Positions 1 to 64,000 of a DNA stretch of 64,000 nucleotides are shown one piece after another. The stretch lies in NCBI GenBank assembly GCA_020053735.1, contig JAGVMP010000009.1, positions 124,001 to 188,000 of the forward strand, in the 5' to 3' direction. The translations under genes were made by a program, and so were the position numbers. Under the pieces are notes generated by a model, which was not told the origin of the DNA, searched no databases, and saw only the letters and a program-made list of their open reading frames with translations. Source of the stretch: Pseudomonadota bacterium. Its GTDB lineage: Bacteria; Pseudomonadota; Gammaproteobacteria; Burkholderiales; Methylophilaceae. Each line of letters opens with the position of its first letter. The first letter of the stretch is position 1.

Positions 1-42
1 CTGAAGCTGGTTATTCATACGTGAAAGCCAATATCCATAAGG
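1..42 (+). repeat. Palindromic repeat family, long form (3' part), in frame in gltX
   Basis: ctgaagctggttattcatacgtgaaagccaatatccataagg; first 30 nt identical to the dnaX copy, then runs into the short-form core ccaatatccataagg. Confidence 0.88.
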
Positions 43-443
43 GTTCCATGGCATCTAATTTGATAAGTGCGCCTGATTTGAAGGCTGTGTTAAATCTGTA
101 TCGTGAACGTGCCAATAACTTGAATCAACTGGCTAACGATGTGGCGTATTTTTATACCCTGCCACAAGCCAGCTCGGCCGATGTAGAAAAGCATATTACG
201 CCAGAAATTATGCCCGCTATGCAAAAACTGCAGCAGCAGCTTACGCATATTGAGTGGACGGCTGAGGCGATTCATCAGGCAATCAATGCAGTGGTGGCTG
301 AATTTGGGCTTAAGTTTCCTAAGCTTGCCATGCCGCTACGCGTGATGCTGACGGGTATTGCACAATCACCCAGTATCGACCAAGTGATGGCTTTATTAGG
401 CCAAAATGAAACCTTAACAAGAATCAACGCATACCTTAAATAA
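3..443 (+). CDS. gltX: Glutamyl-tRNA synthetase, C-terminal part (5' end outside window)
   Basis: C-terminal MPLRVMLTGIAQSPSIDQVMALLGQNETLTRINAYLK is typical of GltX; the frame is open to the window edge at position 3. Confidence 0.92.
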   Translation, partial: EAGYSYVKANIHKGSMASNLISAPDLKAVLNLYRERANNLNQLANDVAYFYTLPQASSADVEKHITPEIMPAMQKLQQQLTHIEWTAEAIHQAINAVVAEFGLKFPKLAMPLRVMLTGIAQSPSIDQVMALLGQNETLTRINAYLK

Positions 444-594
444 ATATTAAGCAAATAATTATCAGTTGGCACTTGAAACTAGAACAAAAAGACGCAATCA
501 TAGTCGTATGCTAGACATTTATTAGTTAGTCGGCATAAAGAGTTTCTTAGAAAAGAAGCAACTCCAATTTTACTAAAACTACAAGGAGCAAAAT

Positions 595-834
595 ATGAAT
601 AATAAAGGCCAGATGTTGCAAGACCCATTTTTAAACGCACTGAGAAAAGAGCATGTGCAAGTGTCTATTTATTTGGTGAACGGTATTAAGCTGCAAGGCC
701 AAGTAGATTCTTTCGACCAATACGTGATTTTACTTAAAAACACCGTCACGCAAATGGTGTATAAACATGCGATATCTACCATTGTGCCAGCACGTGCTGT
801 CAGTATGGTGATGCCAGAACATCCGGAAGATTAA
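595..834 (+). CDS. hfq: RNA chaperone Hfq
   Basis: [43 protein letters not shown]...[13 protein letters not shown] signature; followed by hflX. Confidence 0.98.
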
Positions 835-836
835 GT

Positions 837-2078
837 TTGGCAATTAAACCTTCTGGATACGGCGAAAATACCTTAGCGAATCCTAGCACTCAAACAGTTG
901 CGTCTGATGGCGCAATTGTTTTGGTCAGTATTGATTTTGACGAGCCTGATTATGCAGAAAGTTTGCAAGAACTTCGCCAACTGGTCACTTCTGCAGGTAT
1001 GCAAGTGCGCGCCACCATTGAAGGCAAGCGCAGCGTGCCCGATGCAAAATTATTCATTGGTAGCGGTAAAGCCGATGAGTTGAAGTTGATGTTAGAAGCC
1101 AGTGAAACTAATCTAGTCGCTTTCAACCACGATTTAAGTCCGTCGCAACAGCGCAATTTAGAGCGTTTTTTACAAGCCAAAGTGCTGGATAGAACTGGCT
1201 TAATTTTAGATATCTTTGCACAGCGTGCCAAAAGTCACGAAGGTAAATTACAAGTTGAATTAGCGCAGCTAGAGCATTTATCCACTCGCTTAGTACGCGG
1301 CTGGACCCACTTAGAGCGACAAAAAGGGGGTATTGGTGTACGCGGCGGTCCAGGTGAGAAACAATTAGAGCTTGATAAGCGCATGATTGGTGTGCGCGTC
1401 AAACAATTGCGCGAGAAGCTCGTAAAACTTAAATTGCAGCGCAGTATGCAGCGCAAATCGCGTAAACGCAGTAATGTAATGACAGTATCGTTAGTGGGTT
1501 ACACCAATGCAGGCAAATCAACTTTGTTTAATCGACTGACGCAATCGGGCGTTTACGCAGCAGATCAGCTTTTTGCCACGCTAGATACTACTTCGCGCAA
1601 ACTATACTTGGGCAGTGCGCAATCCGATTACGATGAACATGGCCAATATTTAGGTCGTAGCGAAGTGGTGATGTCAGACACAGTAGGGTTTATTAAACAC
1701 CTGCCTACCACCTTGATAGAAGCGTTTGGCGCCACTTTAGAAGAGGCTGTACAAGCTGACTTATTGCTGCATGTGATAGATGTGGCCAGCACTAATCGCG
1801 ACGCGCAAATTACGCAGGTAAATAAAGTGCTCACCGAAATTGGTGCGGCTGAGGTGCCACAAGTATTGGTGCTCAATCAAATTGATCGGCTTGCCAAAGA
1901 ATTCGATAGTGCCTTAAATGACACTGCGGCGGGCTTTGAGCGAGATGAATATGGTAGAATTTATCAAGTGCGCGTGTCAGCTAAAACAGGCGCGGGCTTG
2001 GAATTTATTAGGCTGGCGTTAGCAGAGCATCAACAGTGGTTAAAAAGATTAAGCACTGAAGAAAGCGCTTATGCATAA
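837..2078 (+). CDS. hflX: GTPase HflX (TTG start)
   Basis: GGxGxRGPGE(K/T)QLE motif and G1 VGYTNAGKSTLFNRL; hfq-hflX-hflK-hflC order. Confidence 0.97.
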   Translation: MAIKPSGYGENTLANPSTQTVASDGAIVLVSIDFDEPDYAESLQELRQLVTSAGMQVRATIEGKRSVPDAKLFIGSGKADELKLMLEASETNLVAFNHDLSPSQQRNLERFLQAKVLDRTGLILDIFAQRAKSHEGKLQVELAQLEHLSTRLVRGWTHLERQKGGIGVRGGPGEKQLELDKRMIGVRVKQLREKLVKLKLQRSMQRKSRKRSNVMTVSLVGYTNAGKSTLFNRLTQSGVYAADQLFATLDTTSRKLYLGSAQSDYDEHGQYLGRSEVVMSDTVGFIKHLPTTLIEAFGATLEEAVQADLLLHVIDVASTNRDAQITQVNKVLTEIGAAEVPQVLVLNQIDRLAKEFDSALNDTAAGFERDEYGRIYQVRVSAKTGAGLEFIRLALAEHQQWLKRLSTEESAYA

Positions 2079-2112
2079 AGTTTATATTAAAAAAATAGTT
2101 CGGAGTTTTTGA

Positions 2113-3336
2113 ATGATTAAAATACCTCAGATTAGATTACCTGAGTTTAAATTTTTAGGAATTAAGTTTCCAGGTTTTAGATTTCCTGGCTTTGGCCAAA
2201 AAAACAATGAAGGCCCGCCTGATTTAGATCAAGTGTTGCGCGATTTAAGCCAAAAAATTAACAATCTTTTTGGTAAGGGTAAAGGCTCAGGTGGCTTTAA
2301 TAGTAATAATCAGCCTGCTGACAATAAAGATTTTAGTGTGCCAATCGCGCCGATTTTGGGCATTATTGTAGCCATTTGGCTGGCGACCGGCTTTTATATT
2401 GTTGACCAAGGTTCTGTTGGTGTTGTGCAGCGTTTTGGTAAATACACCACCAACACCGAGCCTGGCCCTCGTTGGCATTGGCCATTCCCTATTGAATCGG
2501 TAACGGTTGTTAACATGGAGCAGGTACGTCGCTTAGAAGTGGGTTATCGCAGCAGTGGCGAGGGTGCTGGTAGCAAAACCAAAGTGCCTAGAGAAGCTTT
2601 GATGTTGACCGAAGATGAAAATATCATTGATATGCAGGTGGCAGTGCAATACAAGCTTAAAAGCGCTAAAGACTTTATCTTTAATAATCGCGATACTGAT
2701 AAATCGGTAATGTCAGCCGCAGAAACCGCCATTCGTGAAATAGTCGGCAAAAGTAAGCTGGATGACCTGTTGCAAAAAGGCTTGCCCGATACCTCCGCTC
2801 GCATGCAAGCGATTTTGGATAGCTATAACACGGGTATACTCATTACCAGCGTTTCTAGACAAAAAGGCGCGGCGCCAGAACAGGTAAAAGAAGCGTTTGA
2901 TGATGTTAACCGTGCCAACCAAGATTACCAGAGGCAAATTAACTTAGGCCAAGCTTATGCTAATGATGTGATTCCTAAAGCACGCGGTAACGCATCTCGT
3001 TTGGCGGCAGAAGCTGCAGGTTATAAACTTAAAGTTGAAAGCGAAGCGACTGGTAACGCCAGCCGTTTTGAGCAGATACTAACGCAATATAATAAAGCGC
3101 CAGAAGTGACGCGCCAACGTTTATATTTAGACGCGCAAGAGCAAATCATGTCGAACACCAGCAAAATTATTGTCGACCAAAAAGGCGGCAACAGCATGCT
3201 CTATTTGCCGCTAGATAAACTGATGGAACAAACCCGTAACACTAATACAGGTGCAGCTTCTGCGGCAGCTGCTAGCGTGGTGCGAGAAGAAGAATCGTCA
3301 AGCGAAGATACGCGTAGCTTATCGCGCGATCGCTAG
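2113..3336 (+). CDS. hflK: FtsH protease modulator HflK
   Basis: Band-7/SPFH protein with N-terminal GPPDLDQVLRDL and VDQGSVGVVQRFGKY; precedes hflC. Confidence 0.96.
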   Translation: MIKIPQIRLPEFKFLGIKFPGFRFPGFGQKNNEGPPDLDQVLRDLSQKINNLFGKGKGSGGFNSNNQPADNKDFSVPIAPILGIIVAIWLATGFYIVDQGSVGVVQRFGKYTTNTEPGPRWHWPFPIESVTVVNMEQVRRLEVGYRSSGEGAGSKTKVPREALMLTEDENIIDMQVAVQYKLKSAKDFIFNNRDTDKSVMSAAETAIREIVGKSKLDDLLQKGLPDTSARMQAILDSYNTGILITSVSRQKGAAPEQVKEAFDDVNRANQDYQRQINLGQAYANDVIPKARGNASRLAAEAAGYKLKVESEATGNASRFEQILTQYNKAPEVTRQRLYLDAQEQIMSNTSKIIVDQKGGNSMLYLPLDKLMEQTRNTNTGAASAAAASVVREEESSSEDTRSLSRDR

Positions 3337-3400
3337 AAGTAATATCCTAGAAATAACATCTAGGCGTGATATCTAAATAAGAGTTAAAGGTAGAGAGAAT

Positions 3401-4270
3401 ATGAAAAGTATTGGTACAGCTTTAGTTGGATTGTTAGTCGCTTTAATGCTTCTGACAATGTCTTTGTTCATTGTCGACCAGCGTGAATATGCCTTAGTGT
3501 TTAGGTTGGGTGAGTTAGTCTCGGTTAAAAAAGAGCCTGGCCTATATTTCAAAGTGCCTTTGCTAGATGACTTAAAATATTTCGAAAAGCGCATCGTAAC
3601 GCTAGACTGGGAGCAGCCAGCGGAGATTGTGACGAGCGAAAACAAAACCATGACCGTAGATTCGTTTGTGAAATGGCGCATTATCGACCCTGCTAAGTAC
3701 TATGTATCAGTCAAAGAAGGCGGCGAAGCGGCAGCAGAGGACAGGTTGTCGCAAGTAGTGAACGCGGGGTTGCGTGATGAGTTTGGTAAACGTACCGTGC
3801 GCGAGGTGATTGCTGGCGAGCGTGGTGCCATTATGCAAAATATGAAAATACGTGCCGACAAAGAGGCACGCCAAATCGGTATTCAAGTGGTGGATGTGCG
3901 CTTGAAACGAGTGGATTATTCTGAAGATATTTCGAAATCAGTGTACGACCGTATGATTGCAGAGCGTAAGCGTATCGCCAATCAGTTGCGTTCTGAAGGT
4001 TCTGCTGCATCCGAAAAAATTCGTGCTGATGCTGATAAACAGCGCGAAGTGATTATTGCAGAAGCTTTTCGCGATGCGCAAAAAATGAAAGGTGAAGGTG
4101 ACGCCAAAGCCGCAGAAATTTACTCAAGCGCTTATGGTAAAAACCCAGAGTTTTATGCGTTTTACCGCAGCCAAGAAGCCTATAAAAACAGCTTTAAAAG
4201 TAAATCTGACGTGATGGTGTTAGACCCAAGCTCAGAGTTCTTTAAATATATGCGTGGCACTGGCAAATAA
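3401..4270 (+). CDS. hflC: FtsH protease modulator HflC
   Basis: SPFH family, FIVDQREYALVFRLGE...; paired with hflK. Confidence 0.96.
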   Translation: MKSIGTALVGLLVALMLLTMSLFIVDQREYALVFRLGELVSVKKEPGLYFKVPLLDDLKYFEKRIVTLDWEQPAEIVTSENKTMTVDSFVKWRIIDPAKYYVSVKEGGEAAAEDRLSQVVNAGLRDEFGKRTVREVIAGERGAIMQNMKIRADKEARQIGIQVVDVRLKRVDYSEDISKSVYDRMIAERKRIANQLRSEGSAASEKIRADADKQREVIIAEAFRDAQKMKGEGDAKAAEIYSSAYGKNPEFYAFYRSQEAYKNSFKSKSDVMVLDPSSEFFKYMRGTGK

Positions 4271-4308
4271 GCCTAAAGACAAGATGATGGTTACAAGATG
4301 AGGGCAAT

Positions 4309-4491
4309 TTGAATACGCTACTTGTCGCACTGGGCTTAATGTTGGTGTTAGAGGGGTTGCTGCCGTTTATTGCGCCACAGGCATGGCGCGAAACCTTTAA
4401 ACGTATGATAGAACTCAAAGATGGCCAATTGCGCTTTGTTGGCATCGTCTCCATCATTGCTGGTTTATTGCTCATCCTGTTAAGTCGTTAG
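4309..4491 (+). CDS. DUF2065 family small membrane protein
   Basis: 60 aa, LGLMLVLEGLLPFIAPQAWRETFKRM; usual position between hflC and hisZ/purA in betaproteobacteria. Confidence 0.85.
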   Translation: MNTLLVALGLMLVLEGLLPFIAPQAWRETFKRMIELKDGQLRFVGIVSIIAGLLLILLSR

Positions 4492-4548
4492 CCTAAGTCA
4501 TTAGCTCGAACCGCTAGTTTTACCGCTTTTGCTAGTATAATAGCGCCT

Positions 4549-5709
4549 ATGCGTAACTGGTTACTTCCCGAATTTATTGAAGACGTACTGCCCACTGAGG
4601 CGGCGCGCATTGAGCAACTACGCCGTGATTTGCTTGATTTGTTTAAAGTGCACGGTTATCAATATGTGATTCCACCAACTTTAGAGTATTTGGAATCGCT
4701 TATTACTGGTACTGGACACGATTTAGATTTAGCCACATTTAAAGTGGTTGATCAACTCACTGGCCGCCTAATGGGTATTCGTGCTGACATGACACCACAA
4801 GCGGCACGCATTGATGCGCACATGCTGAATTTGAAGGGTGTTTGCAGGCTATGTTATGCGGGGACCGTATTACGTACTAAGCCAGATGGTCTTGCGCGCA
4901 CGAGAGAACCCTTGCAAATAGGCGCCGAGCTATTTGGCCACGCGGGTATCGAAAGTGATGTTGAAATTCAACGCTTAATGATTAAAGCCCTGCAATTGTT
5001 GGGTTTAAATCAAATTCACATTGATTTTAGCCACGTTGCGATTTTTGAAAGCTTGGTAAAAGCTGGCAATATTGATGCTGATTTAGAGCAAGCCTTATAT
5101 GGGGCTTTACAAAGCAAAGATAAAGCGGCCTTAGCAAGTTTAATAAAAGATTTGGACCAAACTATTCAGAAAGCCTTGCTCAGTTTAACTGAGTTAAATG
5201 GCGATATCAGCGTGTTGGATCAAGCATTAAAAGTCTTGCCAAAATTGCCAGAAATTACTCAGGCACTCGCAAATTTAAGCGCTGTTGCCAGCAAGCTGAG
5301 CGATTTAAACGTACAAGTTTCGTTTGATTTGGGCGAGTTGCGCGGTTATCACTATCACAGTGGCATTGTGTTTGCCGCTTATGCCAAAGGCTACACAGGC
5401 CCAGTGGCGTTAGGTGGACGTTATGATGAAGTGGGCGTAGCATTTGGTCGCGCGCGACCCGCCACTGGCTTTAGTATCGATTTACGTGGCATTGTAGCTA
5501 CGCTGCCGCCTGCACATCTACCCAAAACCATCCTTGCTCCAGAAGATAACGACGCCGCGTTGTTGGCCAAGATAGAAGCGCTGCGTACGGAAGGCTTGGT
5601 GGTGATTCAGGTATTACCACACGCGCAAGTCAGTGCTGCAGAGCTGAATTGCGACAGTGCGCTGGTGATGCGCGACGGTGAATGGCGCATAGAAGCATTA
5701 AAACATTAA
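4549..5709 (+). CDS. hisZ: ATP phosphoribosyltransferase regulatory subunit HisZ
   Basis: HisRS-like catalytic domain without the anticodon domain; adjacent to purA. Confidence 0.94.
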   Translation: MRNWLLPEFIEDVLPTEAARIEQLRRDLLDLFKVHGYQYVIPPTLEYLESLITGTGHDLDLATFKVVDQLTGRLMGIRADMTPQAARIDAHMLNLKGVCRLCYAGTVLRTKPDGLARTREPLQIGAELFGHAGIESDVEIQRLMIKALQLLGLNQIHIDFSHVAIFESLVKAGNIDADLEQALYGALQSKDKAALASLIKDLDQTIQKALLSLTELNGDISVLDQALKVLPKLPEITQALANLSAVASKLSDLNVQVSFDLGELRGYHYHSGIVFAAYAKGYTGPVALGGRYDEVGVAFGRARPATGFSIDLRGIVATLPPAHLPKTILAPEDNDAALLAKIEALRTEGLVVIQVLPHAQVSAAELNCDSALVMRDGEWRIEALKH

Positions 5710-5728
5710 TTAAAAAAGTTTAGAACTT

Positions 5729-7069
5729 ATGAATAAAGCAGCAAAAAACGTTGTCGGACGTAATATTGTAGTGATAGGCACACAATGGGGCGATGAAGGC
5801 AAAGGCAAAATTGTCGATTGGCTGACCGACCACGCCCAAGGCGTAGTGCGCTTTCAGGGCGGTCATAATGCAGGCCATACACTGGTCGTTGGTCAAGGTG
5901 CAGCACAAAAAGTGTACAAACTTAACCTAGTTCCTTCTGGCATTGTGCGTAGCGGTGTTAATTGCTACATCGGCAATGGCGTGGTACTTGATGCTGCGCA
6001 TTTGCTCAGTGAAATTGAAAGTTTAGAAAAAGATGGTTTGGAAGTAAAAAGTCGCTTAAAAGTCAGCCCTGGTTGCCCACTGATATTGAGCCACCACGTG
6101 GCTTTAGACACTGCGCGTGAAGCGAAACGTGCTGTAAAAATTGGCACCACAGGCAAAGGCATTGGCCCAACTTACGAAGACAAAGTCGCGCGCCGCGCTT
6201 TAAGGGTTTACGATTTATTCTATCCAGAACGCTTTGCCGATAAATTGCGTGAAGTGATGGACTATCACAATTTTGTTTTAACCAATTACCTTGACGCCCA
6301 GCCTGTTGATTTTAATCAGCAATATGATGCCAGTATGCAGCATGCAGTGGCACTTAAGCCACTTATTTCAGATATTTCTGCCGAGTTGTACGCTGCGAAT
6401 GCGCGTGGCGAAAATCTGTTATTTGAAGGGGCGCAAGGCACCTTGTTGGATATTGACCACGGTACTTATCCTTATGTAACATCTAGCAACTGTATTGCTG
6501 GCCAAGCCAGTGGCGGTACGGGTGTTGGCGCCAATATGCTGCACTATGTGCTGGGCATTACCAAAGCCTATACCACGCGCGTGGGTGGCGGGCCATTTCC
6601 TAGTGAGTTAGATATTGAGTCTGCAAGCTGTCCTGGCAATCAAATGTCGGTCAAAGGCCAAGAAATCGGCACAGTGACCAAAAGAAAAAGAAGATGTGGT
6701 TGGTTCGATGCAGCTGCGTTACGTCGTTCTGCGCGTATTAACGGCCTCACTGGCTTGTGCATCACCAAGCTAGACGTGCTGGATGGCATTGATGAACTGC
6801 AAATCTGCACGGGTTATGAGCTAGATGGCAAGTCAGTGGATATGTTGCCGATTGGTGCAGATGATGTGGCGCGTTGCAAACCAATTTACGAAAAAGTTGC
6901 AGGTTGGCATGATAATACGTTTGGTGTAAAAACTTGGGAAGGCTTGCCAAAAGCGGCACAGCATTACCTCAAACGTCTGGAAGCCTTATGTGGGGTGCCG
7001 ATTGCGATTATATCGACGGGGCCAGAGCGCGATGAGACCATTGTGCTTGAGCATCCTTTTTCTGCATAA
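5729..7069 (+). CDS. purA: Adenylosuccinate synthetase
   Basis: [21 protein letters not shown] motif. Confidence 0.98.
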
Positions 7070-7205
7070 AATGCAAATTGCGTCACAATACTTTGTTGCC
7101 GCATAAAAAATCATCGCTTACATATAACCATATGCTGCGCTCAATTTTATTACTTGCGCCTCGTCTTGCTTAGCACTTTGCATATTATGGTGATGTTATT
7201 TTCAC

Positions 7206-7775
7206 ATGATAAATTCAATTAAGAATCAAAAGCTTGCTTGGGCAATTACAGGTTCTGGCCATTACCTGCGTGAGTCTCTTGGGATTTTGCAAGCGCTTGA
7301 AAATGTGGATATTTTTTTAAGCCGCGCAGCAGCAGAAATCATCAAGCAATATGGCTTTCAGGCTGAGTTAGATGCAACGGACCACAAGGTTTATCAGGAT
7401 AAAACGGCCAGCAGCGTGCCTGTGGAGCTTTTTTATGAAGGGAAGTATCACACACTGGTAATTGCACCTGCTACCTCTAATACCATCGCTAAAATGGCCT
7501 ATGGATTTTCAGACTCACTCGTAACCAATCTCTACGCACAAGCAGGAAAAACGCGGGTACCTAGCATTATATTTGCCTGCGATACTGTGCCAGTTTTAAC
7601 CTCTGGTTTTATTGAATCAGAGGCGCCACGCGACAATATGGTGCAGGTATTTCCGCGCCAAATTGATTTAGATAATGTGGCGAAACTAGCCACCTTTGAA
7701 CATACGCAGGTTGCGAGCGATATGCATATGCTCCAGCAGGCAATATCCATGCGGCTTGCGGGCCTGCCAAAATAA
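7206..7775 (+). CDS. dmrB: Flavoprotein, dihydromethanopterin reductase DmrB-like
   Basis: Flavoprotein fold (WAITGSGHYLRES, PATSNTIAKMAYGFSDSLVTNLYAQAGK); clustered with H4MPT/methylofuran genes. Confidence 0.75.
   Translation: MINSIKNQKLAWAITGSGHYLRESLGILQALENVDIFLSRAAAEIIKQYGFQAELDATDHKVYQDKTASSVPVELFYEGKYHTLVIAPATSNTIAKMAYGFSDSLVTNLYAQAGKTRVPSIIFACDTVPVLTSGFIESEAPRDNMVQVFPRQIDLDNVAKLATFEHTQVASDMHMLQQAISMRLAGLPK
7731..7768 (+). repeat. Palindromic repeat family, short form, at dmrB 3' end
   Basis: ctccagcaggcaatatccatgcggcttgcgggcctgcc; read in a different frame from the other coding copies. Confidence 0.6.
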
Positions 7776-7787
7776 TGCTCAAAAGCC

Positions 7788-9233
7788 ATGTCTGACAAAC
7801 TTCTTTTTTTAACAGGTAAGTTGGCTGAAAAAAGCCTGAATAAAGTATTGGCTGAAGTGGTGGCTAACCCTAAAACACCACCATTTAAGTATCGTGTCGA
7901 GCAGATTGGTGTTTCTGTTGCGGCGCTGATGACACCTGAAATGATTGCGCGTCGCCTAAAGAGCACGGGCGAGGCTAATAGGATGATTTTGCCAGGCTTA
8001 TGCCAAGGGGATTTAAGTCAATTGCATCGCCAATACGGTATCCCCGTAGAACGCGGCCCAGAAGATTTAAAAGATTTACCGCAGTATTTTGGCCAACAAG
8101 GTATCGCGCCCGATTTAAGCCAATATAGCTGCCAAATTTTTGCCGAGATTGTGGATGCGCCGGATTTAACAGTGGATGAAATTGTTACCAAAGCAGAAAA
8201 ATTTAAAGTACAAGGTGCTAACGTAATAGACTTAGGTTGCTTGCCGAATAAGCCATTCGCCCATTTGGCGGACACCATTAAAACCTTAAAGCAAGCCGGC
8301 TTCAAGGTGAGTGTAGACAGCATGAATAGCGATGAACTATTGTTAGCTGGTAAAGCGGGTGCTGACTATTTGTTAAGCCTCACAGAAAAAACACTGTGGA
8401 TTGCCGATGCTGTGGAAAGTACGCCGGTATTGATTCCTGGCCAGCCTGGTCATATGGCTTCGCTATATAAAGCAATCGAGGCTTGCCTTAAAAATAACAA
8501 ACCGTTTATTGCGGATGCGATTTTAGACCCGATTCATTTTGGATTGACTGACTCGATTGTGCGCTATCACAAACTACGCAAGAAATACCCACAAATCCAA
8601 ATCATGATGGGTATTGGTAACCTGACAGAGCTTACTGACGCCGACACTACAGGCATCAATGCCATGCTGTTTGGTATGATTAGTGAGCTAGGCATCAATG
8701 CCGTTTTGGCAACTTCGGTCAGCCCACACGCAGTGAATGCGATTGCCGAGGCCGATATTGCGCGGCGCGTGATGTTTAGCGCAAAGCGCGATAGCCGGCT
8801 ACCACGTGGCTATTCCTCTGCATTAAATGGCTTACATGATAGGCGGCCGTTTTCATACAATGCGGATGAAATTGCCGAAATTGCCGCACAAATTAAGGAC
8901 CCTAGTTTTCGCATCATGGTGAGTGAAACTGGCGTGCATGTGTATAACCGTGATGGCCTGCAATTGGATGTTGACCCGTTTGCGTTTTACCCTAATTTGG
9001 GTGTGCAAAGCGATGCTAGCCATGCGTTTTACTTGGGTGTGGAACTGGCAAGGGCGCAGATTGCGCATCAACTTGGTAAGCGCTATGTGCAAGATGAAGA
9101 GCTCAATTGGGGTTTGGCAACTGAACAAAACAAAGATGACAGAAAAAGTCCTGACAGAAAAAATCATCGTGAGGCCTCGCTGAAAGAAAAGCAAGCTAAG
9201 AAAAAAACCGATAATAAAGATGCGAAATCATGA
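7788..9233 (+). CDS. Dihydropteroate synthase-like protein of the H4MPT pathway
   Basis: TIM-barrel DHPS-like segment (GANVIDLGCLPNKP...GFKVSVDSMNSDELLLAGKAGADYLLSL) with an N-terminal extension; adjacent to DmrB-like and DUF447 genes. Confidence 0.75.
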   Translation: MSDKLLFLTGKLAEKSLNKVLAEVVANPKTPPFKYRVEQIGVSVAALMTPEMIARRLKSTGEANRMILPGLCQGDLSQLHRQYGIPVERGPEDLKDLPQYFGQQGIAPDLSQYSCQIFAEIVDAPDLTVDEIVTKAEKFKVQGANVIDLGCLPNKPFAHLADTIKTLKQAGFKVSVDSMNSDELLLAGKAGADYLLSLTEKTLWIADAVESTPVLIPGQPGHMASLYKAIEACLKNNKPFIADAILDPIHFGLTDSIVRYHKLRKKYPQIQIMMGIGNLTELTDADTTGINAMLFGMISELGINAVLATSVSPHAVNAIAEADIARRVMFSAKRDSRLPRGYSSALNGLHDRRPFSYNADEIAEIAAQIKDPSFRIMVSETGVHVYNRDGLQLDVDPFAFYPNLGVQSDASHAFYLGVELARAQIAHQLGKRYVQDEELNWGLATEQNKDDRKSPDRKNHREASLKEKQAKKKTDNKDAKS

Positions 9234-9784
9234 TGGTTGAAACGATTATTTCAACCATCAGCTTGACGGGTGTGCCCCATGTGACGCCATTTGGTGTGAA
9301 ATACGAGGATGATTTTATAGTCATTTCGCCTTACAAGCCATCAACGACCTTGGACAATATTCTCGCCACCAAATGTGCTGTAATGAACTTAACGGATGAT
9401 GTGCGCGTATTTGCTGGCGCGCTGACAAACAGGCAGCCTTGGCGGCTAATGCAAGCTGATAAAATCATAGCTGGTAGGCTGACGGATTGTTTGGCACACG
9501 TAGAGTTGGAATTAGTAGAAGTGCGCGATGATGCGACCCGGCCAGAGTTGCTGATGAAAAAAGTAGCAGAATTTAATCATCAGCCGTTTGCAGGTTTTAA
9601 TCGTGCGCAAGCTGCTGTGATAGAGCTAGCGGTATTGGTGAGCCGTTTACACTTGTTGCCACGCGATAAAATTGAAAACGAAATGCAGTACTTGCAAATC
9701 GCCATTGATAAAACAGCGGGTGAGCGCGAAAAAGAAGCATGGACTTGGCTGACTAAAAAAATAGACGATTTTTATACCAATTAA
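9230..9784 (+). CDS. DUF447-family protein associated with H4MPT-linked C1 transfer
   Basis: MVETIISTISLTGVPHVTPFGVKYEDDFIVISPYKPSTTLDNILATKCAVMNLTDDVRVFAGAL; overlaps the preceding gene by 4 nt. Confidence 0.75.
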   Translation: MMVETIISTISLTGVPHVTPFGVKYEDDFIVISPYKPSTTLDNILATKCAVMNLTDDVRVFAGALTNRQPWRLMQADKIIAGRLTDCLAHVELELVEVRDDATRPELLMKKVAEFNHQPFAGFNRAQAAVIELAVLVSRLHLLPRDKIENEMQYLQIAIDKTAGEREKEAWTWLTKKIDDFYTN

Positions 9785-9805
9785 TTTTTACAATTACCAA
9801 AAAGT

Positions 9806-10519
9806 ATGACGCAGCTATTAATTAGCGTAAAAAATATTGAAGAAGCCATGATTGCAGTTCTTGCAGGCGTAGATATTATTGACTTGAAAGACCCAAATCT
9901 GGGCGCACTTGGCGCGCTAGATTTGGATTCAACACGCGAAATCGTGCGAAAAATCTATGGCCGCGCCCTGATTAGCGCTACAGTGGGCGAACAGCACACC
10001 AGCATAGATGAGCTTGTGGCTGACATTCAATTACGGGCTGATGCAGGCGTAGATATTGTTAAAATTGCCGTGTCTGACTTGTTTTACCAGGCCTATTTTT
10101 ATGATGCAGTTGCCCGGCTAACAAGAGCAGGCGTAAAGATAGTCGTCGTGTTTTTTGCAGATGAAGAAATAAACCTCAATTTACTGCCAGCACTCAAAAA
10201 TGCAGGTGTTTATGGTGCGATGTTAGATACCAAAAATAAGCATAAAAATTTGTTGCAAGTACAACCTCAACAGGCGCTAGTTTTATTTACACAGCTATGC
10301 CACCAATATCAATTAAAATCAGGTTTGGCTGGTTCATTACAACCACAACATATAGATCATCTTACCGAAATAAATTCAACATATATCGGTTTTAGAGGCG
10401 GTGTTTGTGATAATTCGCTGCGAAAGTCTGCCCTAAATCAGATTAAAGTGCGTGAATTGATAAGCATGTTGCGAAATGGCAACAAAAACCGCATAGAAAC
10501 TCAATTAATCTTGGCTTAA
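9806..10519 (+). CDS. mfnB: (5-formylfuran-3-yl)methyl phosphate synthase (methylofuran biosynthesis)
   Basis: LLISVKNIEEAMIAVLAGVDIIDLKDPNLGALGAL...TVGE...DIVKIAVSD, DUF556/MfnB family. Confidence 0.85.
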   Translation: MTQLLISVKNIEEAMIAVLAGVDIIDLKDPNLGALGALDLDSTREIVRKIYGRALISATVGEQHTSIDELVADIQLRADAGVDIVKIAVSDLFYQAYFYDAVARLTRAGVKIVVVFFADEEINLNLLPALKNAGVYGAMLDTKNKHKNLLQVQPQQALVLFTQLCHQYQLKSGLAGSLQPQHIDHLTEINSTYIGFRGGVCDNSLRKSALNQIKVRELISMLRNGNKNRIETQLILA

Positions 10520-10608
10520 CGTTGCATACTTAATATAGATTAAGTATAGTAAAATCATAGTCTTTAGCAATATGAGTTAGTTCACGTTTTACAACAAGGA
10601 GTTTAATA

Positions 10609-11715
10609 ATGAATAAGAAATTAGTTGGTTTAGCAGTTGCAGCAACTTTAGGCTTAACAGCACTTACAGCGTCTGCTGAAGATATGTTCCGCGGTGCTTG
10701 GTATGCTGTACCAGGCGTTAGCTATATGAATACAGACAGTGATTTGGATGCTGATAATGGTGCTGGTGGTTTCATTAGCATTGGTAAAGAACTATCACCA
10801 AGCTGGGATTTGCAAGGCCGCCTAGGCTATAACCGTGCTGATGAAGATTTAGGTTTAGGTCTTGGTGAAAGCGGTAAATACAAATCTACACAACTAGGTT
10901 TAGATGCGCTTTATATGTTTAGCCGTGATAAATTCCGCCCATTCTTATTGGCAGGTTTAGGCGCAACTAGAAACGACGTAGACTATAAAATCCCTGGCTT
11001 TGATGTTGATGGTAAAAAAACATCATGGTTGGCAAGTTTAGGTTTAGGTGCGCAATACCTGTTTAGCGACAAATTCGGCGTACAAGCTGATTTACGTCAT
11101 CAATGGAGTCGTGCAGATGCTAAAATTACAAACTTAGCAACTGGCGTAAGTTCTGGCGAAGACGGCGGCATCGGCAACACATTGTTCAACTTAGGTGGTA
11201 TCTTCCGTTTTGGTGCACCAGCTCCAGTAGTGGCTGAAGCAGCGCCAGAGCCAGCACCAATCGCAGCCGCACCAGAGTCAGCACCAATCGCAGCCGCACC
11301 AGAGCCAGTAAAATGTACACCACAAATGGATACCATCACAGTGGGTGCTGAAAAACTATTTGGTTTTGACAAGGCTAACATTAGTGATGAGGGTAAAGAT
11401 GCTCTAAATGAGGCTGCTGCTAAAATTAAAGCAAACCCTGAATTGAAAGCAGTGATTGTTACTGGTCACACAGATCGTATTGGTTCTGACGCATATAACC
11501 AAAAACTTTCTGAGCGCCGTGCTCATTTAGTAAAAGATTACTTGGCTGCGCAAGGTGTTGATCCATCTATTATCGAAGCAGTTGGTAAAGGTGAGTCAGA
11601 GCCAGTGGTGCAGTGTACTGGTAACAAAGCAACTAAAAAATTGATTGAGTGCTTACAACCTAACCGTCGCGTAATAATTCAAGCCGAAGGTCAAAAAGAA
11701 ACAGGTTGTAACTAA
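10609..11715 (+). CDS. OmpA-family outer membrane protein
   Basis: Signal peptide, 8-strand barrel-like N-terminal region, Pro/Ala hinge, OmpA C-terminal domain (VTGHTDRIGSDAYNQKLSERRAHLVKDYL). Confidence 0.93.
   Translation: MNKKLVGLAVAATLGLTALTASAEDMFRGAWYAVPGVSYMNTDSDLDADNGAGGFISIGKELSPSWDLQGRLGYNRADEDLGLGLGESGKYKSTQLGLDALYMFSRDKFRPFLLAGLGATRNDVDYKIPGFDVDGKKTSWLASLGLGAQYLFSDKFGVQADLRHQWSRADAKITNLATGVSSGEDGGIGNTLFNLGGIFRFGAPAPVVAEAAPEPAPIAAAPESAPIAAAPEPVKCTPQMDTITVGAEKLFGFDKANISDEGKDALNEAAAKIKANPELKAVIVTGHTDRIGSDAYNQKLSERRAHLVKDYLAAQGVDPSIIEAVGKGESEPVVQCTGNKATKKLIECLQPNRRVIIQAEGQKETGCN
11245..11310 (+). repeat. 27-nt tandem repeat coding the Pro/Ala hinge of the OmpA-like protein
   Basis: ccagagccagcaccaatcgcagccgca / ccagagtcagcaccaatcgcagccgca / ccagagccag; peptide PEPAPIAAAPESAPIAAAPEP. 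Confidence 0.9.
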
Positions 11716-11742
11716 GTAACAGTTTTAAGTAATAAGTAGTTT

Positions 11743-11772
11743 AAAAAACCCCGCATTGCGGGGTTTTTTATT
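11743..11772 (+). terminator. Rho-independent terminator after OmpA-like gene
   Basis: aaaaaaCCCCGcattgCGGGGtttttt. Confidence 0.9.
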
Positions 11773-11817
11773 GTTTACGATTTAGAATGGGTTGCTTTAA
11801 GCCGCTATAATAAACAT

Positions 11818-13191
11818 ATGGTTGAAAATCTCACAACACTACATTTAGTTAAAGATATAGTTAAAGTCGATTTAATTATCAGCGCACGCTGGCTTTGCCC
11901 AATTGTCCCTAAAGATATTTTATTAGAAAACCATGTAGTGGTGATTCAAGCTGGCGTCATCATTGCTATTTGTCCAATTGCTGATAGCCACCATTACCAA
12001 GCCTCTGAAACAATTATATTAGAAGAGCATGTATTAATTCCTGGGCTAATTAATTTGCATACGCACGCTGCAATGAGCTTGATGCGTGGCTTAGCAGATG
12101 ATGTGCCGCTAATGCCTTGGCTGGAGCAGCATATATGGCCTGCAGAGCACGCGGTGGTTTCGCAGAGTTTTGTGCGCGACGGTACCTTGTTAGCTTGTGC
12201 AGAAATGTTGAGTGGCGGCATTACTACTTTTAACGATATGTATTTTTACCCACTTGCGGCTGCTGAAGCTGCGGTGCAAATGGGTATGCGTGCAAATTTA
12301 GGTTTGGTGGTACTTGAGTTCCCTACCAATTATGCCAATGATGCCGAGGACTATATCGACAAAGGCACGTCTGCCAAAGATAAATTACGAGATGAGTCTT
12401 TAATTAGTTTTAGCTTTGCGCCGCATGCACCTTACACCGTTACAGATGCGACTTTTTCACAAATTAATACCTTGAGCGCTCAGTTAGATATCGGCATCCA
12501 CACACATTTACACGAAACGCAGGCTGAAATCACCCAAAGCGAACAAAGCTATGGCATGCGCCCAATAGCGCGCTTGGCTAATCTGGGTTTGTTAAATAGC
12601 ACAGTTACCTTGGCGCATTGCGTGCATTTAAATACGGCAGAAATTAAATTACTAGCCGCACACGGCTGCAGCATTGCGCACTGTCCTAGTTCTAATTTAA
12701 AGTTGGCTTCTGGCATTGCACCAATCACTGAGTATGCTAAGCAAGGTATTAATATTGGTTTAGGCACAGATGGTGCGGCTAGTAATAATCGGCTCGATAT
12801 GTTTGCCGAGATGCGCTTGGCAGCTCTACTGGCAAAAGGGCAGAGTGGGGACGCGACCGCAATTTCGGCACATCAGGCCCTAGCAATGGCTACCATTAAC
12901 GGTGCGAAAGCATTGAATTTAAGTGATAAAATAGGCTCAATAGAAGTGGGCAAGTTGGCAGATTTAACTGCGGTGAAGCTTGTAGATATTGCAATACAAC
13001 CTTGTTTTGATGTGGTTTCACATTTGGTGTATGTAGCCGGGCGCGAGCATGTCAGTCATGTATGGGTAAACGGCGATTTAAAGTTTCATCGTCCACAACA
13101 AGGCGACGGCCTGTATAGTCAGGTTGAGCCGCAGGAGTTGGGCGATATTATTAATAAATGGCAAACTAAACTAGGTGAATTTAAAGCATGA
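11818..13191 (+). CDS. mtaD: TRZ/ATZ-family amidohydrolase, probable 5'-methylthioadenosine/S-adenosylhomocysteine deaminase
   Basis: [38 protein letters not shown] motif. Confidence 0.85.
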
Positions 13192-13886
13192 CAATTAATG
13201 CAGATGTAGCTGAGCTGAATAAATTCAGCGAGTTAGCGCATAAGTGGTGGGATAAAGGCAGTGAGTTTAAGCCGCTGCATGATATCAATCCGCTACGTTT
13301 AAACTATATTGACCAAGCCGTTAACTTAAACGGGAAAACGGTACTGGATGTAGGCTGCGGCGGTGGCATTTTAAGCGAATCAATGGCACAAAAAGGCGCT
13401 ACTGTAATGGGGATTGATTTAGGTGAAAAGGCCCTAAAAGTAGCGCAGCTACACAGCTTAGAAAGCGGTGTTGCGGTAGATTATCAATTGATTGCTGTGG
13501 AAGCATTAGCTGAAAAACAGCCAGCCAGCTTTGATGTCGTGACTTGCTTAGAGATGCTCGAGCACGTACCTAATCCTGCTAGCGTAATTGCAGCTTGCGC
13601 CAAGCTAGTGAAGCCAGATGGCCACGTATTTTTTTCTACCATTAATCGCAATCCAAAATCTTATTTTTTTGCGGTTATTGGTGCGGAGTATGTGCTGAAT
13701 ATGTTGCCGCGTGGCACACATGATTATGCTAAGTTTATTAAGCCCTCTGAATTGGCAAGTTGGATGCGGCCTGCAGGCTTGTCGCTACAGCATCAAATTG
13801 GCATGAGTTACAATCCAATTACCCAGCATTATTGGCTGGGCGACGATGTCAGCGTCAATTACATGATGCACACTATCAAGACATAA
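13188..13886 (+). CDS. ubiG: 3-demethylubiquinol 3-O-methyltransferase
   Basis: [32 protein letters not shown] motif [16 protein letters not shown]. Confidence 0.97.
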
Positions 13887-13903
13887 TCTAAAAGACTTCA
13901 CGT

Positions 13904-14566
13904 TTGATTAACACCATTTTATTTGACCTCGATGGCACGCTTGTGGATACCGCACCAGACTTAGGTTATGCACTGAATATTCAATTGCAGCGACATGGTA
14001 AGCCTATGTTGCCTGATGCGAAAATTCGCCCGTTTGCCTCACATGGTTCGCGTGGCCTCCTTGGTTTGGGCTTTGGCATTACGCCAGCAGATACTAACTT
14101 TACTGCCATGCGCGATGAGTATTTAAGCATTTATGACACTGTGTTTACGCGCAGCCCAGTGTTGCTGTCTGGTATTGCCGATTTACTGCAAGCCATTGAA
14201 CATAAAGGTTTGAAATGGGGGATTGTCACTAACAAGCCACGTCGTTTTACTCGGCGTTTGATAACTAGTATGGGTTTGCAAGAGCGGGCAGCCTGTGTGG
14301 TGAGTGGTGACGACGCGCCGCAGCCAAAACCATCGCCTGCAACGCTGCTCATGGCATGTGAGCAAATCGGTGTTATGCCTGAACAGTGTGTTTACGTAGG
14401 GGATGCTGAGCGTGATATTCAAGCAGGTAAAGCGGCTGGTATACAAACGGTGGTGGCTTTGTTTGGCTATATTGATGCAAGCGACAAGCCAGCAGAGTGG
14501 GGCGCAGATATAATGATTAGCGAGCCTAGCGAGTTATTAAATGCGCTAGATGCTTCTCGGGTCTAA
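13904..14566 (+). CDS. gph: Phosphoglycolate phosphatase (HAD family; TTG start)
   Basis: ILFDLDGTLVDTAPDL..., VYVGDAERDIQAGKAAG. Confidence 0.9.
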   Translation: MINTILFDLDGTLVDTAPDLGYALNIQLQRHGKPMLPDAKIRPFASHGSRGLLGLGFGITPADTNFTAMRDEYLSIYDTVFTRSPVLLSGIADLLQAIEHKGLKWGIVTNKPRRFTRRLITSMGLQERAACVVSGDDAPQPKPSPATLLMACEQIGVMPEQCVYVGDAERDIQAGKAAGIQTVVALFGYIDASDKPAEWGADIMISEPSELLNALDASRV

Positions 14567-14576
14567 ATCCCGAATA

Positions 14577-14610
14577 TTAAAGTTGTTTTCGACCTAGTAG
14601 CGCCATTGAT
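14577..14610 (-). repeat. Extra recR 3'-end copy directly downstream of recR
   Basis: Minus strand encodes [10 protein letters not shown]-stop again, differing from the recR C-terminus only at synonymous sites and at the stop codon (TAA versus TAG). Confidence 0.85.
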
Positions 14611-15222
14611 CTAAAGCTGCTTTCTGCCAAGTAGCGCCATTGATAAAGTCCCACTATCCACATATTCAATCTCGCCACCCATGGGTAAGCCTCGCGCAAT
14701 ACGGCTAACTGCGATGCCGCGTGTTTTGAGTAGCTCGCTAATATAGTGCGCTGTTGCTTCACCTTCCACCGTGTAATTGGTAGCTAGAATCACCTCTTTG
14801 ACTTGACCTTGATTATTAGCACCATCTTGCGCACGCTTAATGAGTTTATCTAGATTAATTTCTTTTGGACCGATGCCGTCCAAAGGTGAAAGCCTGCCCA
14901 TCAACACAAAATACATGCCTGTATAAGAATGAGTTTGCTCCATCATCATTAAATCGGTAGGCATTTCCACAACGCAAAGTTGTGTCGCATCTCGTTTTTC
15001 AGATGTACACAGCGGACAAATAGCGCTTTCTGAAAAGTTATTGCACAAGGTGCAATGCCCCAGCACTTGCAGCGCGTTTTGCATTGATAGGGCCAGACTA
15101 TTAGCCCCTTTTCTATCGCGTTGTAATAAGTAATACGCCATGCGGAGCGCCGATTTTGGCCCTACACCTGGCAAACAACGCAAAGCATCAATCAGCTGCT
15201 CTAAGGCGGGTGGGTTGTTCAC
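14611..15222 (-). CDS. recR: Recombination protein RecR
   Basis: [17 protein letters not shown], zinc finger [16 protein letters not shown], Toprim; recR-ybaB-dnaX order. Confidence 0.97.
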
Positions 15223-15231
15223 GCTAATTAT

Positions 15232-15540
15232 TTAAAATGGTAGCTTGAACCCTGCAGGCATCATCCCACTCATGCGCGCATTTGAGGTTGCTTCGGCTTT
15301 AGCACGTGCATCATTGAGTGCAATCAGCAACAAATCTTCTAGAGTTTCGCGGTCGTCCATCGCGGCGTTATCAATCATCACGCGTTTTACTGTGTTATTG
15401 CAAGTCATACTTATTTTTACCATGCCATTGCTGGCTGTACCTTCCACCAGTGTTTCCGCAAGTTCGGCTTGTGCCTTTTGCATATTGGCTTGCATCATTT
15501 GGGCCTGCTTCATCATATTGCCCATGCCACCTTTCATCAT
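15232..15540 (-). CDS. YbaB/EbfC nucleoid-associated protein
   Basis: GNMMKQAQMMQANMQKAQAELAETLVEGTASNGMVKISMTCNN. Confidence 0.95.
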   Translation of the reverse strand: MMKGGMGNMMKQAQMMQANMQKAQAELAETLVEGTASNGMVKISMTCNNTVKRVMIDNAAMDDRETLEDLLLIALNDARAKAEATSNARMSGMMPAGFKLPF

Positions 15541-15558
15541 ACTGTTCTCCTCATTTTC

Positions 15559-17292
15559 TTAAACAGGTTTTATTGAGTTAGGGATAATTTGCGCTCCTAA
15601 ATCATTCATCAATGCTTTTACAAAGTCATCATTCATAATGGCAGCTTCTGCCCCCGATTGAATCACCGCTTTTTCATTGGCATTTTGCTTAGCGGGTGTG
15701 ACAATTTCTGTGTGTGTATCGCTGGCCACAGCAATATTTAATCGTATTTTGCGACCGAAATAGTCGTTAATGGCATTGGCTAATTTGTCTTGATAACTGG
15801 GGCTGATGAGGTGCTTTTGTGCACTGGCCACGCGTAAATTTATGCTGTGTTCATCGTAACTAACCAATTCACAATTTTGAGCCAGTGCGCGTGCAAGACC
15901 AAGCTTTAGATTTTGTTCGACCAATTTGCGCCAATTGCCATCAAAACTGGCCATGTCTGAAATTGGCACGCTAGAATCCTTATGGGTATTGGTTTCTGGC
16001 GCAGCAGCTTGAATACTAGTGCTGGCTCGTACTGGTTCAGGCGTTGCTTGTTGGTTTAATGGAGCTGCTACTTTTACTGCAGGCGGAGCTACTTTCTCGC
16101 CGTCTTGCGGTGCAAGCGCATTCTTATCTATTGGCGTAACCGCACCTTTTTCTGCTGGCATAAATGCCAACATACGCAATAGCGTCATGGTAAAACCTGC
16201 GTATTCATCTGGCGCAAGGCCAATGTCTCTTCTACCTAAAAGCGCAATTTGGTAATAAAGTTGCACCGTTTCGGCGCTGAGTGTTTGCGCTAAATTCAGT
16301 AGCGCGGCGCGTTCTGGCAAATCGTCAGCAATACTTTGCGGTACGGTTTGTGCAATGGCAATTTGGTGCAGCAAGTTGGCTAAATCATTCAATGCGGCTT
16401 CAAATGACAAGCTACGCGCTTCCATTTGTTTAGCGATTTCGATTATAACGCCACCGCTATTGGCTTTCACGTATGAATAACCAGCTTCAGCTGGTATATT
16501 CTGCGGGGACAACCCTTGCGGTTGCAGGGCAGACAGTATTTCGTATAAATAACTTTGATCAATCGCCCCTAGCATGCTGCGCACTTCTGCCTCGTTCACA
16601 GTTTGGTTACCGTAAGCGATAGCTTGGTCGGTGAGAGACAGCGCATCGCGCATACTGCCTGCCGCTGCGCGCGCAATCAGGTGGATGGCTGTTGGCTCAA
16701 AACTAATCTGTTCTTGGCCAAGTACATGTTTTAAATGTTCCGAAATAGTCGGGCTGGCCATTTGCCGCAAGTTAAATTGCAAACAACGGCTTAGCACGGT
16801 GACAGGTACTTTTTGCGGGTCAGTCGTGCCAAGTATGAATTTAATATGCGCTGGCGGCTCTTCCAGCGTTTTTAGCAGCGCATTAAATGCCTCTTTGGTT
16901 AGCTGGTGTACTTCATCTAGCATGAAAATTTTGAAGCGACCCTGTGTGGGCGCATAAGTGGCTTGCTCGAGCAGCGTGCGCACATCATCAATACCGCGCG
17001 TAGAGGCGGCATTAATCTCAATGTAATCAATAAAACGATCCGCATCAATGCCAGTACAGGCATCACACGCGCCACAAGGTTTGGCGGTGATGCCCGTTTC
17101 GCAATTGAGTGATTTGGCCAAAATACGGGCGAGGGTGGTTTTACCAACGCCACGCGTACCCGTAAACAAATAAGCGTGGTGCAAGCGTTGCTGGTCTAAT
17201 GCGTTGGTGAGCGCACGCACGACGTGGTCTTGCCCTACTAGGTTTTCGAAACTTTTTGGGCGATATTTGCGCGCGAGGACTTGATATGACAT
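15559..17292 (-). CDS. dnaX: DNA polymerase III subunits gamma/tau
   Basis: YQVLARKYRPKSFENLVGQDHVVRALTNAL, Walker A GTRGVGKTTLARILAK; carries an in-frame repeat element. Confidence 0.97.
   Translation of the reverse strand: MSYQVLARKYRPKSFENLVGQDHVVRALTNALDQQRLHHAYLFTGTRGVGKTTLARILAKSLNCETGITAKPCGACDACTGIDADRFIDYIEINAASTRGIDDVRTLLEQATYAPTQGRFKIFMLDEVHQLTKEAFNALLKTLEEPPAHIKFILGTTDPQKVPVTVLSRCLQFNLRQMASPTISEHLKHVLGQEQISFEPTAIHLIARAAAGSMRDALSLTDQAIAYGNQTVNEAEVRSMLGAIDQSYLYEILSALQPQGLSPQNIPAEAGYSYVKANSGGVIIEIAKQMEARSLSFEAALNDLANLLHQIAIAQTVPQSIADDLPERAALLNLAQTLSAETVQLYYQIALLGRRDIGLAPDEYAGFTMTLLRMLAFMPAEKGAVTPIDKNALAPQDGEKVAPPAVKVAAPLNQQATPEPVRASTSIQAAAPETNTHKDSSVPISDMASFDGNWRKLVEQNLKLGLARALAQNCELVSYDEHSINLRVASAQKHLISPSYQDKLANAINDYFGRKIRLNIAVASDTHTEIVTPAKQNANEKAVIQSGAEAAIMNDDFVKALMNDLGAQIIPNSIKPV
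16459..16530 (-). repeat. Palindromic repeat family, long form, in frame in dnaX
   Basis: Minus strand GCCCTGCAACCGCAAGGGTTGTCCCCGCAGAATATACCAGCTGAAGCTGGTTATTCATACGTGAAAGCCAATA; 3 mismatches to the 37815 copy over about 67 nt. Confidence 0.93.
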
Positions 17293-17406
17293 AAGGTGAA
17301 TTTTAGCTGAAAATCAGCAACATTCCATTGCTAAATCAAAAATAACTAGTGAGGTGTAACAAAATCAAAAAGAACAAGGCAGAGCGTCATATTTACAACT
17401 CAAACC

Positions 17407-17529
17407 AAAATTTATTTAAACAGTTTAGATGCAAGGCGCACGGAGCGCAGAATCCGAGACAGTATGTTTTATTACGGCGAGGATGCGAGCACCGCGTAAC
17501 GTAGCAGATAGATTGTTTAAATGAATTTT
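17407..17529. repeat. 123-bp element bounded by 16-bp inverted repeats (MITE-like candidate)
   Basis: Left AAAATTTATTTAAACA, right TGTTTAAATGAATTTT (15/16 complementary); GC-rich interior gatgcaaggcgcacggagcgcagaatccgagacagtat...acggcgaggatgcgagcaccgcgtaacgtagcaga. Confidence 0.6.
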
Positions 17530-17538
17530 AATGAAGAG

Positions 17539-17640
17539 GCGAGCCTTGCCCCCGGCACTTGCTCAATAGTTGTGGCTGCTGGCTTCCGCCCCTGACCAGA
17601 TTGGCTACTTTACAATGCGGGGAGGCCCGCCAGCCGTGAT
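17539..17640 (-). ncRNA. ffs: 4.5S signal recognition particle RNA
   Basis: Minus strand contains CTGGTCAGGGGCGGAAGCCAGCAGCCA (SRP domain IV), complementary ends GCGGGCC/GGCTCGC; upstream of dnaX as in many bacteria. Confidence 0.88.
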
Positions 17641-17713
17641 TCTACCTGAGTTTGCACTTAATTTACAGGCAAAAAAGTAAGCATTTAACTTGTATTTCAA
17701 ATGGCATTAAGAT

Positions 17714-17752
17714 GCCTGCCCTGTAGGTCGCATGGATATTGCTTTGCAGGGC
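17714..17752 (-). repeat. Palindromic repeat family, short form, intergenic
   Basis: Minus strand GCCCTGCAAAGCAATATCCATGCGACCTACAGGGCAGGC. Confidence 0.75.
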
Positions 17753-17777
17753 ACTGTTTTTTATACGTAGTTAAAGC

Positions 17778-18215
17778 TTATGAATAACCAACCCGCACCA
17801 CAGGCGGTAAAGCGGCTAATTCTTCATCACTATATAGCCTGCCGCTGGTAATAAAGGCAAAGCCCGTTCCGCAGTCGAGTGAAAACGATCCGCTTGAGTT
17901 GGGGGTGGCATCTAAAATGGTGTGCATATTCTCGGCAAAGGTAAAATGGCTATCGCCCATATAAAACGTGGCATCTTTCCATCCACCCAAAATCACATCG
18001 GACGCGCTGGGGTTAAACTCTTTAATTGGCATGCAAATTGGCCCACTACCCTCACAACAGCCGCCTGATTGCAAAAATGCTATTGGTCCATGTTCAGCGG
18101 TGAGTCTCTCAATAAGCGCCAATGCACTGGGCGTGGCTGAAACGCGTTTGGTTTTTTCTGGGTCGTTGACGGTTTGCGAACTATTTTCTGTCACAGTATT
18201 CATTGTTAACTCCAA
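17778..18215 (-). CDS. DUF779 domain-containing protein (aldehyde dehydrogenase-associated)
   Basis: HGPIAFLQSGGCCEGSGPICMP; adjacent to an aldehyde dehydrogenase. Confidence 0.88.
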   Translation of the reverse strand: MELTMNTVTENSSQTVNDPEKTKRVSATPSALALIERLTAEHGPIAFLQSGGCCEGSGPICMPIKEFNPSASDVILGGWKDATFYMGDSHFTFAENMHTILDATPNSSGSFSLDCGTGFAFITSGRLYSDEELAALPPVVRVGYS

Positions 18216-18309
18216 ATAACTAGGGGCGAGTAAACCCGCCCCTGATTATAGCTAGTTTTAAGTCTACCTAATTTTACTAAAATCCTAAATTAGAAGAAGA
18301 TCTAATTTA

Positions 18310-19857
18310 CTAGAAAAAACCTAGTTTATTTGGATTGTAACTAACGAGCAAGTTTTTGGTTTGTTGGTAGTGATCTAGCATCATTTTGTGATTTTCGCGA
18401 CCAATACCAGATTCTTTATAACCACCAAATGCGGCGTGGGCAGGGTAGGCGTGGTAGCAGTTCGTCCACACACGACCAGCTTTTATACCACGACCCATAC
18501 GGTAAGCGGTTGTACCGTTACGTGACCAAACACCAGCACCTAAACCAAAAATAGTGTCATTCGCAATCGCTAGTGCATCTGCTTCGTCTTTAAAAGTCGT
18601 CACAGCGAGTACAGGGCCAAAAATCTCTTCCTGAAATACGCGCATTTTGTTGTGGCCTTTTAACAAGGTTGGCTCAACATAATAGCCATCGGCAAAATCA
18701 CCAGTCAACATTTTACGGTTACCGCCGCACAGTACTTCCGCACCTTCTTGTTTGCCAATGTCTATGTAGTTCATGATTTTATTCATTTGATCAAGTGAAG
18801 CTTGTGCGCCCAGCATGGTGTTTGGGTCTAGTGGGTTGCCTTGTTTAATGGCTTTTACGCGCGTCATGACGCGTTCCATAAATTTGTCGTAGATAGATGC
18901 TTGAATAATGGCGCGCGACGGACAAGTACAGACCTCACCTTGGTTAAATGCAAATAACACCAAGCCTTCGATGGCCTTGTCAAAAAACGCGTCATCTTCG
19001 TCCATTATATCGGCAAAGAATACGTTAGGTGATTTTCCACCTAACTCTAATGTGGCTGGAATCAGGTTGCTGGCTGCTGCGGTAGCAATTGCACGGCCGG
19101 TTGCAGTAGAGCCGGTAAAGCCAATTTTGGCGATACGTTTGCTGTTGGCCAGTGGTGCACCAACTTCGCGGCCATAGCCGTTCACAATGTTCACTACACC
19201 TGGTGGTAATAAATCAGCAATCACTTCCATCATAATTAAAATACTAATTGGCGTAAATTCTGCTGGCTTTAACACTACGCAGTTACCTGCAGCCAATGCT
19301 GGGGCTAGCTTCCAAGCCGCCATTAAAATAGGGAAGTTCCAAGGAATAATTTGACCAACCACGCCAAGTGGTTCGTTGTAATGGTAGGCAATGGTGTCGT
19401 TGTCAATTTCACAAATAGAGCCTTCTTGCGCGCGAATAGCGCCAGCAAAATAGCGGAAATGATCAACGGTGAGCGGAATATCTGCATTCATGGTTTCACG
19501 AATTGGCTTACCATTGTCTACTGTATCTGCAGTGGCGATGAGTTCTAGATTCTGTTCAATACGGTCAGCTACTTTAAGCAACAAATTTGAGCGCTCGGTA
19601 TATGACGTTTTGCCCCAGGCATCTGCAGCTTTGTGTGCTGCGTCTAATGCAAGTTCAATATCTTCTGCACTAGAACGTGCTGCTTTGGTGTAATTTTTGC
19701 CTGTAATGGGAGAAACGACATCAAAATATTCGCCTTTAACAGGCGCTACAAATTTTCCGCCGATAAAATTATCGTATTTGGCTTTGTAAGGGATTTTTAC
19801 GCCAAGGCCTTTTAATGTATTCAAACCCGTACCACTCACTTCAGAATCGCTGTCCAT
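18310..19857 (-). CDS. NAD-dependent aldehyde dehydrogenase (ExaC/AcoD-like)
   Basis: [27 protein letters not shown]; start at 19857 chosen because AGAGGAG precedes MDSDSEVSG. Confidence 0.93.
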
Positions 19858-20201
19858 ACTAACTCCTCTAGTTTTGCTTGTGTAAATGTAGTGTTTCCGC
19901 TTGCCCACCCGCATTGGATTATTGATTTTTTACATACTTCAATTGCGAGCTTAATACCATGCTTAGCCTGATTGTTAGTGCCTTAATTATTTGCAAGCTC
20001 GAGCTAAACAATAAACCTAAGCCTCCGTTAAATCAAGCAAAAATGCACGGTTTTTACAAATAATATTTTTGTGTTCTTTTGTGGTTTTTCATGGATTCGT
20101 GTGTGCCTCTAGCGCACGACGACGCCTTAAGTTATAGTTTGCCCTGCGGTTAAAATAATCATTTATAAAATACAATAATAAAGCGGAAATTTTTACTTTT
20201 T

Positions 20202-21485
20202 ATGCTTGATACAAAATCGTCATCAGCAAAACTACCACTTGCTAGCGCGCCACCAGATGCTTCGGAAATGCCTAGTATTATCACGCGCGAGTTCTGGCAC
20301 AATATCAGTCATCCTACCGATTCTACTTTAGGCAAAGCTATCCTGATGCTGTTGGTGTTTGCTGAGAGCTTGGTGTGCATTTTTTGGATTTACACGCTCT
20401 CAGGCCTAGGCGAAGGCTACGCCATGATGGCGGCAGTGCCTTATGTGTATGTGATTTTTTCTTACGCCAGCTTATTGATATTTTACCGCAGTAAAAAGTT
20501 CGAGTACTTTACCTTTACACAGTTGGTCATGCTGTTGGTCATGCCATTCTTTATGCAATGGGCCATCGGTGGCTACGAGGCTTCTAGCGGCATTGCGATT
20601 TGGGCAATTTTATCACCTATTGGCGCATTGATGATTTTAGGTACTAAGCAATCGACACCTTGGTTTATTTTGTTTGCTGTATTGGCTGGGTTGTCGTGGC
20701 AGCTCAATTACATGTTTGCAGGTAATTCGCTGCCAATACCATCGCATGTTAAAGATACGTTTTTTCTGATGAATATTATTGGCACTAGTTGCATTTTATA
20801 TGCGGTGATGCGCTTTTTTCAAAGCCAAAAAGAACGCACTTTGCTTGAGTTGAGTTTAGAACAGGCACGCTCAGAAAAGCTGCTACTGAATATTTTGCCT
20901 AAATCCATCGCCAATCGCCTCAAAGATAACGACATGCGCATCGCCGATAGCCATGAGAGAGTGACTATTTTGTTTGCAGATATTGTCGGTTTCACCAAAA
21001 TGACTGCTACGATGCCGCCTGCAGAGTTGGTGGATTTACTCAGCCAATTATTTTCGCGCTTTGATGCCTTGGCAGATAGCTATAATCTAGAAAAAATTAA
21101 AACCATCGGTGACGGTTATATGGTAATTGGCGGGGCGCCTGTGGCGCGTGATGACCATGCTACCGTGATTGCGCAATTGGCTTTAGATATGCAGCAGGCA
21201 TTGGTGGAATTTAATGCGCTGACAGGCAAAAATTTACAAATGCGCATCGGCATTAGTAGCGGCCCAGTCGTGGCGGGCGTGATTGGCACCAGCAAATTTG
21301 CTTATGATATTTGGGGTGACCCAGTGAATATGGCTAGCCGTATGGAAAAAACTTGCTCAGTAGGTGGCATTCACGTTAGTGAAGCTACTTATGAGTTGTT
21401 AAAAGATAATCACCAACTAGAATCGCGTGGCCTGATAGACATTAAAGGCAAAGGCGAGGTGACTACCTACTTGTTAAAGGCTTAG
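20202..21485 (+). CDS. Membrane-anchored class III adenylate/guanylate cyclase
   Basis: Hydrophobic N-terminus, then VTILFADIVGFTKMTA...IKTIGDGYMVIGG...WGDPVNMASRME. Confidence 0.93.
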   Translation: MLDTKSSSAKLPLASAPPDASEMPSIITREFWHNISHPTDSTLGKAILMLLVFAESLVCIFWIYTLSGLGEGYAMMAAVPYVYVIFSYASLLIFYRSKKFEYFTFTQLVMLLVMPFFMQWAIGGYEASSGIAIWAILSPIGALMILGTKQSTPWFILFAVLAGLSWQLNYMFAGNSLPIPSHVKDTFFLMNIIGTSCILYAVMRFFQSQKERTLLELSLEQARSEKLLLNILPKSIANRLKDNDMRIADSHERVTILFADIVGFTKMTATMPPAELVDLLSQLFSRFDALADSYNLEKIKTIGDGYMVIGGAPVARDDHATVIAQLALDMQQALVEFNALTGKNLQMRIGISSGPVVAGVIGTSKFAYDIWGDPVNMASRMEKTCSVGGIHVSEATYELLKDNHQLESRGLIDIKGKGEVTTYLLKA

Positions 21486-21596
21486 CTAGTTTAAACATGT
21501 GAGTTAGCTCAAGATGATACTCACTAAAAACCAATTTTGTTGATGTCAGCAAATCGTATATAATCCGCCGCCTGCAGTGCTTTGTGCATGGTAAAC

Positions 21597-21686
21597 GGAG
21601 AGCTGGATGAGCGGTTTAAGTCACCACCCTGGAAAGGTGGCACAGGGGCAACTCTGTCGAGGGTTCGAATCCCTCGCTCTCCGCCA
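21597..21686 (+). tRNA. tRNA-Ser (GGA)
   Basis: ggagagctggatgagcggtttaagtcaccaccctGGAaaggtgg...gggttcgaatccctcgctctccgcca, long variable arm, encoded CCA. Confidence 0.95.
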
Positions 21687-21762
21687 GAAAGCTGGCGCAA
21701 ATAGCCCGCCTAATTAGCTCACTAAAATAACACACTCTAAAACAGCCAGCTCTTAAGTGGCT

Positions 21763-21936
21763 TTAGTGCATGCTATCGATAATATCAAGCTCTTCAACTT
21801 CGCTATACTGCTTGGCGTTAGCATGCATGCCATTTTCAGCTGCATCGTATTCGTCAAACTCATCGCCCGCGAGGTCTTCTAGCATTTGATCTAACAGCTT
21901 AATTTTATCTGCAGTTTTTATTGTTGGGGTAGACAT
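21763..21936 (-). CDS. Small acidic hypothetical protein (57 aa), not in the supplied ORF list
   Basis: MSTPTIKTADKIKLLDQMLEDLAGDEFDEYDAAENGMHANAKQYSEVEELDIIDSMH; preceded on the minus strand by AAAGGTAAGG. Confidence 0.6.
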   Translation of the reverse strand: MSTPTIKTADKIKLLDQMLEDLAGDEFDEYDAAENGMHANAKQYSEVEELDIIDSMH

Positions 21937-22084
21937 ATTAAACCTTACCTTTCTACATTTTACGCTAGCAACACGCTAGTAATAAATATTAAGCATTTTG
22001 CATGCCAATACTTCAAACTGGCTTTTGTCATCATGTGGTCAATATTTTTAGGTAAACTGCATACAAATTGATAAAGTCGCAATT

Positions 22085-23452
22085 ATGCAAAATGCATCGC
22101 GTGAGATACCAGCCGCTCCCAGCTTAAGGCAAGCCTTTTGGTATTGGCTGAAGCTTGGGTTTATTAGCTTCGGCGGACCTGCTGGACAAATCGCCATCAT
22201 GCACCAAGATTTGGTAGAAAATAAACGTTGGATATCAGAGCAGCGTTTTTTACATGCACTGAATTATTGCATGCTGCTGCCAGGCCCTGAAGCCCAGCAG
22301 CTGGCTACTTATATTGGCTGGTTGATGCACAATACGCGCGGGGGCTTGGTTGCGGGTATCTTGTTTGTATTGCCATCGTTGTTGATACTAATTGCCTTAA
22401 GCTATATTTACATGCGTTTTGGTGATGTGCCTGCGGTAGCGGGGGTGTTGTATGGCATTAAGCCTGCAGTGGTGGCGATTGTGCTGTTTGCTGCGTATAG
22501 GATAGGTGCCAGAACGCTTACTAATCGGGCGTTGTGGAGCATTGCCATTGCGTCATTTATAGCGATTACACTGTTTCAAATTGCATTTCCATGGATTGTG
22601 TTAGCGGCAGCTGTTGTGGGTTTTTTAGTCAATCGCTTTCAACCGCAATTGTTCGCCAACCGCAGCGCGCATAAAGCCAGTAAAGTGCGCTATGGCCAAG
22701 CTGTCATTGATGACGACACGCCAACACCCAACCATGCAAAATTTAGCTATAAATTAATGGTTAAATTTATTGCGATTGGCTTAAGTATTTGGCTGGCAGC
22801 TATGCTGCTATTGATTTTTTACTTTGGTTGGGTTGCGACTTTTACGCAAATGGCGTGGTTTTTTAGCAAAGCTGCGCTGCTCACCTTTGGCGGCGCCTAT
22901 GCGGTGCTGCCCTATGTGTATCAGGGTGCAGTAGTGCATTATGCGTGGCTCACGCCAGCACAAATGATGGATGGTTTAGCCTTGGGTGAAACCACGCCTG
23001 GGCCACTGATTATGGTGGTTGCGTTTGTGGGTTTTGTCGGCGGCTGGAGCCAAGCTACATTTTTAAACCCGTTTGCGGCGGCGTTGATGGCTGTATGTAT
23101 CGTCACTTTTTTTACTTTTTTACCTTCATTTATTTTTATTTTAGCGGGTGCACCGTTTATTGAGTCGACTAAAAATAATCTTAAATTTACTGCACCGCTA
23201 ACTGCCATTACGGCTGCAGTGGTGGGGGTGATTGTGAGTTTGGCGGTATTTTTTGCACAGCACTTGATTTTCCCTAATGGCATTTGGCCAACCAGCATGT
23301 CTTTTTCTGATGGTCTGCAAGCCAATATTGATGCGGTCTCCATGGCAGCGGTTTTGATAGCAATTGTGTTGCTGTTTAAATTTAAACTAAGCGTGATGAA
23401 GCTGATTGCGATTTTTGCGGCAGGCGGTTTGCTGTATCAATTCTTTGCTTGA
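22085..23452 (+). CDS. chrA: Chromate transporter ChrA family
   Basis: FWYWLKLGFISFGGPAGQIAIMHQDLVE...LLPGPEAQQLATYIGW; second half GGAYAVLPYVYQ...ETTPGPLIMV. Confidence 0.93.
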   Translation: MQNASREIPAAPSLRQAFWYWLKLGFISFGGPAGQIAIMHQDLVENKRWISEQRFLHALNYCMLLPGPEAQQLATYIGWLMHNTRGGLVAGILFVLPSLLILIALSYIYMRFGDVPAVAGVLYGIKPAVVAIVLFAAYRIGARTLTNRALWSIAIASFIAITLFQIAFPWIVLAAAVVGFLVNRFQPQLFANRSAHKASKVRYGQAVIDDDTPTPNHAKFSYKLMVKFIAIGLSIWLAAMLLLIFYFGWVATFTQMAWFFSKAALLTFGGAYAVLPYVYQGAVVHYAWLTPAQMMDGLALGETTPGPLIMVVAFVGFVGGWSQATFLNPFAAALMAVCIVTFFTFLPSFIFILAGAPFIESTKNNLKFTAPLTAITAAVVGVIVSLAVFFAQHLIFPNGIWPTSMSFSDGLQANIDAVSMAAVLIAIVLLFKFKLSVMKLIAIFAAGGLLYQFFA

Positions 23453-23559
23453 TACGTACAAGAGTGGGAACGAATTTATTATTGGTCAGTCAACCGTTTA
23501 ATTCAACTCTAGCATTGAAATTTAATGTGGCTAAAATTTGGGTAGTTAAAATTTGAAAG

Positions 23560-24111
23560 ATGATAAACATGAAATATGCTGCTGTAAAAATACTTACCAC
23601 TTTAAGTTTAGGATTATTTGCCAATATGAGCAATGCCGCCTGCCCAGAACTTTATAACCACAAAATTACCACCTTGCAAGGCGAAACGCTGAACTTGTGT
23701 GATTATCAAGATAAGCCAATTTTGGTAGTGAATACCGCCAGCAAATGTGGCTTTACCCCGCAATTTGAGGCATTAGAAGGCTTGTATAAAAAGCATAAAG
23801 ATAAGGGTTTGCTGGTAATTGGCTTCCCCTCTAATGATTTTAGGCAAGATCCGGGTGATAATAAAGCGATTGGTGATTTTTGTAAGATGACTTACGGCGT
23901 GCAGTTCCCGATGGCTACCAAAAGCTCAGTTGCTGGGCCGAACGCCAATGCATTTTATAAACAATTGACAGCCAAAACGGGCACCGCACCACAATGGAAT
24001 TTTTATAAATATGTGATTGCGCCGGGTGGCAAAGAAGTGACGGCTTTTGAAAGCACGGTGGCGCCTGATTCGGCTGGTCTAACGGCTAAATTTAAACCGT
24101 ATCTTAAGTAA
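23560..24111 (+). CDS. Glutathione peroxidase family protein (exported)
   Basis: Signal peptide; LVVNTASKCGFTPQFEALEGLYKKHKDKGLLVIGFPSNDF. Confidence 0.92.
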   Translation: MINMKYAAVKILTTLSLGLFANMSNAACPELYNHKITTLQGETLNLCDYQDKPILVVNTASKCGFTPQFEALEGLYKKHKDKGLLVIGFPSNDFRQDPGDNKAIGDFCKMTYGVQFPMATKSSVAGPNANAFYKQLTAKTGTAPQWNFYKYVIAPGGKEVTAFESTVAPDSAGLTAKFKPYLK

Positions 24112-24170
24112 TAATCTTAGAATAAATAGTACTGAATAAAAAAGGCGCTTTAAGCACCTTTTTGATGAGC

Positions 24171-24983
24171 TTAATTAGCAGGTTGGCGTATTTTTTGTAA
24201 AATAATCGCTGAAAGCTCTTCTACTGAGCGGCTTGTTGAATCCGCCCAAGTGATGTTGTTTTTAAGCATTAAACGTTCTGCGGTGGCAATTTCTTTTTTG
24301 CAGTTTTCTAAAGATGCGTAAAAACTATTGGGGCGGCGCTCGCTACGTACGTTGTGTAGACGTTCGGCCTTGATAGTGAGGCCAAAAATTTTGTGCAAAT
24401 GTTTGTAGAGTACTTCAGGCAAGGTGCCACGCTCAAAATCTTCGGGAATCAGTGGGTAATTGGCGGCTTTGATGCCAAATTGCATCGCCAAATAGACGCT
24501 GGTAGGCGTTTTCCCACAGCGCGATACTCCAATTAAAATTACTTCCGCTTCTTCAAAGCCATTGTTGGTCATGCCGTCGTCATGACCAAGCGTAAAGTTA
24601 ATCGCTTCCATCCGCTCGTGATAATTTGCACCCATGACGCCATGTGCAATGCCTTTACCAGTGAGCGGCTCTTGCGCCAGCTCTAAGCCTAATGGGTCGA
24701 TAAACGTTTGAAATAAATCAATAAAGTAGGCGTCGGCGGTTTTAATTAGTAAGCGATGCTCAACATTGCCTAGTGACATGATGACCACTGGACGCATGCC
24801 ATCGGCCACTTTGGCAATTAAGATACGTTGTTTAACTTCTTCAATCTTGGCGATGGAATCGGTAAATGGTGCACGCACCTGCGCAAAGTTAGTCTGCGGA
24901 AAGTGCGCCAACAATTGCCCGAGTGCACCAGCCGTAATGCCAGTGCCGTCGGAGATGAAAAACACGGTACGCTGTTGTAGCAA
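24171..24983 (-). CDS. ppsR: Phosphoenolpyruvate synthase regulatory protein (kinase/pyrophosphorylase)
   Basis: TVFFISDGTGITAGALGQLLAHFP, VILIGVSRCGKTPTSVYLAMQFGIKAANYPLIPEDFE; next to ppsA. Confidence 0.95.
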   Translation of the reverse strand: MLQQRTVFFISDGTGITAGALGQLLAHFPQTNFAQVRAPFTDSIAKIEEVKQRILIAKVADGMRPVVIMSLGNVEHRLLIKTADAYFIDLFQTFIDPLGLELAQEPLTGKGIAHGVMGANYHERMEAINFTLGHDDGMTNNGFEEAEVILIGVSRCGKTPTSVYLAMQFGIKAANYPLIPEDFERGTLPEVLYKHLHKIFGLTIKAERLHNVRSERRPNSFYASLENCKKEIATAERLMLKNNITWADSTSRSVEELSAIILQKIRQPAN

Positions 24984-24995
24984 CTTATTTTTCGC

Positions 24996-27389
24996 TTATT
25001 TTTTAGTGAGGCGCTGCCAAGTGGCGACAACTGTATCTGGGTTGAGTGAGACTGACTGTATGCCTTCTGCTACCAGCCACTCTGCGAAATCAGGGTGGTC
25101 AGACGGACCTTGACCACAAATACCCACGTATTTTCCTAAGCGGTTACAGGTGCTAATTGCCATTTTTAGCAGCACTTTCACGGCATCGTTACGCTCGTCA
25201 AAGCTGTTGGCCATAATGCCAGAATCGCGATCTACGCCCAAAGTAAGTTGCGTCAGGTCGTTAGAGCCGATTGAGAAACCATCAAAGTATTCCAGGAACT
25301 GTTCGGCCAATAATGCGTTAGATGGAATTTCACACATCATAATCAAGCGTAGGCCATTTTCGCCACGCTTAAGGCCATTTTTGGCCATAATGTCAGTCAC
25401 CGCTTTGGCTTCTTCCAGCGTCCGTACGAATGGAATCATCAACTCGACGTTGGTTAATCCCATTTCATCACGCACTTTCTTCATGGCAGTACATTCCATA
25501 GCAAAACACTCTTGAAAGTCTTCTGCCATGTAGCGCGCTGCGCCGCGAAAGCCCATCATCGGGTTCTCTTCGTCAGGCTCGTAAATTTCGCCGCCAATCA
25601 GTTTTTTATACTCGTTCGATTTAAAGTCTGAGGTGCGCACAATCACTGGTTTTGGGTAAAACGCGGCGGCAATCGTGGCTACGCCTTCGGTGACTTTATC
25701 AATATAAAATTGTTTAGGCGAAGCGTAGCCGCGCGCGCGATTTTTAATCGTATCCTGAATCGATTTTGGCATGGCATCCATATTTAGAATGGCTTTGGGG
25801 TGAATGCCGACCATATTGTTAATGACAAACTCTAACCGCGCCAAGCCTACGCCATCATTCGGAATTTGCGCAAAACTAAACGCCATGTCTGGATTGCCGA
25901 CGTTCATCATGATTTTGCAAGGGGGTTTTGGCAAAGTACTGTTGGCTTGACTGGATACTTCAAAATCGAGTGCACCATGATATACAAAGCCTGTTTCACC
26001 TTCGGCACATGAAACCGTGACGATTTCGCCTTCACGCAGCAAGTCGGTTGCGTTAACAGAACCGACAATAGCAGGGATACCCAGCTCGCGTGCAATAATC
26101 GCGGCATGGCAAGTCCGCCCGCCACGGTTGGTCACCAAGGCAGAAGCGCGTTTCATCACGGGCTCCCAGTTGGGGTCTGTCATATCCGCTACCAGCACAT
26201 CGCCAGGCTGCACTTCATGCATTTGTGACGGGTCTAATACGATTCTAACGGGGCCAACGCCTACTTTTTGCGTCACTGCACGACCAGCTACCAATGGCAC
26301 TGCAGAATGTTTCTGTAGTTTGTAAGACTCGGTCACATTTTTCAGCGATTCTTGTGATTTCACAGTCTCTGGGCGCGCTTGCAGTATGTATAGTTTGTTA
26401 TCTAAACCGTTTTTCCCCCACTCAATATCCATAGGGCAGCCGTAATGTGCCTCAATGGTCATGGCATAAGTAGCCAGTTCTAAAATATCGACATCTGACA
26501 ATGAGTACACGTCAGATTGCGCAGGGTCAACATCTACGGTAAGCGTACTTTTGCCAGCTTGTGTGGCATCACTAAACACCATTTTAATCAGTTTAGAACC
26601 CATAGTACGGCGCACAATGGCAGGCTTACCTTTTGCCAGCAATGGTTTATGTACATAAAACTCATCCGGGTTCACCGCGCCTTGCACCACGGTTTCGCCT
26701 AGGCCATAAGAAGAAGTAATGAACGCAACATCTTTAAAGCCAGACTCGGTATCAATGGTAAACATGACACCTGCACAGCCAATATCGGAGCGTACCATTT
26801 GCTGTACGCCAGCTGATAAAGCGACATCAGCATGCACAAAGCCCTTATGCACACGGTATGAAATGGCGCGATCGTTATACAGCGAAGCAAACACTTCTTT
26901 AATTGCGTGATTGATATTATCTAAACCATGAATGTTCAGGAATGATTCTTGTTGGCCAGCGAAAGATGCATCGGGCAAGTCTTCGGCGGTGGCAGATGAG
27001 CGCACCGCAAAGGTCATGCCTGTTGCAGAATTGGCGGTTAAGCGGGCATAATTTTCGGCAATAGCGGTGTTTAGTGCAGCTGGGAACGGGGCGTCCATAA
27101 TCCATTTACGAATTTGCGTTCCACAAATAGCCAATGCTTGCGTGTCATCCGCATCTAATTTATCAAGCAAATCGTTAATTTTTTTGTCTAAACCATCTTG
27201 TGCTAAAAACTCACGATAGGCATCAGCAGTTGTCGCAAAACCAGTAGGCACGCGCACACCTTTTGCACTAAGTTGTGAGATCATTTCGCCTAGTGAGGCG
27301 TTTTTACCACCTACCGAGCCGACGTCTGTGTTGCGAAGTTGTTCAAATGGTATTGCGTGCGCTGTCATGCTCATCCCTAACATTGGCAA
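24996..27389 (-). CDS. ppsA: Phosphoenolpyruvate synthase
   Basis: [40 protein letters not shown]. Confidence 0.97.
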
Positions 27390-27565
27390 ATTTAATTTTG
27401 AATTTAGATGTAATTCTTTATGAACTTATTCTTTTCATGATTGTGCCAAAATAGCCCTAACTTGTCACGCAACATTATTAGCACGCTAAGGATAATTTAC
27501 ACTGAACAACTTTTTAATGAACAACTGGGCAAACAACTGTACGCTTTGCGCTAAAATAAGCTTAT

Positions 27566-28588
27566 ATGCTTTCTAATTCATCTTCAAACTCTCTGAATCA
27601 ACAAGTCATAGTCACAACCTCAGCTAGGTTGCACATGGGCTTTTTCGACCTAACTGATAGGGCTGGTCACAGGTTTGGAGGCTTAGGTCTGACAATAGAT
27701 TCACCTTGCACCCAACTGCAAATCAGTGAAAGTAAAAATCTAATTATTGAAGCCAAAAATAGTGAAAATGTCTCTAATTTCGTCGAAAAGTTGATTAAAT
27801 CATTTAATTTGCCAAGAAGTTTCTCAGTACAAGTCTTACAAAATATCCCTGTACACGCAGGTTTAGGTTCGGGTACTCAGATGGCGCTAGCAATTGGCGC
27901 AGGTTTAAATCACTTGTTCGCCTTAGACCTAAATGCTGCGCAAATTGCGGCTGCCGCTATGCGGGGCAGGCGTTCTGGGATTGGGATTGGGGCGTTCTCG
28001 CAAGGCGGATTTTTGCTAGATGCAGGTAAGCAAGCTGATAAACTAGGCGACAAAATTCCTGCCATAAATGCACGATACGCTTTCCCAGATAGTTGGCGCA
28101 TATTATTAGTACTAGATGCCGCACACACTGGCGTGCATGGTGCAGAAGAGCTAGCTGCTTTCCAAGCTTTAAAACCTGCACCAAGTTCGCTAAGAACAAT
28201 GCTAGATGAGCATATGTTGCCTGCTTTGCAACGCACAGACTTGTTGGCATTTGGTGCGCACATGCAAGAGTTACAGGCATACAATGGCGATTATTTTGCA
28301 CCGATTCAAGGTGGTCGTTATGCCAGCAAAGATGTGGCACAAGCGTTAGATTGGCTACAAACCAATGGTGCCCCCTGCGTGGGACAGAGCTCGTGGGGCC
28401 CGACTGGCTTTGCGATTTTAGAATCCCAGCAACAAGCAGAGCGTTTACAGGCGCAAGCACAGTTAGTCTTTGCAGATAAGCTGAATATCAGTTTTAGGCT
28501 AGTGCGCGGCAAAAACACAGGCGCCACTGTTTCTGGATTAGACATATCCAAACTGAGTGCTTCAGAATTAAGTATTAATGAAAGCTAA
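27566..28588 (+). CDS. mptG: Beta-ribofuranosylaminobenzene 5'-phosphate synthase (H4MPT biosynthesis)
   Basis: GHMP-kinase-like, VTTSARLHMGFFDLTDRAGHRFGGLGLTID; immediately upstream of mtdB. Confidence 0.9.
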   Translation: MLSNSSSNSLNQQVIVTTSARLHMGFFDLTDRAGHRFGGLGLTIDSPCTQLQISESKNLIIEAKNSENVSNFVEKLIKSFNLPRSFSVQVLQNIPVHAGLGSGTQMALAIGAGLNHLFALDLNAAQIAAAAMRGRRSGIGIGAFSQGGFLLDAGKQADKLGDKIPAINARYAFPDSWRILLVLDAAHTGVHGAEELAAFQALKPAPSSLRTMLDEHMLPALQRTDLLAFGAHMQELQAYNGDYFAPIQGGRYASKDVAQALDWLQTNGAPCVGQSSWGPTGFAILESQQQAERLQAQAQLVFADKLNISFRLVRGKNTGATVSGLDISKLSASELSINES

Positions 28589-28593
28589 TTAAC

Positions 28594-29484
28594 ATGCAAA
28601 AGGTCTCGATATTACATCTCATCACGGCAGCCAAAAACGCGAGCCCATTTGACGTGAACATGGCGTTTGACGCGGGTTTTGACAAAATCGTGCCATACAC
28701 CAATGTGGAATTGGCAGAAGTGGAGGCATTGACCCAAGATGCTATGTTTTCACGCAGTCCGAGTGGGGTTAAACGTGAAGCGTTATTTTTTGGGGGGCGT
28801 GATATTCACCTAGCCCTAGATATGCAACATGCCGCCAAAAATTCCATGTTTACGCCGTTTGAGATGTCGACCATGGCCGACCCTTCTGGTGCATTTACTA
28901 CGGCTGCGGCGATGCTGGCAAAAATGGATGCGCAACTTAAGCTGATGAATCAAACGCTTGCGCAGCAAACAATTGCCATCTTTGGCGCGAGTGGCACAGT
29001 AGGCTCGACCGCTGCATTGATTGCAGCAACACAAACCGCAACCGTGCAATTGGTGGCGCATAAAGATGTAGCCAGCATGCAAGCTTATGCTGATAAATTA
29101 CAAACGCGCTACGATGTAAAACTGCAAGTGGTAGATGGTACTTCTGATGCAGCAAAAGCACTCGTGTTGGCTAACACGAGTGTTGCTATTTGTGCAGCAT
29201 CAGCGGGATTGCGTGTGCTAAAAATGGCAGATTTTATGCAATCTACCCGCTTAAAAATCATGGCGGATGTCAATGCGGTTGCGCCCTCAGGCATTGAAGG
29301 GTTAGAGGTAATGAGTGACGGCGAGCAGGTTGCAGGCAGTCATATTTTGGGTATCGGCGCACTGGCGATTGGCCAATTAAAATATAAGACCCAGCAACGA
29401 CTGTTGCAGCAAATGTTGGCTGCTGAAGGCCCGCAGCATTTAAGCTATCAGCACGCATTTGCGATGGCGCGCGACTTAATCTAG
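28594..29484 (+). CDS. mtdB: Methylene-tetrahydromethanopterin dehydrogenase
   Basis: SPFDVNMAFDAGFDKIVPYTNV..., TIAIFGASGTVGSTAALIAA. Confidence 0.93.
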   Translation: MQKVSILHLITAAKNASPFDVNMAFDAGFDKIVPYTNVELAEVEALTQDAMFSRSPSGVKREALFFGGRDIHLALDMQHAAKNSMFTPFEMSTMADPSGAFTTAAAMLAKMDAQLKLMNQTLAQQTIAIFGASGTVGSTAALIAATQTATVQLVAHKDVASMQAYADKLQTRYDVKLQVVDGTSDAAKALVLANTSVAICAASAGLRVLKMADFMQSTRLKIMADVNAVAPSGIEGLEVMSDGEQVAGSHILGIGALAIGQLKYKTQQRLLQQMLAAEGPQHLSYQHAFAMARDLI

Positions 29485-29493
29485 TTTAATCCG

Positions 29494-30612
29494 TTGGCTA
29501 AAACACTTATTATTGCTGCCACCTCAGCGCGGGGTTATGTGCAGGCTGCAGTCGCTTGTGGCTATGCGGTCATCGTGCTAGATGCGTTTATTGATGAAGA
29601 AACCAGGGCGATTGCTAAGCAGACATTTAAATTAAAATTTGATGATTTTGCGTTAGACGCGGTGCATTTTAAACAGATTTTTTCGAGCATTAATTTAGCT
29701 GAAGTGGGTGGCTTTTTGTATGGTAGTTTGTTTGATGACTGCCCAGATGTTCTGGATTGGGTGGCAAAACGGGTGCCAGTCATTGGGAATTCGGCTGATA
29801 TGTTCAAGCAAACCAAGGATTTCAGTTTTTTTGCCTTGTTGGATAGTTTGAATATCGCACACCCTGAAGTGCAGCTCGACTTCCCAGACGATCCTGAACG
29901 TTGGCTTAGCAAACAAATCGGCGGCTGTGGTGGTATGCACATTCAGTCGGCTGGTTTAAAGCTTAAGTCAGATTTTGATAAAACCTATTTGCAACAAGCT
30001 TACTTTCAGGAAAAGTGGGCCGGCACGCCAACCTCTATGCTGTTTGTGGCAGATGGCAACACTGCGCATCTGATTGGCTTTAATCAGCAATTGGTTGCAC
30101 CTAGCAAAAGCTTGCCATATCGTTTTGCTGGCGCTGTCGGCAACGTCGCCCTGCAGCCCAATATCCATAAGGAGTTTGAGCATGCTGCACAGAAGCTCAC
30201 TAGCGCACTGCATTTGTGCGGTATCTGTAGCTTAGACGCGATTATTGATGGTGAAGATGTATGGGTGTTAGAGCTGAATCCACGCCTAAGCGCCACATTT
30301 AACCTGTATGAAAATTTACTGCCATTGCATTTACAAGGCTGTGCAGGTCATTTGCCAAACATGTCGGTTAAAACGAATATCTCACATGCACAATTGATTT
30401 TGTATGCAGAAGTAGTATTGGGTATTCCTAAAAACTTTGCTTGGCCGATCTGGGCGGTAGATATACCAACAGTTGAAAGTGATACATCTGGTGTTAAAAT
30501 TGACCAACATATGCCAATCTGCAGTGTCTTAGCTAGCGCAGAATCAGCAGAGCTGGCGCAAACTTTACTGCTGCTGCGTGCAGAAAAATTAACAGAAATG
30601 CTGAATAAATAA
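29494..30612 (+). CDS. ATP-grasp domain protein of the H4MPT cluster (TTG start)
   Basis: ATP-grasp C-terminal ICSLDAIIDGEDVWVLELNPRLSATFNLYE; lies between mtdB and mch. Confidence 0.8.
   Translation: MAKTLIIAATSARGYVQAAVACGYAVIVLDAFIDEETRAIAKQTFKLKFDDFALDAVHFKQIFSSINLAEVGGFLYGSLFDDCPDVLDWVAKRVPVIGNSADMFKQTKDFSFFALLDSLNIAHPEVQLDFPDDPERWLSKQIGGCGGMHIQSAGLKLKSDFDKTYLQQAYFQEKWAGTPTSMLFVADGNTAHLIGFNQQLVAPSKSLPYRFAGAVGNVALQPNIHKEFEHAAQKLTSALHLCGICSLDAIIDGEDVWVLELNPRLSATFNLYENLLPLHLQGCAGHLPNMSVKTNISHAQLILYAEVVLGIPKNFAWPIWAVDIPTVESDTSGVKIDQHMPICSVLASAESAELAQTLLLLRAEKLTEMLNK
30148..30173 (+). repeat. Palindromic repeat family, short form, in frame in ATP-grasp gene
   Basis: gccctgcagcccaatatccataagga; peptide ALQPNIHK. 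Confidence 0.8.
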
Positions 30613-30618
30613 TGCAAA

Positions 30619-31575
30619 ATGATTGAAAATAACTTAAATGCGAGTGCTCTGCAGCCCAGTATCCATAAGGCCTGCAGGCCGTTGCTTAAAAGCTTAATTG
30701 CACAAGCGAGCGCTTTAGGTATTAATGTATCGCAACACGCAAGCGGCGCCACGATTGTTGATGCTGGCATTGATGTTGCTGGCAGTGCAGAAGCGGGGCG
30801 CATCATTGCAGAAATCTGTATGGGCGGCTTGGGTGAGGTGCACTTAGTAGATAAAAATGTCACAGTGAAATCTCAAAAGCCAGTGTTAGCTTGCCTTGGT
30901 AGCCAGTATGCAGGCTGGAGTTTGAGTCACGAAAAGTTTTTTTCGTTAGGCAGCGGCCCAGCCAGAAGTTTGGCGCAGCGAGAAGATTTGTTTAATGAAC
31001 TTAATTACCAAGATAACGCAGATTTTTCTGTGCTCATTCTGGAAACCAGCAAAATCCCACCGGCAGAAATCATTGAAAAAGTGGCACGCGACACCAAAGT
31101 TAAGGCCGAAAATTTAACTTTTATTTTAACACCTACCACTAGCTTCGCTGGCGCAACACAAATAGCGGCGAGGGTGTTGGAGGTGGCGCTGCACAAGGCA
31201 CATACGCTACATTTTCCGCTAGTGCAGATTGTGAGCGGATATGGTACCGCACCACTGCCGCCAGTTTGCAGTGATTTTTTAACCATGATGGGACGCACTA
31301 ATGATGCCATCCTGTTTGGTGGATTTGTGGAATTGCGGGTAAATTGTAGCGATGATGAAGCCACTAATCTTACGCAAGCGCTGCCTAGTAGTGCTTCCAA
31401 AGATTACGGTAAAACTTTTGCCGAGGTGTTTAAATCTTACAATATGGATTTTTACCTGATTGACCCGATGCTATTTTCGCCAGCTAAAGTAAAAGTGATT
31501 AATTTACAAACTGGCAATGCTTTTGAGGCGGGCGCTTTAAATGAAATGCTTTTAGAAAAATCTTTTAATAATTAA
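30619..31575 (+). CDS. mch: Methenyl-tetrahydromethanopterin cyclohydrolase
   Basis: GGLGEVHLV...PVLACLGSQYAGWSL...FILTPTTSFAGATQIAARVLEVALHKAHTLHF. Confidence 0.94.
   Translation: MIENNLNASALQPSIHKACRPLLKSLIAQASALGINVSQHASGATIVDAGIDVAGSAEAGRIIAEICMGGLGEVHLVDKNVTVKSQKPVLACLGSQYAGWSLSHEKFFSLGSGPARSLAQREDLFNELNYQDNADFSVLILETSKIPPAEIIEKVARDTKVKAENLTFILTPTTSFAGATQIAARVLEVALHKAHTLHFPLVQIVSGYGTAPLPPVCSDFLTMMGRTNDAILFGGFVELRVNCSDDEATNLTQALPSSASKDYGKTFAEVFKSYNMDFYLIDPMLFSPAKVKVINLQTGNAFEAGALNEMLLEKSFNN
30646..30680 (+). repeat. Palindromic repeat family, short form, in frame in mch
   Basis: gctctgcagcccagtatccataaggcctgcaggcc; peptide ALQPSIHKACR. Confidence 0.85.
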
Positions 31576-31620
31576 TATAAATCAATTAGTTAAAATATAT
31601 TATTAAAGTTAATTATTAAA

Positions 31621-32502
31621 ATGAAAGCTTCGGTTTCTAAGGTTGCAATTTTTACCGATGATGCAGGCTGGCACGGTGCGGAGTTGGGGAGAGCATTTGC
31701 ATCGCATGGAGTTGAGGCGATATTCGTCTCGCTACAAGATTGCGTTATAGATTTGTCGGCGGACTCTTCTAACAGCAAGCCTGTCATAAAAATCCCACAT
31801 TTTAACCAAATGCCAAAAGCTGTTTTTGTGCGCGGTATTGCGGGCGGCACGCTGCAACAAATCACTACACGTCTAAATATTTTGCATATGCTTAAAGCAC
31901 TGAGAGTGCCAGTTTATAATGATGGCAAGGCGATTGAGCGCACAGTAGATAAGGCCATGACCAGTTTTTTGCTATATCAAAACGGTGTTGCAACGCCTGA
32001 AACTTGGGTCTGTGAATCGCGCCAACAAGCGCATGAGATTATTTCTAAGCATGCCCGATTAGTGATTAAGCCTTTATTCGGCTCGCAAGGGCAGGGCGTG
32101 CGTTTAGTGGATAATAAAAAATTACCACTGCCAATGGATGCGCATGTAGATGGCGTATTTTATTTGCAGCAATTTGTAGAGGCTACGCACGATTACCGCG
32201 TGTTTATCGTGAACAATGAAGTGGTTGCTGCCATGCAACGCACGGGCGAAACATGGTTACACAATGTGGCACAAGGTGCGCGATGCAAAGAAATAGATGA
32301 CAAAGACGTCTTAGATATTGCTTTGCAGGCTGCATCGGCACTTGATATTGCCTACTGTGGTGTAGATGTTATTCGCGACAAAGCAGGAAAGTGCTGGGTG
32401 CTGGAGGTCAACAGCATCCCAGCTTGGCGTGGCCTGCAAGAAGTTGCGCAAGCCAATATTGCGCAAGTGTTGGTGAATGATTTTTTAAGCCAGATTGAAT
32501 GA
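31621..32502 (+). CDS. RimK-type ATP-grasp ligase of the H4MPT cluster
   Basis: KAMTSFLLYQNGVATPETWV...VIKPLFGSQGQGVRLV...YCGVDVIRDKAGKCWVLEVNSIPAWRGL. Confidence 0.85.
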   Translation: MKASVSKVAIFTDDAGWHGAELGRAFASHGVEAIFVSLQDCVIDLSADSSNSKPVIKIPHFNQMPKAVFVRGIAGGTLQQITTRLNILHMLKALRVPVYNDGKAIERTVDKAMTSFLLYQNGVATPETWVCESRQQAHEIISKHARLVIKPLFGSQGQGVRLVDNKKLPLPMDAHVDGVFYLQQFVEATHDYRVFIVNNEVVAAMQRTGETWLHNVAQGARCKEIDDKDVLDIALQAASALDIAYCGVDVIRDKAGKCWVLEVNSIPAWRGLQEVAQANIAQVLVNDFLSQIE

Positions 32503-33338
32503 ACGAAGACATGACTAACATCATTTTAGCGCAAGCCTTCAAGGCCGCTTGCATGGCGGAGTTGGAGGCACTTAAGCCGGGCAATGTGCATATTTTTGCT
32601 GATGGCCACGGTATGACGGTGCAAGATTTTATCGCCAGCGCAGATGCGGTAAGTGAGGTGATTGCACAACCCAATTTGATGCTTGGCGAGCGCATTTTGC
32701 ACAGCGTAGAAGCTACCCAGAGCGCAGTAAAAATGAACACCAATCTAGGCATGATTTTGCTATGTGCACCGCTGATTCAAGCCAAATTGTATGTACAAGG
32801 CACTGGCCTGCAGTCCAATATCCATACGGTGCTTGACGGCACTAGTATTGAGGATTCTGAAGCTTGCTTTGCGGCGATTCGCCTAGCAAATCCTGCAGGT
32901 TTAGGTGCTGCAGATATGCACGATGTGCATCTTACCGCCGACTGCACGCTACTACAAGCTATGCAACAGGCCGCTAATCAAGACAGTGTTGCCCGCCAAT
33001 ATGCCAATAATTTTGCTGATGTGTTTGATGGTTTGGCTTATTACCAAAAAGCACTTACCAAATGGCAGCGCCCCGCGTGGGCGGCTACAGCACTGTATTT
33101 GCACTTTTTAAGTAGCTTTTTGGATAGCCATATCGTGCGCAAACAGGGAGAAACCATTGCCAAGTTGGTGCAAAACGAGGCGATAGAGCATGCGGCAGAA
33201 TTTAACAAAGCCTTTAACCCAAAAAATTACCAATCTGCCCTGATGGCGTTTGATGCAGCGCTCAAAAAGCGCGGACTAAATCCTGGCACCAGTGCTGATT
33301 TAACGGTGGCGAGTTTGTTTTTACACGCTATAGCTTAA
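32499..33338 (+). CDS. Triphosphoribosyl-dephospho-CoA synthase (CitG/MdcB)-like protein
   Basis: AFKAACMAELEALKPGNVH..., NTNLGMILLCAPL; overlaps the preceding RimK-like gene by 4 nt. Confidence 0.8.
   Translation: MNEDMTNIILAQAFKAACMAELEALKPGNVHIFADGHGMTVQDFIASADAVSEVIAQPNLMLGERILHSVEATQSAVKMNTNLGMILLCAPLIQAKLYVQGTGLQSNIHTVLDGTSIEDSEACFAAIRLANPAGLGAADMHDVHLTADCTLLQAMQQAANQDSVARQYANNFADVFDGLAYYQKALTKWQRPAWAATALYLHFLSSFLDSHIVRKQGETIAKLVQNEAIEHAAEFNKAFNPKNYQSALMAFDAALKKRGLNPGTSADLTVASLFLHAIA
32805..32829 (+). repeat. Palindromic repeat family, short form, in frame in CitG-like gene
   Basis: ggcctgcagtccaatatccatacgg; peptide GLQSNIHT. Confidence 0.8.
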
Positions 33339-33451
33339 GATTTTTGCACGCAATTATTTAAGCTTAAATGAAACCCACCTTTTTAAGATATAATATTTGG
33401 CTAGATTTTATACAAGACTGTTTATTTATTAGTATTTTTTAGGAGGAAACC

Positions 33452-34402
33452 ATGGCAAATTTATTAGACCAACTTAAAAGCATGACCACAATCGTAGCCG
33501 ATACGGGAGACGTTGAAGCGATTAAAAGCGTAAAGCCAGTCGATGCAACCACTAATCCATCATTGGTGTTAAAAGCCAGCACTTTGCCACAATACGCATC
33601 TTTAATTGAAACAGCGATTGCTTATGCAAAAGCACAAGGTGGCACAAAAGAGCAACAAATTGACAACGCTGCTGATAAGTTAGCCGTGCTGATTGGCGCA
33701 GAAATCACTAAAGTCGTGCCAGGCCGTATCTCAACAGAAGTGGATGCACGCTTATCTTTTAACTTGGATGCAATGGTGGCTAAAGGCCGCAAATTGATTG
33801 CGCTTTATGCAGAATCTGGCATAGGTAAAGACCGTGTGTTAATTAAATTAGCCTCAACTTGGGAAGGCATTAAAGCCGGCGAAATTTTAGAAAAAGAAGG
33901 CATTCAATGTAACTTAACATTGTTATTTGGTTTTGGCCAAGCACGTGCGTGTGCAGAAGCTGGCGTATTTTTAATTTCACCATTCGTTGGCCGTATTTTA
34001 GATTGGTACAAAGCTAAAACTGGCGAAACATATACACAAGAAACTGATCCAGGTGTTGTTTCTGTGCGTGCAATTTATGCGTATTACAAAGCACACGGCT
34101 ACAAAACTGTGGTGATGGGCGCTAGCTTCCGTAATGTAGGCGAGTTAATTGCCTTAGCAGGGTGCGATCGTTTAACCGTTTCACCAAACTTGCTGCAAGA
34201 TTTAGCTGCTACAGAAGGCACGCTAACACGTGTGTTAACGGATGGCGGTAAAACAGCTACTGCACCAGCTAAAATGACAGAAGCAGAGTTCCGCTTTGAG
34301 TTAAACCAAGACGCAATGGCCACTGAAAAATTAGCAGAAGGTATTCGCGGTTTTGTGGCTGACCAAATTAAACTTGAAGTGGCCCTAGCAGCGAAGCTGT
34401 AA
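33452..34402 (+). CDS. tal: Transaldolase
   Basis: [58 protein letters not shown]. Confidence 0.97.
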
Positions 34403-34464
34403 TTTAGGCACAAGTCTGCGAAGCTATAAGTTACAAATTAGTTTTCAAAGCTAGCAAAAGTGGT

Positions 34465-34532
34465 GTTAAACCGTAACCAAACTGTAATAATTACGGTTTA
34501 ACATTGACAATAGTCGGCTTGGCACTTAATAT
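34465..34532 (+). promoter_or_regulatory. Inverted repeat abutting a sigma70-like promoter upstream of hps
   Basis: GTTAAACCGTAA-N14-TTACGGTTTAAC, then TTGACA (34504-34509), 17-nt spacer, TAATAT (34527-34532). Confidence 0.6.
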
Positions 34533-34539
34533 GCAGGGC

Positions 34540-34585
34540 TTAGCTTCAATTGAGCTAAACGCCAATAGCAGCCTAGCTGCTGGCG
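34540..34585 (+). promoter_or_regulatory. Two hairpins in the putative hps leader
   Basis: TTAGCTtcaattgAGCTAA and CGCCAatAGCAGCctaGCTGCTGGCG. Confidence 0.5.
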
Positions 34586-34730
34586 ATATTAGCAAAAACG
34601 ATTTAGTTGTTAGCTAGTAGTAAAAAAATGTAATTATTCAATTAATTACAACAATTATTTGACCTAAAATATTAAGATTTTAGGTTTTAAATATTAATCT
34701 TAATAAAAATTTTTAATCGGAGAGTACACC

Positions 34731-35363
34731 ATGGCACAAACCCAAATGGCATTAGATTCATTAGATTTTGACGCAACAGTAGCTTTGGCTGCAACAGTTG
34801 CACCGCACGTTGACATCTTAGAAATCGGCACACCATGCATCAAGCACAACGGTATTAAAATGCTTGAAACATTGCGCGCTAAATTCCCAAACAACAAAAT
34901 CTTAGTTGACTTAAAAACAATGGACGCTGGCTTCTACGAAGCTGAGCCATTCTACAAAGCGGGTGCAGATATCTGTACAGTGTTAGGTTGTGCTGATATC
35001 GGTACAATCAAAGGCATTATCGATGTTGCTAACAAATACGGTAAAAAAGCTCAAGTTGACTTGATCAACGTTGCAGATAAAGAAGCGCGTACCCGTGAAG
35101 TGGCTAAATTAGGCGCACACATCATTGGCGTGCACACTGGTTTAGATCAACAAGCTGCTGGCCAAACACCATTTGCTGACTTAGCGATGGTTGCTGGTTT
35201 AGGCTTAGGTTTAGAAATCTCTGTTGCTGGTGGTGTTAAAGCTGCTACAGCTGCTCAAGTTCGTGACGCTGGCGCAACTATCATCGTAGCTGGTGCTGCG
35301 ATTTACGGTGCTGCTGATCCTGCTGCTTCTGCTGCTGAAATCACAAAAATCGCTCACGCTTAA
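34731..35363 (+). CDS. hps: 3-hexulose-6-phosphate synthase (RuMP pathway)
   Basis: ALDSLDFDATVALAATVAPHVDILEIGTPCIKHNGIKMLETLRAKFPNNKILVDLKTMDAGFYEAEPFYKAGADICTVLG. Confidence 0.97.
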   Translation: MAQTQMALDSLDFDATVALAATVAPHVDILEIGTPCIKHNGIKMLETLRAKFPNNKILVDLKTMDAGFYEAEPFYKAGADICTVLGCADIGTIKGIIDVANKYGKKAQVDLINVADKEARTREVAKLGAHIIGVHTGLDQQAAGQTPFADLAMVAGLGLGLEISVAGGVKAATAAQVRDAGATIIVAGAAIYGAADPAASAAEITKIAHA

Positions 35364-35419
35364 TTAAACTGTTTAATTAAACCCTGTATCAATAAGCAAT
35401 TATTGACATGAGCAATTTA

Positions 35420-35452
35420 AAATCCCGACCCAGCAATGCGTCGGGATTTTTC
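35420..35452 (+). terminator. Intrinsic terminator between hps and hpi
   Basis: aaATCCCGACccagcaatgcGTCGGGATttttt. Confidence 0.85.
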
Positions 35453-35474
35453 ATATAAATTTGAGGAAAATAAT

Positions 35475-36011
35475 ATGGATAATCAAAAACTTATTTTAGA
35501 TCGACTAACTACCATTTTGTCTGAAACTGACAAAAGTAACGCAGCTAAGCTGATGCAAATGGTTGACGCTGCTGGCCGCATATTCATTGGCGGTGCAGGT
35601 CGCTCATTATTGGTATCACGCTTTTTTGCTATGCGTTTAGTGCACTCTGGCTACAACGTCAGCATGATTGGCGAAATAGTGACTCCTGCTATTAAAGCTG
35701 GTGATTTATTGATATTAGTTTCAGGTTCTGGCGGTACAGAAACCTTATTGCCATTCGTGAAAAAAGCCAAATCTGTAGGCGCTAAATTGGCTGTAGTCTC
35801 AATGAAAAAATCGTCAGCAATGGCAGACGTGGCTGACTTGACTATTCAAGTAGGCAACGACGCTAGCTTCCCACTCACACAAGGTATGCCTATGGGCTCA
35901 CAATTTGAGCTTTCAACGCTGATTTATTTAGAAGCAATTATTGCGGACAATATTTTTGCTAAAGGTTTAACCGAAGAAGGTATGCGTGCGATTCACGCCA
36001 ATCTAGAATAA
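35475..36011 (+). CDS. hpi: 6-phospho-3-hexuloisomerase (RuMP pathway)
   Basis: SIS domain: RIFIGGAGRSLLVSRFFAMRLVHSGYNVSMIGEIVTPAIKAGDLLILVSGSGGTE; start at ATG 35475 after tgagga; the listed upstream start 35436 lies inside the terminator. Confidence 0.95.
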   Translation: MDNQKLILDRLTTILSETDKSNAAKLMQMVDAAGRIFIGGAGRSLLVSRFFAMRLVHSGYNVSMIGEIVTPAIKAGDLLILVSGSGGTETLLPFVKKAKSVGAKLAVVSMKKSSAMADVADLTIQVGNDASFPLTQGMPMGSQFELSTLIYLEAIIADNIFAKGLTEEGMRAIHANLE

Positions 36012-36037
36012 TACTTCTACTTGCAGCGGTGCATTAC

Positions 36038-36066
36038 AACGAGTGGCAGCGCCACTCGTTTTTTTT
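36038..36066 (+). terminator. Intrinsic terminator after hpi
   Basis: acGAGTGGCagcGCCACTCgtttttttt. Confidence 0.88.
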
Positions 36067-36173
36067 CGGCTGCCTGAATAGACTTGCACTTTTGTCTCGT
36101 CAAGTTGTCAAATTATTAGCTGCAAAACCATGATCCAGTTATTTGATGTGACTTTTCAAAAAGGAGAATAAAA

Positions 36174-36710
36174 ATGGCAGTGATTGACCGTGTACTCGTA
36201 GGAGAGGCGCTCGTTATTGAAGACCGTGCTGATGGTCACGGTCTAGATTTGCTTAATGTTGCGCATATTGATCTTGTGATGGGGCCGCGTGGTAGCCCTG
36301 CAGAGCAGGCGTTCTGTCGTGCGCTCACCGACCAGAAGGATGGTGCTAACGGCTTGCTGGCAATTACGGCACCGAATATGATGACCAAGCCAGCAACCGT
36401 GATGTTTAATAAAGTGACTATTAAAAATGGTAAGCAGGCTTTACAGATGTTTGGCCCGGCACAGCGTGGTGTATCAATGGCGGTGATGGATTGCGTCGCT
36501 GATGGAACGATTCCCAAAGATGAGGCAGATGATGTGTTTATCTGCGTAGGCGTGTTTATAGACCGCAAAGCGGACGATGACAGGCGTGTACAGGATTGGA
36601 ACTACAGAGCTACCAAGCAGGCCATTAAGAATGCCGTGGCGCGTGAGCCTAAAGTAGAGGATTTGCTTAAAAATTACAAAGACTCTACGCACCCATTTCA
36701 GGCTAAATGA
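36174..36710 (+). CDS. fae: Formaldehyde-activating enzyme (Fae) homologue
   Basis: VGEALV...[24 protein letters not shown]...[11 protein letters not shown]...[13 protein letters not shown]; preceded by aaaggaga. Confidence 0.88.
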   Translation: [178 protein letters not shown]

Positions 36711-36731
36711 GAATATTCGGCTGCTTTATGG

Positions 36732-37463
36732 TTATGCGAGTAAAGACAACTGTTGCGCAGTAATTTCGCCGCTATGCAGCGCACTGGCGACTAGCGCACC
36801 CGCCACCCCAAGCTGCTTTAATGCCAATAAATCCTCACTATTTCTTACACCACCAGCCGCAAAAAGATTAGTCGGTTTTTTACGTGCATGGTTAAGCTGC
36901 ATCAAAGTTTGTAAGCGTACGACATCTGGCCCCTTGTTACTGCCCACATGATTGAGCGTCATGCAAATGGTATCGTCTGGCCAATATAAGCCACTTGTAT
37001 GTAATTCTGCTGCACCAAGTTCAACGTTATCTAGCTTATCCAGCGATAGCACGTGCCTGCTCTCGTAGGCATCACTCACTGCCCGATAATCTTGCAAAGC
37101 GTGAACATTTTCACTGCCAAATACCACACGGATATTGGCTTGCGGCGCATATAAAATGCGCGCATTGACATTGCGCACACCGTTATCCACCCACCAAGTG
37201 ATTTGTGGGTACATGTCGCTGAGGAGCTCAATCTTCTCAAAATGGTTGCCAGTGTCTGAAATTGCATCAATATCCGCGATGTAGATGGTGCGAAATGGGT
37301 ATAATTTTAACAAGCCTTCTACAATACTAAAAACATCACTCGAGTCGCTTAAAATGGACTTGATAGGCTGGTAATTGGCGCGTTGTCCGTGCTTAGCATG
37401 CACGACGTGACATTCATCTAACGGGCCTTGTTTTAAATCGATAACGGGAATGACTTGCAACAT
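36732..37463 (-). CDS. HisA-like TIM-barrel protein of the H4MPT/methylofuran cluster
   Basis: VIPVIDLKQG...VVHAKHGQRANYQPIKS...TIYIADIDAISDTG...LFAAGGVRNSEDLLALKQLGVAGALVASALH. Confidence 0.85.
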   Translation of the reverse strand: MLQVIPVIDLKQGPLDECHVVHAKHGQRANYQPIKSILSDSSDVFSIVEGLLKLYPFRTIYIADIDAISDTGNHFEKIELLSDMYPQITWWVDNGVRNVNARILYAPQANIRVVFGSENVHALQDYRAVSDAYESRHVLSLDKLDNVELGAAELHTSGLYWPDDTICMTLNHVGSNKGPDVVRLQTLMQLNHARKKPTNLFAAGGVRNSEDLLALKQLGVAGALVASALHSGEITAQQLSLLA

Positions 37464-38540
37464 CAGCCTTTCGTCACTATGCCAATTAAGAAAATATTTG
37501 TATGCGAGTTTATCACTGGCGGTGGCTTGTGTGATGAAACGCTGCCAGAAAGCCTAGTAAAAGAGGGCACGTTGATACGCGATGCACTACTGCAGGACTT
37601 GAGCGAATTATCATACGAAGTAAGTACTACTTACGATGTGCGTTTCGATGCGCCTGTGCTATGCGCTACTTGCGTTGCGGTTAACAAAAATGACGATGTT
37701 TGGCAGATTTGGCAATTGCAAATGCAGGCCGCCGATGCGGTGTGGTTGATTGCGCCAGAAACCGGCGACATCTTAAAAAAACTTACCCAAATGGCCGAAG
37801 AACCTAAATTGAATGGCCTGCAACCGCAAGGGTTGTCCCCGCAGAATATACCAGCTAAAGCTGGTTATTCGTACGTGAAAGGCCCGCTGGTATTGGGTTG
37901 TGGGACTGCCTCTATTGAAGTCACCAGTAATAAAATGGCCACCTATCTAGCTTTGGAAGCTGCTGGCATCCCTAGCATTCCTACATATAACTTTGAAGAT
38001 TGGCCAAAAAGGCATTGGATTTGGTTGGCAAAACCCAATGACGGAGTGGGTTGCAGCGATACCGCTTGTTTTAATAACCCCGATGATTTAGAAGATTGGA
38101 TTGAAGACAACCACAAGCAAATGACACACGTGATTCAGGCTTTTCAGCCAGGTGAGGCGGCCAGTATTTCGTGCGTCATGCGACACGGAAAAGCACAATT
38201 ATTAAGTTGCAACACTCAACATATAGAGATTAATAATCAAATGCTTAGTTATGCGGGTGGGATGGTCAATGGCATGCGCGATTATTGGCCTCAATTTGAG
38301 TTTATTGCCAACAAAATAGCGCAAATGTTACCTAGCTTGGCAGGTTATGTCGGTATTGATGTAATTGTGGATGATGACGAAATTATTGTGGTGGAAATTA
38401 ACCCACGTCTCACCACCACCTATGCGGGTATGCGCGAATCTATCAGCGCCAACCCAGCTGAGTTGGTTATCAATACGCTGACAAATCCTGATTTTGTATG
38501 GCCCACCTTACAAAGAAATTTAGTGAGTATCGATGTTTAA
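37455..38540 (+). CDS. ATP-grasp protein, tyramine--L-glutamate ligase (MfnD)-like; carries an in-frame repeat
   Basis: KIFVCEFITGGGLCDETLPESLVKEGTLIRDALLQDL; GYVGIDVIVDDDEIIVVEINPRLTTTYAGMR. Confidence 0.8.
   Translation: MQHQPFVTMPIKKIFVCEFITGGGLCDETLPESLVKEGTLIRDALLQDLSELSYEVSTTYDVRFDAPVLCATCVAVNKNDDVWQIWQLQMQAADAVWLIAPETGDILKKLTQMAEEPKLNGLQPQGLSPQNIPAKAGYSYVKGPLVLGCGTASIEVTSNKMATYLALEAAGIPSIPTYNFEDWPKRHWIWLAKPNDGVGCSDTACFNNPDDLEDWIEDNHKQMTHVIQAFQPGEAASISCVMRHGKAQLLSCNTQHIEINNQMLSYAGGMVNGMRDYWPQFEFIANKIAQMLPSLAGYVGIDVIVDDDEIIVVEINPRLTTTYAGMRESISANPAELVINTLTNPDFVWPTLQRNLVSIDV
37815..37883 (+). repeat. Palindromic repeat family, long form, in frame in MfnD-like gene
   Basis: ggcctgcaaccgcaagggttgtccccgcagaatataccagctaaagctggttattcgtacgtgaaaggc. 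Confidence 0.93.
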
Positions 38541-39594
38541 CGTGGTCGGTTGGGATATTGGCGGCGCGCACTTAAAAGCGGTGTTGCTTGATGCTAAAGG
38601 GCATGTCATCAGTAGCATTCAATTGCCTTGCCCACTGTGGAAAGGACTTGATTTTTTACAGCGAGGGATTTTAGATGCCTTGCAAGCCTTGAGTATAAAG
38701 CCTTCCAGCGCATGCCATGCGATTACCATGACTGGCGAGCTGGTGGATTTGTTTGAAAATCGGCACCACGGCGTGTGTAAAATTGCCAAGGTTGCAACCG
38801 ATTTACTAGGTGAACAGGCGCTATTTTATGCGGCCAATATGGGTTTTGTGCCATTACAAGGTGTTGCTGAAGTAACGAGAAACATTGCATCAACCAACTG
38901 GCACGCCAGCGCCAGCGCGCTTGCTCTACATGTGCAGGATGCGCTGTTTGTCGATATTGGCAGTACGACGACTGATATTATTGCTATTGAGGGTGGTAAA
39001 GTAATCAGCGACGGTTTGTCAGACGCCCATCGCTTAGCAGCAGATAATCTGGTTTATACAGGCGTGGTGCGCACGCCAGTGATGGCCTTGGCACAAAAGC
39101 TGAGTTTTGAAGGCAGCAAAATCAATGTGGTGGCAGAATATTTTGCCACGATGGCTGATGTGTATCGACTCACAGGCGAACTTTTACCGGAATATGACAT
39201 GGTGGAAGCTGCCGACGGAAAAGGCAAAACACCGCTAGAAACTGCCCGAAGACTGGCTAGAATGATTGGGCATGACGTAGAAGCATCTGATGATAGTAAA
39301 AAGTGGATTAAGCTGGCATTGACTTGTCGTAGCCTGCAAATACTACAAATTAAAACTGCCATGCTAAAGCAATTGAAACCGAATATGACAATTATTGGTG
39401 CAGGAGCAGGCAGTTTTTTGGTCAAAGCCATTGCAGATGATTTGGTGTGTCGCTTTATCCCTGTCTGTGACCTATTATCTGTGGGGTCTGCGGAGCGGCT
39501 TGATTTGGAAGCCCAACACGATATTGAAGTGTGTTTCCCTGCCTACGCTGTGGCGTATTTGCGCGTAAAATCCGTATTTGCACATAAAATATAA
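38533..39594 (+). CDS. H4MPT-linked C1 transfer pathway protein, MfnF-like (hydantoinase/ASKHA fold)
   Basis: VVGWDIGGAHLKAVLLDAKG, LFVDIGSTTTDIIAIEGGKV. Confidence 0.85.
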   Translation: MFNVVGWDIGGAHLKAVLLDAKGHVISSIQLPCPLWKGLDFLQRGILDALQALSIKPSSACHAITMTGELVDLFENRHHGVCKIAKVATDLLGEQALFYAANMGFVPLQGVAEVTRNIASTNWHASASALALHVQDALFVDIGSTTTDIIAIEGGKVISDGLSDAHRLAADNLVYTGVVRTPVMALAQKLSFEGSKINVVAEYFATMADVYRLTGELLPEYDMVEAADGKGKTPLETARRLARMIGHDVEASDDSKKWIKLALTCRSLQILQIKTAMLKQLKPNMTIIGAGAGSFLVKAIADDLVCRFIPVCDLLSVGSAERLDLEAQHDIEVCFPAYAVAYLRVKSVFAHKI

Positions 39595-39597
39595 GCC

Positions 39598-41040
39598 ATG
39601 TTAATTCACCAATTGCCGTATCACCATGACAGCAGCCTGCTATTTGAGCGCATTGCGCATCAACCATGGGCGATATTGCTTGATAGTGGCCAGATGTTGG
39701 ATGCGAATACTGGCAAGCCTGGCAGCCAATATGGGCGCTACGATATTATGGTGGCAGAGCCGTTTATGACGCTGGTGACCAAGGGCCAAAACACTGAAGT
39801 CACTGAAATAACGCAGCACAATCAAGTCATTACATCTGCTGAAAATCCATTTGAACTCTTAAAAAAAACGTTAAGCCAACTTCCTGCGCCACAAACCCTA
39901 TTCCCGTTTGCTGGCGGGACTTTTCCATTTTCTGGCGGCGCCTTGGGTTATTTTTCTTACGATTTAGGCCGTTGCCTAGAAAAACTGCCAAGCCTAGCGC
40001 AAGATGACATGCAGCTGCCAGAAATGATGCTAGGTATTTACGATTGGGCAATTGTGGTTGATCACCGCGAAAAAACGAGTCATCTCGTCAGCCATGGTTT
40101 TTGTGAATCCACTAAAGCAAACTGGGGTAGTTTGTGCGTGCGTTTTGAATCGTTTAATCAAGTAAAAATGCATGAAAATCCATTTCTGGTGACATCATCT
40201 GTGCAATCTAACTTAGCAGAGCCTGCATATAAGCGTGCTTTTGCTAAAATTAAAGCTTACATTACAGCTGGCGATTGTTACCAAGTGAATTTAGCACAGC
40301 GTTTCAGCGCTAAAGTGCAGGGCGATGCGTGGGCAATGTATAAACAACTACGTCAAACTAGCCCCGCACCGTTTATGGCTTATATGCAAATGCCATCAAA
40401 CAATGGCGAGCAGTTTCAGGTGCTTTCTAATTCGCCAGAGCGCTTTATTCAAGTCAGCGGCAAGCATGTAGAAACGCGTCCGATTAAAGGCACGCGGCCA
40501 CGCTCTGGCAATGCCAAGCAAGATTTAGCTTACTCAAATGAGCTATTGACGAGCACAAAAGATAAGGCCGAGAATGTGATGATAGTAGATTTGTTGCGCA
40601 ACGATTTAAGTAAAAGTTGTGAAATTGGCAGTGTGCAGGTGAATAAACTTTTCCAACTGCAAAGCTTTGCGAATGTGCATCATCTAGTTAGCATTGTGGT
40701 GGGCAAGCTTAAGGCTGATAAAACTGCAGTGGACGTGTTGCGTGATAGCTTTCCAGGTGGCTCAATTACAGGGGCACCGAAACTACGCGCTATGCAAATT
40801 ATTGAGGAGCTGGAACCGCACAGGCGTGCCGTTTATTGTGGGGCCATTGGGTATATTGGTTTTGATGGAAACATGGATACCAATATCGCGATTCGCACAG
40901 CCACCATTTGTAAAAATTTGTTAAGTTTTTACGCTGGAGGCGGTATAGTGGCAGATTCGGATGCATCAAAAGAATACGCCGAAACATTAGATAAAGCATC
41001 AAGCTTGATCTCAATAATAAAGTTGTTTACGAGGCTCTGA
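39598..41040 (+). CDS. pabB: Aminodeoxychorismate synthase component I
   Basis: Chorismate-binding: NPFPGGSITGAPKLRAM-type motif (RDSFPGGSITGAPKLRAMQIIEELEPHRRAVYCGAIGYIG), LSNSPERFIQVSGKHVETRPIKGTRPR. Confidence 0.93.
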   Translation: MLIHQLPYHHDSSLLFERIAHQPWAILLDSGQMLDANTGKPGSQYGRYDIMVAEPFMTLVTKGQNTEVTEITQHNQVITSAENPFELLKKTLSQLPAPQTLFPFAGGTFPFSGGALGYFSYDLGRCLEKLPSLAQDDMQLPEMMLGIYDWAIVVDHREKTSHLVSHGFCESTKANWGSLCVRFESFNQVKMHENPFLVTSSVQSNLAEPAYKRAFAKIKAYITAGDCYQVNLAQRFSAKVQGDAWAMYKQLRQTSPAPFMAYMQMPSNNGEQFQVLSNSPERFIQVSGKHVETRPIKGTRPRSGNAKQDLAYSNELLTSTKDKAENVMIVDLLRNDLSKSCEIGSVQVNKLFQLQSFANVHHLVSIVVGKLKADKTAVDVLRDSFPGGSITGAPKLRAMQIIEELEPHRRAVYCGAIGYIGFDGNMDTNIAIRTATICKNLLSFYAGGGIVADSDASKEYAETLDKASSLISIIKLFTRL

Positions 41041-41157
41041 TTAGGCTTCTTAACTATGAATAAAAACAATAACAACCCAGCACCATATTTAAGGGTAAAA
41101 ATAATAACATTAACTGAAATTTCGATGCTGTATCGAAATGGATAATCAGGAGCACAT

Positions 41158-41799
41158 TTGAAAATGAAATTCAAAGGTGAATCCATGTGGGTAGTAAAAA
41201 TTGGCGGCAGCTTATTAGGTTCGCCTGAATTAGCGCGTTGGCTAGATATATTTGTAAAATTTAGCGATGGTAAAGTTATCATTGTGCCGGGCGGAGGTGT
41301 GTTTGCCGACGCTGTGCGCGAAGCACAAAAAATATCCAACATGAGTGACGAAACTGCGCATAAGCTAGCATTGCTGGCGATGGACCAATTTGGGCATTTA
41401 TTACATAGCTTAAATCCAAAGTTAGCCACTGCATCGACTGAGTTGGAAATTGATGAGCGTACATGGCAGCATCGCGCTATCGTCTGGCTGCCAAGCCATA
41501 TGGTGCTTGGAGATGATTCTATTCCCAAAAATTGGGATGTGACATCAGATAGTATCGCGGCATGGTTAGCAGAAAAATTAGATGCCACGCATTTGATTTT
41601 GCTAAAATCAGATAAGCCTGACGAACCAAAACTTTGTTTAAAAGCCATCACAAACAATGGCTTGGTGGATTTTGAGTTTCAAAACTTCGTGCGTAATAAG
41701 TTGTTTTCAACGTGGTTGGTCAATAAATCCGATTTCGAACACTTTGAAGACGGCACTTGTGGCATTAAGCTTGCAGAAATTGCCTCTGCTGTGCATTAA
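41158..41799 (+). CDS. Amino acid kinase family protein, MfnE-like (methylofuran biosynthesis); ATG at 41164 or 41185 also possible
   Basis: WVVKIGGSLLGSPELARWLD...VIIVPGGGVFADAVREAQ...THLILLKSDKP. Confidence 0.8.
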   Translation: MKMKFKGESMWVVKIGGSLLGSPELARWLDIFVKFSDGKVIIVPGGGVFADAVREAQKISNMSDETAHKLALLAMDQFGHLLHSLNPKLATASTELEIDERTWQHRAIVWLPSHMVLGDDSIPKNWDVTSDSIAAWLAEKLDATHLILLKSDKPDEPKLCLKAITNNGLVDFEFQNFVRNKLFSTWLVNKSDFEHFEDGTCGIKLAEIASAVH

Positions 41800-41813
41800 A
41801 TTATCACCTGAAT

Positions 41814-42179
41814 ATGTCTAAAACCTACACCGAGCAACAAATCAACGAGCGGCTAGCGAACGAGTTGCCCCATTGGTTTTTTGAGGCTGGATGGATCCGC
41901 CGCAAATACAAAACCAGCGGTTGGAAATCTACGTTGATGGTGGTTAATACGGTAGGGCATTTGGCAGAAGCTGCTTGGCATCACCCAGATTTAACTGTTT
42001 CTTACGCGTTTGTCATAGTCAAACTAATGACGCACGATGCCAAAGGCATTACCGATAAAGACTTTGAGTTGGCCGCTAAAATTGAGCAGGTGATTGGCTG
42101 GCAACCGGCAGCAGAGGGTGGTGCGTTAGGAGGCACCCCGAATGACGATGTGCGGTTTAAGTATATAAAGTATGACTGA
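41814..42179 (+). CDS. Pterin-4a-carbinolamine dehydratase-like protein
   Basis: AEAAWHHPDLTVSYAFVIVKLMTHDAKGITDKDFELAAKIE (PCD motif). Confidence 0.88.
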   Translation: MSKTYTEQQINERLANELPHWFFEAGWIRRKYKTSGWKSTLMVVNTVGHLAEAAWHHPDLTVSYAFVIVKLMTHDAKGITDKDFELAAKIEQVIGWQPAAEGGALGGTPNDDVRFKYIKYD

Positions 42180-42198
42180 ATCGAGCCAATTTCGATGC

Positions 42199-42230
42199 GC
42201 TACAGACCAATATCCATGCGGCTTTCAGGC
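42199..42230 (+). repeat. Palindromic repeat family, short form, intergenic (convergent genes)
   Basis: gctacagaccaatatccatgcggctttcaggc. Confidence 0.75.
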
Positions 42231-42244
42231 AGGTCACAATAATG

Positions 42245-45200
42245 CTATATCGCTTCTTGCTTTTCGAATCTACCAAAATGCAACATAATCGTTGGCAAAA
42301 TCAGCAAATTTAATATCGTCGAAGTAATCAATCCGCCCACAATAATGGTGGCCATGGGGCCTTCGATCTCGCGCCCAGGTTGCCCGCTGCCTGCGGCTAA
42401 AGGAAGCAGTCCCAGTGCCGTCACTAGCGCTGTCATTAAAATTGAAGGTAGGCGTTCAGAAGCACCGCGGATGCAGGTTTCTAGGTTCCACACGCAGTTT
42501 TCTGCATTGACTAAATGTTGGTAATGCGACACCATCATAATGGAGTTGCGAAGGGTAATCCCAAATAGCGTGACAAAACCCACCAGTGAGCCAAGAGAAA
42601 TCCAGCCCCCAGTAAATAAGGCGGCTAGTACGCCACCAATTAGCGCAAATGGCAGGTTAGCAAAGGTGAGCAGCAGATTGCGCAGGCTGCCAAAAGCGAT
42701 ATACAGCATTAAAAATATGGCAACGCCTGCCAGCAATGAATGCACTACCAAATCTTCGCGCGATTTAGCGTTGGCTTCCGCCTCACCAGTAAATTCTAGG
42801 TAATTACCTGGGCCTAGTTTCAGTTCAGATTTAATCCGTTTTTTAAGCTCCGCAGTGAAGCTCGCCACGTCGCGGCCTTCCACATTGCTGGTGACAGTTT
42901 GAATGCGCTTGGCACCGGCGTGTAGTATTTTAGAACGGCCATTTTCTTGGGTTATAAACGCGACGTCTTTGAGCTTTAAAATTTTGCCATCTGAGTTAAA
43001 CAGTGGAATGTTGCCAATATCTTCTATGTCATCGCGCGCTTCTTCTTCGAGCACCACGCTGACACCCACTACGCGACTGCCAATATACACTTGTGCCACC
43101 GGCAGGCTTTCATGCGCGGCGCGTATGGTGTCTAACACATCGGTCGTCTGCAACCCCCATACGGCCAGTTTGTCTGGGCGCAGCCGAATCACTGCTTGTG
43201 GGGTGCCGGGCGGCGATTGCACCAGCACATCGCTGGCGCCTTTAATACTGGAGACCAAACCAGCAATCTTTTGTGCATCGCGGTCTAATGCGTCCAAGTC
43301 GTTGCCATATATGTTAATCACAGTGCTGGCGGCATAGCCAGAAATGGTTTCTTCTATGCGTTCTGTTAAGAATGTGTTGATGGCAAAATTTACGCCGACA
43401 AAGCCAATCTCCGCCACGCCATCGCCATCTTGGTCTTCTGCTTCACCGGCTAATTCTTCACGGATATCCGCCAAAATGCGGTCTTGTTCTTGCCCCGACA
43501 GCGTGCCGATTTCGATTTCAAACTCACTGTAATGTGTGCCAAAGGTATCTGCGCCATTCTGCGCGCGCCCCACCCATTGCGTGACTGATTTTACGCCCTT
43601 TATGTTGCCTAGTACTTTGGCGACTTGTTTACCTAAACGTAGCGATTCTTTCTCTGAAGTGCCTGGCACGGCGGTCATGTGCATAATGAAATGGCCTTCG
43701 TGCAGGGCAGGGATAAACTGGCTTTTAAATAATGGCAAAATACCAAGTCCAAGTGCAATCAACAGAAAGCTGACTGCGATGATGGTTTTATATTGCTTTT
43801 CGATTGTGTACAGCAGTTTCACGTAACGCACTTTAATGAATTTAATCATCGGCGGATCTTCTGCGTCTAAGTTAGCCCTACCTAACATCAAGTAACAAAG
43901 CGCGGGCGTGAGTGTCAGCGCAATCACTAATGAGGCTAAAATCGCCGTAATGTAGGCAAAGCCCAAAGGTGCGAATAACTTGCCTGCCACCCCAGATAAT
44001 GTAAGCAGCGGCATAAACACCAACACAACGATGATGGTTGCATAGAGCACTGAGCTACGCACTTCCATAGAGGCGTTGTAAACGACCTCATGAATCGGCA
44101 ACGGTGAGGCGAGGGTGCGGTTTTCGCGCAAGCGACGGAATATGTTCTCAGTGTCAATAATAGCGTCATCTACAACCTCACCTAATGCAATAGCTAAGCC
44201 ACCTAATACCATGATATTTAAGCCAATATTAAAATAACTTAACACTACAATAGCAGTGAGCAATGATAGTGGAATAGCTGTGGCCGAGATAAATGCAGTG
44301 CGTGCGTTAAACAAAAATAGGAACAGAATAGTGATGACTAAAATCGAGCCAATGAGAATGTCGGTACGCACGCCTTTAATCGCGGTTTCAATAAAGTTGG
44401 CAGGGCGAAACAAACCTTCATGCAACGTCACCTGCTCGTTCTGTAAGCCGGGTTTTAGTTCTTGCAGCGCAGATTCAATGGCTTGGGTAACCGCATGGGT
44501 GTTGGCTCCCAGCTGTCCTTGTACCGATAAGTAAATGCCCGTTTCCCCGTCTATGGCTGCTGCGCTAATGGAGGGCGCAGCGCCTTCTACCACCTTGCCA
44601 ACATCGCCCAGCTTAATGCTGAGGCCATTTTTATGGGTAATCGTGGCTTTGGCCAACGTTGCAGTATTGGTTGCTTGGCCTTCGGTATTGATAATAATGC
44701 GCTGGTTGCTATTTTGAATAAACCCTGCGCCCGAAACGCCCGTAGCTTTTTGCGTAGCCAAAACGACGTCATTGATATTAAGTTGATATTGCAGCAGTTT
44801 TGCTGGATCAACGTGTACCTGAAACTGCCGTACCTCGCCGCCAAATACGTTGACATCTGCCACGCCAGGAATCGACAACAAATGTGGCGTGATAGTCCAG
44901 TCGACGAGTGTGCGTAGCTCCATCAGGCTTCGTTTTTTGCTGGTGAGGCCAAATCCCAGCACAGTACTGGCGCTTGAAGTGAGCGGGGTGATATTGGGTG
45001 TAATGCCCTGCGGAATTTGGTTGGTCAGCGTGCTTAAACGCTCTGCTACCACCTGCCTATTTCTGTATATATCCGTATCTTCATTAAAAATCACTGTCAC
45101 AATCGATAGGCCAGGAATTGATTGTGAGCGCATATCAGCAACACCTACAGTACCCGCAATACTCGCTTCAATCGGTTGCGAAACCAAGCTTTCAACTAAC

Positions 45201-45376
45201 TCTGCCGATAGGCCAGGGGATTCAGTTTGAATAATAATCTGTGTAGGTGAAAATTCAGGAAACACATCTAAATTACTGCGGGTCAGGCTATAAATGCCAT
45301 AAAACACCAGTAGACTGGCTAAGCCAATGATTACACCGTAAAAGCGGATGGAGAAACGAACGAGGGCAGACATCAT
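42245..45376 (-). CDS. RND-family efflux transporter permease (CzcA-like)
   Basis: 1043 aa; VRFSIRFYGVIIGLASLLVFYGIYSL..., LGGLAIALGEVVDDAIIDTENIFRRL. Confidence 0.94.
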   Translation of the reverse strand: MMSALVRFSIRFYGVIIGLASLLVFYGIYSLTRSNLDVFPEFSPTQIIIQTESPGLSAELVESLVSQPIEASIAGTVGVADMRSQSIPGLSIVTVIFNEDTDIYRNRQVVAERLSTLTNQIPQGITPNITPLTSSASTVLGFGLTSKKRSLMELRTLVDWTITPHLLSIPGVADVNVFGGEVRQFQVHVDPAKLLQYQLNINDVVLATQKATGVSGAGFIQNSNQRIIINTEGQATNTATLAKATITHKNGLSIKLGDVGKVVEGAAPSISAAAIDGETGIYLSVQGQLGANTHAVTQAIESALQELKPGLQNEQVTLHEGLFRPANFIETAIKGVRTDILIGSILVITILFLFLFNARTAFISATAIPLSLLTAIVVLSYFNIGLNIMVLGGLAIALGEVVDDAIIDTENIFRRLRENRTLASPLPIHEVVYNASMEVRSSVLYATIIVVLVFMPLLTLSGVAGKLFAPLGFAYITAILASLVIALTLTPALCYLMLGRANLDAEDPPMIKFIKVRYVKLLYTIEKQYKTIIAVSFLLIALGLGILPLFKSQFIPALHEGHFIMHMTAVPGTSEKESLRLGKQVAKVLGNIKGVKSVTQWVGRAQNGADTFGTHYSEFEIEIGTLSGQEQDRILADIREELAGEAEDQDGDGVAEIGFVGVNFAINTFLTERIEETISGYAASTVINIYGNDLDALDRDAQKIAGLVSSIKGASDVLVQSPPGTPQAVIRLRPDKLAVWGLQTTDVLDTIRAAHESLPVAQVYIGSRVVGVSVVLEEEARDDIEDIGNIPLFNSDGKILKLKDVAFITQENGRSKILHAGAKRIQTVTSNVEGRDVASFTAELKKRIKSELKLGPGNYLEFTGEAEANAKSREDLVVHSLLAGVAIFLMLYIAFGSLRNLLLTFANLPFALIGGVLAALFTGGWISLGSLVGFVTLFGITLRNSIMMVSHYQHLVNAENCVWNLETCIRGASERLPSILMTALVTALGLLPLAAGSGQPGREIEGPMATIIVGGLITSTILNLLILPTIMLHFGRFEKQEAI

Positions 45377-45464
45377 ACTTTAATTCTTAATCCTAAATTT
45401 AGCACCGACGTCACATCGCTTGACGATCTGAGTCTGCACTAAAATTTCGATTAAATTATTCAAT

Positions 45465-46544
45465 TTAATCTTCATTCTCGTTTTTGATAAGATATTTAAA
45501 CTCTTCCGAAAGCAACAGTTGTGCGCCACTCACCACAACTTCGCTATTTTCTGCAAGGCCTTGGTTAAACCAGCCTTCATCCACTTCGGTATCGGTGCTG
45601 ATGGGTTTGCGGATAAATTGAACATGGTCTTTATCTTGCCCAGTTTTAAAGTAGGCCCATGCTTTGCCGGCATACCACACTACGGCGTTACTGGGGATGA
45701 CCACGCCGCTTGCGGCATTGCCGGCTGCAGATGCTTTGACTACGTTCACGCGCATGCCTGTGCGCAATAAGTCACCAGGCGCACTATAGTAAAAGGTTTT
45801 GCCAAAGCCGCTAATATCACTTTGGGTGGCGGGTGATATATATACGGCTTGAATAGGTTGCATTGATGCATTCAGGGGCGTCACATCGACGCTGCTACTT
45901 TGTTTAGGCGTGCCCGAACTGAGTGGCAAACTAATTTGAATTAGTACATTTTTTCTAGTTAGCAAATGCGCTAAATGTGGCGGCAAGTTATCGGCAAACG
46001 CTAAGTTTGCCAGTGATACACCCCATAGTAATTTAGTGTTGGTTTGTAAATTATTAAGCTGTAATTCGTTAGCACTAACTCTCGCTTTATCTGCTTGCAC
46101 ATTGGCTAGAGCAGCTTGCAAAGCTTGGTCTGACACATTTTTGTCATCGTCGTTAAGCGTCTTTAAGCGTTGATATTGTAGTAGATTGTTTGTACTGGCC
46201 GACTTTGCAATGGCGATTTCTGACTTCAGGCTCAAATAGCGCGATTTTGCTTCGATTAAACTATCAATAGCTATCACGTTACCAAAACTTTTAATCTCCC
46301 CTTGAAAATTTGCGCCATTGACTTTAACGGTCTGTATGCCACTGTTTTTCTGAGTTGCAGGCGTTAGGCTGACAATATTAATCCCTTCGTTGGTGCTTAC
46401 GCGGTTTAAGCTTTCAATTTCTTCTTCTTGTTCGTTTTGGTAGGCCTCGTATTCATCTTTGCCATAAAACACCAGCACCCAAAATAGGGTGACAATGAGT
46501 ACGGCTTGTAAGGCAATAACTAGTGTAGTTTTTCTATTCATCAT
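45465..46544 (-). CDS. Efflux RND periplasmic adaptor (membrane fusion) protein
   Basis: Single N-terminal TM, coiled-coil region, VVIPSNAVVWYAGKAWAYF; operon with RND permease. Confidence 0.88.
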   Translation of the reverse strand: MMNRKTTLVIALQAVLIVTLFWVLVFYGKDEYEAYQNEQEEEIESLNRVSTNEGINIVSLTPATQKNSGIQTVKVNGANFQGEIKSFGNVIAIDSLIEAKSRYLSLKSEIAIAKSASTNNLLQYQRLKTLNDDDKNVSDQALQAALANVQADKARVSANELQLNNLQTNTKLLWGVSLANLAFADNLPPHLAHLLTRKNVLIQISLPLSSGTPKQSSSVDVTPLNASMQPIQAVYISPATQSDISGFGKTFYYSAPGDLLRTGMRVNVVKASAAGNAASGVVIPSNAVVWYAGKAWAYFKTGQDKDHVQFIRKPISTDTEVDEGWFNQGLAENSEVVVSGAQLLLSEEFKYLIKNENED

Positions 46545-46550
46545 TTGACT

Positions 46551-48020
46551 CTACTTAATCCAAGACAAAATATTGTCGAAAGGCGGCTGCTTTTCAGTGA
46601 GCGGTATTTGTAATATATCTTCTATCTCATTGGCAGCTTTTAACACTTCAAATTGGGTTGTAAGCACTTTCGTGTCAACCAGTTGAGCCTGCAGTGTCGC
46701 TTGCGATAGTTCCAGCTTATCTAACGCGCCTGCGGCAAACTGTTTATTTAACTTTTGCAAATAGTTTTGCTGTGCGGTTTGTTGTAACTTAGCGTTGATA
46801 AGATTTTGTTGTGCTGCTGTTAAGCGAGCATGCGCTTGGTTTAAGTTGCTAATCACACTCGCTTGTAAAGCCTCAAATTCCGCGCCTTCAATCTCGCGCA
46901 GTTGTGTTGCTTCGGCAATTAGGGTTTGGTTTTTATTCAGCAAATTAAGCAAGCTGGCAAACCCCAGTGACCAAATTTTATCGCCAAACTCAAAAATAAA
47001 GCCTGGTGTAATGGTAATGTCGGGCGTTTGTTTGGCAACCTCTAACTTGATTTTGGCTTCAGCTGCAGCATATCTTTCTAACCCACGGCGAATGTCTAAG
47101 CGGTTTAGCAAGGCTTTTTCTTGTAAATTTTTTAGAGTATCAGGTGTGAATGTTTGCGCATGTTCGGTTGGCATGGCGTCAATTTCTAATGGGTTATATG
47201 TAAGTGGTTTAATTTTAAGCTGATCAAATTTTTCCAGTGTCAGCCCAGCATCGGCAGCTAGATTGATCCGAATTTCTTGGCTGGCCGCTTGCTCTGCACT
47301 CAAAGCATCTTTTTTTGCCTGTAACAAAAGTTTGCTGGAAAGCACATCTGTATTCGATAACATGCCAACGGCCACCCGCTTTTCTAGCATGTTGATGATA
47401 TCAGTTTGCTTGCTTATTTCTTGTTGTAGTAGGGTTTGACGCGCGATGTTTTCATGGTAACGCAACAAGTCTTTGGCAATTTGGCTACGCAATTGCCATG
47501 CGGTGTCCGCTACGTCAATGCGCGCCATCTCTTGTAAGTGCTGGGCCTCCTCAACTCTTATCTCTCGTTTGCCCGCCGTTTCAATCGGGATTTTTACATT
47601 CAAACCATACGCCCAAGGTCGAATATCTTCGTTGGCTTGGTCGCTAAGTGCAATACTGCCGCTAAGCGTTGGGTTCTGTTTTAGTTTGGCTGTATCTAGC
47701 TGTGCGTTGGCAAGCGCTAATTGCGCTTTTGATACATCTAGCTTAGTGTGATGATACAGTGCACTTAAAGTCAATTCATGCAAGCCCCAGCTGGTGAATG
47801 GCAGTTCGCTTTCTTTATACCCTTGCTTGATTAAATAAACCTTAAAATCAGCACTCAGCGGGTCTTTAGCAAAAATTTTCGCGGTAGTTTGTTGCTGGTC
47901 AATTGGTTTTGCTTGATATTTTTCTTTCGCACAGGCTGTAAATAATGCGGGCACAATGAAGCAAATAGCGATAATTTTCGTTAATTTAGCTTGGCTTTGA
48001 TGTGCGTGTGGTTTAGACAT
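46551..48020 (-). CDS. TolC-family outer membrane efflux lipoprotein
   Basis: Lipobox LFTAC after a hydrophobic segment; duplicated coiled-coil OEP repeats. Start at 48020 preferred over the ORF start at 48062. Confidence 0.85.
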   Translation of the reverse strand: MSKPHAHQSQAKLTKIIAICFIVPALFTACAKEKYQAKPIDQQQTTAKIFAKDPLSADFKVYLIKQGYKESELPFTSWGLHELTLSALYHHTKLDVSKAQLALANAQLDTAKLKQNPTLSGSIALSDQANEDIRPWAYGLNVKIPIETAGKREIRVEEAQHLQEMARIDVADTAWQLRSQIAKDLLRYHENIARQTLLQQEISKQTDIINMLEKRVAVGMLSNTDVLSSKLLLQAKKDALSAEQAASQEIRINLAADAGLTLEKFDQLKIKPLTYNPLEIDAMPTEHAQTFTPDTLKNLQEKALLNRLDIRRGLERYAAAEAKIKLEVAKQTPDITITPGFIFEFGDKIWSLGFASLLNLLNKNQTLIAEATQLREIEGAEFEALQASVISNLNQAHARLTAAQQNLINAKLQQTAQQNYLQKLNKQFAAGALDKLELSQATLQAQLVDTKVLTTQFEVLKAANEIEDILQIPLTEKQPPFDNILSWIK

Positions 48021-48029
48021 GGCTCGATA

Positions 48030-48054
48030 GCTAGTATCCATGCGGGCTACAGAC
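48030..48054 (+). repeat. Palindromic repeat family, short form, at 5' end of the TolC-like gene
   Basis: gctagtatccatgcgggctacagac. Confidence 0.65.
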
Positions 48055-48098
48055 TTGCTCAAATGAAGACATGCTTAGATAATGCTGATGTTTAACGC

Positions 48099-48347
48099 TT
48101 AGCGTTCGATGCTGGCATGCACTGAATTAAGCGCATCTTGCAGCGTTTCTTCAGAAAGCTTATTAATAGTGGTAGCCAGTAAATCAGCAGCTTCCACAGT
48201 GCGAATTGGCAAATCGTGCGTATTTAGCTCGGCAATCAAGCCTGCTGAGGCGCCTGCAATAATCAGTAAATTTTCACGCTCTTTCATTAAAAGCTCTAGC
48301 TCGGCGCGCAGCATGCTGGTTTCGTTGGTGTTAGTGGTATTTTGCAT
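48099..48347 (-). CDS. Small hypothetical protein
   Basis: 82 aa, start adjacent to the efflux operon. Confidence 0.55.
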   Translation of the reverse strand: MQNTTNTNETSMLRAELELLMKERENLLIIAGASAGLIAELNTHDLPIRTVEAADLLATTINKLSEETLQDALNSVHASIER

Positions 48348-48557
48348 AATGTTTCTTACAATTATTCTTAAATGGTTAATGTTAGCCTGTATCTTGCTAT
48401 CGGCAAGGCTTGCTTGTCAATCAATAAGTATTGGGATAACTATTGGCACTGCTAATTTCGCTTATCAAATGTGGCAAACTTGAGATACAATATGCGACTT
48501 ATCGATTTTGGCATAATAGCCTAAGTCAAATGCGCATGAAAATGCGCCGAATCAAAT

Positions 48558-48642
48558 GCGAGAGTGGCGGAATTGGTAGACGCACTGGATTTAGGTTCCA
48601 GCGCTGTAAGGCGTGAGAGTTCGAGTCTCTCCTTTCGCACCA
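48558..48642 (+). tRNA. tRNA-Leu (TAG)
   Basis: gcgagagtggcggaattggtagacgcactggattTAGgttccagc...gttcgagtctctcctttcgcacca. Confidence 0.95.
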
Positions 48643-48693
48643 ATAATTAACGGTTTTCTCATTAGAGAATACAATTTTTACAGGAAACGCAGC

Positions 48694-49995
48694 ATGGCAG
48701 CATCTGTTGAAACAATCAGTAATTTAGAGCGTCGCATGACCGTGAAGGTGCCTTTGGCGCCATTAGAAGGTCAAATTAAACAACGCCTCAGCCAAATTTC
48801 ACGCACGGCTAAATTTTCAGGCTTTCGGCCTGGCAAAGCCCCAATTGGTTTGGTCAATCAGCATTATGGCGACCAAGTGCGCGATGAAGTATATTCAAAA
48901 GCGGTTGAGACTAGCTTTGGTGATGCAGTTGAAGAAAATAAATTGCGTGTCGCAGGGTTTCCTAATATTGAACATAAGCCATTTGCCGATGCGGCAACTG
49001 AGTTAGAGTATGTTGCGACGTTTGAAGTGTTTCCAGAAGTAAAATTGGGCGATTTAAGCAAGCTCAAACTGGAAAAACCAACACTGGAAGTAGTTGATGC
49101 AGATGTTGAAAAAACGATTGAAGTGTTAGTGAAACAAAGAACCAGTTATGAGCCAGTAAAGCGCGCCACCAAAAAGGATGACCGCGTCAATATCAGCTTG
49201 AAAGCGAGCATTGACGGACAGCAAGTAGAAGATACTGCAGGTCAAGGCATGGATTTAGTGCTGGGTGAGCCTGGGCGTATTCCTGTGTTTGATGAAGCGT
49301 TAATCGGCGCCAAAACAGGTGAGGTGAAGCAATTTGATATAACTTACCCAAAAGATTACAACCAAGCACAACTGGCTGGTAAAAAAGTCAGCTATGAAGT
49401 TACGTTTAACAGCGTATCGCAACCTGTATTACCCAAAGTAGATGCGGAATTTGCTAAAAGCTTAGGCGTGGCGGATGGTGATGTAAAAACCATGCGTGCA
49501 GAAATTAAGTTAAGTTTAGAGCAAGAAGTAGAAAAGCGCGTTAAAGCACGTGTTAAAGAAGCTGTGTTCCAAGCCTTGATCGCAGAATCAAAATTAGAAG
49601 TGCCAAAAACACTGATTGGCGTAGAGGTTAATCGCATGATGCAGATGACTGCGCAAAACCTGCAACAACGCGGCATGCCTGCTAAAGATATTCAGCTAGA
49701 GCCTGCCATGTTTGATGAGCAAGCCAAACGTAGCACAACTTTGCGCCTCATTTTAAGTGAAATTGTGAATAGCAATAACTTGCAAGCCAATGCTGATCAA
49801 GTACGTGCCGTAGTAGATGCTTTTGCAAATAGCTACGAGAAGCCAGAAGAATTAGTGCAATGGTATTACGCCGATGTAAAACGCTTGGATGAGCCAGCGG
49901 CGCTGGCTACTGAAGAAAATGTAGTGAACTGGGTGCTAGAAAAAGCCAAAGTGACTGCAAAAAAAATCAAATTCGATGAATTAATGGCTAGTTAA
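48694..49995 (+). CDS. tig: Trigger factor
   Basis: SNLERRMTVKVPLAPLEGQIKQRLSQISRTAKFSGFRPGKAP; the listed upstream start overlaps tRNA-Leu. Confidence 0.97.
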   Translation: MAASVETISNLERRMTVKVPLAPLEGQIKQRLSQISRTAKFSGFRPGKAPIGLVNQHYGDQVRDEVYSKAVETSFGDAVEENKLRVAGFPNIEHKPFADAATELEYVATFEVFPEVKLGDLSKLKLEKPTLEVVDADVEKTIEVLVKQRTSYEPVKRATKKDDRVNISLKASIDGQQVEDTAGQGMDLVLGEPGRIPVFDEALIGAKTGEVKQFDITYPKDYNQAQLAGKKVSYEVTFNSVSQPVLPKVDAEFAKSLGVADGDVKTMRAEIKLSLEQEVEKRVKARVKEAVFQALIAESKLEVPKTLIGVEVNRMMQMTAQNLQQRGMPAKDIQLEPAMFDEQAKRSTTLRLILSEIVNSNNLQANADQVRAVVDAFANSYEKPEELVQWYYADVKRLDEPAALATEENVVNWVLEKAKVTAKKIKFDELMAS

Positions 49996-50051
49996 ACTTA
50001 CTAATGAGTTAAGCCTACTAATGGTAAATGCATCCTAAATTTCACTAGGCA

Positions 50052-50705
50052 ATGATAATGAACGTAAATAATATGAATGACCAGCAAGCTTATAACATGA
50101 CCGAGCCGCAAGGTTTGGGCCTTATCCCGATGGTCATCGAACAGAGTGGTCGCGGTGAACGCTCTTATGACATTTATTCGCGTTTACTAAAAGAACGTGT
50201 GATTTTTTTAATTGGTCCAGTCAATGACATGACAGCTAATTTAGTCGTCGCGCAGTTATTGTTTTTAGAAGCTGAAAACCCAGACAAAGACATTTCGCTT
50301 TACATTAACTCACCAGGTGGCTCAGTAACTGCAGGTATGTCGATTTATGACACGATGCAATTTGTTAAGCCAGACGTAAGCACCTTGTGTATTGGCCAAG
50401 CGGCAAGTATGGGCGCGTTTTTATTAGCTGCAGGCGCTAAAGATAAACGTTTTAGTTTGCCTAACTCGCGCGTGATGATCCACCAGCCATCGGGCGGTTT
50501 TTCTGGTCAATCGACCGATATCCAAATTCACGCCAAAGAAATTATGTATTTACGTGGTAAGTTGAATGCTATTTTGGCGCACCACACAGGTAAAAGCGTT
50601 GAAGAGATTGATCGTGATACTGAGCGTGATAATTTTATGAGTGCAGAAGACTCAGTGAAATACGGCATGATCGACAAGGTAATTGCTAATCGCGTCCAAC
50701 CGTAA
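50052..50705 (+). CDS. clpP: ATP-dependent Clp protease proteolytic subunit
   Basis: [35 protein letters not shown]. Confidence 0.98.
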
Positions 50706-50756
50706 TAAGATGTGTTGCGTAGTTTTTTAGATGTTTAGTAAGAATTAGGGATTTGC

Positions 50757-52070
50757 ATGGCCACAAAAGCCGAAGGTGAAAAATTACTTTATTGCTCTTT
50801 TTGCGGCAAAAGCCAGCACGAAGTCAAAAAACTCATTGCAGGTCCTTCTGTATTTATCTGCGATGAATGCGTTGATTTATGCAACGACATCATCAAAGAA
50901 GAGGTACAAAGCCTAAGTGATATCAAACCAACCGATAAGTCTTTACCTACGCCGCAAGAAATTTGCGCTATTTTAGATCAATATGTGATTGGTCAAACTC
51001 AAGCTAAAAAGAATTTATCTGTTGCAGTGTATAACCACTACAAACGCCTTGGTCACAATCATATTTCCCAAAACACCAGCACCCAAAATGTAAGCAAAGA
51101 CGACGTTGAAATTCAAAAAAGCAATATTTTGCTGATTGGACCAACTGGCTCAGGTAAGACCTTATTGGCACAAACGTTGGCGCGCATGCTAGATGTGCCA
51201 TTTGTGATGGCCGACGCGACTACACTCACCGAAGCGGGTTATGTGGGTGAAGACGTTGAAAACATTATGCAAAAATTGCTGCAAAAATGTGACTATGACA
51301 TCGAAAAAGCGCAACGCGGTATTGTATATATTGATGAAGTTGACAAAATTTCACGCAAATCTGAAAACGCTTCAATTACGCGTGATGTCTCTGGCGAAGG
51401 CGTGCAGCAAGCGCTGTTAAAGCTCATCGAAGGCACTGTGGCTTCTGTGCCGCCACAAGGCGGCCGTAAACATCCTAATCAAGAATTTGTGCAGTTAGAT
51501 ACTACTAACATCCTGTTTATTTGTGGTGGCGCGTTTGATGGCCTAGATAAAGTGATTCGCAGACGCTCAGAAAAGGGCGGCATTGGTTTTGGCGCAGAAG
51601 TAAAGAGTAAAGATGACTCGCAAAACATTGGTAAAATATTGCAAGAAGTAGAGCCGGAGGATTTGATTAAATTTGGACTTATTCCAGAGTTTATTGGCCG
51701 TTTACCTGTGGTTGCAACATTGGAAACACTCGATGAGGCAGCGTTAATGACGATATTAACTGAACCAAAAAATGCGCTTACTAAACAATATATTAAGTTG
51801 TTTAAAATGGAAGGTGTAGATCTGGAGTTTAGAGAATCTGCCTTGCATGTCATCGCGCAAAAAGCACTTGAGCGTAAAACTGGCGCGCGTGGCTTGCGCT
51901 CAATTATGGAGCACGCCTTGCTTGAAGTGATGTATGATTTACCATCGATTGAAAATTTGAGCAAAGTTGTGATTGATGAAGGCACGATATTAGGTGTATC
52001 GCAGCCGTTGATGATTTATCAAGATAACCCTAAAAATGACACCGTAAAAGTGGCCGAAAACGCTAATTAA
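50757..52070 (+). CDS. clpX: ATP-dependent Clp protease ATP-binding subunit ClpX
   Basis: Zinc-binding [46 protein letters not shown]. Confidence 0.98.
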
Positions 52071-52300
52071 GTCAGCAAACCAAGTCATTTGTTTTAGATT
52101 TACCAACTAAACAACACTGTCTGCCTGCATTACTCCATTCAAGCATTTTGCCACCTTAGGCTATTGCAAATAAAACTAGGTGGTTTATAGTGTTTATAAG
52201 CTTTGGCGCATAATTTAGTCGCTTTTAGCCCTTGAACTATCAAAGAATGTTCCCAACTTAAAAGCACAGGCGCTTACCTGTGTGAATTTGAAAGTATTTT

Positions 52301-54784
52301 ATGATTGAACAGTCTTTGTCTGAAAACGAATCTCAAACCAGCCATCCCACCCAACATGGCTTGATGCCGTTGCTGCCGCTTCGTGACGTGGTGGTGTATC
52401 CACATCTTGTGATTCCGCTATTTGTAGGCCGCACCAAATCGGTAAAGGCGTTAGAAATTGCCTCTGAGGGCAATAAACAAATTTTGCTGGTTGCGCAAAA
52501 ATCTGCCAATAAAGATGAGCCTGACGCAGATGATTTATACGAAATTGGTACATTAGCCACTGTTTTGCAAATGCTGAAGCTACCTGATGGCACGGTGAAA
52601 GTGCTGGTAGAAGGCTTACATCGTGTGCGTGTTTCTGAATTTGTAGAAACCGAGGAATGCTTTTTAGCCAAAGCAGAAAAAATTAACGACCCAATTGAAG
52701 ATGAAAGTGAAACCGAAGCGTTGATGCGCACGGTGTTCACCCAGTTTGATCAATACGTTAAGCTCAACAAAAAAATCCCCCCGGAAATTCTGGCATCACT
52801 CGCCACCATTAATGATGCAGGTCGTTTGGCCGATACTATCTCTGCGCATTTAACCCTAAAACTCGACGAGAAACAAAAAATTCTTGAAATGCTCAGCGTG
52901 ACTGAACGCTTAGAGCATTTGCTGCACTTGATGGAATCCGAAATTGATATTCTGCAAGTAGAGAAGCGTATTCGTGGGCGCGTCAAGCGCCAGATGGAGA
53001 AAAGTCAGCGCGAATATTATTTGAATGAGCAAGTAAAAGCTATTCAAAAAGAGCTGGGCGAACAAGATGAAAACGCCGAGATGGACGAGCTAGAAGCGCG
53101 CATTAAAAACTCTGGCATGAGCAAAGAAGCGCATGCCAAAGTAAATGCCGAGTTGAAAAAACTTAAAATGATGTCACCAATGTCGGCCGAAGCTTCTGTG
53201 GTGCGCAATTATATTGACACTTTGGTTGGTTTGCCTTGGAAGAAAAAAACCAAAATTAGCAAAGATTTAAACGCAGCTGAAGCAATTCTGGATGCAGATC
53301 ATTATGGCCTTGAAAAAGTTAAAGAACGGATTGTAGAGTACTTGGCGGTGCAACAACGTGTTGGCAAGCTTAAAGCACCTATTCTGTGCTTGGTAGGTCC
53401 GCCCGGGGTAGGTAAAACTTCACTCGGACAAAGTATTGCCAAGGCAGTCAATCGCAAATTCGTGCGCATGGCCTTGGGCGGTGTGCGTGACGAGGCAGAG
53501 ATTCGTGGCCATCGCCGCACTTATATTGGCTCTATGCCGGGTAAAGTCATGCAAAGCATGACCAAGGTCGCGGTAAAAAATCCTTTATTTCTGCTGGATG
53601 AAGTGGATAAAATGGGTCAAGACATGCGCGGCGATCCCTCATCTGCTTTATTGGAAGTGCTTGATCCTGAGCAGAATCATACGTTTGCAGATCATTATGT
53701 TGAAGTTGAATACGACTTGTCTGACGTGATGTTTGTGGCTACCGCCAATAGTATGAACATTCCTGCGCCTTTGTTAGATAGGATGGAAATTATTCGGCTG
53801 GCAGGTTATACCGAAGACGAAAAAATTAATATCGCCATGAAATATTTGCTGCCAAAACAGCTTAAAACACATGGTTTAAGAGCGACAGAAATTGCTTTGC
53901 CAGAAACAGTAATACGCGACATGGAGCGCTACTACACGCGCGAGGCAGGCGTGCGGCGTTTAGAGCAAGAAATTGCTAAAGTATGCCGCAAAGTGGTGAA
54001 AGAGCTGTTGTTGGATAAAACTAGCATTAAAAAAGCTAAAACTGCTACTGAAGATGCCAGCAAAACTGTCAAAAAGATCAGTGTCACGCCTAAAAACCTA
54101 GATAAATATTTGGGTGTATACCGCTATGACTACGGTATTGCTGCTAAAGAAAACCAAGTAGGGCAGGTTACTGGCCTAGCCTGGACTTCTGTGGGTGGCG
54201 AATTACTGACAATAGAAGCGGTGATGCTGGCAGGTAAAGGCAAAACCATTACTACTGGTAAGCTAGGCGATGTGATGCAAGAATCGGTCCAGGCAGCCAT
54301 GAGTGTGGTGCGTAGCCGTGCCAAGCGTCTAGGCATCGCGGAAGACTTTTATGAAAAAAAAGACATCCACATCCACTTGCCAGAGGGCGCCACACCTAAA
54401 GATGGCCCCAGTGCGGGTATTGGCCTGACAACGGCGCTGGTTTCAGTCCTGACGGGCATTCCAGCGCGTGCAGACGTGGCGATGACGGGTGAAATTACGT
54501 TGCGCGGCGAAGTGTTGCCAATTGGTGGTTTAAAAGAGAAATTGCTAGCAGCACATCGTGGCGGCATTAAAACCGTGCTAATCCCTGAAGCCAACGTCAA
54601 AGATTTGGTGGATATTCCAGAAAACATTAAAAATCATCTACAAATTCACCCGGTAAAATGGATAGATCAAGTGTTGGAGTTGGCTTTGGAGAGGATGCCA
54701 CAGCCTCTGGAGGAGAAAGCGGTTGAAGTTGCTGCGGTGGTAGCTGATACCGTAGGTGACGAGAAAGTACCAGTAACACACTAA
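52301..54784 (+). CDS. lon: ATP-dependent protease La
   Basis: [36 protein letters not shown]; catalytic PKDGPSAGI. Confidence 0.98.
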
Positions 54785-54837
54785 TTAATTGCGTGAGATT
54801 GATATTTATTTTGAATAATTACGCAAAATAAGCTGCA

Positions 54838-54858
54838 AAGCCTTGACAGAGGCTTTTG
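54838..54858 (+). terminator. Hairpin terminator after lon
   Basis: AAAGCCTtgacagAGGCTTTTG. Confidence 0.6.
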
Positions 54859-54937
54859 TAGCTTGATATAAAGTCATAACAGGACATTAATAATTTTGCC
54901 CTGTTATTTCAGTGAATAACATTAGAGGGGATTACTC

Positions 54938-55210
54938 GTGAACAAATCAGAATTGATTGATCAAATTGCAAAAGCTGCTGGTATTTCAAAAGCTGCGGCT
55001 GGCCGTTCTTTAGACGCGACAACAGATGCAATTACTGCAGCACTTAAGAAAGGTAACTTGGTTACTTTAATTGGTTTCGGTTCATTTTATGTGGGCAAGC
55101 GCGAAGCGCGTAATGGCCGTAATCCTCGTACTGGCGCTACAATTAAAATCAAAGCGGCAAATTCTCCTAAGTTTAGGGCTGGTAAAGCGCTTAAAGATGC
55201 TGTAAACTAA
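54938..55210 (+). CDS. hupB: DNA-binding protein HU (GTG start)
   Basis: [32 protein letters not shown]...[21 protein letters not shown]. Confidence 0.97.
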
Positions 55211-55286
55211 TGGTCTTTGCTGGTTAAGCAATTAATCAGCAAATTGAGTTAGTTATATGCTTTATTTTAGGTAAATAAAGCACGTA

Positions 55287-55362
55287 GGGTGCTTAGCTCA
55301 GTTGGTAGAGCGTCGCCCTTACAAGGCGAATGTCAGCGGTTCGACCCCGTTAGCACCCACCA
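55287..55362 (+). tRNA. tRNA-Val (TAC)
   Basis: gggtgcttagctcagttggtagagcgtcgcccttACaaggcgaatgtcagcggttcgaccccgttagcacccacca. Confidence 0.95.
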
Positions 55363-55481
55363 AAACTAACACACATCGCCTCGAAATTTGATTAAGAGTG
55401 CTAGATTTTTTAGCACTCTTTCATTTTGAAGTGTGTAATGTTGAGGTTCATGTGTGAGTAGTTGTAGATAGTAGTAAAACT

Positions 55482-55558
55482 GGAGTGGTAGTTCAGTTGG
55501 TTAGAATACCGGCCTGTCACGCCGGGGGTCGCGGGTTCGAGTCCCGTCCACTCCGCCA
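55482..55558 (+). tRNA. tRNA-Asp (GTC)
   Basis: ggagtggtagttcagttggttagaataccggcctGTCacgccgggggtcgcgggttcgagtcccgtccactccgcca. Confidence 0.96.
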
Positions 55559-55563
55559 ATTTA

Positions 55564-55596
55564 TAAAAAAGCGAGCTTCTTAGCTCGCTTTTTTAT
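55564..55596 (+). terminator. Terminator after tRNA-Asp
   Basis: aaaaaaGCGAGCttcttaGCTCGCtttttt. Confidence 0.88.
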
Positions 55597-55787
55597 TGCT
55601 TTATACGTTAGCCTCAAGTTGTAATGTATATGGTCTGCAGTGCAAGTTGTTTTAGCAAGTTTACGCTTTTTGCACATCGCGCAAGAACTAATTGCACATC
55701 ATCACCATCAATTACAAGAAGCTTTGTTACAACTGTTATATAATGTTGCGGTAAGAAAAATCCAGTAAAAATGATAGAGAGTGAAGC

Positions 55788-57701
55788 ATGTTAGAAGCAA
55801 TTAGAAAACACACCCAAGGCTGGTTGGCTAAAGTTATTTTGGCGCTTATTACCATTCCATTCGCATTATTTGGTATTGATTCTTACCTAAACGATGCGGG
55901 TAGCAATGTGGCCGTAGCTAAAGTAAATGGCGATAAAATATCCATTCAGGAATACAGCAATGCGGTAGATACGGTGCGTGATCGCTTGCAATCGCAAGGT
56001 CAAAAAGTGGACGCTGCTATGTTGGAAAGTGCTGAGCTGAAGCAATCTGTATTAGATGGTTTAATTACGCGACGCTTGGTGAACAAAGAAATTGTTGATG
56101 CGAATTTTAAAATTAGCGATGAGCAACTAAGTCAGCATATTTTGGGTATGCCAGAGTTTCAAGAAAACGGTAAATTTTCTGAAGTGTTGTACCAAAAAAC
56201 CCTTGAACAAAACAGGTTAACCGCGTCCAGGTTTGAGAACGACAGGCGTGCCGACATGTTAACGCAGCAAGCGCGCGAAGGCATATCTAATTTGGTATTC
56301 GTGCCAAAAAGCGTAGCTGAACAAACCCTGAAATTTGCACATCAACAGCGCGATATTAGCGTGGCAGATATTAAAACCGCAGAGTTTATTAAACAAGTAA
56401 AAGTAACGCCAGAGGAAGTAAAAGCTTACTACGAGCTGCACAAAGCCAAATTCAAAACACCAGAGCAAGTTAAGTTGGAGTTTGCTTTGTTATCGGCGGC
56501 AGGCTTAGTAGCACAAACTTTAGTATCCGATGAAGAAGTGAAACAGTTTTATCAGGAAAACGCAGAAAAATTTCAAGGTGACGAGCAGCGTCAAGCCAGT
56601 CATATTTTAATTGGCTTTGGCGTAGGTGCGACTGCACAAGAGAAAGCCGCAGCTAAAGAAAAAGCAGCCGACTTATTGGCACAATTGAAGAAAAATCCAA
56701 AATTATTTGAAGAACTGGCCACTAAACACTCGCAAGACCCAGGGTCAGCCACCAAAGGTGGTGATTTGGGTAGTTTTGCGCGTGGTGCGATGGTAAAGCC
56801 GTTTGAAGAAGCTGCGTTCAGTATGAAAGTGAATCAAATCAGCGACATTGTAGAATCTGAGTTTGGTTATCATATTATTAAAGTGACTGGTCTTACAGGT
56901 CAAAGCACCTCATTTGATAGTATGAAAGCGCAAATTAAAGGCGAGCTTAGCTGGCAAAAAGCGCAAGCCAAATATGCAGAGCTTTCCGAAGAATTCAGCA
57001 ATACTGTCTATGAGCAATCGGGTAGTTTAAAACCTGTCGCTGAAAAGTTTGGTATTCAATTGCAACAAAGTGGCTGGCTCAGTCGTGAAGATGGCGCTAA
57101 ATTTTTTAAAAGTGAAAAACTGATTGGCTTGGTGTTCGCAGATGAGGTGTTAAAAGAAAAGCGCAATTCAGAAGCAGTAGAAGTTTCTGCCAATAATTTA
57201 GTATCAGCACGCGTGTTAGAGTACAAAGCCTCTGCGCCACGTACTTTTGATGAGGTTAAGGGCGGCATTGAAGCTTTGCTTAAACTGGAAGCAGCAGAAA
57301 AGCTAGTCACAGAGAAGGGCGAAGCGGCTTTAGCTAAGCTGAAAGCAGGCGCGGCCCTTGATGATAGTGCAGTAGACGATTTAGAGTGGATTCCAACGGT
57401 GACGGTAGATAGAAAAAATGCACAAGGTTTCACCGATATTGTCATGAACAATGCTTATAAAGTGGATAGCAGCAAATTACCGGGCTACATAGGTTTTATG
57501 AATGGTAAAAATAGTTACTCCATTGTACAAGTGAGCCGTGTAGACAACGCCCTATCGTCAGATGAGGAGGCTAAAAAAGCTGCTGAAGCTGAACTGCAGG
57601 ATGCGATTACTGCTGAATACGTGAGCGCCTATGGTAAATCGCTTAAAGCGAAAAGTGACATTGTGGTGAATCGTAAATTACTGGAAACTTCTAGCCAGTA
57701 G
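55788..57701 (+). CDS. ppiD: SurA/PpiD-type periplasmic peptidyl-prolyl isomerase
   Basis: N-terminal TM (MLEAIRKHTQGWLAKVILALITIPFALFGIDSY), parvulin domain RQASHILIGFG...LGSFARGAMVKPFEEAAFSM. Confidence 0.92.
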   Translation: MLEAIRKHTQGWLAKVILALITIPFALFGIDSYLNDAGSNVAVAKVNGDKISIQEYSNAVDTVRDRLQSQGQKVDAAMLESAELKQSVLDGLITRRLVNKEIVDANFKISDEQLSQHILGMPEFQENGKFSEVLYQKTLEQNRLTASRFENDRRADMLTQQAREGISNLVFVPKSVAEQTLKFAHQQRDISVADIKTAEFIKQVKVTPEEVKAYYELHKAKFKTPEQVKLEFALLSAAGLVAQTLVSDEEVKQFYQENAEKFQGDEQRQASHILIGFGVGATAQEKAAAKEKAADLLAQLKKNPKLFEELATKHSQDPGSATKGGDLGSFARGAMVKPFEEAAFSMKVNQISDIVESEFGYHIIKVTGLTGQSTSFDSMKAQIKGELSWQKAQAKYAELSEEFSNTVYEQSGSLKPVAEKFGIQLQQSGWLSREDGAKFFKSEKLIGLVFADEVLKEKRNSEAVEVSANNLVSARVLEYKASAPRTFDEVKGGIEALLKLEAAEKLVTEKGEAALAKLKAGAALDDSAVDDLEWIPTVTVDRKNAQGFTDIVMNNAYKVDSSKLPGYIGFMNGKNSYSIVQVSRVDNALSSDEEAKKAAEAELQDAITAEYVSAYGKSLKAKSDIVVNRKLLETSSQ

Positions 57702-57716
57702 TGATGATAGAGATTG

Positions 57717-57760
57717 AAAGAGCCGATGCCAGAATTATATTTCTGGCATCGGCTCTTTTT
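57717..57760 (+). terminator. Strong terminator after ppiD
   Basis: AAAGAGCCGATGCCAGAattatatTTCTGGCATCGGCTCTTTT, near-perfect stem. Confidence 0.92.
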
Positions 57761-57780
57761 ACGTGTTAAAACAATATGCT

Positions 57781-57812
57781 CTGGAGGCCAATATCCATAA
57801 GGCCTGTAAGGC
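57781..57812 (+). repeat. Palindromic repeat family, short form, between ppiD and fabI
   Basis: ctggaggccaatatccataaggcctgtaaggc. Confidence 0.8.
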
Positions 57813-57823
57813 ATATGTTTTGA

Positions 57824-58612
57824 TTAGTCTATTTGGCCTGCAGCAGTGATGTTCATACCACCATCGACATAAGTAATTTCACCAGTAATGCCTGAGGCTA
57901 AGTCACTGCATAAAAATGCGGCAGTATTGCCCACTTCTTCAATGGTGACATTACGGCGCAGCGCGGCATGACGCTCATTAAAGCCGATCATTTTGTCAAA
58001 GTCAGCAATGCCAGAGGCTGCAAGCGTTTTTATAGGGCCTGCAGACACCGCATTAACGCGGATGCCCCTAGGGCCTAGGCTTTGTGCTAAGTAGCGTACG
58101 TTAGCCTCTAAACTGGCCTTGGCGACACCCATCACGTTGTAGTTAGGCATGGTACGCTCGGCACCCAAGTAAGAAAGCGTCAGTAGGCTGCCGTTGCGAC
58201 CTTGCATCATGGGGTAAGCTGCTTTGGCAAGGGCAGAAAAACTATACGAACTGATGTCGTGGGCGATTCTAAAATATTCGCGGTTGACTGCATCTAAATA
58301 GTCACCCTCAAGTGCAACTTTTGGTACAAAAGCTAGTGAGTGCACTAAGCCATCTAAGCCATCCCAGTGTTTAGCAAGCGCTGGGAAGAGGGCGTCAATT
58401 TGTGCATCTTCCGCTACATCACATGGCAATATAATTTTAGAACCAAAATCTGCTGCCAAATCGGCCACGCGCTGTGCGTGCTTTTCCATTTGGTAGGTAA
58501 AGGCCAGCTCAGCACCTTCACGCTTCATGGCACCTGCAATGCCATAAGCAATGCTTCGATTGCTAAGTAAGCCTGCAATTAATATTCTTTTACCTGCTAA
58601 AAATCCCATCAT
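57824..58612 (-). CDS. fabI: Enoyl-[acyl-carrier-protein] reductase (NADH)
   Basis: [48 protein letters not shown]. Confidence 0.97.
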
Positions 58613-58630
58613 GCCATCCTATCTGCTAAC

Positions 58631-59470
58631 TTATCTATTATTTTCACTGCGCGGGTCAAGCGCATCACGCAAGCCCTCACCAAGCAAATTATACCCCAAT
58701 ACGGTAATTAAAATCGCCAAACCAGGGAACAGGGATAGCCACCAAGCGAATTGGATATAGTCTTTCCCATCGGTGAGAATGTTGCCCCATGAAGCCTGCG
58801 GTGCTTGCACGCCCAGCCCTAGAAAGCTCAAGCCAGATTCCATTAACACCGCGCCAGCCACGCCTAAAACTGAGCTGACAATAATGGGTGTCAGGCTGTT
58901 GGGCAATAAGTGGGTAAAGATTAAGCGTGCATCTTTTGCGCCTAAGGTACGCGATGCCAATACAAATTCACGCCCACTTAAACTTAAAAACTCTGCACGC
59001 ACTAAGCGTGTAACGCCCATCCAAGAGGTCAGGCCAATCACTATCATCACGTTGATGATAGAAGGTGTTAAAAAAGCGATTACGGCGAGAATAAGAAAAA
59101 AACTAGGGATAGACAGCATAACGTCGACCAAGCGCATGATTAAAGTATCTACCCAGCCACGATAATAGCCAGCGATGGCACCCAGCAGGATGCCGATGGC
59201 AGTGGAAATGCCAACAGCGACTAAGCCCACCAACAAGGAAATACGGCCTCCGTAAAGCATACGACTGAGTACGTCGCGGCCCAGGCCATCCGTCCCCATC
59301 CAGTGTTGCCATGAAGGCGAAAGTAAAATGGCTTTTACATTAATGTCATTGGGATCGTAGGGTGCAATAACTGGCGCCAACATGGCCAGTAAAAACACCA
59401 ACACGATAATGACGAAGCCAGCTTTAGATAAAGGGTTTTGTAAGGCTCTTTGCAATAAGCTTTTGTTCAT
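58631..59470 (-). CDS. ABC transporter permease (YejE/OppC-like)
   Basis: MLAPVIAPYDPNDIN...HWMGTDGLGRDVLSRMLYGGRISL; start at MNKSLLQ. Confidence 0.9.
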   Translation of the reverse strand: MNKSLLQRALQNPLSKAGFVIIVLVFLLAMLAPVIAPYDPNDINVKAILLSPSWQHWMGTDGLGRDVLSRMLYGGRISLLVGLVAVGISTAIGILLGAIAGYYRGWVDTLIMRLVDVMLSIPSFFLILAVIAFLTPSIINVMIVIGLTSWMGVTRLVRAEFLSLSGREFVLASRTLGAKDARLIFTHLLPNSLTPIIVSSVLGVAGAVLMESGLSFLGLGVQAPQASWGNILTDGKDYIQFAWWLSLFPGLAILITVLGYNLLGEGLRDALDPRSENNR

Positions 59471-59475
59471 TGCGT

Positions 59476-60498
59476 TTAATCTCTCATTACGCCACGGCGC
59501 ACGCGCGGATCTGCCCAAGCATAAGCAATATCGGCAATTAAATTACCTATTAATGTAAGCGCTGAGCCGATGGTCAAAATGCCCATAATCACTGGAAAAT
59601 CACGCATCATCACCGCATCAAAAAATAGTTTGCCCATACCAGGGATGGCGAATATGGTTTCTGCAATGACTGAGCCACCGATTAAGCCAGGGATTGATAA
59701 GCCAACAATAGTGATAAGTGGTAGCAGAGCGTTTCTTAAAGCGTGGGTATAAACGACTTGATGTTCGCTTAGACCTTTAGCCCTAGCCGTTGTGATGTAA
59801 TCTTGATGGAACACATCTAACATCCCATTTTTAACAAATAGTGTAATACCTGCTAGGCCTGTAATAGAAGGAATGATGACGGGTAAAAATAAATGGCTTA
59901 AGCTATCTTTAACTTTGCCCCAAGTGTCGAAAGTATCGTAATTAATACTGTGCAATCCAGAAATTGGCAGCCAATTGTTCACTACGCCTAGCCAATACAT
60001 CAGTAATAAAGACAGCCAAAAACCAGGAATAGAAAAGCCGATAAAATTGAATAGCGTAATGGATTTATCTTGCCAGAACCCATATTTTCTTGCAGCGATA
60101 ATACCTAGTGGAATCGCTAATGTGAGTGTAATGATTAAGCCTAAAACATTAATCATCAAGGTAATTGGCAACGCTTCTTGGATCATGCCTTTTGTGACAT
60201 TGCCGTCTTTGTCTCTTGTTTGCCAAAATACAGGTTTTTGGTGGCTGGCGAAAGAGTTGCCAAAATCTAAGGTGGTCATGCGCTTCAGCCACAAGCCATA
60301 TTGCACAATCACTGGCTTATCTAAATTGTACAGTTCGCGCAATTTTTGGCGCGATTCCTCACTGGTTTTTGGGTTGAACGAAGCTTCATTATTGGTAATG
60401 TCTCCCGGCGCTAAGTGCATAATAAAGAACGAAATTAAGCTAATCCCTATTAACAAAGGAATCATCCATAACACGCGTTTAATGAGATATTTAAGCAT
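59476..60498 (-). CDS. ABC transporter permease (YejB/OppB-like)
   Basis: MLKYLIKRVLWMIPLLIGISLISFFIMHLAPGD; TTARAKGLSEHQVVYTHALRNALLPLIT. Confidence 0.92.
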   Translation of the reverse strand: MLKYLIKRVLWMIPLLIGISLISFFIMHLAPGDITNNEASFNPKTSEESRQKLRELYNLDKPVIVQYGLWLKRMTTLDFGNSFASHQKPVFWQTRDKDGNVTKGMIQEALPITLMINVLGLIITLTLAIPLGIIAARKYGFWQDKSITLFNFIGFSIPGFWLSLLLMYWLGVVNNWLPISGLHSINYDTFDTWGKVKDSLSHLFLPVIIPSITGLAGITLFVKNGMLDVFHQDYITTARAKGLSEHQVVYTHALRNALLPLITIVGLSIPGLIGGSVIAETIFAIPGMGKLFFDAVMMRDFPVIMGILTIGSALTLIGNLIADIAYAWADPRVRRGVMRD

Positions 60499-60516
60499 AT
60501 AAATTTTTATAAATAT

Positions 60517-62220
60517 TTAGTTAGCGCTTATTTCTGTTCTGCCAGATACAGGCCGTCTTAACGGCTCAGGAATATACCAGTCGTAAGTATTCCAGCCCAC
60601 ACCAGCTGGCGGGGCAGGGTTTTCAATACCTTTCACGCGCTTGTGAATCGCGCTTAATCCGTAGCCTGCCGACAAATACACAATTGGGCTATCCTCAAGC
60701 AAAACACGTGCAAATTCATGATAAATTTTCTGGCGTTTATCGGGGTTCAATTCTGTGCGGCCTTGCTCGAGTAACTTATCGATGCTGGGGTTATTGTAAC
60801 CAATAAAATTAAATTGGCCTGGGGCTTGTTGGCTGGAATGCCAAATATTGAATTGGTCTGGATCTAGCCCTAGTCCCCAACCCAAAATTACCACGTCGAA
60901 ATCGCCCGTTTTAATAAAACGACTGATAAAACTGGCCCACTCAATGGCACGGACATTCGCTTGTATTCCCACGTTTTTTAAGCGACGCTGAATTAACACG
61001 GCAGACTTTTCGCGTTCTTTGTTTTGATTGGTCAGAATTTCAAAGCTAAATGGCTTTCCATCACGCTCTAACACGCCATCACCGTCAATGTCGGTAAATC
61101 CTGCTTCTTTTAATAATACTTTTGCTTTTTTTGGGTCGTAAGGATAGGGTTTTAAATCAGGATTGCTCCAGCGTGTGCCAGGCTTATAAGGCGAAGCAAT
61201 ATCAATACCCAAACCTAAATACACACCATCAATAATTTCTTGTTTATCAATGGCGTAGTTAATGGCTTTGCGCACGCGAACGTCATCATAAGGCTTACGT
61301 TTGAGGTTAAAGCCCATATAGGTGTAGCTATTACCAAGCTCCTTGTAGAGTGCTAATTTCTGCTTCAGCTCAGGTCGCGCGGGGATAATGCGCACATACT
61401 TAATCGGGTCTAGCCCCATGCTGTCAATATTATCTGCCATCAGCTCTAAAAACTGCGCTGATGAATCTGGAATGATGCGCGTCACCAAGTTATCAATTTT
61501 AGCTTGGCCAAGTACTGATGAAGGGTTGCGTGACAGTTTAATATTTTCACCATTTGCCCAGCTATCCAATTTGTAATAGTTGCTACCAACTGGTTTGCGC
61601 GCAAAGGCAGTGGTGTGTAGGTCTTGGCCTTGCAGCAAATGCTTTGGCAATATCTGCAAACCAGCCCAGCTATCTAGTGCAGGCGCATAGGCTTGATCGT
61701 AAGTCACACTAAATGTCAGTGCGTCAGGCGTTTCGGCTTTTTTAACCAACTGAAAATCTGAAGCATAGGGGCTGCGTGTTTTCTCGTCAGTAACGGCCTG
61801 CCATGTCCACAATACATCTGCACTGGTGAGCGGTTTTCCATCTGACCATTTAAGATTGGGCTTTAATTTAAAGGTGATGGTTTTTTGGTCGCTAGAAACC
61901 TGCCAGCCTTCAACGAGCTCACCTTCTAAATCTAAATTTTTATCGTATTTGAGTAGCTTATTGAAGATATTGGAGGATATTGCGCCGGCAGCCGACTCGC
62001 CTGCTACCATGTAGATTAACCCAGAAGGCTCGCCTATGGTGGCATCCAGTAAAGTGCCACCTGATTGACTAGGGTAAGATTTGTTGAGATTGCTTAAGGC
62101 CTGTGCGCTTAACTCTTGGGAAGAGTCGCCGCAAGCACTAAGGACTAGGCAGGTGGCAATGACTCTATATTTAGCATTTCTTTTTAAAAACTGGTTGATT
62201 AGAAATGCTAAATTTTTCAT
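60517..62220 (-). CDS. ABC transporter peptide substrate-binding lipoprotein
   Basis: Lipobox LVLSAC; SBP family 5 pattern WQVSSDQKTITFKLKPNLKWSDGKPLTSADVLWTW. Confidence 0.92.
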   Translation of the reverse strand: MKNLAFLINQFLKRNAKYRVIATCLVLSACGDSSQELSAQALSNLNKSYPSQSGGTLLDATIGEPSGLIYMVAGESAAGAISSNIFNKLLKYDKNLDLEGELVEGWQVSSDQKTITFKLKPNLKWSDGKPLTSADVLWTWQAVTDEKTRSPYASDFQLVKKAETPDALTFSVTYDQAYAPALDSWAGLQILPKHLLQGQDLHTTAFARKPVGSNYYKLDSWANGENIKLSRNPSSVLGQAKIDNLVTRIIPDSSAQFLELMADNIDSMGLDPIKYVRIIPARPELKQKLALYKELGNSYTYMGFNLKRKPYDDVRVRKAINYAIDKQEIIDGVYLGLGIDIASPYKPGTRWSNPDLKPYPYDPKKAKVLLKEAGFTDIDGDGVLERDGKPFSFEILTNQNKEREKSAVLIQRRLKNVGIQANVRAIEWASFISRFIKTGDFDVVILGWGLGLDPDQFNIWHSSQQAPGQFNFIGYNNPSIDKLLEQGRTELNPDKRQKIYHEFARVLLEDSPIVYLSAGYGLSAIHKRVKGIENPAPPAGVGWNTYDWYIPEPLRRPVSGRTEISAN

Positions 62221-62226
62221 ATGCTA

Positions 62227-63870
62227 TTATTTTAATCGAATATGCGACCTTGCGCGAATACGTTTGGATGACTTATGGTTGGTTTTAATGTGTTTGCTTC
62301 TTATGCTTTTTCTGTTCGCGTTTGCTTTGGTCGTTTTAAAGCTAGCCTTTTTGAAGCCACCTTCTTTAATGGTTAAGTTTTGCCCTACTTTAACTTTAGT
62401 ACTTCTTAATCCGTTCAATTCTTTCAAACTTTGCGTGCTGGTGTCATACCTTGCGGCAAGCGCATTTAATGTTTCACCCTTTTTAACTTTGTGTATGATG
62501 CGATGAGTTGCCTTAGGTTCATCAGCATTTACATCAATTTCAATATTGTTGCTTGCATGATTGTTAACCATCAAGTCGCTAGCGTTGATGGTCTCAACAT
62601 TGTTGTCCGCAGATACATTATAAGTAGCGCTGTAGGTGGCTGGCACCAACATGGTTTGTGCAGTGCGTAACTTGCCAGAGCTAGGTAAGCTGTTCACTGT
62701 GCGTAAACTGCTGACATTGGTGCCAAATTTTTTCGCGATGCTATCCACGCGTTCGCCGCGTTTGGCACTGTAAGTTTGCCAGCTAGTGAGAGGTTTGTCG
62801 TAACTGGCGAGGTTGTCTACAAAGCGTTCTGCAGCCCAAACAGGTAATAAAAGTTGGTGTTTTTCGCCTTGCGAAGTAATCGTAGATATAATTATGGGGC
62901 GGTTGTAACTAGGGTTGAGTGCACTGAATTCTTCATAAGAGATTTCAGCTAGTTGCGCTGCTAATTTAGCATCGATTTGCTTTGGAGTCGTTACCCGTGC
63001 AAAGTAGGGGCGGTTAGGCATAGCCGCAATATTGAGACCATATTTTCCAGGGTCAGTCACAATGTTTTTAATGGCTTGTAGCTTAGGTACATAGTTACGT
63101 GTTTCGGGGGGTAAGCTTAAACTTTGGTAATTAGTCGCTAAGCCTAGTCGACGATTTTTATCAATCGCGCGCTGTACGGTGCCTTCGCCTGCGTTATAGG
63201 CGGCTAAAGCGAGATCCCACGAGCCAAACATGCCATGCAGTTTTTGCAAATAATCAAGCGCAGCATCTGTTGCAGCGGTAACATCACGACGATTATCTAC
63301 CCACCAGTTTTGCTGCAGACCAAAATGCTTGCCAGTAGCAGGCACAAATTGCCAGATGCCAGAGGCTTTACTGCGGGAATATGCTTGCGGGTTAAACGCA
63401 CTCTCAATCATTGGTAAAAGTGCAATCTCAGTAGGCATGCCGCGTTTTTGTACTTCTTCAACAATGTGAAATAGGTAGCGTTGGCTACGCTCCATCATGC
63501 GTTGAATATAATCTGGGCGGGTTGAGTACCATTGTTCATGCGTACTAGTGTAAGGCGACTTTACATCAGGCAGCTCGTAGCCATCTTTAATGCGCGCCCA
63601 TAAATCGTTATCTGTCGTATCGTCTGTAGCGCTTTCATGCGCTGCATCCATGTCTGCCAATAGCTCTTGTACTGGGTCACTTAATAAATTAGGCTCGTTG
63701 ATATATTCAATTTTTACGCCTGCAAGATTGGTATCAGCCAGTGCGCTAAAAGAGTAAAACATGCCGGCAGCCAGTAACAATAAGCTTGTGAGGCCAATTG
63801 CTATTTTTTTCTTGGACATAGCATTGGCTTTTGTTTGCGCTTTACATACAAACCGCGAATGTGTTTTCAT
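62227..63870 (-). CDS. mltD: Membrane-bound lytic murein transglycosylase D with LysM domains
   Basis: SLT motif ALLPMIESAFNPQAYSRSKASGIWQFVPATGKHFGL; LysM HKVKKGETLNALAARYDTSTQSLKELNGL. Confidence 0.93.
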   Translation of the reverse strand: MKTHSRFVCKAQTKANAMSKKKIAIGLTSLLLLAAGMFYSFSALADTNLAGVKIEYINEPNLLSDPVQELLADMDAAHESATDDTTDNDLWARIKDGYELPDVKSPYTSTHEQWYSTRPDYIQRMMERSQRYLFHIVEEVQKRGMPTEIALLPMIESAFNPQAYSRSKASGIWQFVPATGKHFGLQQNWWVDNRRDVTAATDAALDYLQKLHGMFGSWDLALAAYNAGEGTVQRAIDKNRRLGLATNYQSLSLPPETRNYVPKLQAIKNIVTDPGKYGLNIAAMPNRPYFARVTTPKQIDAKLAAQLAEISYEEFSALNPSYNRPIIISTITSQGEKHQLLLPVWAAERFVDNLASYDKPLTSWQTYSAKRGERVDSIAKKFGTNVSSLRTVNSLPSSGKLRTAQTMLVPATYSATYNVSADNNVETINASDLMVNNHASNNIEIDVNADEPKATHRIIHKVKKGETLNALAARYDTSTQSLKELNGLRSTKVKVGQNLTIKEGGFKKASFKTTKANANRKSIRSKHIKTNHKSSKRIRARSHIRLK

Positions 63871-64000
63871 TTGGCTACCAACTTTTTTAACGAAAGTCCA
63901 TGGTAGCCATGGAAGATGGCTGCGTCAAGTGAAAGTTATACTTTATAAGTAAATGTTATGTAGATGATTAATAATGGTTTCTTAAAGTTCTAATGGCAGT

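Follow-up and report, generated by a model that had tools for sequence, protein, structure and literature searches.

A long-form palindromic unit in gltX of a free-living methylotroph belongs to a dispersed, possibly selfish, two-module repeat family

The analysed stretch of DNA, a window of 64,000 nucleotides (C9:124001-188000, C9 being a contig of the 2.44-Mb genome under study, that of a Methylotenera-like bacterium), begins inside a palindromic repeat that lies within gltX. Our reading, held tentatively and at somewhat less than even chances, is that the copy in gltX represents the long form in full and belongs to a probably selfish family of dispersed palindromes built of two modules, here called P and H, of which P would overwrite host sequence within genes and insert between them. 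The best-known palindromes in protein-coding sequence are those of Rickettsia and Wolbachia; with a family in a free-living methylotroph of small genome, the phenomenon can be tested in an ordinary bacterium. Since some orthologues of gltX lack the repeat and others carry it in the short or the long form, the order of the steps can be read directly. Moreover, replacement of equal length within genes is found beside true insertion between genes, which a simple transposon does not predict; at stake in the equal-length replacement is the choice between transposition, templated overwriting and the drive of an uptake signal.

Window positions 1-42 read CTGAAGCTGGTTATTCATACGTGAAAGCCAATATCCATAAGG, translated in the gltX frame as (A)EAGYSYVKANIHKGS. 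This agrees with the quotation in the preliminary description, the leading G of which sits one base upstream of the window. The other half of the copy, which that description proposed to seek in the upstream sequence, is present there (GCGCGCCTGCAACCGCAAGGTTTGTCCCCGCAGAATATACCAG...) and completes a long-form unit at C9:123964-124054, which over positions 6-96 of the long consensus is 92% identical to it. The features of this end of the window are as follows.

1-54, forward strand: 3' part of the complete long-form unit in gltX, from the consensus match and the alignment with relatives; its 5' part, C9:123964-124000, precedes the window
1-443, forward strand: 3' end of gltX (glutamate--tRNA ligase; whole gene C9:122959-124443, 494 aa), from the open reading frame and a match to TIGR00464 (E 1.8e-170)
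55-66, forward strand: TAATTTGATAAG tail following the long unit in gltX, resembling the T-rich 3' flank of intergenic copies

Together, this tail and the 57-nt module H make up most of the 25 codons by which gltX of this genome exceeds the short-form gene.

The partner copies named earlier in dnaX, the mfnD-like gene, the ATP-grasp gene, mch and the citG-like gene all proved real. The copies in the window other than that in gltX are listed here.

7728-7766, forward strand: stretch resembling the short palindrome, at the C-terminal end of a flavoprotein gene; its conservation in the closest relative, G095, is strong
16458-16531, reverse strand: 5' part of the long form (module H) within dnaX, with 19 extra codons relative to three relatives
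17716-17754, reverse strand: short palindrome in the spacer that separates dnaX from its upstream neighbour, adjoining the SRP RNA
23310-23348, forward strand: short palindrome (GLQANIDAV) in a chromate transporter gene, close to its 3' end
30146-30184, forward strand: short palindrome (ALQPNIHKEF) within the ATP-grasp gene 29494-30612
30644-30682, forward strand: short palindrome (ALQPSIHKAC) in mch 30619-31575, at the 5' end of the gene
32803-32841, forward strand: short palindrome (GLQSNIHTV) within the citG-like gene 32499-33338, length unchanged relative to genome G022
37818-37881, forward strand: 5' part of the long form (module H) within the mfnD-like gene 37455-38540, with 25 extra codons
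42195-42233, forward strand: intergenic short palindrome with convergent genes on either side
57776-57814, forward strand: intergenic short palindrome with convergent genes on either side

NCBIfam confirmed gltX, dnaX and mch; the match to MfnD falls short of the cut-off, and the ATP-grasp and citG-like genes gave no match. A scan of the window with Rfam returned tRNA and SRP RNA only, and the repeat matches no curated family. The bacterial small SRP RNA lies at 17535-17631 on the reverse strand, beside the intergenic palindrome and dnaX.

Chance is excluded for the core by the number of its copies: the window holds 14 near-matches where 1.6 are expected, the genome holds 182 matches with at most three mismatches versus 13 for the reversed pattern (138 in 2.44 Mb with at most two), and 68 full 39-mers occur in 838 kb versus none in a shuffle of 2-base blocks. 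The 838 kb comprise contig C9 and most of contig C14, on which, together with fetched loci, the statistics rest; by gene calls that are greedy open reading frames, 39 of the 68 are intergenic and 29 lie in genes. The idea that the coding copies arose by chance or by convergence at the protein level, with LQANIHAA as a common helix, could appeal to the sites in SecA, MurG and MoaA, where motif-free relatives already resemble the motif. Nevertheless, we find it scarcely credible in view of the shuffle, of the different peptides encoded by reverse-strand copies (e.g. DALQAAWVLPC), and of a codon test that contradicts it. Where two motif-bearing genomes encode the same amino acid, they use the same codon in 62% of cases inside the motif versus 49% outside; when the comparison is with a motif-free genome, the shares are 36% and 48%, the counts being non-independent. 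The codons of the short coding copies are conserved at the DNA level.

Module P is the short palindrome of 39 nt (short consensus ATGCCCTGCAAGCCAATATCCATGCGGCTTGCAGGGCAT), with a consensus stem of 14 bp and a loop of 11 nt that holds the core AATATCCATGC or AATATCCATAA. Module H, of about 57 nt, consists of a small stem-loop and an ACCAGC-TAAA-GCTGGT hairpin. The long form is P carrying H in its 5' arm, after CTGCAA, and has a 96-nt consensus (ATGCYCTGCAACCGCAAGGGTTGTCCCCGCAGAATATACCAGCTAAAGCTGGTTATTCATGCGTGAAAGCCAATATCCATAAGGCTTGCAGRGCAT) to which the full-length units C14:452662-452757, C9:204318-204413 and C10:86770-86865 are 97-99% identical and several others 83-92%. In units of about 150 nt (C14:3103-3254 and others) a second, diverged H sits in the TAAA loop of the first. 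Read from the alignments, an AA dinucleotide is repeated on both sides of H, in P as well as in nested H, and no clear target-site duplications of P were found. The pairs of the H hairpin covary, with 12 double-changed pairs versus a shuffle mean of 2.1 and maximum of 9. For the arms of P in intergenic copies, 19 double changes stand against 18.5 under column shuffle and the hairpin is therefore not proven by covariation; two orthologous examples of matched arm changes are anecdotal.

Long and short copies belong to one family. The preliminary description held that the gltX copy links the two repeat types, and in this it was right: parent-like full units exist, and they carry long and short parts together, so that two families which never co-occur, its own refuting case, are not what the genome contains. 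A single colinear parent did not survive, since the core is joined in both orientations, about half of the long copies having it forward and the rest inverted.

The order of the two forms was read from the relatives. The closest of these, G095, has a gltX that is 95% identical and carries the short form at the same site (CGC CTG CAA GCC AAT ATC CAT AAG GCC TCT GGA GCA CCT), where the genome under study has the long form and the T-rich tail. The gltX proteins of motif-free relatives equal the short-form protein of G095 in length, G083, G106 and G116 have a diverged short-like sequence (CGC CTG CAA GCC AAT or GTC AAT ...), and the site is length-neutral in the four relatives with motif-like sequence. 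Since G095 has the short copy and the motif-free relatives are equal in length, the short copy preceded the long one at this site and itself came without a change of length; the alignment shows that gltX carried P before H. The gltX of this genome also gained an intergenic-type 3' arm besides the T-rich tail, which is what replacement of the short copy by an entire donor unit would produce. Relative to orthologues, the long copies add 25 codons to gltX, exactly 19 to dnaX and 25 to the mfnD-like gene, from which H in genes is recognised as an in-frame insertion.

The proposal that a long parent came first and that the short copies are in-frame internal deletions of it is contradicted at gltX, and we consider it very improbable in general. 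Full-length units do exist and the residual junction does stay in frame, as it requires; against it, the core occurs in both orientations, H is found without P, and G059 and G138 yielded short forms only. Of the genomes searched for the long form, only this one, G095 and G136 had it, and the short form is far more numerous.

H is a separate hairpin module, found also in contexts other than P: at the flank of rnpB, as an H-like insert in a P3 loop, in its own TAAA loop and as standalone R2. More specifically, an H unit without palindrome arms (C14:294300-294360) abuts the 3' end of rnpB, and the RNase P RNA itself, which lies outside the window (L086:14360-14777, equal to C14:294360-294777), has an H-like insert of about 53 nt in its P3 loop, which in G022 is the 4-nt GTAA. 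We had considered the match at the end of rnpB as an insertion inside the gene; the Rfam alignment places it abutting the 3' end, the P3 insert being a separate H-like module. Two standalone R2 units, of the same design as H, adjoin short copies. It is conceivable, though we hold it as doubtful, that a selfish palindrome spreads within genes by overwriting partly matching host DNA of equal length while H inserts into the arm of P, into its own loop and into P3 of RNase P, with no REP-type transposase involved; if this were true, nested elements would tag conserved proteins and an essential ribozyme. An intergenic cluster of several nested, diverged H modules was seen at C9:245900-246250 (L070), with no Rfam match except nearby tRNAs.

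The intergenic and the coding copies of P differ in several respects. Spacers that hold a copy are a median of 73 nt longer than the orthologous spacers, versus -8 nt for spacers without a copy (12 and 161 comparisons), and at C9:104254 the insertion is visible base by base; these alignments identify the intergenic P copies as insertions. Unpaired columns of the short intergenic copies are also linked (z 4.2, 0 of 1000 shuffles), and in two orthologous spacers this genome and G095 have the core in opposite orientations, as an exchange of copies through their palindromic arms would be expected to produce. Short copies within genes are mostly length-neutral relative to motif-free relatives, most informative genes being free of indels at the motif (for instance mfd-like, rhodanese-like, C9_92242, C14_221355, C14_234075, C14_279056, nadC-like and G095 gltX, among others). 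An exception is FdhD (C14_306342), where P is an insertion of 12 codons, so that coding P is not always length-neutral, and a few other sites show small indels nearby. Gene names outside the NCBIfam test, such as mfd-like, rhodanese-like and nadC-like, were assigned by recognising the sequence and are to be taken as presumed. In the coding copies linkage was not detectable (z 0.9, n=27). In the rhodanese-like gene the motif is absent from G022 and G059, partial in G101 and full in G083 and G106.

According to our preferred reading, a family of P and H elements, P would have spread between genes by a transposition-like activity, and within genes it may have arisen from templated overwriting of partly matching sequence, either by gene conversion or by single-stranded element DNA annealing at forks. 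Short-patch illegitimate recombination is a mechanism of this kind, for which a search of the open-access literature gave no pertinent paper. The short gltX copy would later have been replaced by a long unit of the intergenic type, and copies would persist because they are sited in tolerant linkers with the frame kept. Several observations count against this reading: no enzyme for the spread was found, the coding copies lack the linkage that block copying between genes should leave, the arms of P in intergenic copies do not pair above shuffle, and P in FdhD is not length-neutral. Moreover, the intermediate state of G101 and the prior resemblance in SecA, MurG and MoaA fit point-by-point evolution as well as they fit overwriting.

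The chief rival is built on the latter. P could be a signal, of the kind of the uptake sequences in Neisseriaceae and Pasteurellaceae, or a protein-binding site, better matches to which are favoured at a recognition step (DNA uptake or binding); coding copies would then evolve in place by point mutation and intergenic copies would be paired half-sites or terminators. Such a signal would account for the coding copies about as well, given their neutral length, the partial state in G101, the codon identities and the lack of linkage. It also has a precedent in the DNA uptake sequences (DUS), for which dialects, dyad-symmetric pairs and inverted pairs at terminators are described (PMC3630211). We nevertheless regard it as unlikely, since it accounts neither for H nor for intergenic insertions of about 75 nt with copy-and-paste linkage. 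In addition, the conserved unit is 39 bp, the distribution is patchy, and there is only about one copy per 12-18 kb as opposed to roughly 1,900 to 6,000 DUS per genome of 2.2-2.4 Mb (PMC3630211).

Among the known repeat systems, the closest kinds are the palindromic elements of Rickettsia (RPEs), intragenic REPs and, for evolution in place, the DUS; none fits fully. RPEs are insertions of about 100-150 bp. In-frame insertion is seen here for the long copies in dnaX (+19), gltX (+25) and the mfnD-like gene (+25) and for FdhD (+12 aa), most short coding copies being length-neutral. Palindromic elements of Rickettsia and Wolbachia lie in unrelated protein genes with the frame intact as well as between genes, at sites common to orthologues (PMC10969869, PMC3767692). 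The present family is likewise palindromic, found in unrelated genes without a break of frame and also intergenic. By description it is set apart by its free-living betaproteobacterial host and by a 39-nt short form that mostly replaces host sequence, whereas RPEs lengthen it. With the DUS it shares occurrence in place in coding DNA without change of length, inverted intergenic pairs and dialect-like variants (PMC3630211), but its copies are far fewer (DUS occur about once per kb), its unit is much longer, its intergenic copies are insertions and it has the accessory module H. In the open-access literature, no paper was found on such a repeat in Methylotenera, nor on an uptake sequence of that genus.

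An ordinary REP or MITE moved by a transposase was also considered, in which case all copies would be insertions and the equal length in genes would follow from later compensating deletions or from the choice of alignment. The palindromic structure, the intergenic insertions, the 12 codons of FdhD, the REPIN-like tandem doublets of G304 and G339 and the IS-like repeat with P in JACPEG, a betaproteobacterial MAG, are all in its favour. REPs are short stem-loops, as is P, that lie between genes near gene ends and at times within genes in several species, and are defined by a GTAG or CGTC tetranucleotide at the foot of the stem and a cognate RAYT (PMC3733652). That tag is absent from the consensus and from the 97 listed copies, and stem and loop are outside the CGTC range. 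A RAYT transposase as mover was discarded, as a profile search with PF01797 (Y1_Tnp/RAYT), in which positive controls matched, gave no hit in this genome or in eight other copy-bearing members of the genus. A plain REP/RAYT element is thus at odds with the features tested. Like the MITEs (ERIC, RUP, NEMIS and others), the family consists of small, non-coding, dispersed units with inverted ends, of about 75 nt between genes; it differs in its equal-length replacement within genes, in the nesting of modules and in that no parent IS was found in the genome, where only the JACPEG end was sought, in part of the sequence. Considering also the many length-neutral coding sites, that of gltX included, we hold an ordinary REP or MITE to be improbable.

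The repeat recurs in relatives, namely MAGs of Methylotenera and of other Methylophilaceae. Among 150 genomes of the family, high counts were found in about ten members of the genus and, outside it, in one member each of two other genera (G136 and G138), and five members of the genus have almost no copies. Plasmids, phages and viral contigs, searched as carriers, gave no matches. In a scan of the order, only G304 and G339 (tandem doublets), G278 (IS-like repeat) and G366 stood out; the last, from another family, has ten copies of one identical, diverged 22-mer core (TGAAAACCAATATCCATGCGGG). The doublets in G304 and G339 (L320-L339), GC-rich genomes of another family, are tandem pairs of related hairpins. 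In JACPEG, the palindrome is part of an IS-like repeat at which contigs end, and some 50 nt separate it from a GATGAGCC end (loci L272, L273, L287, L290, L294, L295, L303, L309 and L318); a transposase was not seen at those loci, and the end had no match in the part of our genome where it was sought. Finally, an exact match of 23 nt, comprising arm and core, lies with varying flanks inside a mutS-like gene, which we take to be mutS from its sequence, in four Gallionella or Nitrosomonadales MAGs (L275, L276, L301 and L302).

Follow-up and report, generated by a model that had tools for sequence, protein, structure and literature searches.

The window, a stretch of 64,000 nucleotides from a Methylophilaceae genome (G000; 2.44 Mb, 99.99% complete), carries dnaX (DNA polymerase III tau/gamma) on its reverse strand at 15559-17292. 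The 577-residue product of this open reading frame (ORF) shows the Pfam domains DNA_pol3_delta2, DNAX_ATPase_lid, DNA_pol3_gamma3 and tau_5, and it contains LQPQGLSPQNIPAEAGYSYVKAN where relatives read LQAN. A first-pass annotation had marked a repeat of about 70 nt here, adding about 20 residues and shared with two other genes, and had likened it to the Rickettsia palindromic elements (RPE). The repeat is real, at that place and far above chance expectation. A repeat search of the window also bears out the two partners: the dnaX repeat matches 68 nt of an ATP-grasp gene at 96% (37814-37881) and the end of gltX at window position 1 over 33 nt at 100%.

The boundaries of the insertion are given by the closest relative, G003, which is 95% identical in gltX, 98% in hda and 93% in dnaX over the matched parts. 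Its dnaX (L266) holds an empty site, TTGCAA^GCTAATA (the caret marks the point of insertion; longer stretch TGCCTTGCAA^GCTAATAACGG). Compared with this site, dnaX of G000 has gained exactly 57 bp after CTGCAA, at 16465-16521 on the reverse strand, corresponding to the 19 codons 258-276 (PQGLSPQNIPAEAGYSYVK). The estimate of about 20 extra residues thus becomes exactly 19, and the supposed 70-nt element resolves into 57 inserted base pairs and native target sequence on both sides: CTGCAA in 5' (16522-16527, reverse strand) and GCCAATA in 3' (16458-16464, reverse strand). The latter resembles the core of the 37-bp palindrome described below, and its assignment also draws on the consensus of the intergenic copies; both flanks are considered native because G003 reads TTGCAA^GCTAATA. 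Absence of the segment from other DnaX proteins had been set beforehand as a test, and it is indeed missing from all 32 other betaproteobacterial sequences displayed in the alignment, from the 13 other genomes of the genus for which the site was shown and from E. coli tau. A chance or ancestral origin of the dnaX segment is ruled out by the empty sites and the alignments.

At least four in-frame copies are found inside conserved genes of G000, namely dnaX, gltX, an mfnD-like ATP-grasp gene and, in reverse, hda. Each of these genes is exactly 57 bp longer than in G003, and the four boundaries agree within an ambiguity of AA. The element defined from these four filled/empty pairs is CCGCAAGGGTTGTCCCCGCAGAATATACCAGCTRAAGCTGGTTATTCATRCGTGAAA. 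The 3' part of gltX lies at 1-443 on the forward strand, in an ORF open at the window start; the whole ORF codes for 504 residues with the domains tRNA-synt_1c and Anticodon_2. Positions 1-26 (forward strand) hold the 3' part of the element, the rest being outside the window (contig C9, 123970-124026), and the empty site of G003 is CTGCAA^GCCAATATCC (longer stretch CGCCTGCAA^GCCAATATCCATAAGG). About six more extra codons follow the element immediately in gltX (GSMASNLI region, window 28-70); G003 is without them, and the 57 bp do not account for them.

The ATP-grasp gene (37455-38540, forward strand; 361 residues, domains ATP-grasp_3 and preATP-grasp_3) contains the element at 37824-37880 on the forward strand, at a site that reads CTGCAA^AGCCCG when empty in G003 (longer stretch GGCCTGCAA^AGCCCGCTGG). 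Another genome of the genus, G004, has a degenerate, separate copy at the same codon (L183), and G003 and other genomes read empty there; judged from these sequences, two independent gains are probably the simplest reading. In hda, the element is reversed, and the empty site of G003, in the direction of the element, is GTCTGCGA^CCCGCATGGATATTG. The expectation that the genic copies share one common frame therefore fails for this gene. Compared with solved Hda structures, Hda of the genus (L206/L011) has a shorter stretch between the Walker A helix and the Walker B strand, and the 19-residue insert falls there.

Outside the genus, glnE of G021 carries in frame a copy that differs little from the main consensus (...RSMQPQGLSPQNIPAKAGYSYVKDNIKLGRGGIREIEF...). 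Two further hosts, an LPS-kinase-like (Kdo-kinase-like) ORF (L016) and a YgjP-like metallopeptidase in G002 (L114), are probable assignments made from the filled site. Most calls of genic or intergenic position rest on ORFs and not on annotation. The ORF overlaps at L023 and at L009/L005 were not counted as genic copies, the overlap being judged to involve an ORF end, sequence that precedes the start or a short ORF that lacks support.

The annotation had also made further copies beyond these genes a test. The genome holds some 25-30 clear copies by BLAST and 31 by covariance model, and the majority lie between genes. Their usual seat is the arm of a commoner 37-bp palindrome, TGCCCTGCAA^GCCAATATCCATGNGGCYTGCAGGGCA, which is entered at CTGCAA; removal of 57 bp from the composite repeat restores a good hairpin. 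A palindrome of this type without the insert (TGCCCTGCAA.GCAATATCCATGCG..TACAGGGCA) is present in the window at 17717-17753 on the reverse strand. At five orthologous intergenic loci (L004, L005, L012, L013 and L014), G003 has the short palindrome without the 57-bp unit, which identifies the unit as a later insertion into an older repeat. The element family is hence not special to coding DNA, most copies being intergenic within the 37-bp palindrome. One copy (L019, 1501-1561) adjoins the 3' end of the RNase P RNA gene, rnpB, in opposite orientation, and parallels the RPE in the RNase P RNA of Rickettsia.

The core of the short palindrome has a distribution of its own. It occurs as CCAATATCCAT at window positions 28, 23322, 30158, 30656 and 32815, and the most over-represented 10-mer of the window is the palindrome core CAATATCCAT, with 8 occurrences vs. 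0.18 expected. It is also found inside ORFs, where it is read as LQ.NIH. The ORF region at 29485-30609 has an equal length in relatives with and without the core, as if the core had spread by substitution and not by insertion. Could an uptake-sequence-like drive, or gene conversion, have carried the core through the ORFs? A third palindromic repeat, ACAAGGTGAATCAAACTCAYGAAGTGAGTTTGAGAGAGG, is located in the short-palindrome core beside the 57-bp unit, at its right flank (L012, G000:C14:238829; L125, G003:C36), and has more copies in G003.

The element folds into two hairpins, both present as the annotation had drawn them. Hairpin A, CAACC-GCAAG-GGTTG (16510-16524 of the reverse strand in dnaX), shows compensatory change across the copies in all five of its pairs, and the CAA of its 5' arm comes from the target CTGCAA. 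The second hairpin noted, ACCAGCT-ga-AGCTGGT, is the tip of a 15-bp stem, hairpin B (16470-16505, reverse strand; CGCA GAATA t ACCAGC TGAA GCTGGT TATTC a TACG), which has two bulges, t on one side and a on the other. Compensatory change is seen in 9 of its 15 pairs; one pair is broken in the dnaX copy (G to A). The DNA fold of the 57-mer consensus has a z of -5.6.

Among 24 copies of several subfamilies, 14 of the 20 pairs changed on both sides, with 35 double-changed cells vs. 5.6 in shuffles, and the signal is abolished by shifting the pairing register. With 44 copies, the values are 15 of 20 pairs and 144 cells vs. 50.5, in an alignment to the model that biases towards the model; the covariation is RNA-compatible, G-U pairs included. 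Stems and bulges are the same in the subfamilies, although the letters differ, for example AGACC/GGTCT with CGTG/CACG and AGCCA/TGGCT with CGTGAAATA/TATTTaCACG. No Rfam family matches the element at the gathering score, and two sub-threshold matches were judged to be chance. A known RNA family was rejected as a candidate: the Rfam matches obtained were to the RNase P RNA and SRP RNA beside the element.

Nearly all copies have CTGCAA^ or CTRA^ as their left junction, and the main unit reads CTGCAA^CCGC...GTGAAA^. Its ends, CCGCAAGG and CGTGAAA, do not form inverted repeats, and target duplication is absent or limited to the 2-bp AA that makes the boundary ambiguous in all four genes. The units also invade each other. 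Sister units of the AGCCA/TGGCT subfamily are nested in the hairpin tip of the 57-bp element, as CCAGCTAA^GCCAG...GTCAA^AGCTGG (L021, L022 and L025); at these junctions within the hairpin tip (CTAA^GCCAG...GTCAA^AGCTGG), only AA is shared.

By covariance model, the element is present in 8 of the 15 genomes of the genus, and its structural family in 25 of the 81 Methylophilaceae genomes, covering 8 of 24 genera. In other genera, copies are also seen in unrelated palindromes. One of these palindromes has, by eye, the appearance of a CGTC REP (L328). In another genus, a 57-bp unit is seen by eye at the center of a long inverted repeat (L324), and tandem or nested units, palindromes within palindromes, are found at L331 and L250. 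A phage or plasmid origin was rejected, as no match to the element was found in viral contigs, phages or plasmids.

The dnaX segment is best understood as a copy of a 57-bp mobile element that is small and non-autonomous, recognised by its structure, selective in its sites, and both translated and tolerated where its one open frame allows; a probability of roughly 0.8 is given to this reading. The element was gained precisely, prefers its sites, nests, conserves its structure and has spread. By analogy with known systems, an enzyme supplied in trans would recognise it and move it in the form of a folded single strand, of DNA or possibly of RNA. The adenines at the end of the target (CAA or TAA) would pair with internal TTs and so complete hairpin A, to which they belong in the subfamilies examined. 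Moreover, the two borders look alike, with CAA, TAA or TGA at the left junction and GAA or CAA at the right end of the unit. In IS200/IS605-type elements, the two cleavage sites likewise resemble each other.

Single-strand transposition in the HUH style (IS200/IS605/RAYT), with the enzyme located elsewhere or formerly present, fits best and is proposed tentatively. The single-strand step rests on analogy because no Y1_Tnp (PF01797) protein was found in G000. In the genus, PF01797 matches were obtained in only 2 of 15 genomes, four in G004, two of them with in-frame stops, and one in G013. The Y1 transposase ORFs with internal stops at L141 and L143 (G004:C76, about 105-107 kb) occur in the genome that has the degenerate mfnD copy, and are possible remains of a former mobiliser. 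A bolder proposal is that of an unnamed family of 57-58-bp mobile palindromes across the Methylophilaceae, with a mechanism new for such small DNA: recognised by its fold and with a hairpin completed by the AA of the target, it would invade palindromes and its own tip without a dedicated transposase, and would use a host-specific 'landing pad' palindrome whose core spreads in coding genes without change of length. In this full form, the proposal is rather doubtful.

Beyond the insertion itself, the host sites resemble the short palindrome over 16 bp in gltX, 7 bp in dnaX and about 20 bp in hda, a likeness that also allows recombination between short matches. Composite repeats would then donate their 57 bp, by recombination or template switching and without a transposition enzyme, to palindrome-like genes through the micro-homology CTGCAA...GCCAATA. 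That dnaX, gltX and hda match the short palindrome left and right of the insertion point, also where G003 is empty, speaks for such an exchange, as does the lack of a PF01797 transposase in G000. However, in the mfnD-like gene and in glnE the match is largely to the left side (CTGCAA and ATGCAA), the rnpB copy has AACAA, the nested sister units share only AA and other genera carry copies in unrelated palindromes. Compensatory conservation of structure would, furthermore, be unexpected for passively copied DNA, and this explanation is considered unlikely.

An RNA intermediate, in which the transcribed unit is rewritten at matching sites by a reverse transcriptase of the group II intron or retron kind, is quite unlikely. 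The strong RNA-compatible covariation with its G-U pairs, together with the lack of a Y1-type DNA transposase in G000, speaks for such a route, but the copies have fixed ends and show no poly-A or truncation pattern, and the failure to match an Rfam family at gathering score counts against it as well. Beyond HUH transposition, RNA copying and recombination, the balance of probability goes to some other enzyme.

Returning to the mobile 57-bp element, its length of 3 x 19 preserves the frame of a host gene. The unit has a single stop-free forward frame (LQPQGLSPQNIPA-AGYS-VK), and one reverse frame is open only with a GA tip. The forward genic copies use the open forward frame, and the reversed hda copy, which has the GA tip, uses the open reverse frame; the frame is kept without a stop in every genic copy. 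It is proposed that genic copies survive only in a stop-free frame and in a tolerant loop, and that in such places translation of the insert yields an additional, nearly neutral loop. In G000, TAC replaces the usual TGC (Cys to Tyr) in three of the four forward genic copies vs. 1 of 16 others (Fisher p = 0.013), and this change breaks one stem pair. The excess suggests selection on the peptide, or possibly shared descent of these copies.

Selection of the peptide or hairpin for a regulatory function in DnaX or Hda is very improbable. Two of the four confirmed genic hosts of G000 act in replication, and intragenic REPs elsewhere have also been reported as concentrated in replication and repair genes (PMC3733652). 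Nevertheless, the other hosts are gltX, the ATP-grasp gene, glnE and, probably, the Kdo-kinase-like gene and the YgjP peptidase, and the sister species G003 is without the insert. In a model of DnaX (mean pLDDT 74.7, pTM 0.37; usable for local features only), residues 258-276 are mostly coil with a pLDDT of about 56-60, between helices 247-255 and 271-292, and this low-confidence loop is in keeping with a tolerated insertion and likewise argues against exaptation. The weakest alternative, removal of the segment from the RNA or its bypass by the ribosome to give a normal DnaX, can draw on the strong hairpins of the coding strand but is hardly credible given the stop-free frame of all genic copies, the reversed hda copy, the intergenic position of most copies and the TAC (Tyr) excess with its hint of peptide selection (the segment stretch in DnaX is LQPQGLSPQNIPAEAGYSYVK).

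Among known systems, the miniature elements of the IS200/IS605 type and the REPINs share with the 57-bp element bulged hairpins, insertion 3' of a short fixed sequence and the lack of a clear target duplication. In contrast to IS200/IS605 and REPIN-RAYT systems, G000 has no Y1 transposase and no autonomous partner was found; in contrast to MITEs, terminal inverted repeats are absent. Small dispersed repeats (SDRs), structured mobile repeats of about 21-27 bp, were reportedly described in cyanobacteria by Elhai et al. in 2008, with compensatory changes, nesting and site preference, and they are not known to have a transposase. Compared with the SDRs, the likeness lies in these same traits, whereas the present unit measures 57-58 bp, follows a two-hairpin covariance model and belongs to another phylum.

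The GTAG and CGTC REPs are also short palindromes and lie for the most part between genes; those inside genes are sometimes in frame, with many of the hosts being replication/repair genes and a few tRNA-synthetase genes (Di Nocera et al. 2013, PMC3733652). The CGTC REPs, including two RPE families, likewise have no dedicated transposase, and their mode of movement is an open question (PMC3733652). REPs are, on the contrary, single stems of 20-40 bp tagged GTAG or CGTC (TGTC, CCTC) at one end, whereas the unit has 57 bp, two stems and no tag. More similar to a REP is the short palindrome of 37 bp, although it too lacks the GTAG/CGTC tag. Compared with the GTAG REPs and their Y1-type RAYT, the contrast is again in PF01797, with no match in G000 and matches in 2 of the 15 genomes of the genus.

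The closest parallel in behavior is the RPE. In the summary of Delihas (PMC2229807), these measure 105-146 bp and are found in frame in 19 genes and also in tmRNA and RNase P RNA, and a Rickettsia guanylate kinase that carries an RPE is produced and active and shows a changed affinity for its substrate. As with the RPE, the palindromic repeats of this family occur in frame in unrelated conserved genes (dnaX, gltX, hda and mfnD-like), between genes and at RNA genes, here next to rnpB and there including RNase P RNA (PMC2229807, PMC10969869). RPEs are, however, single long stem-loops of 105-150 bp with terminal inverted repeats (PMC2229807, PMC10969869), and, compared by description, the unit is set apart from them by its size of 57 bp, its two hairpins without a terminal inverted repeat of its own, its fixed CTGCAA-type target and its Methylophilaceae host. 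The RPE assignment of the first-pass annotation thus holds for the behavior, with copy number, exact empty sites, covarying palindromic structure and unrelated hosts in its favor, and does not extend to any described RPE or REP family, from which size, ends, two-hairpin architecture and target separate it.

No relevant description of Methylotenera repeats was found by title in the open-access papers covered, the scope within which the family is called undescribed. Palindromes that lengthen proteins are familiar chiefly from Rickettsia, and the short list of mobile elements that extend functional proteins here gains a well-resolved family in a methanol-eating host. The sister species supply precisely paired filled and empty sites, and a covariance model, nested sister families and a known target are at hand, so that its mobility, its choice of target and the consequences of an added loop for DnaX, Hda and GltX are directly testable. 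Its hosts are environmental relatives of genera in which some strains have been cultured. The element behaves like an RPE or an intragenic REP, yet in size, ends and target it matches no family described so far: it is a variant of this type, not a member.
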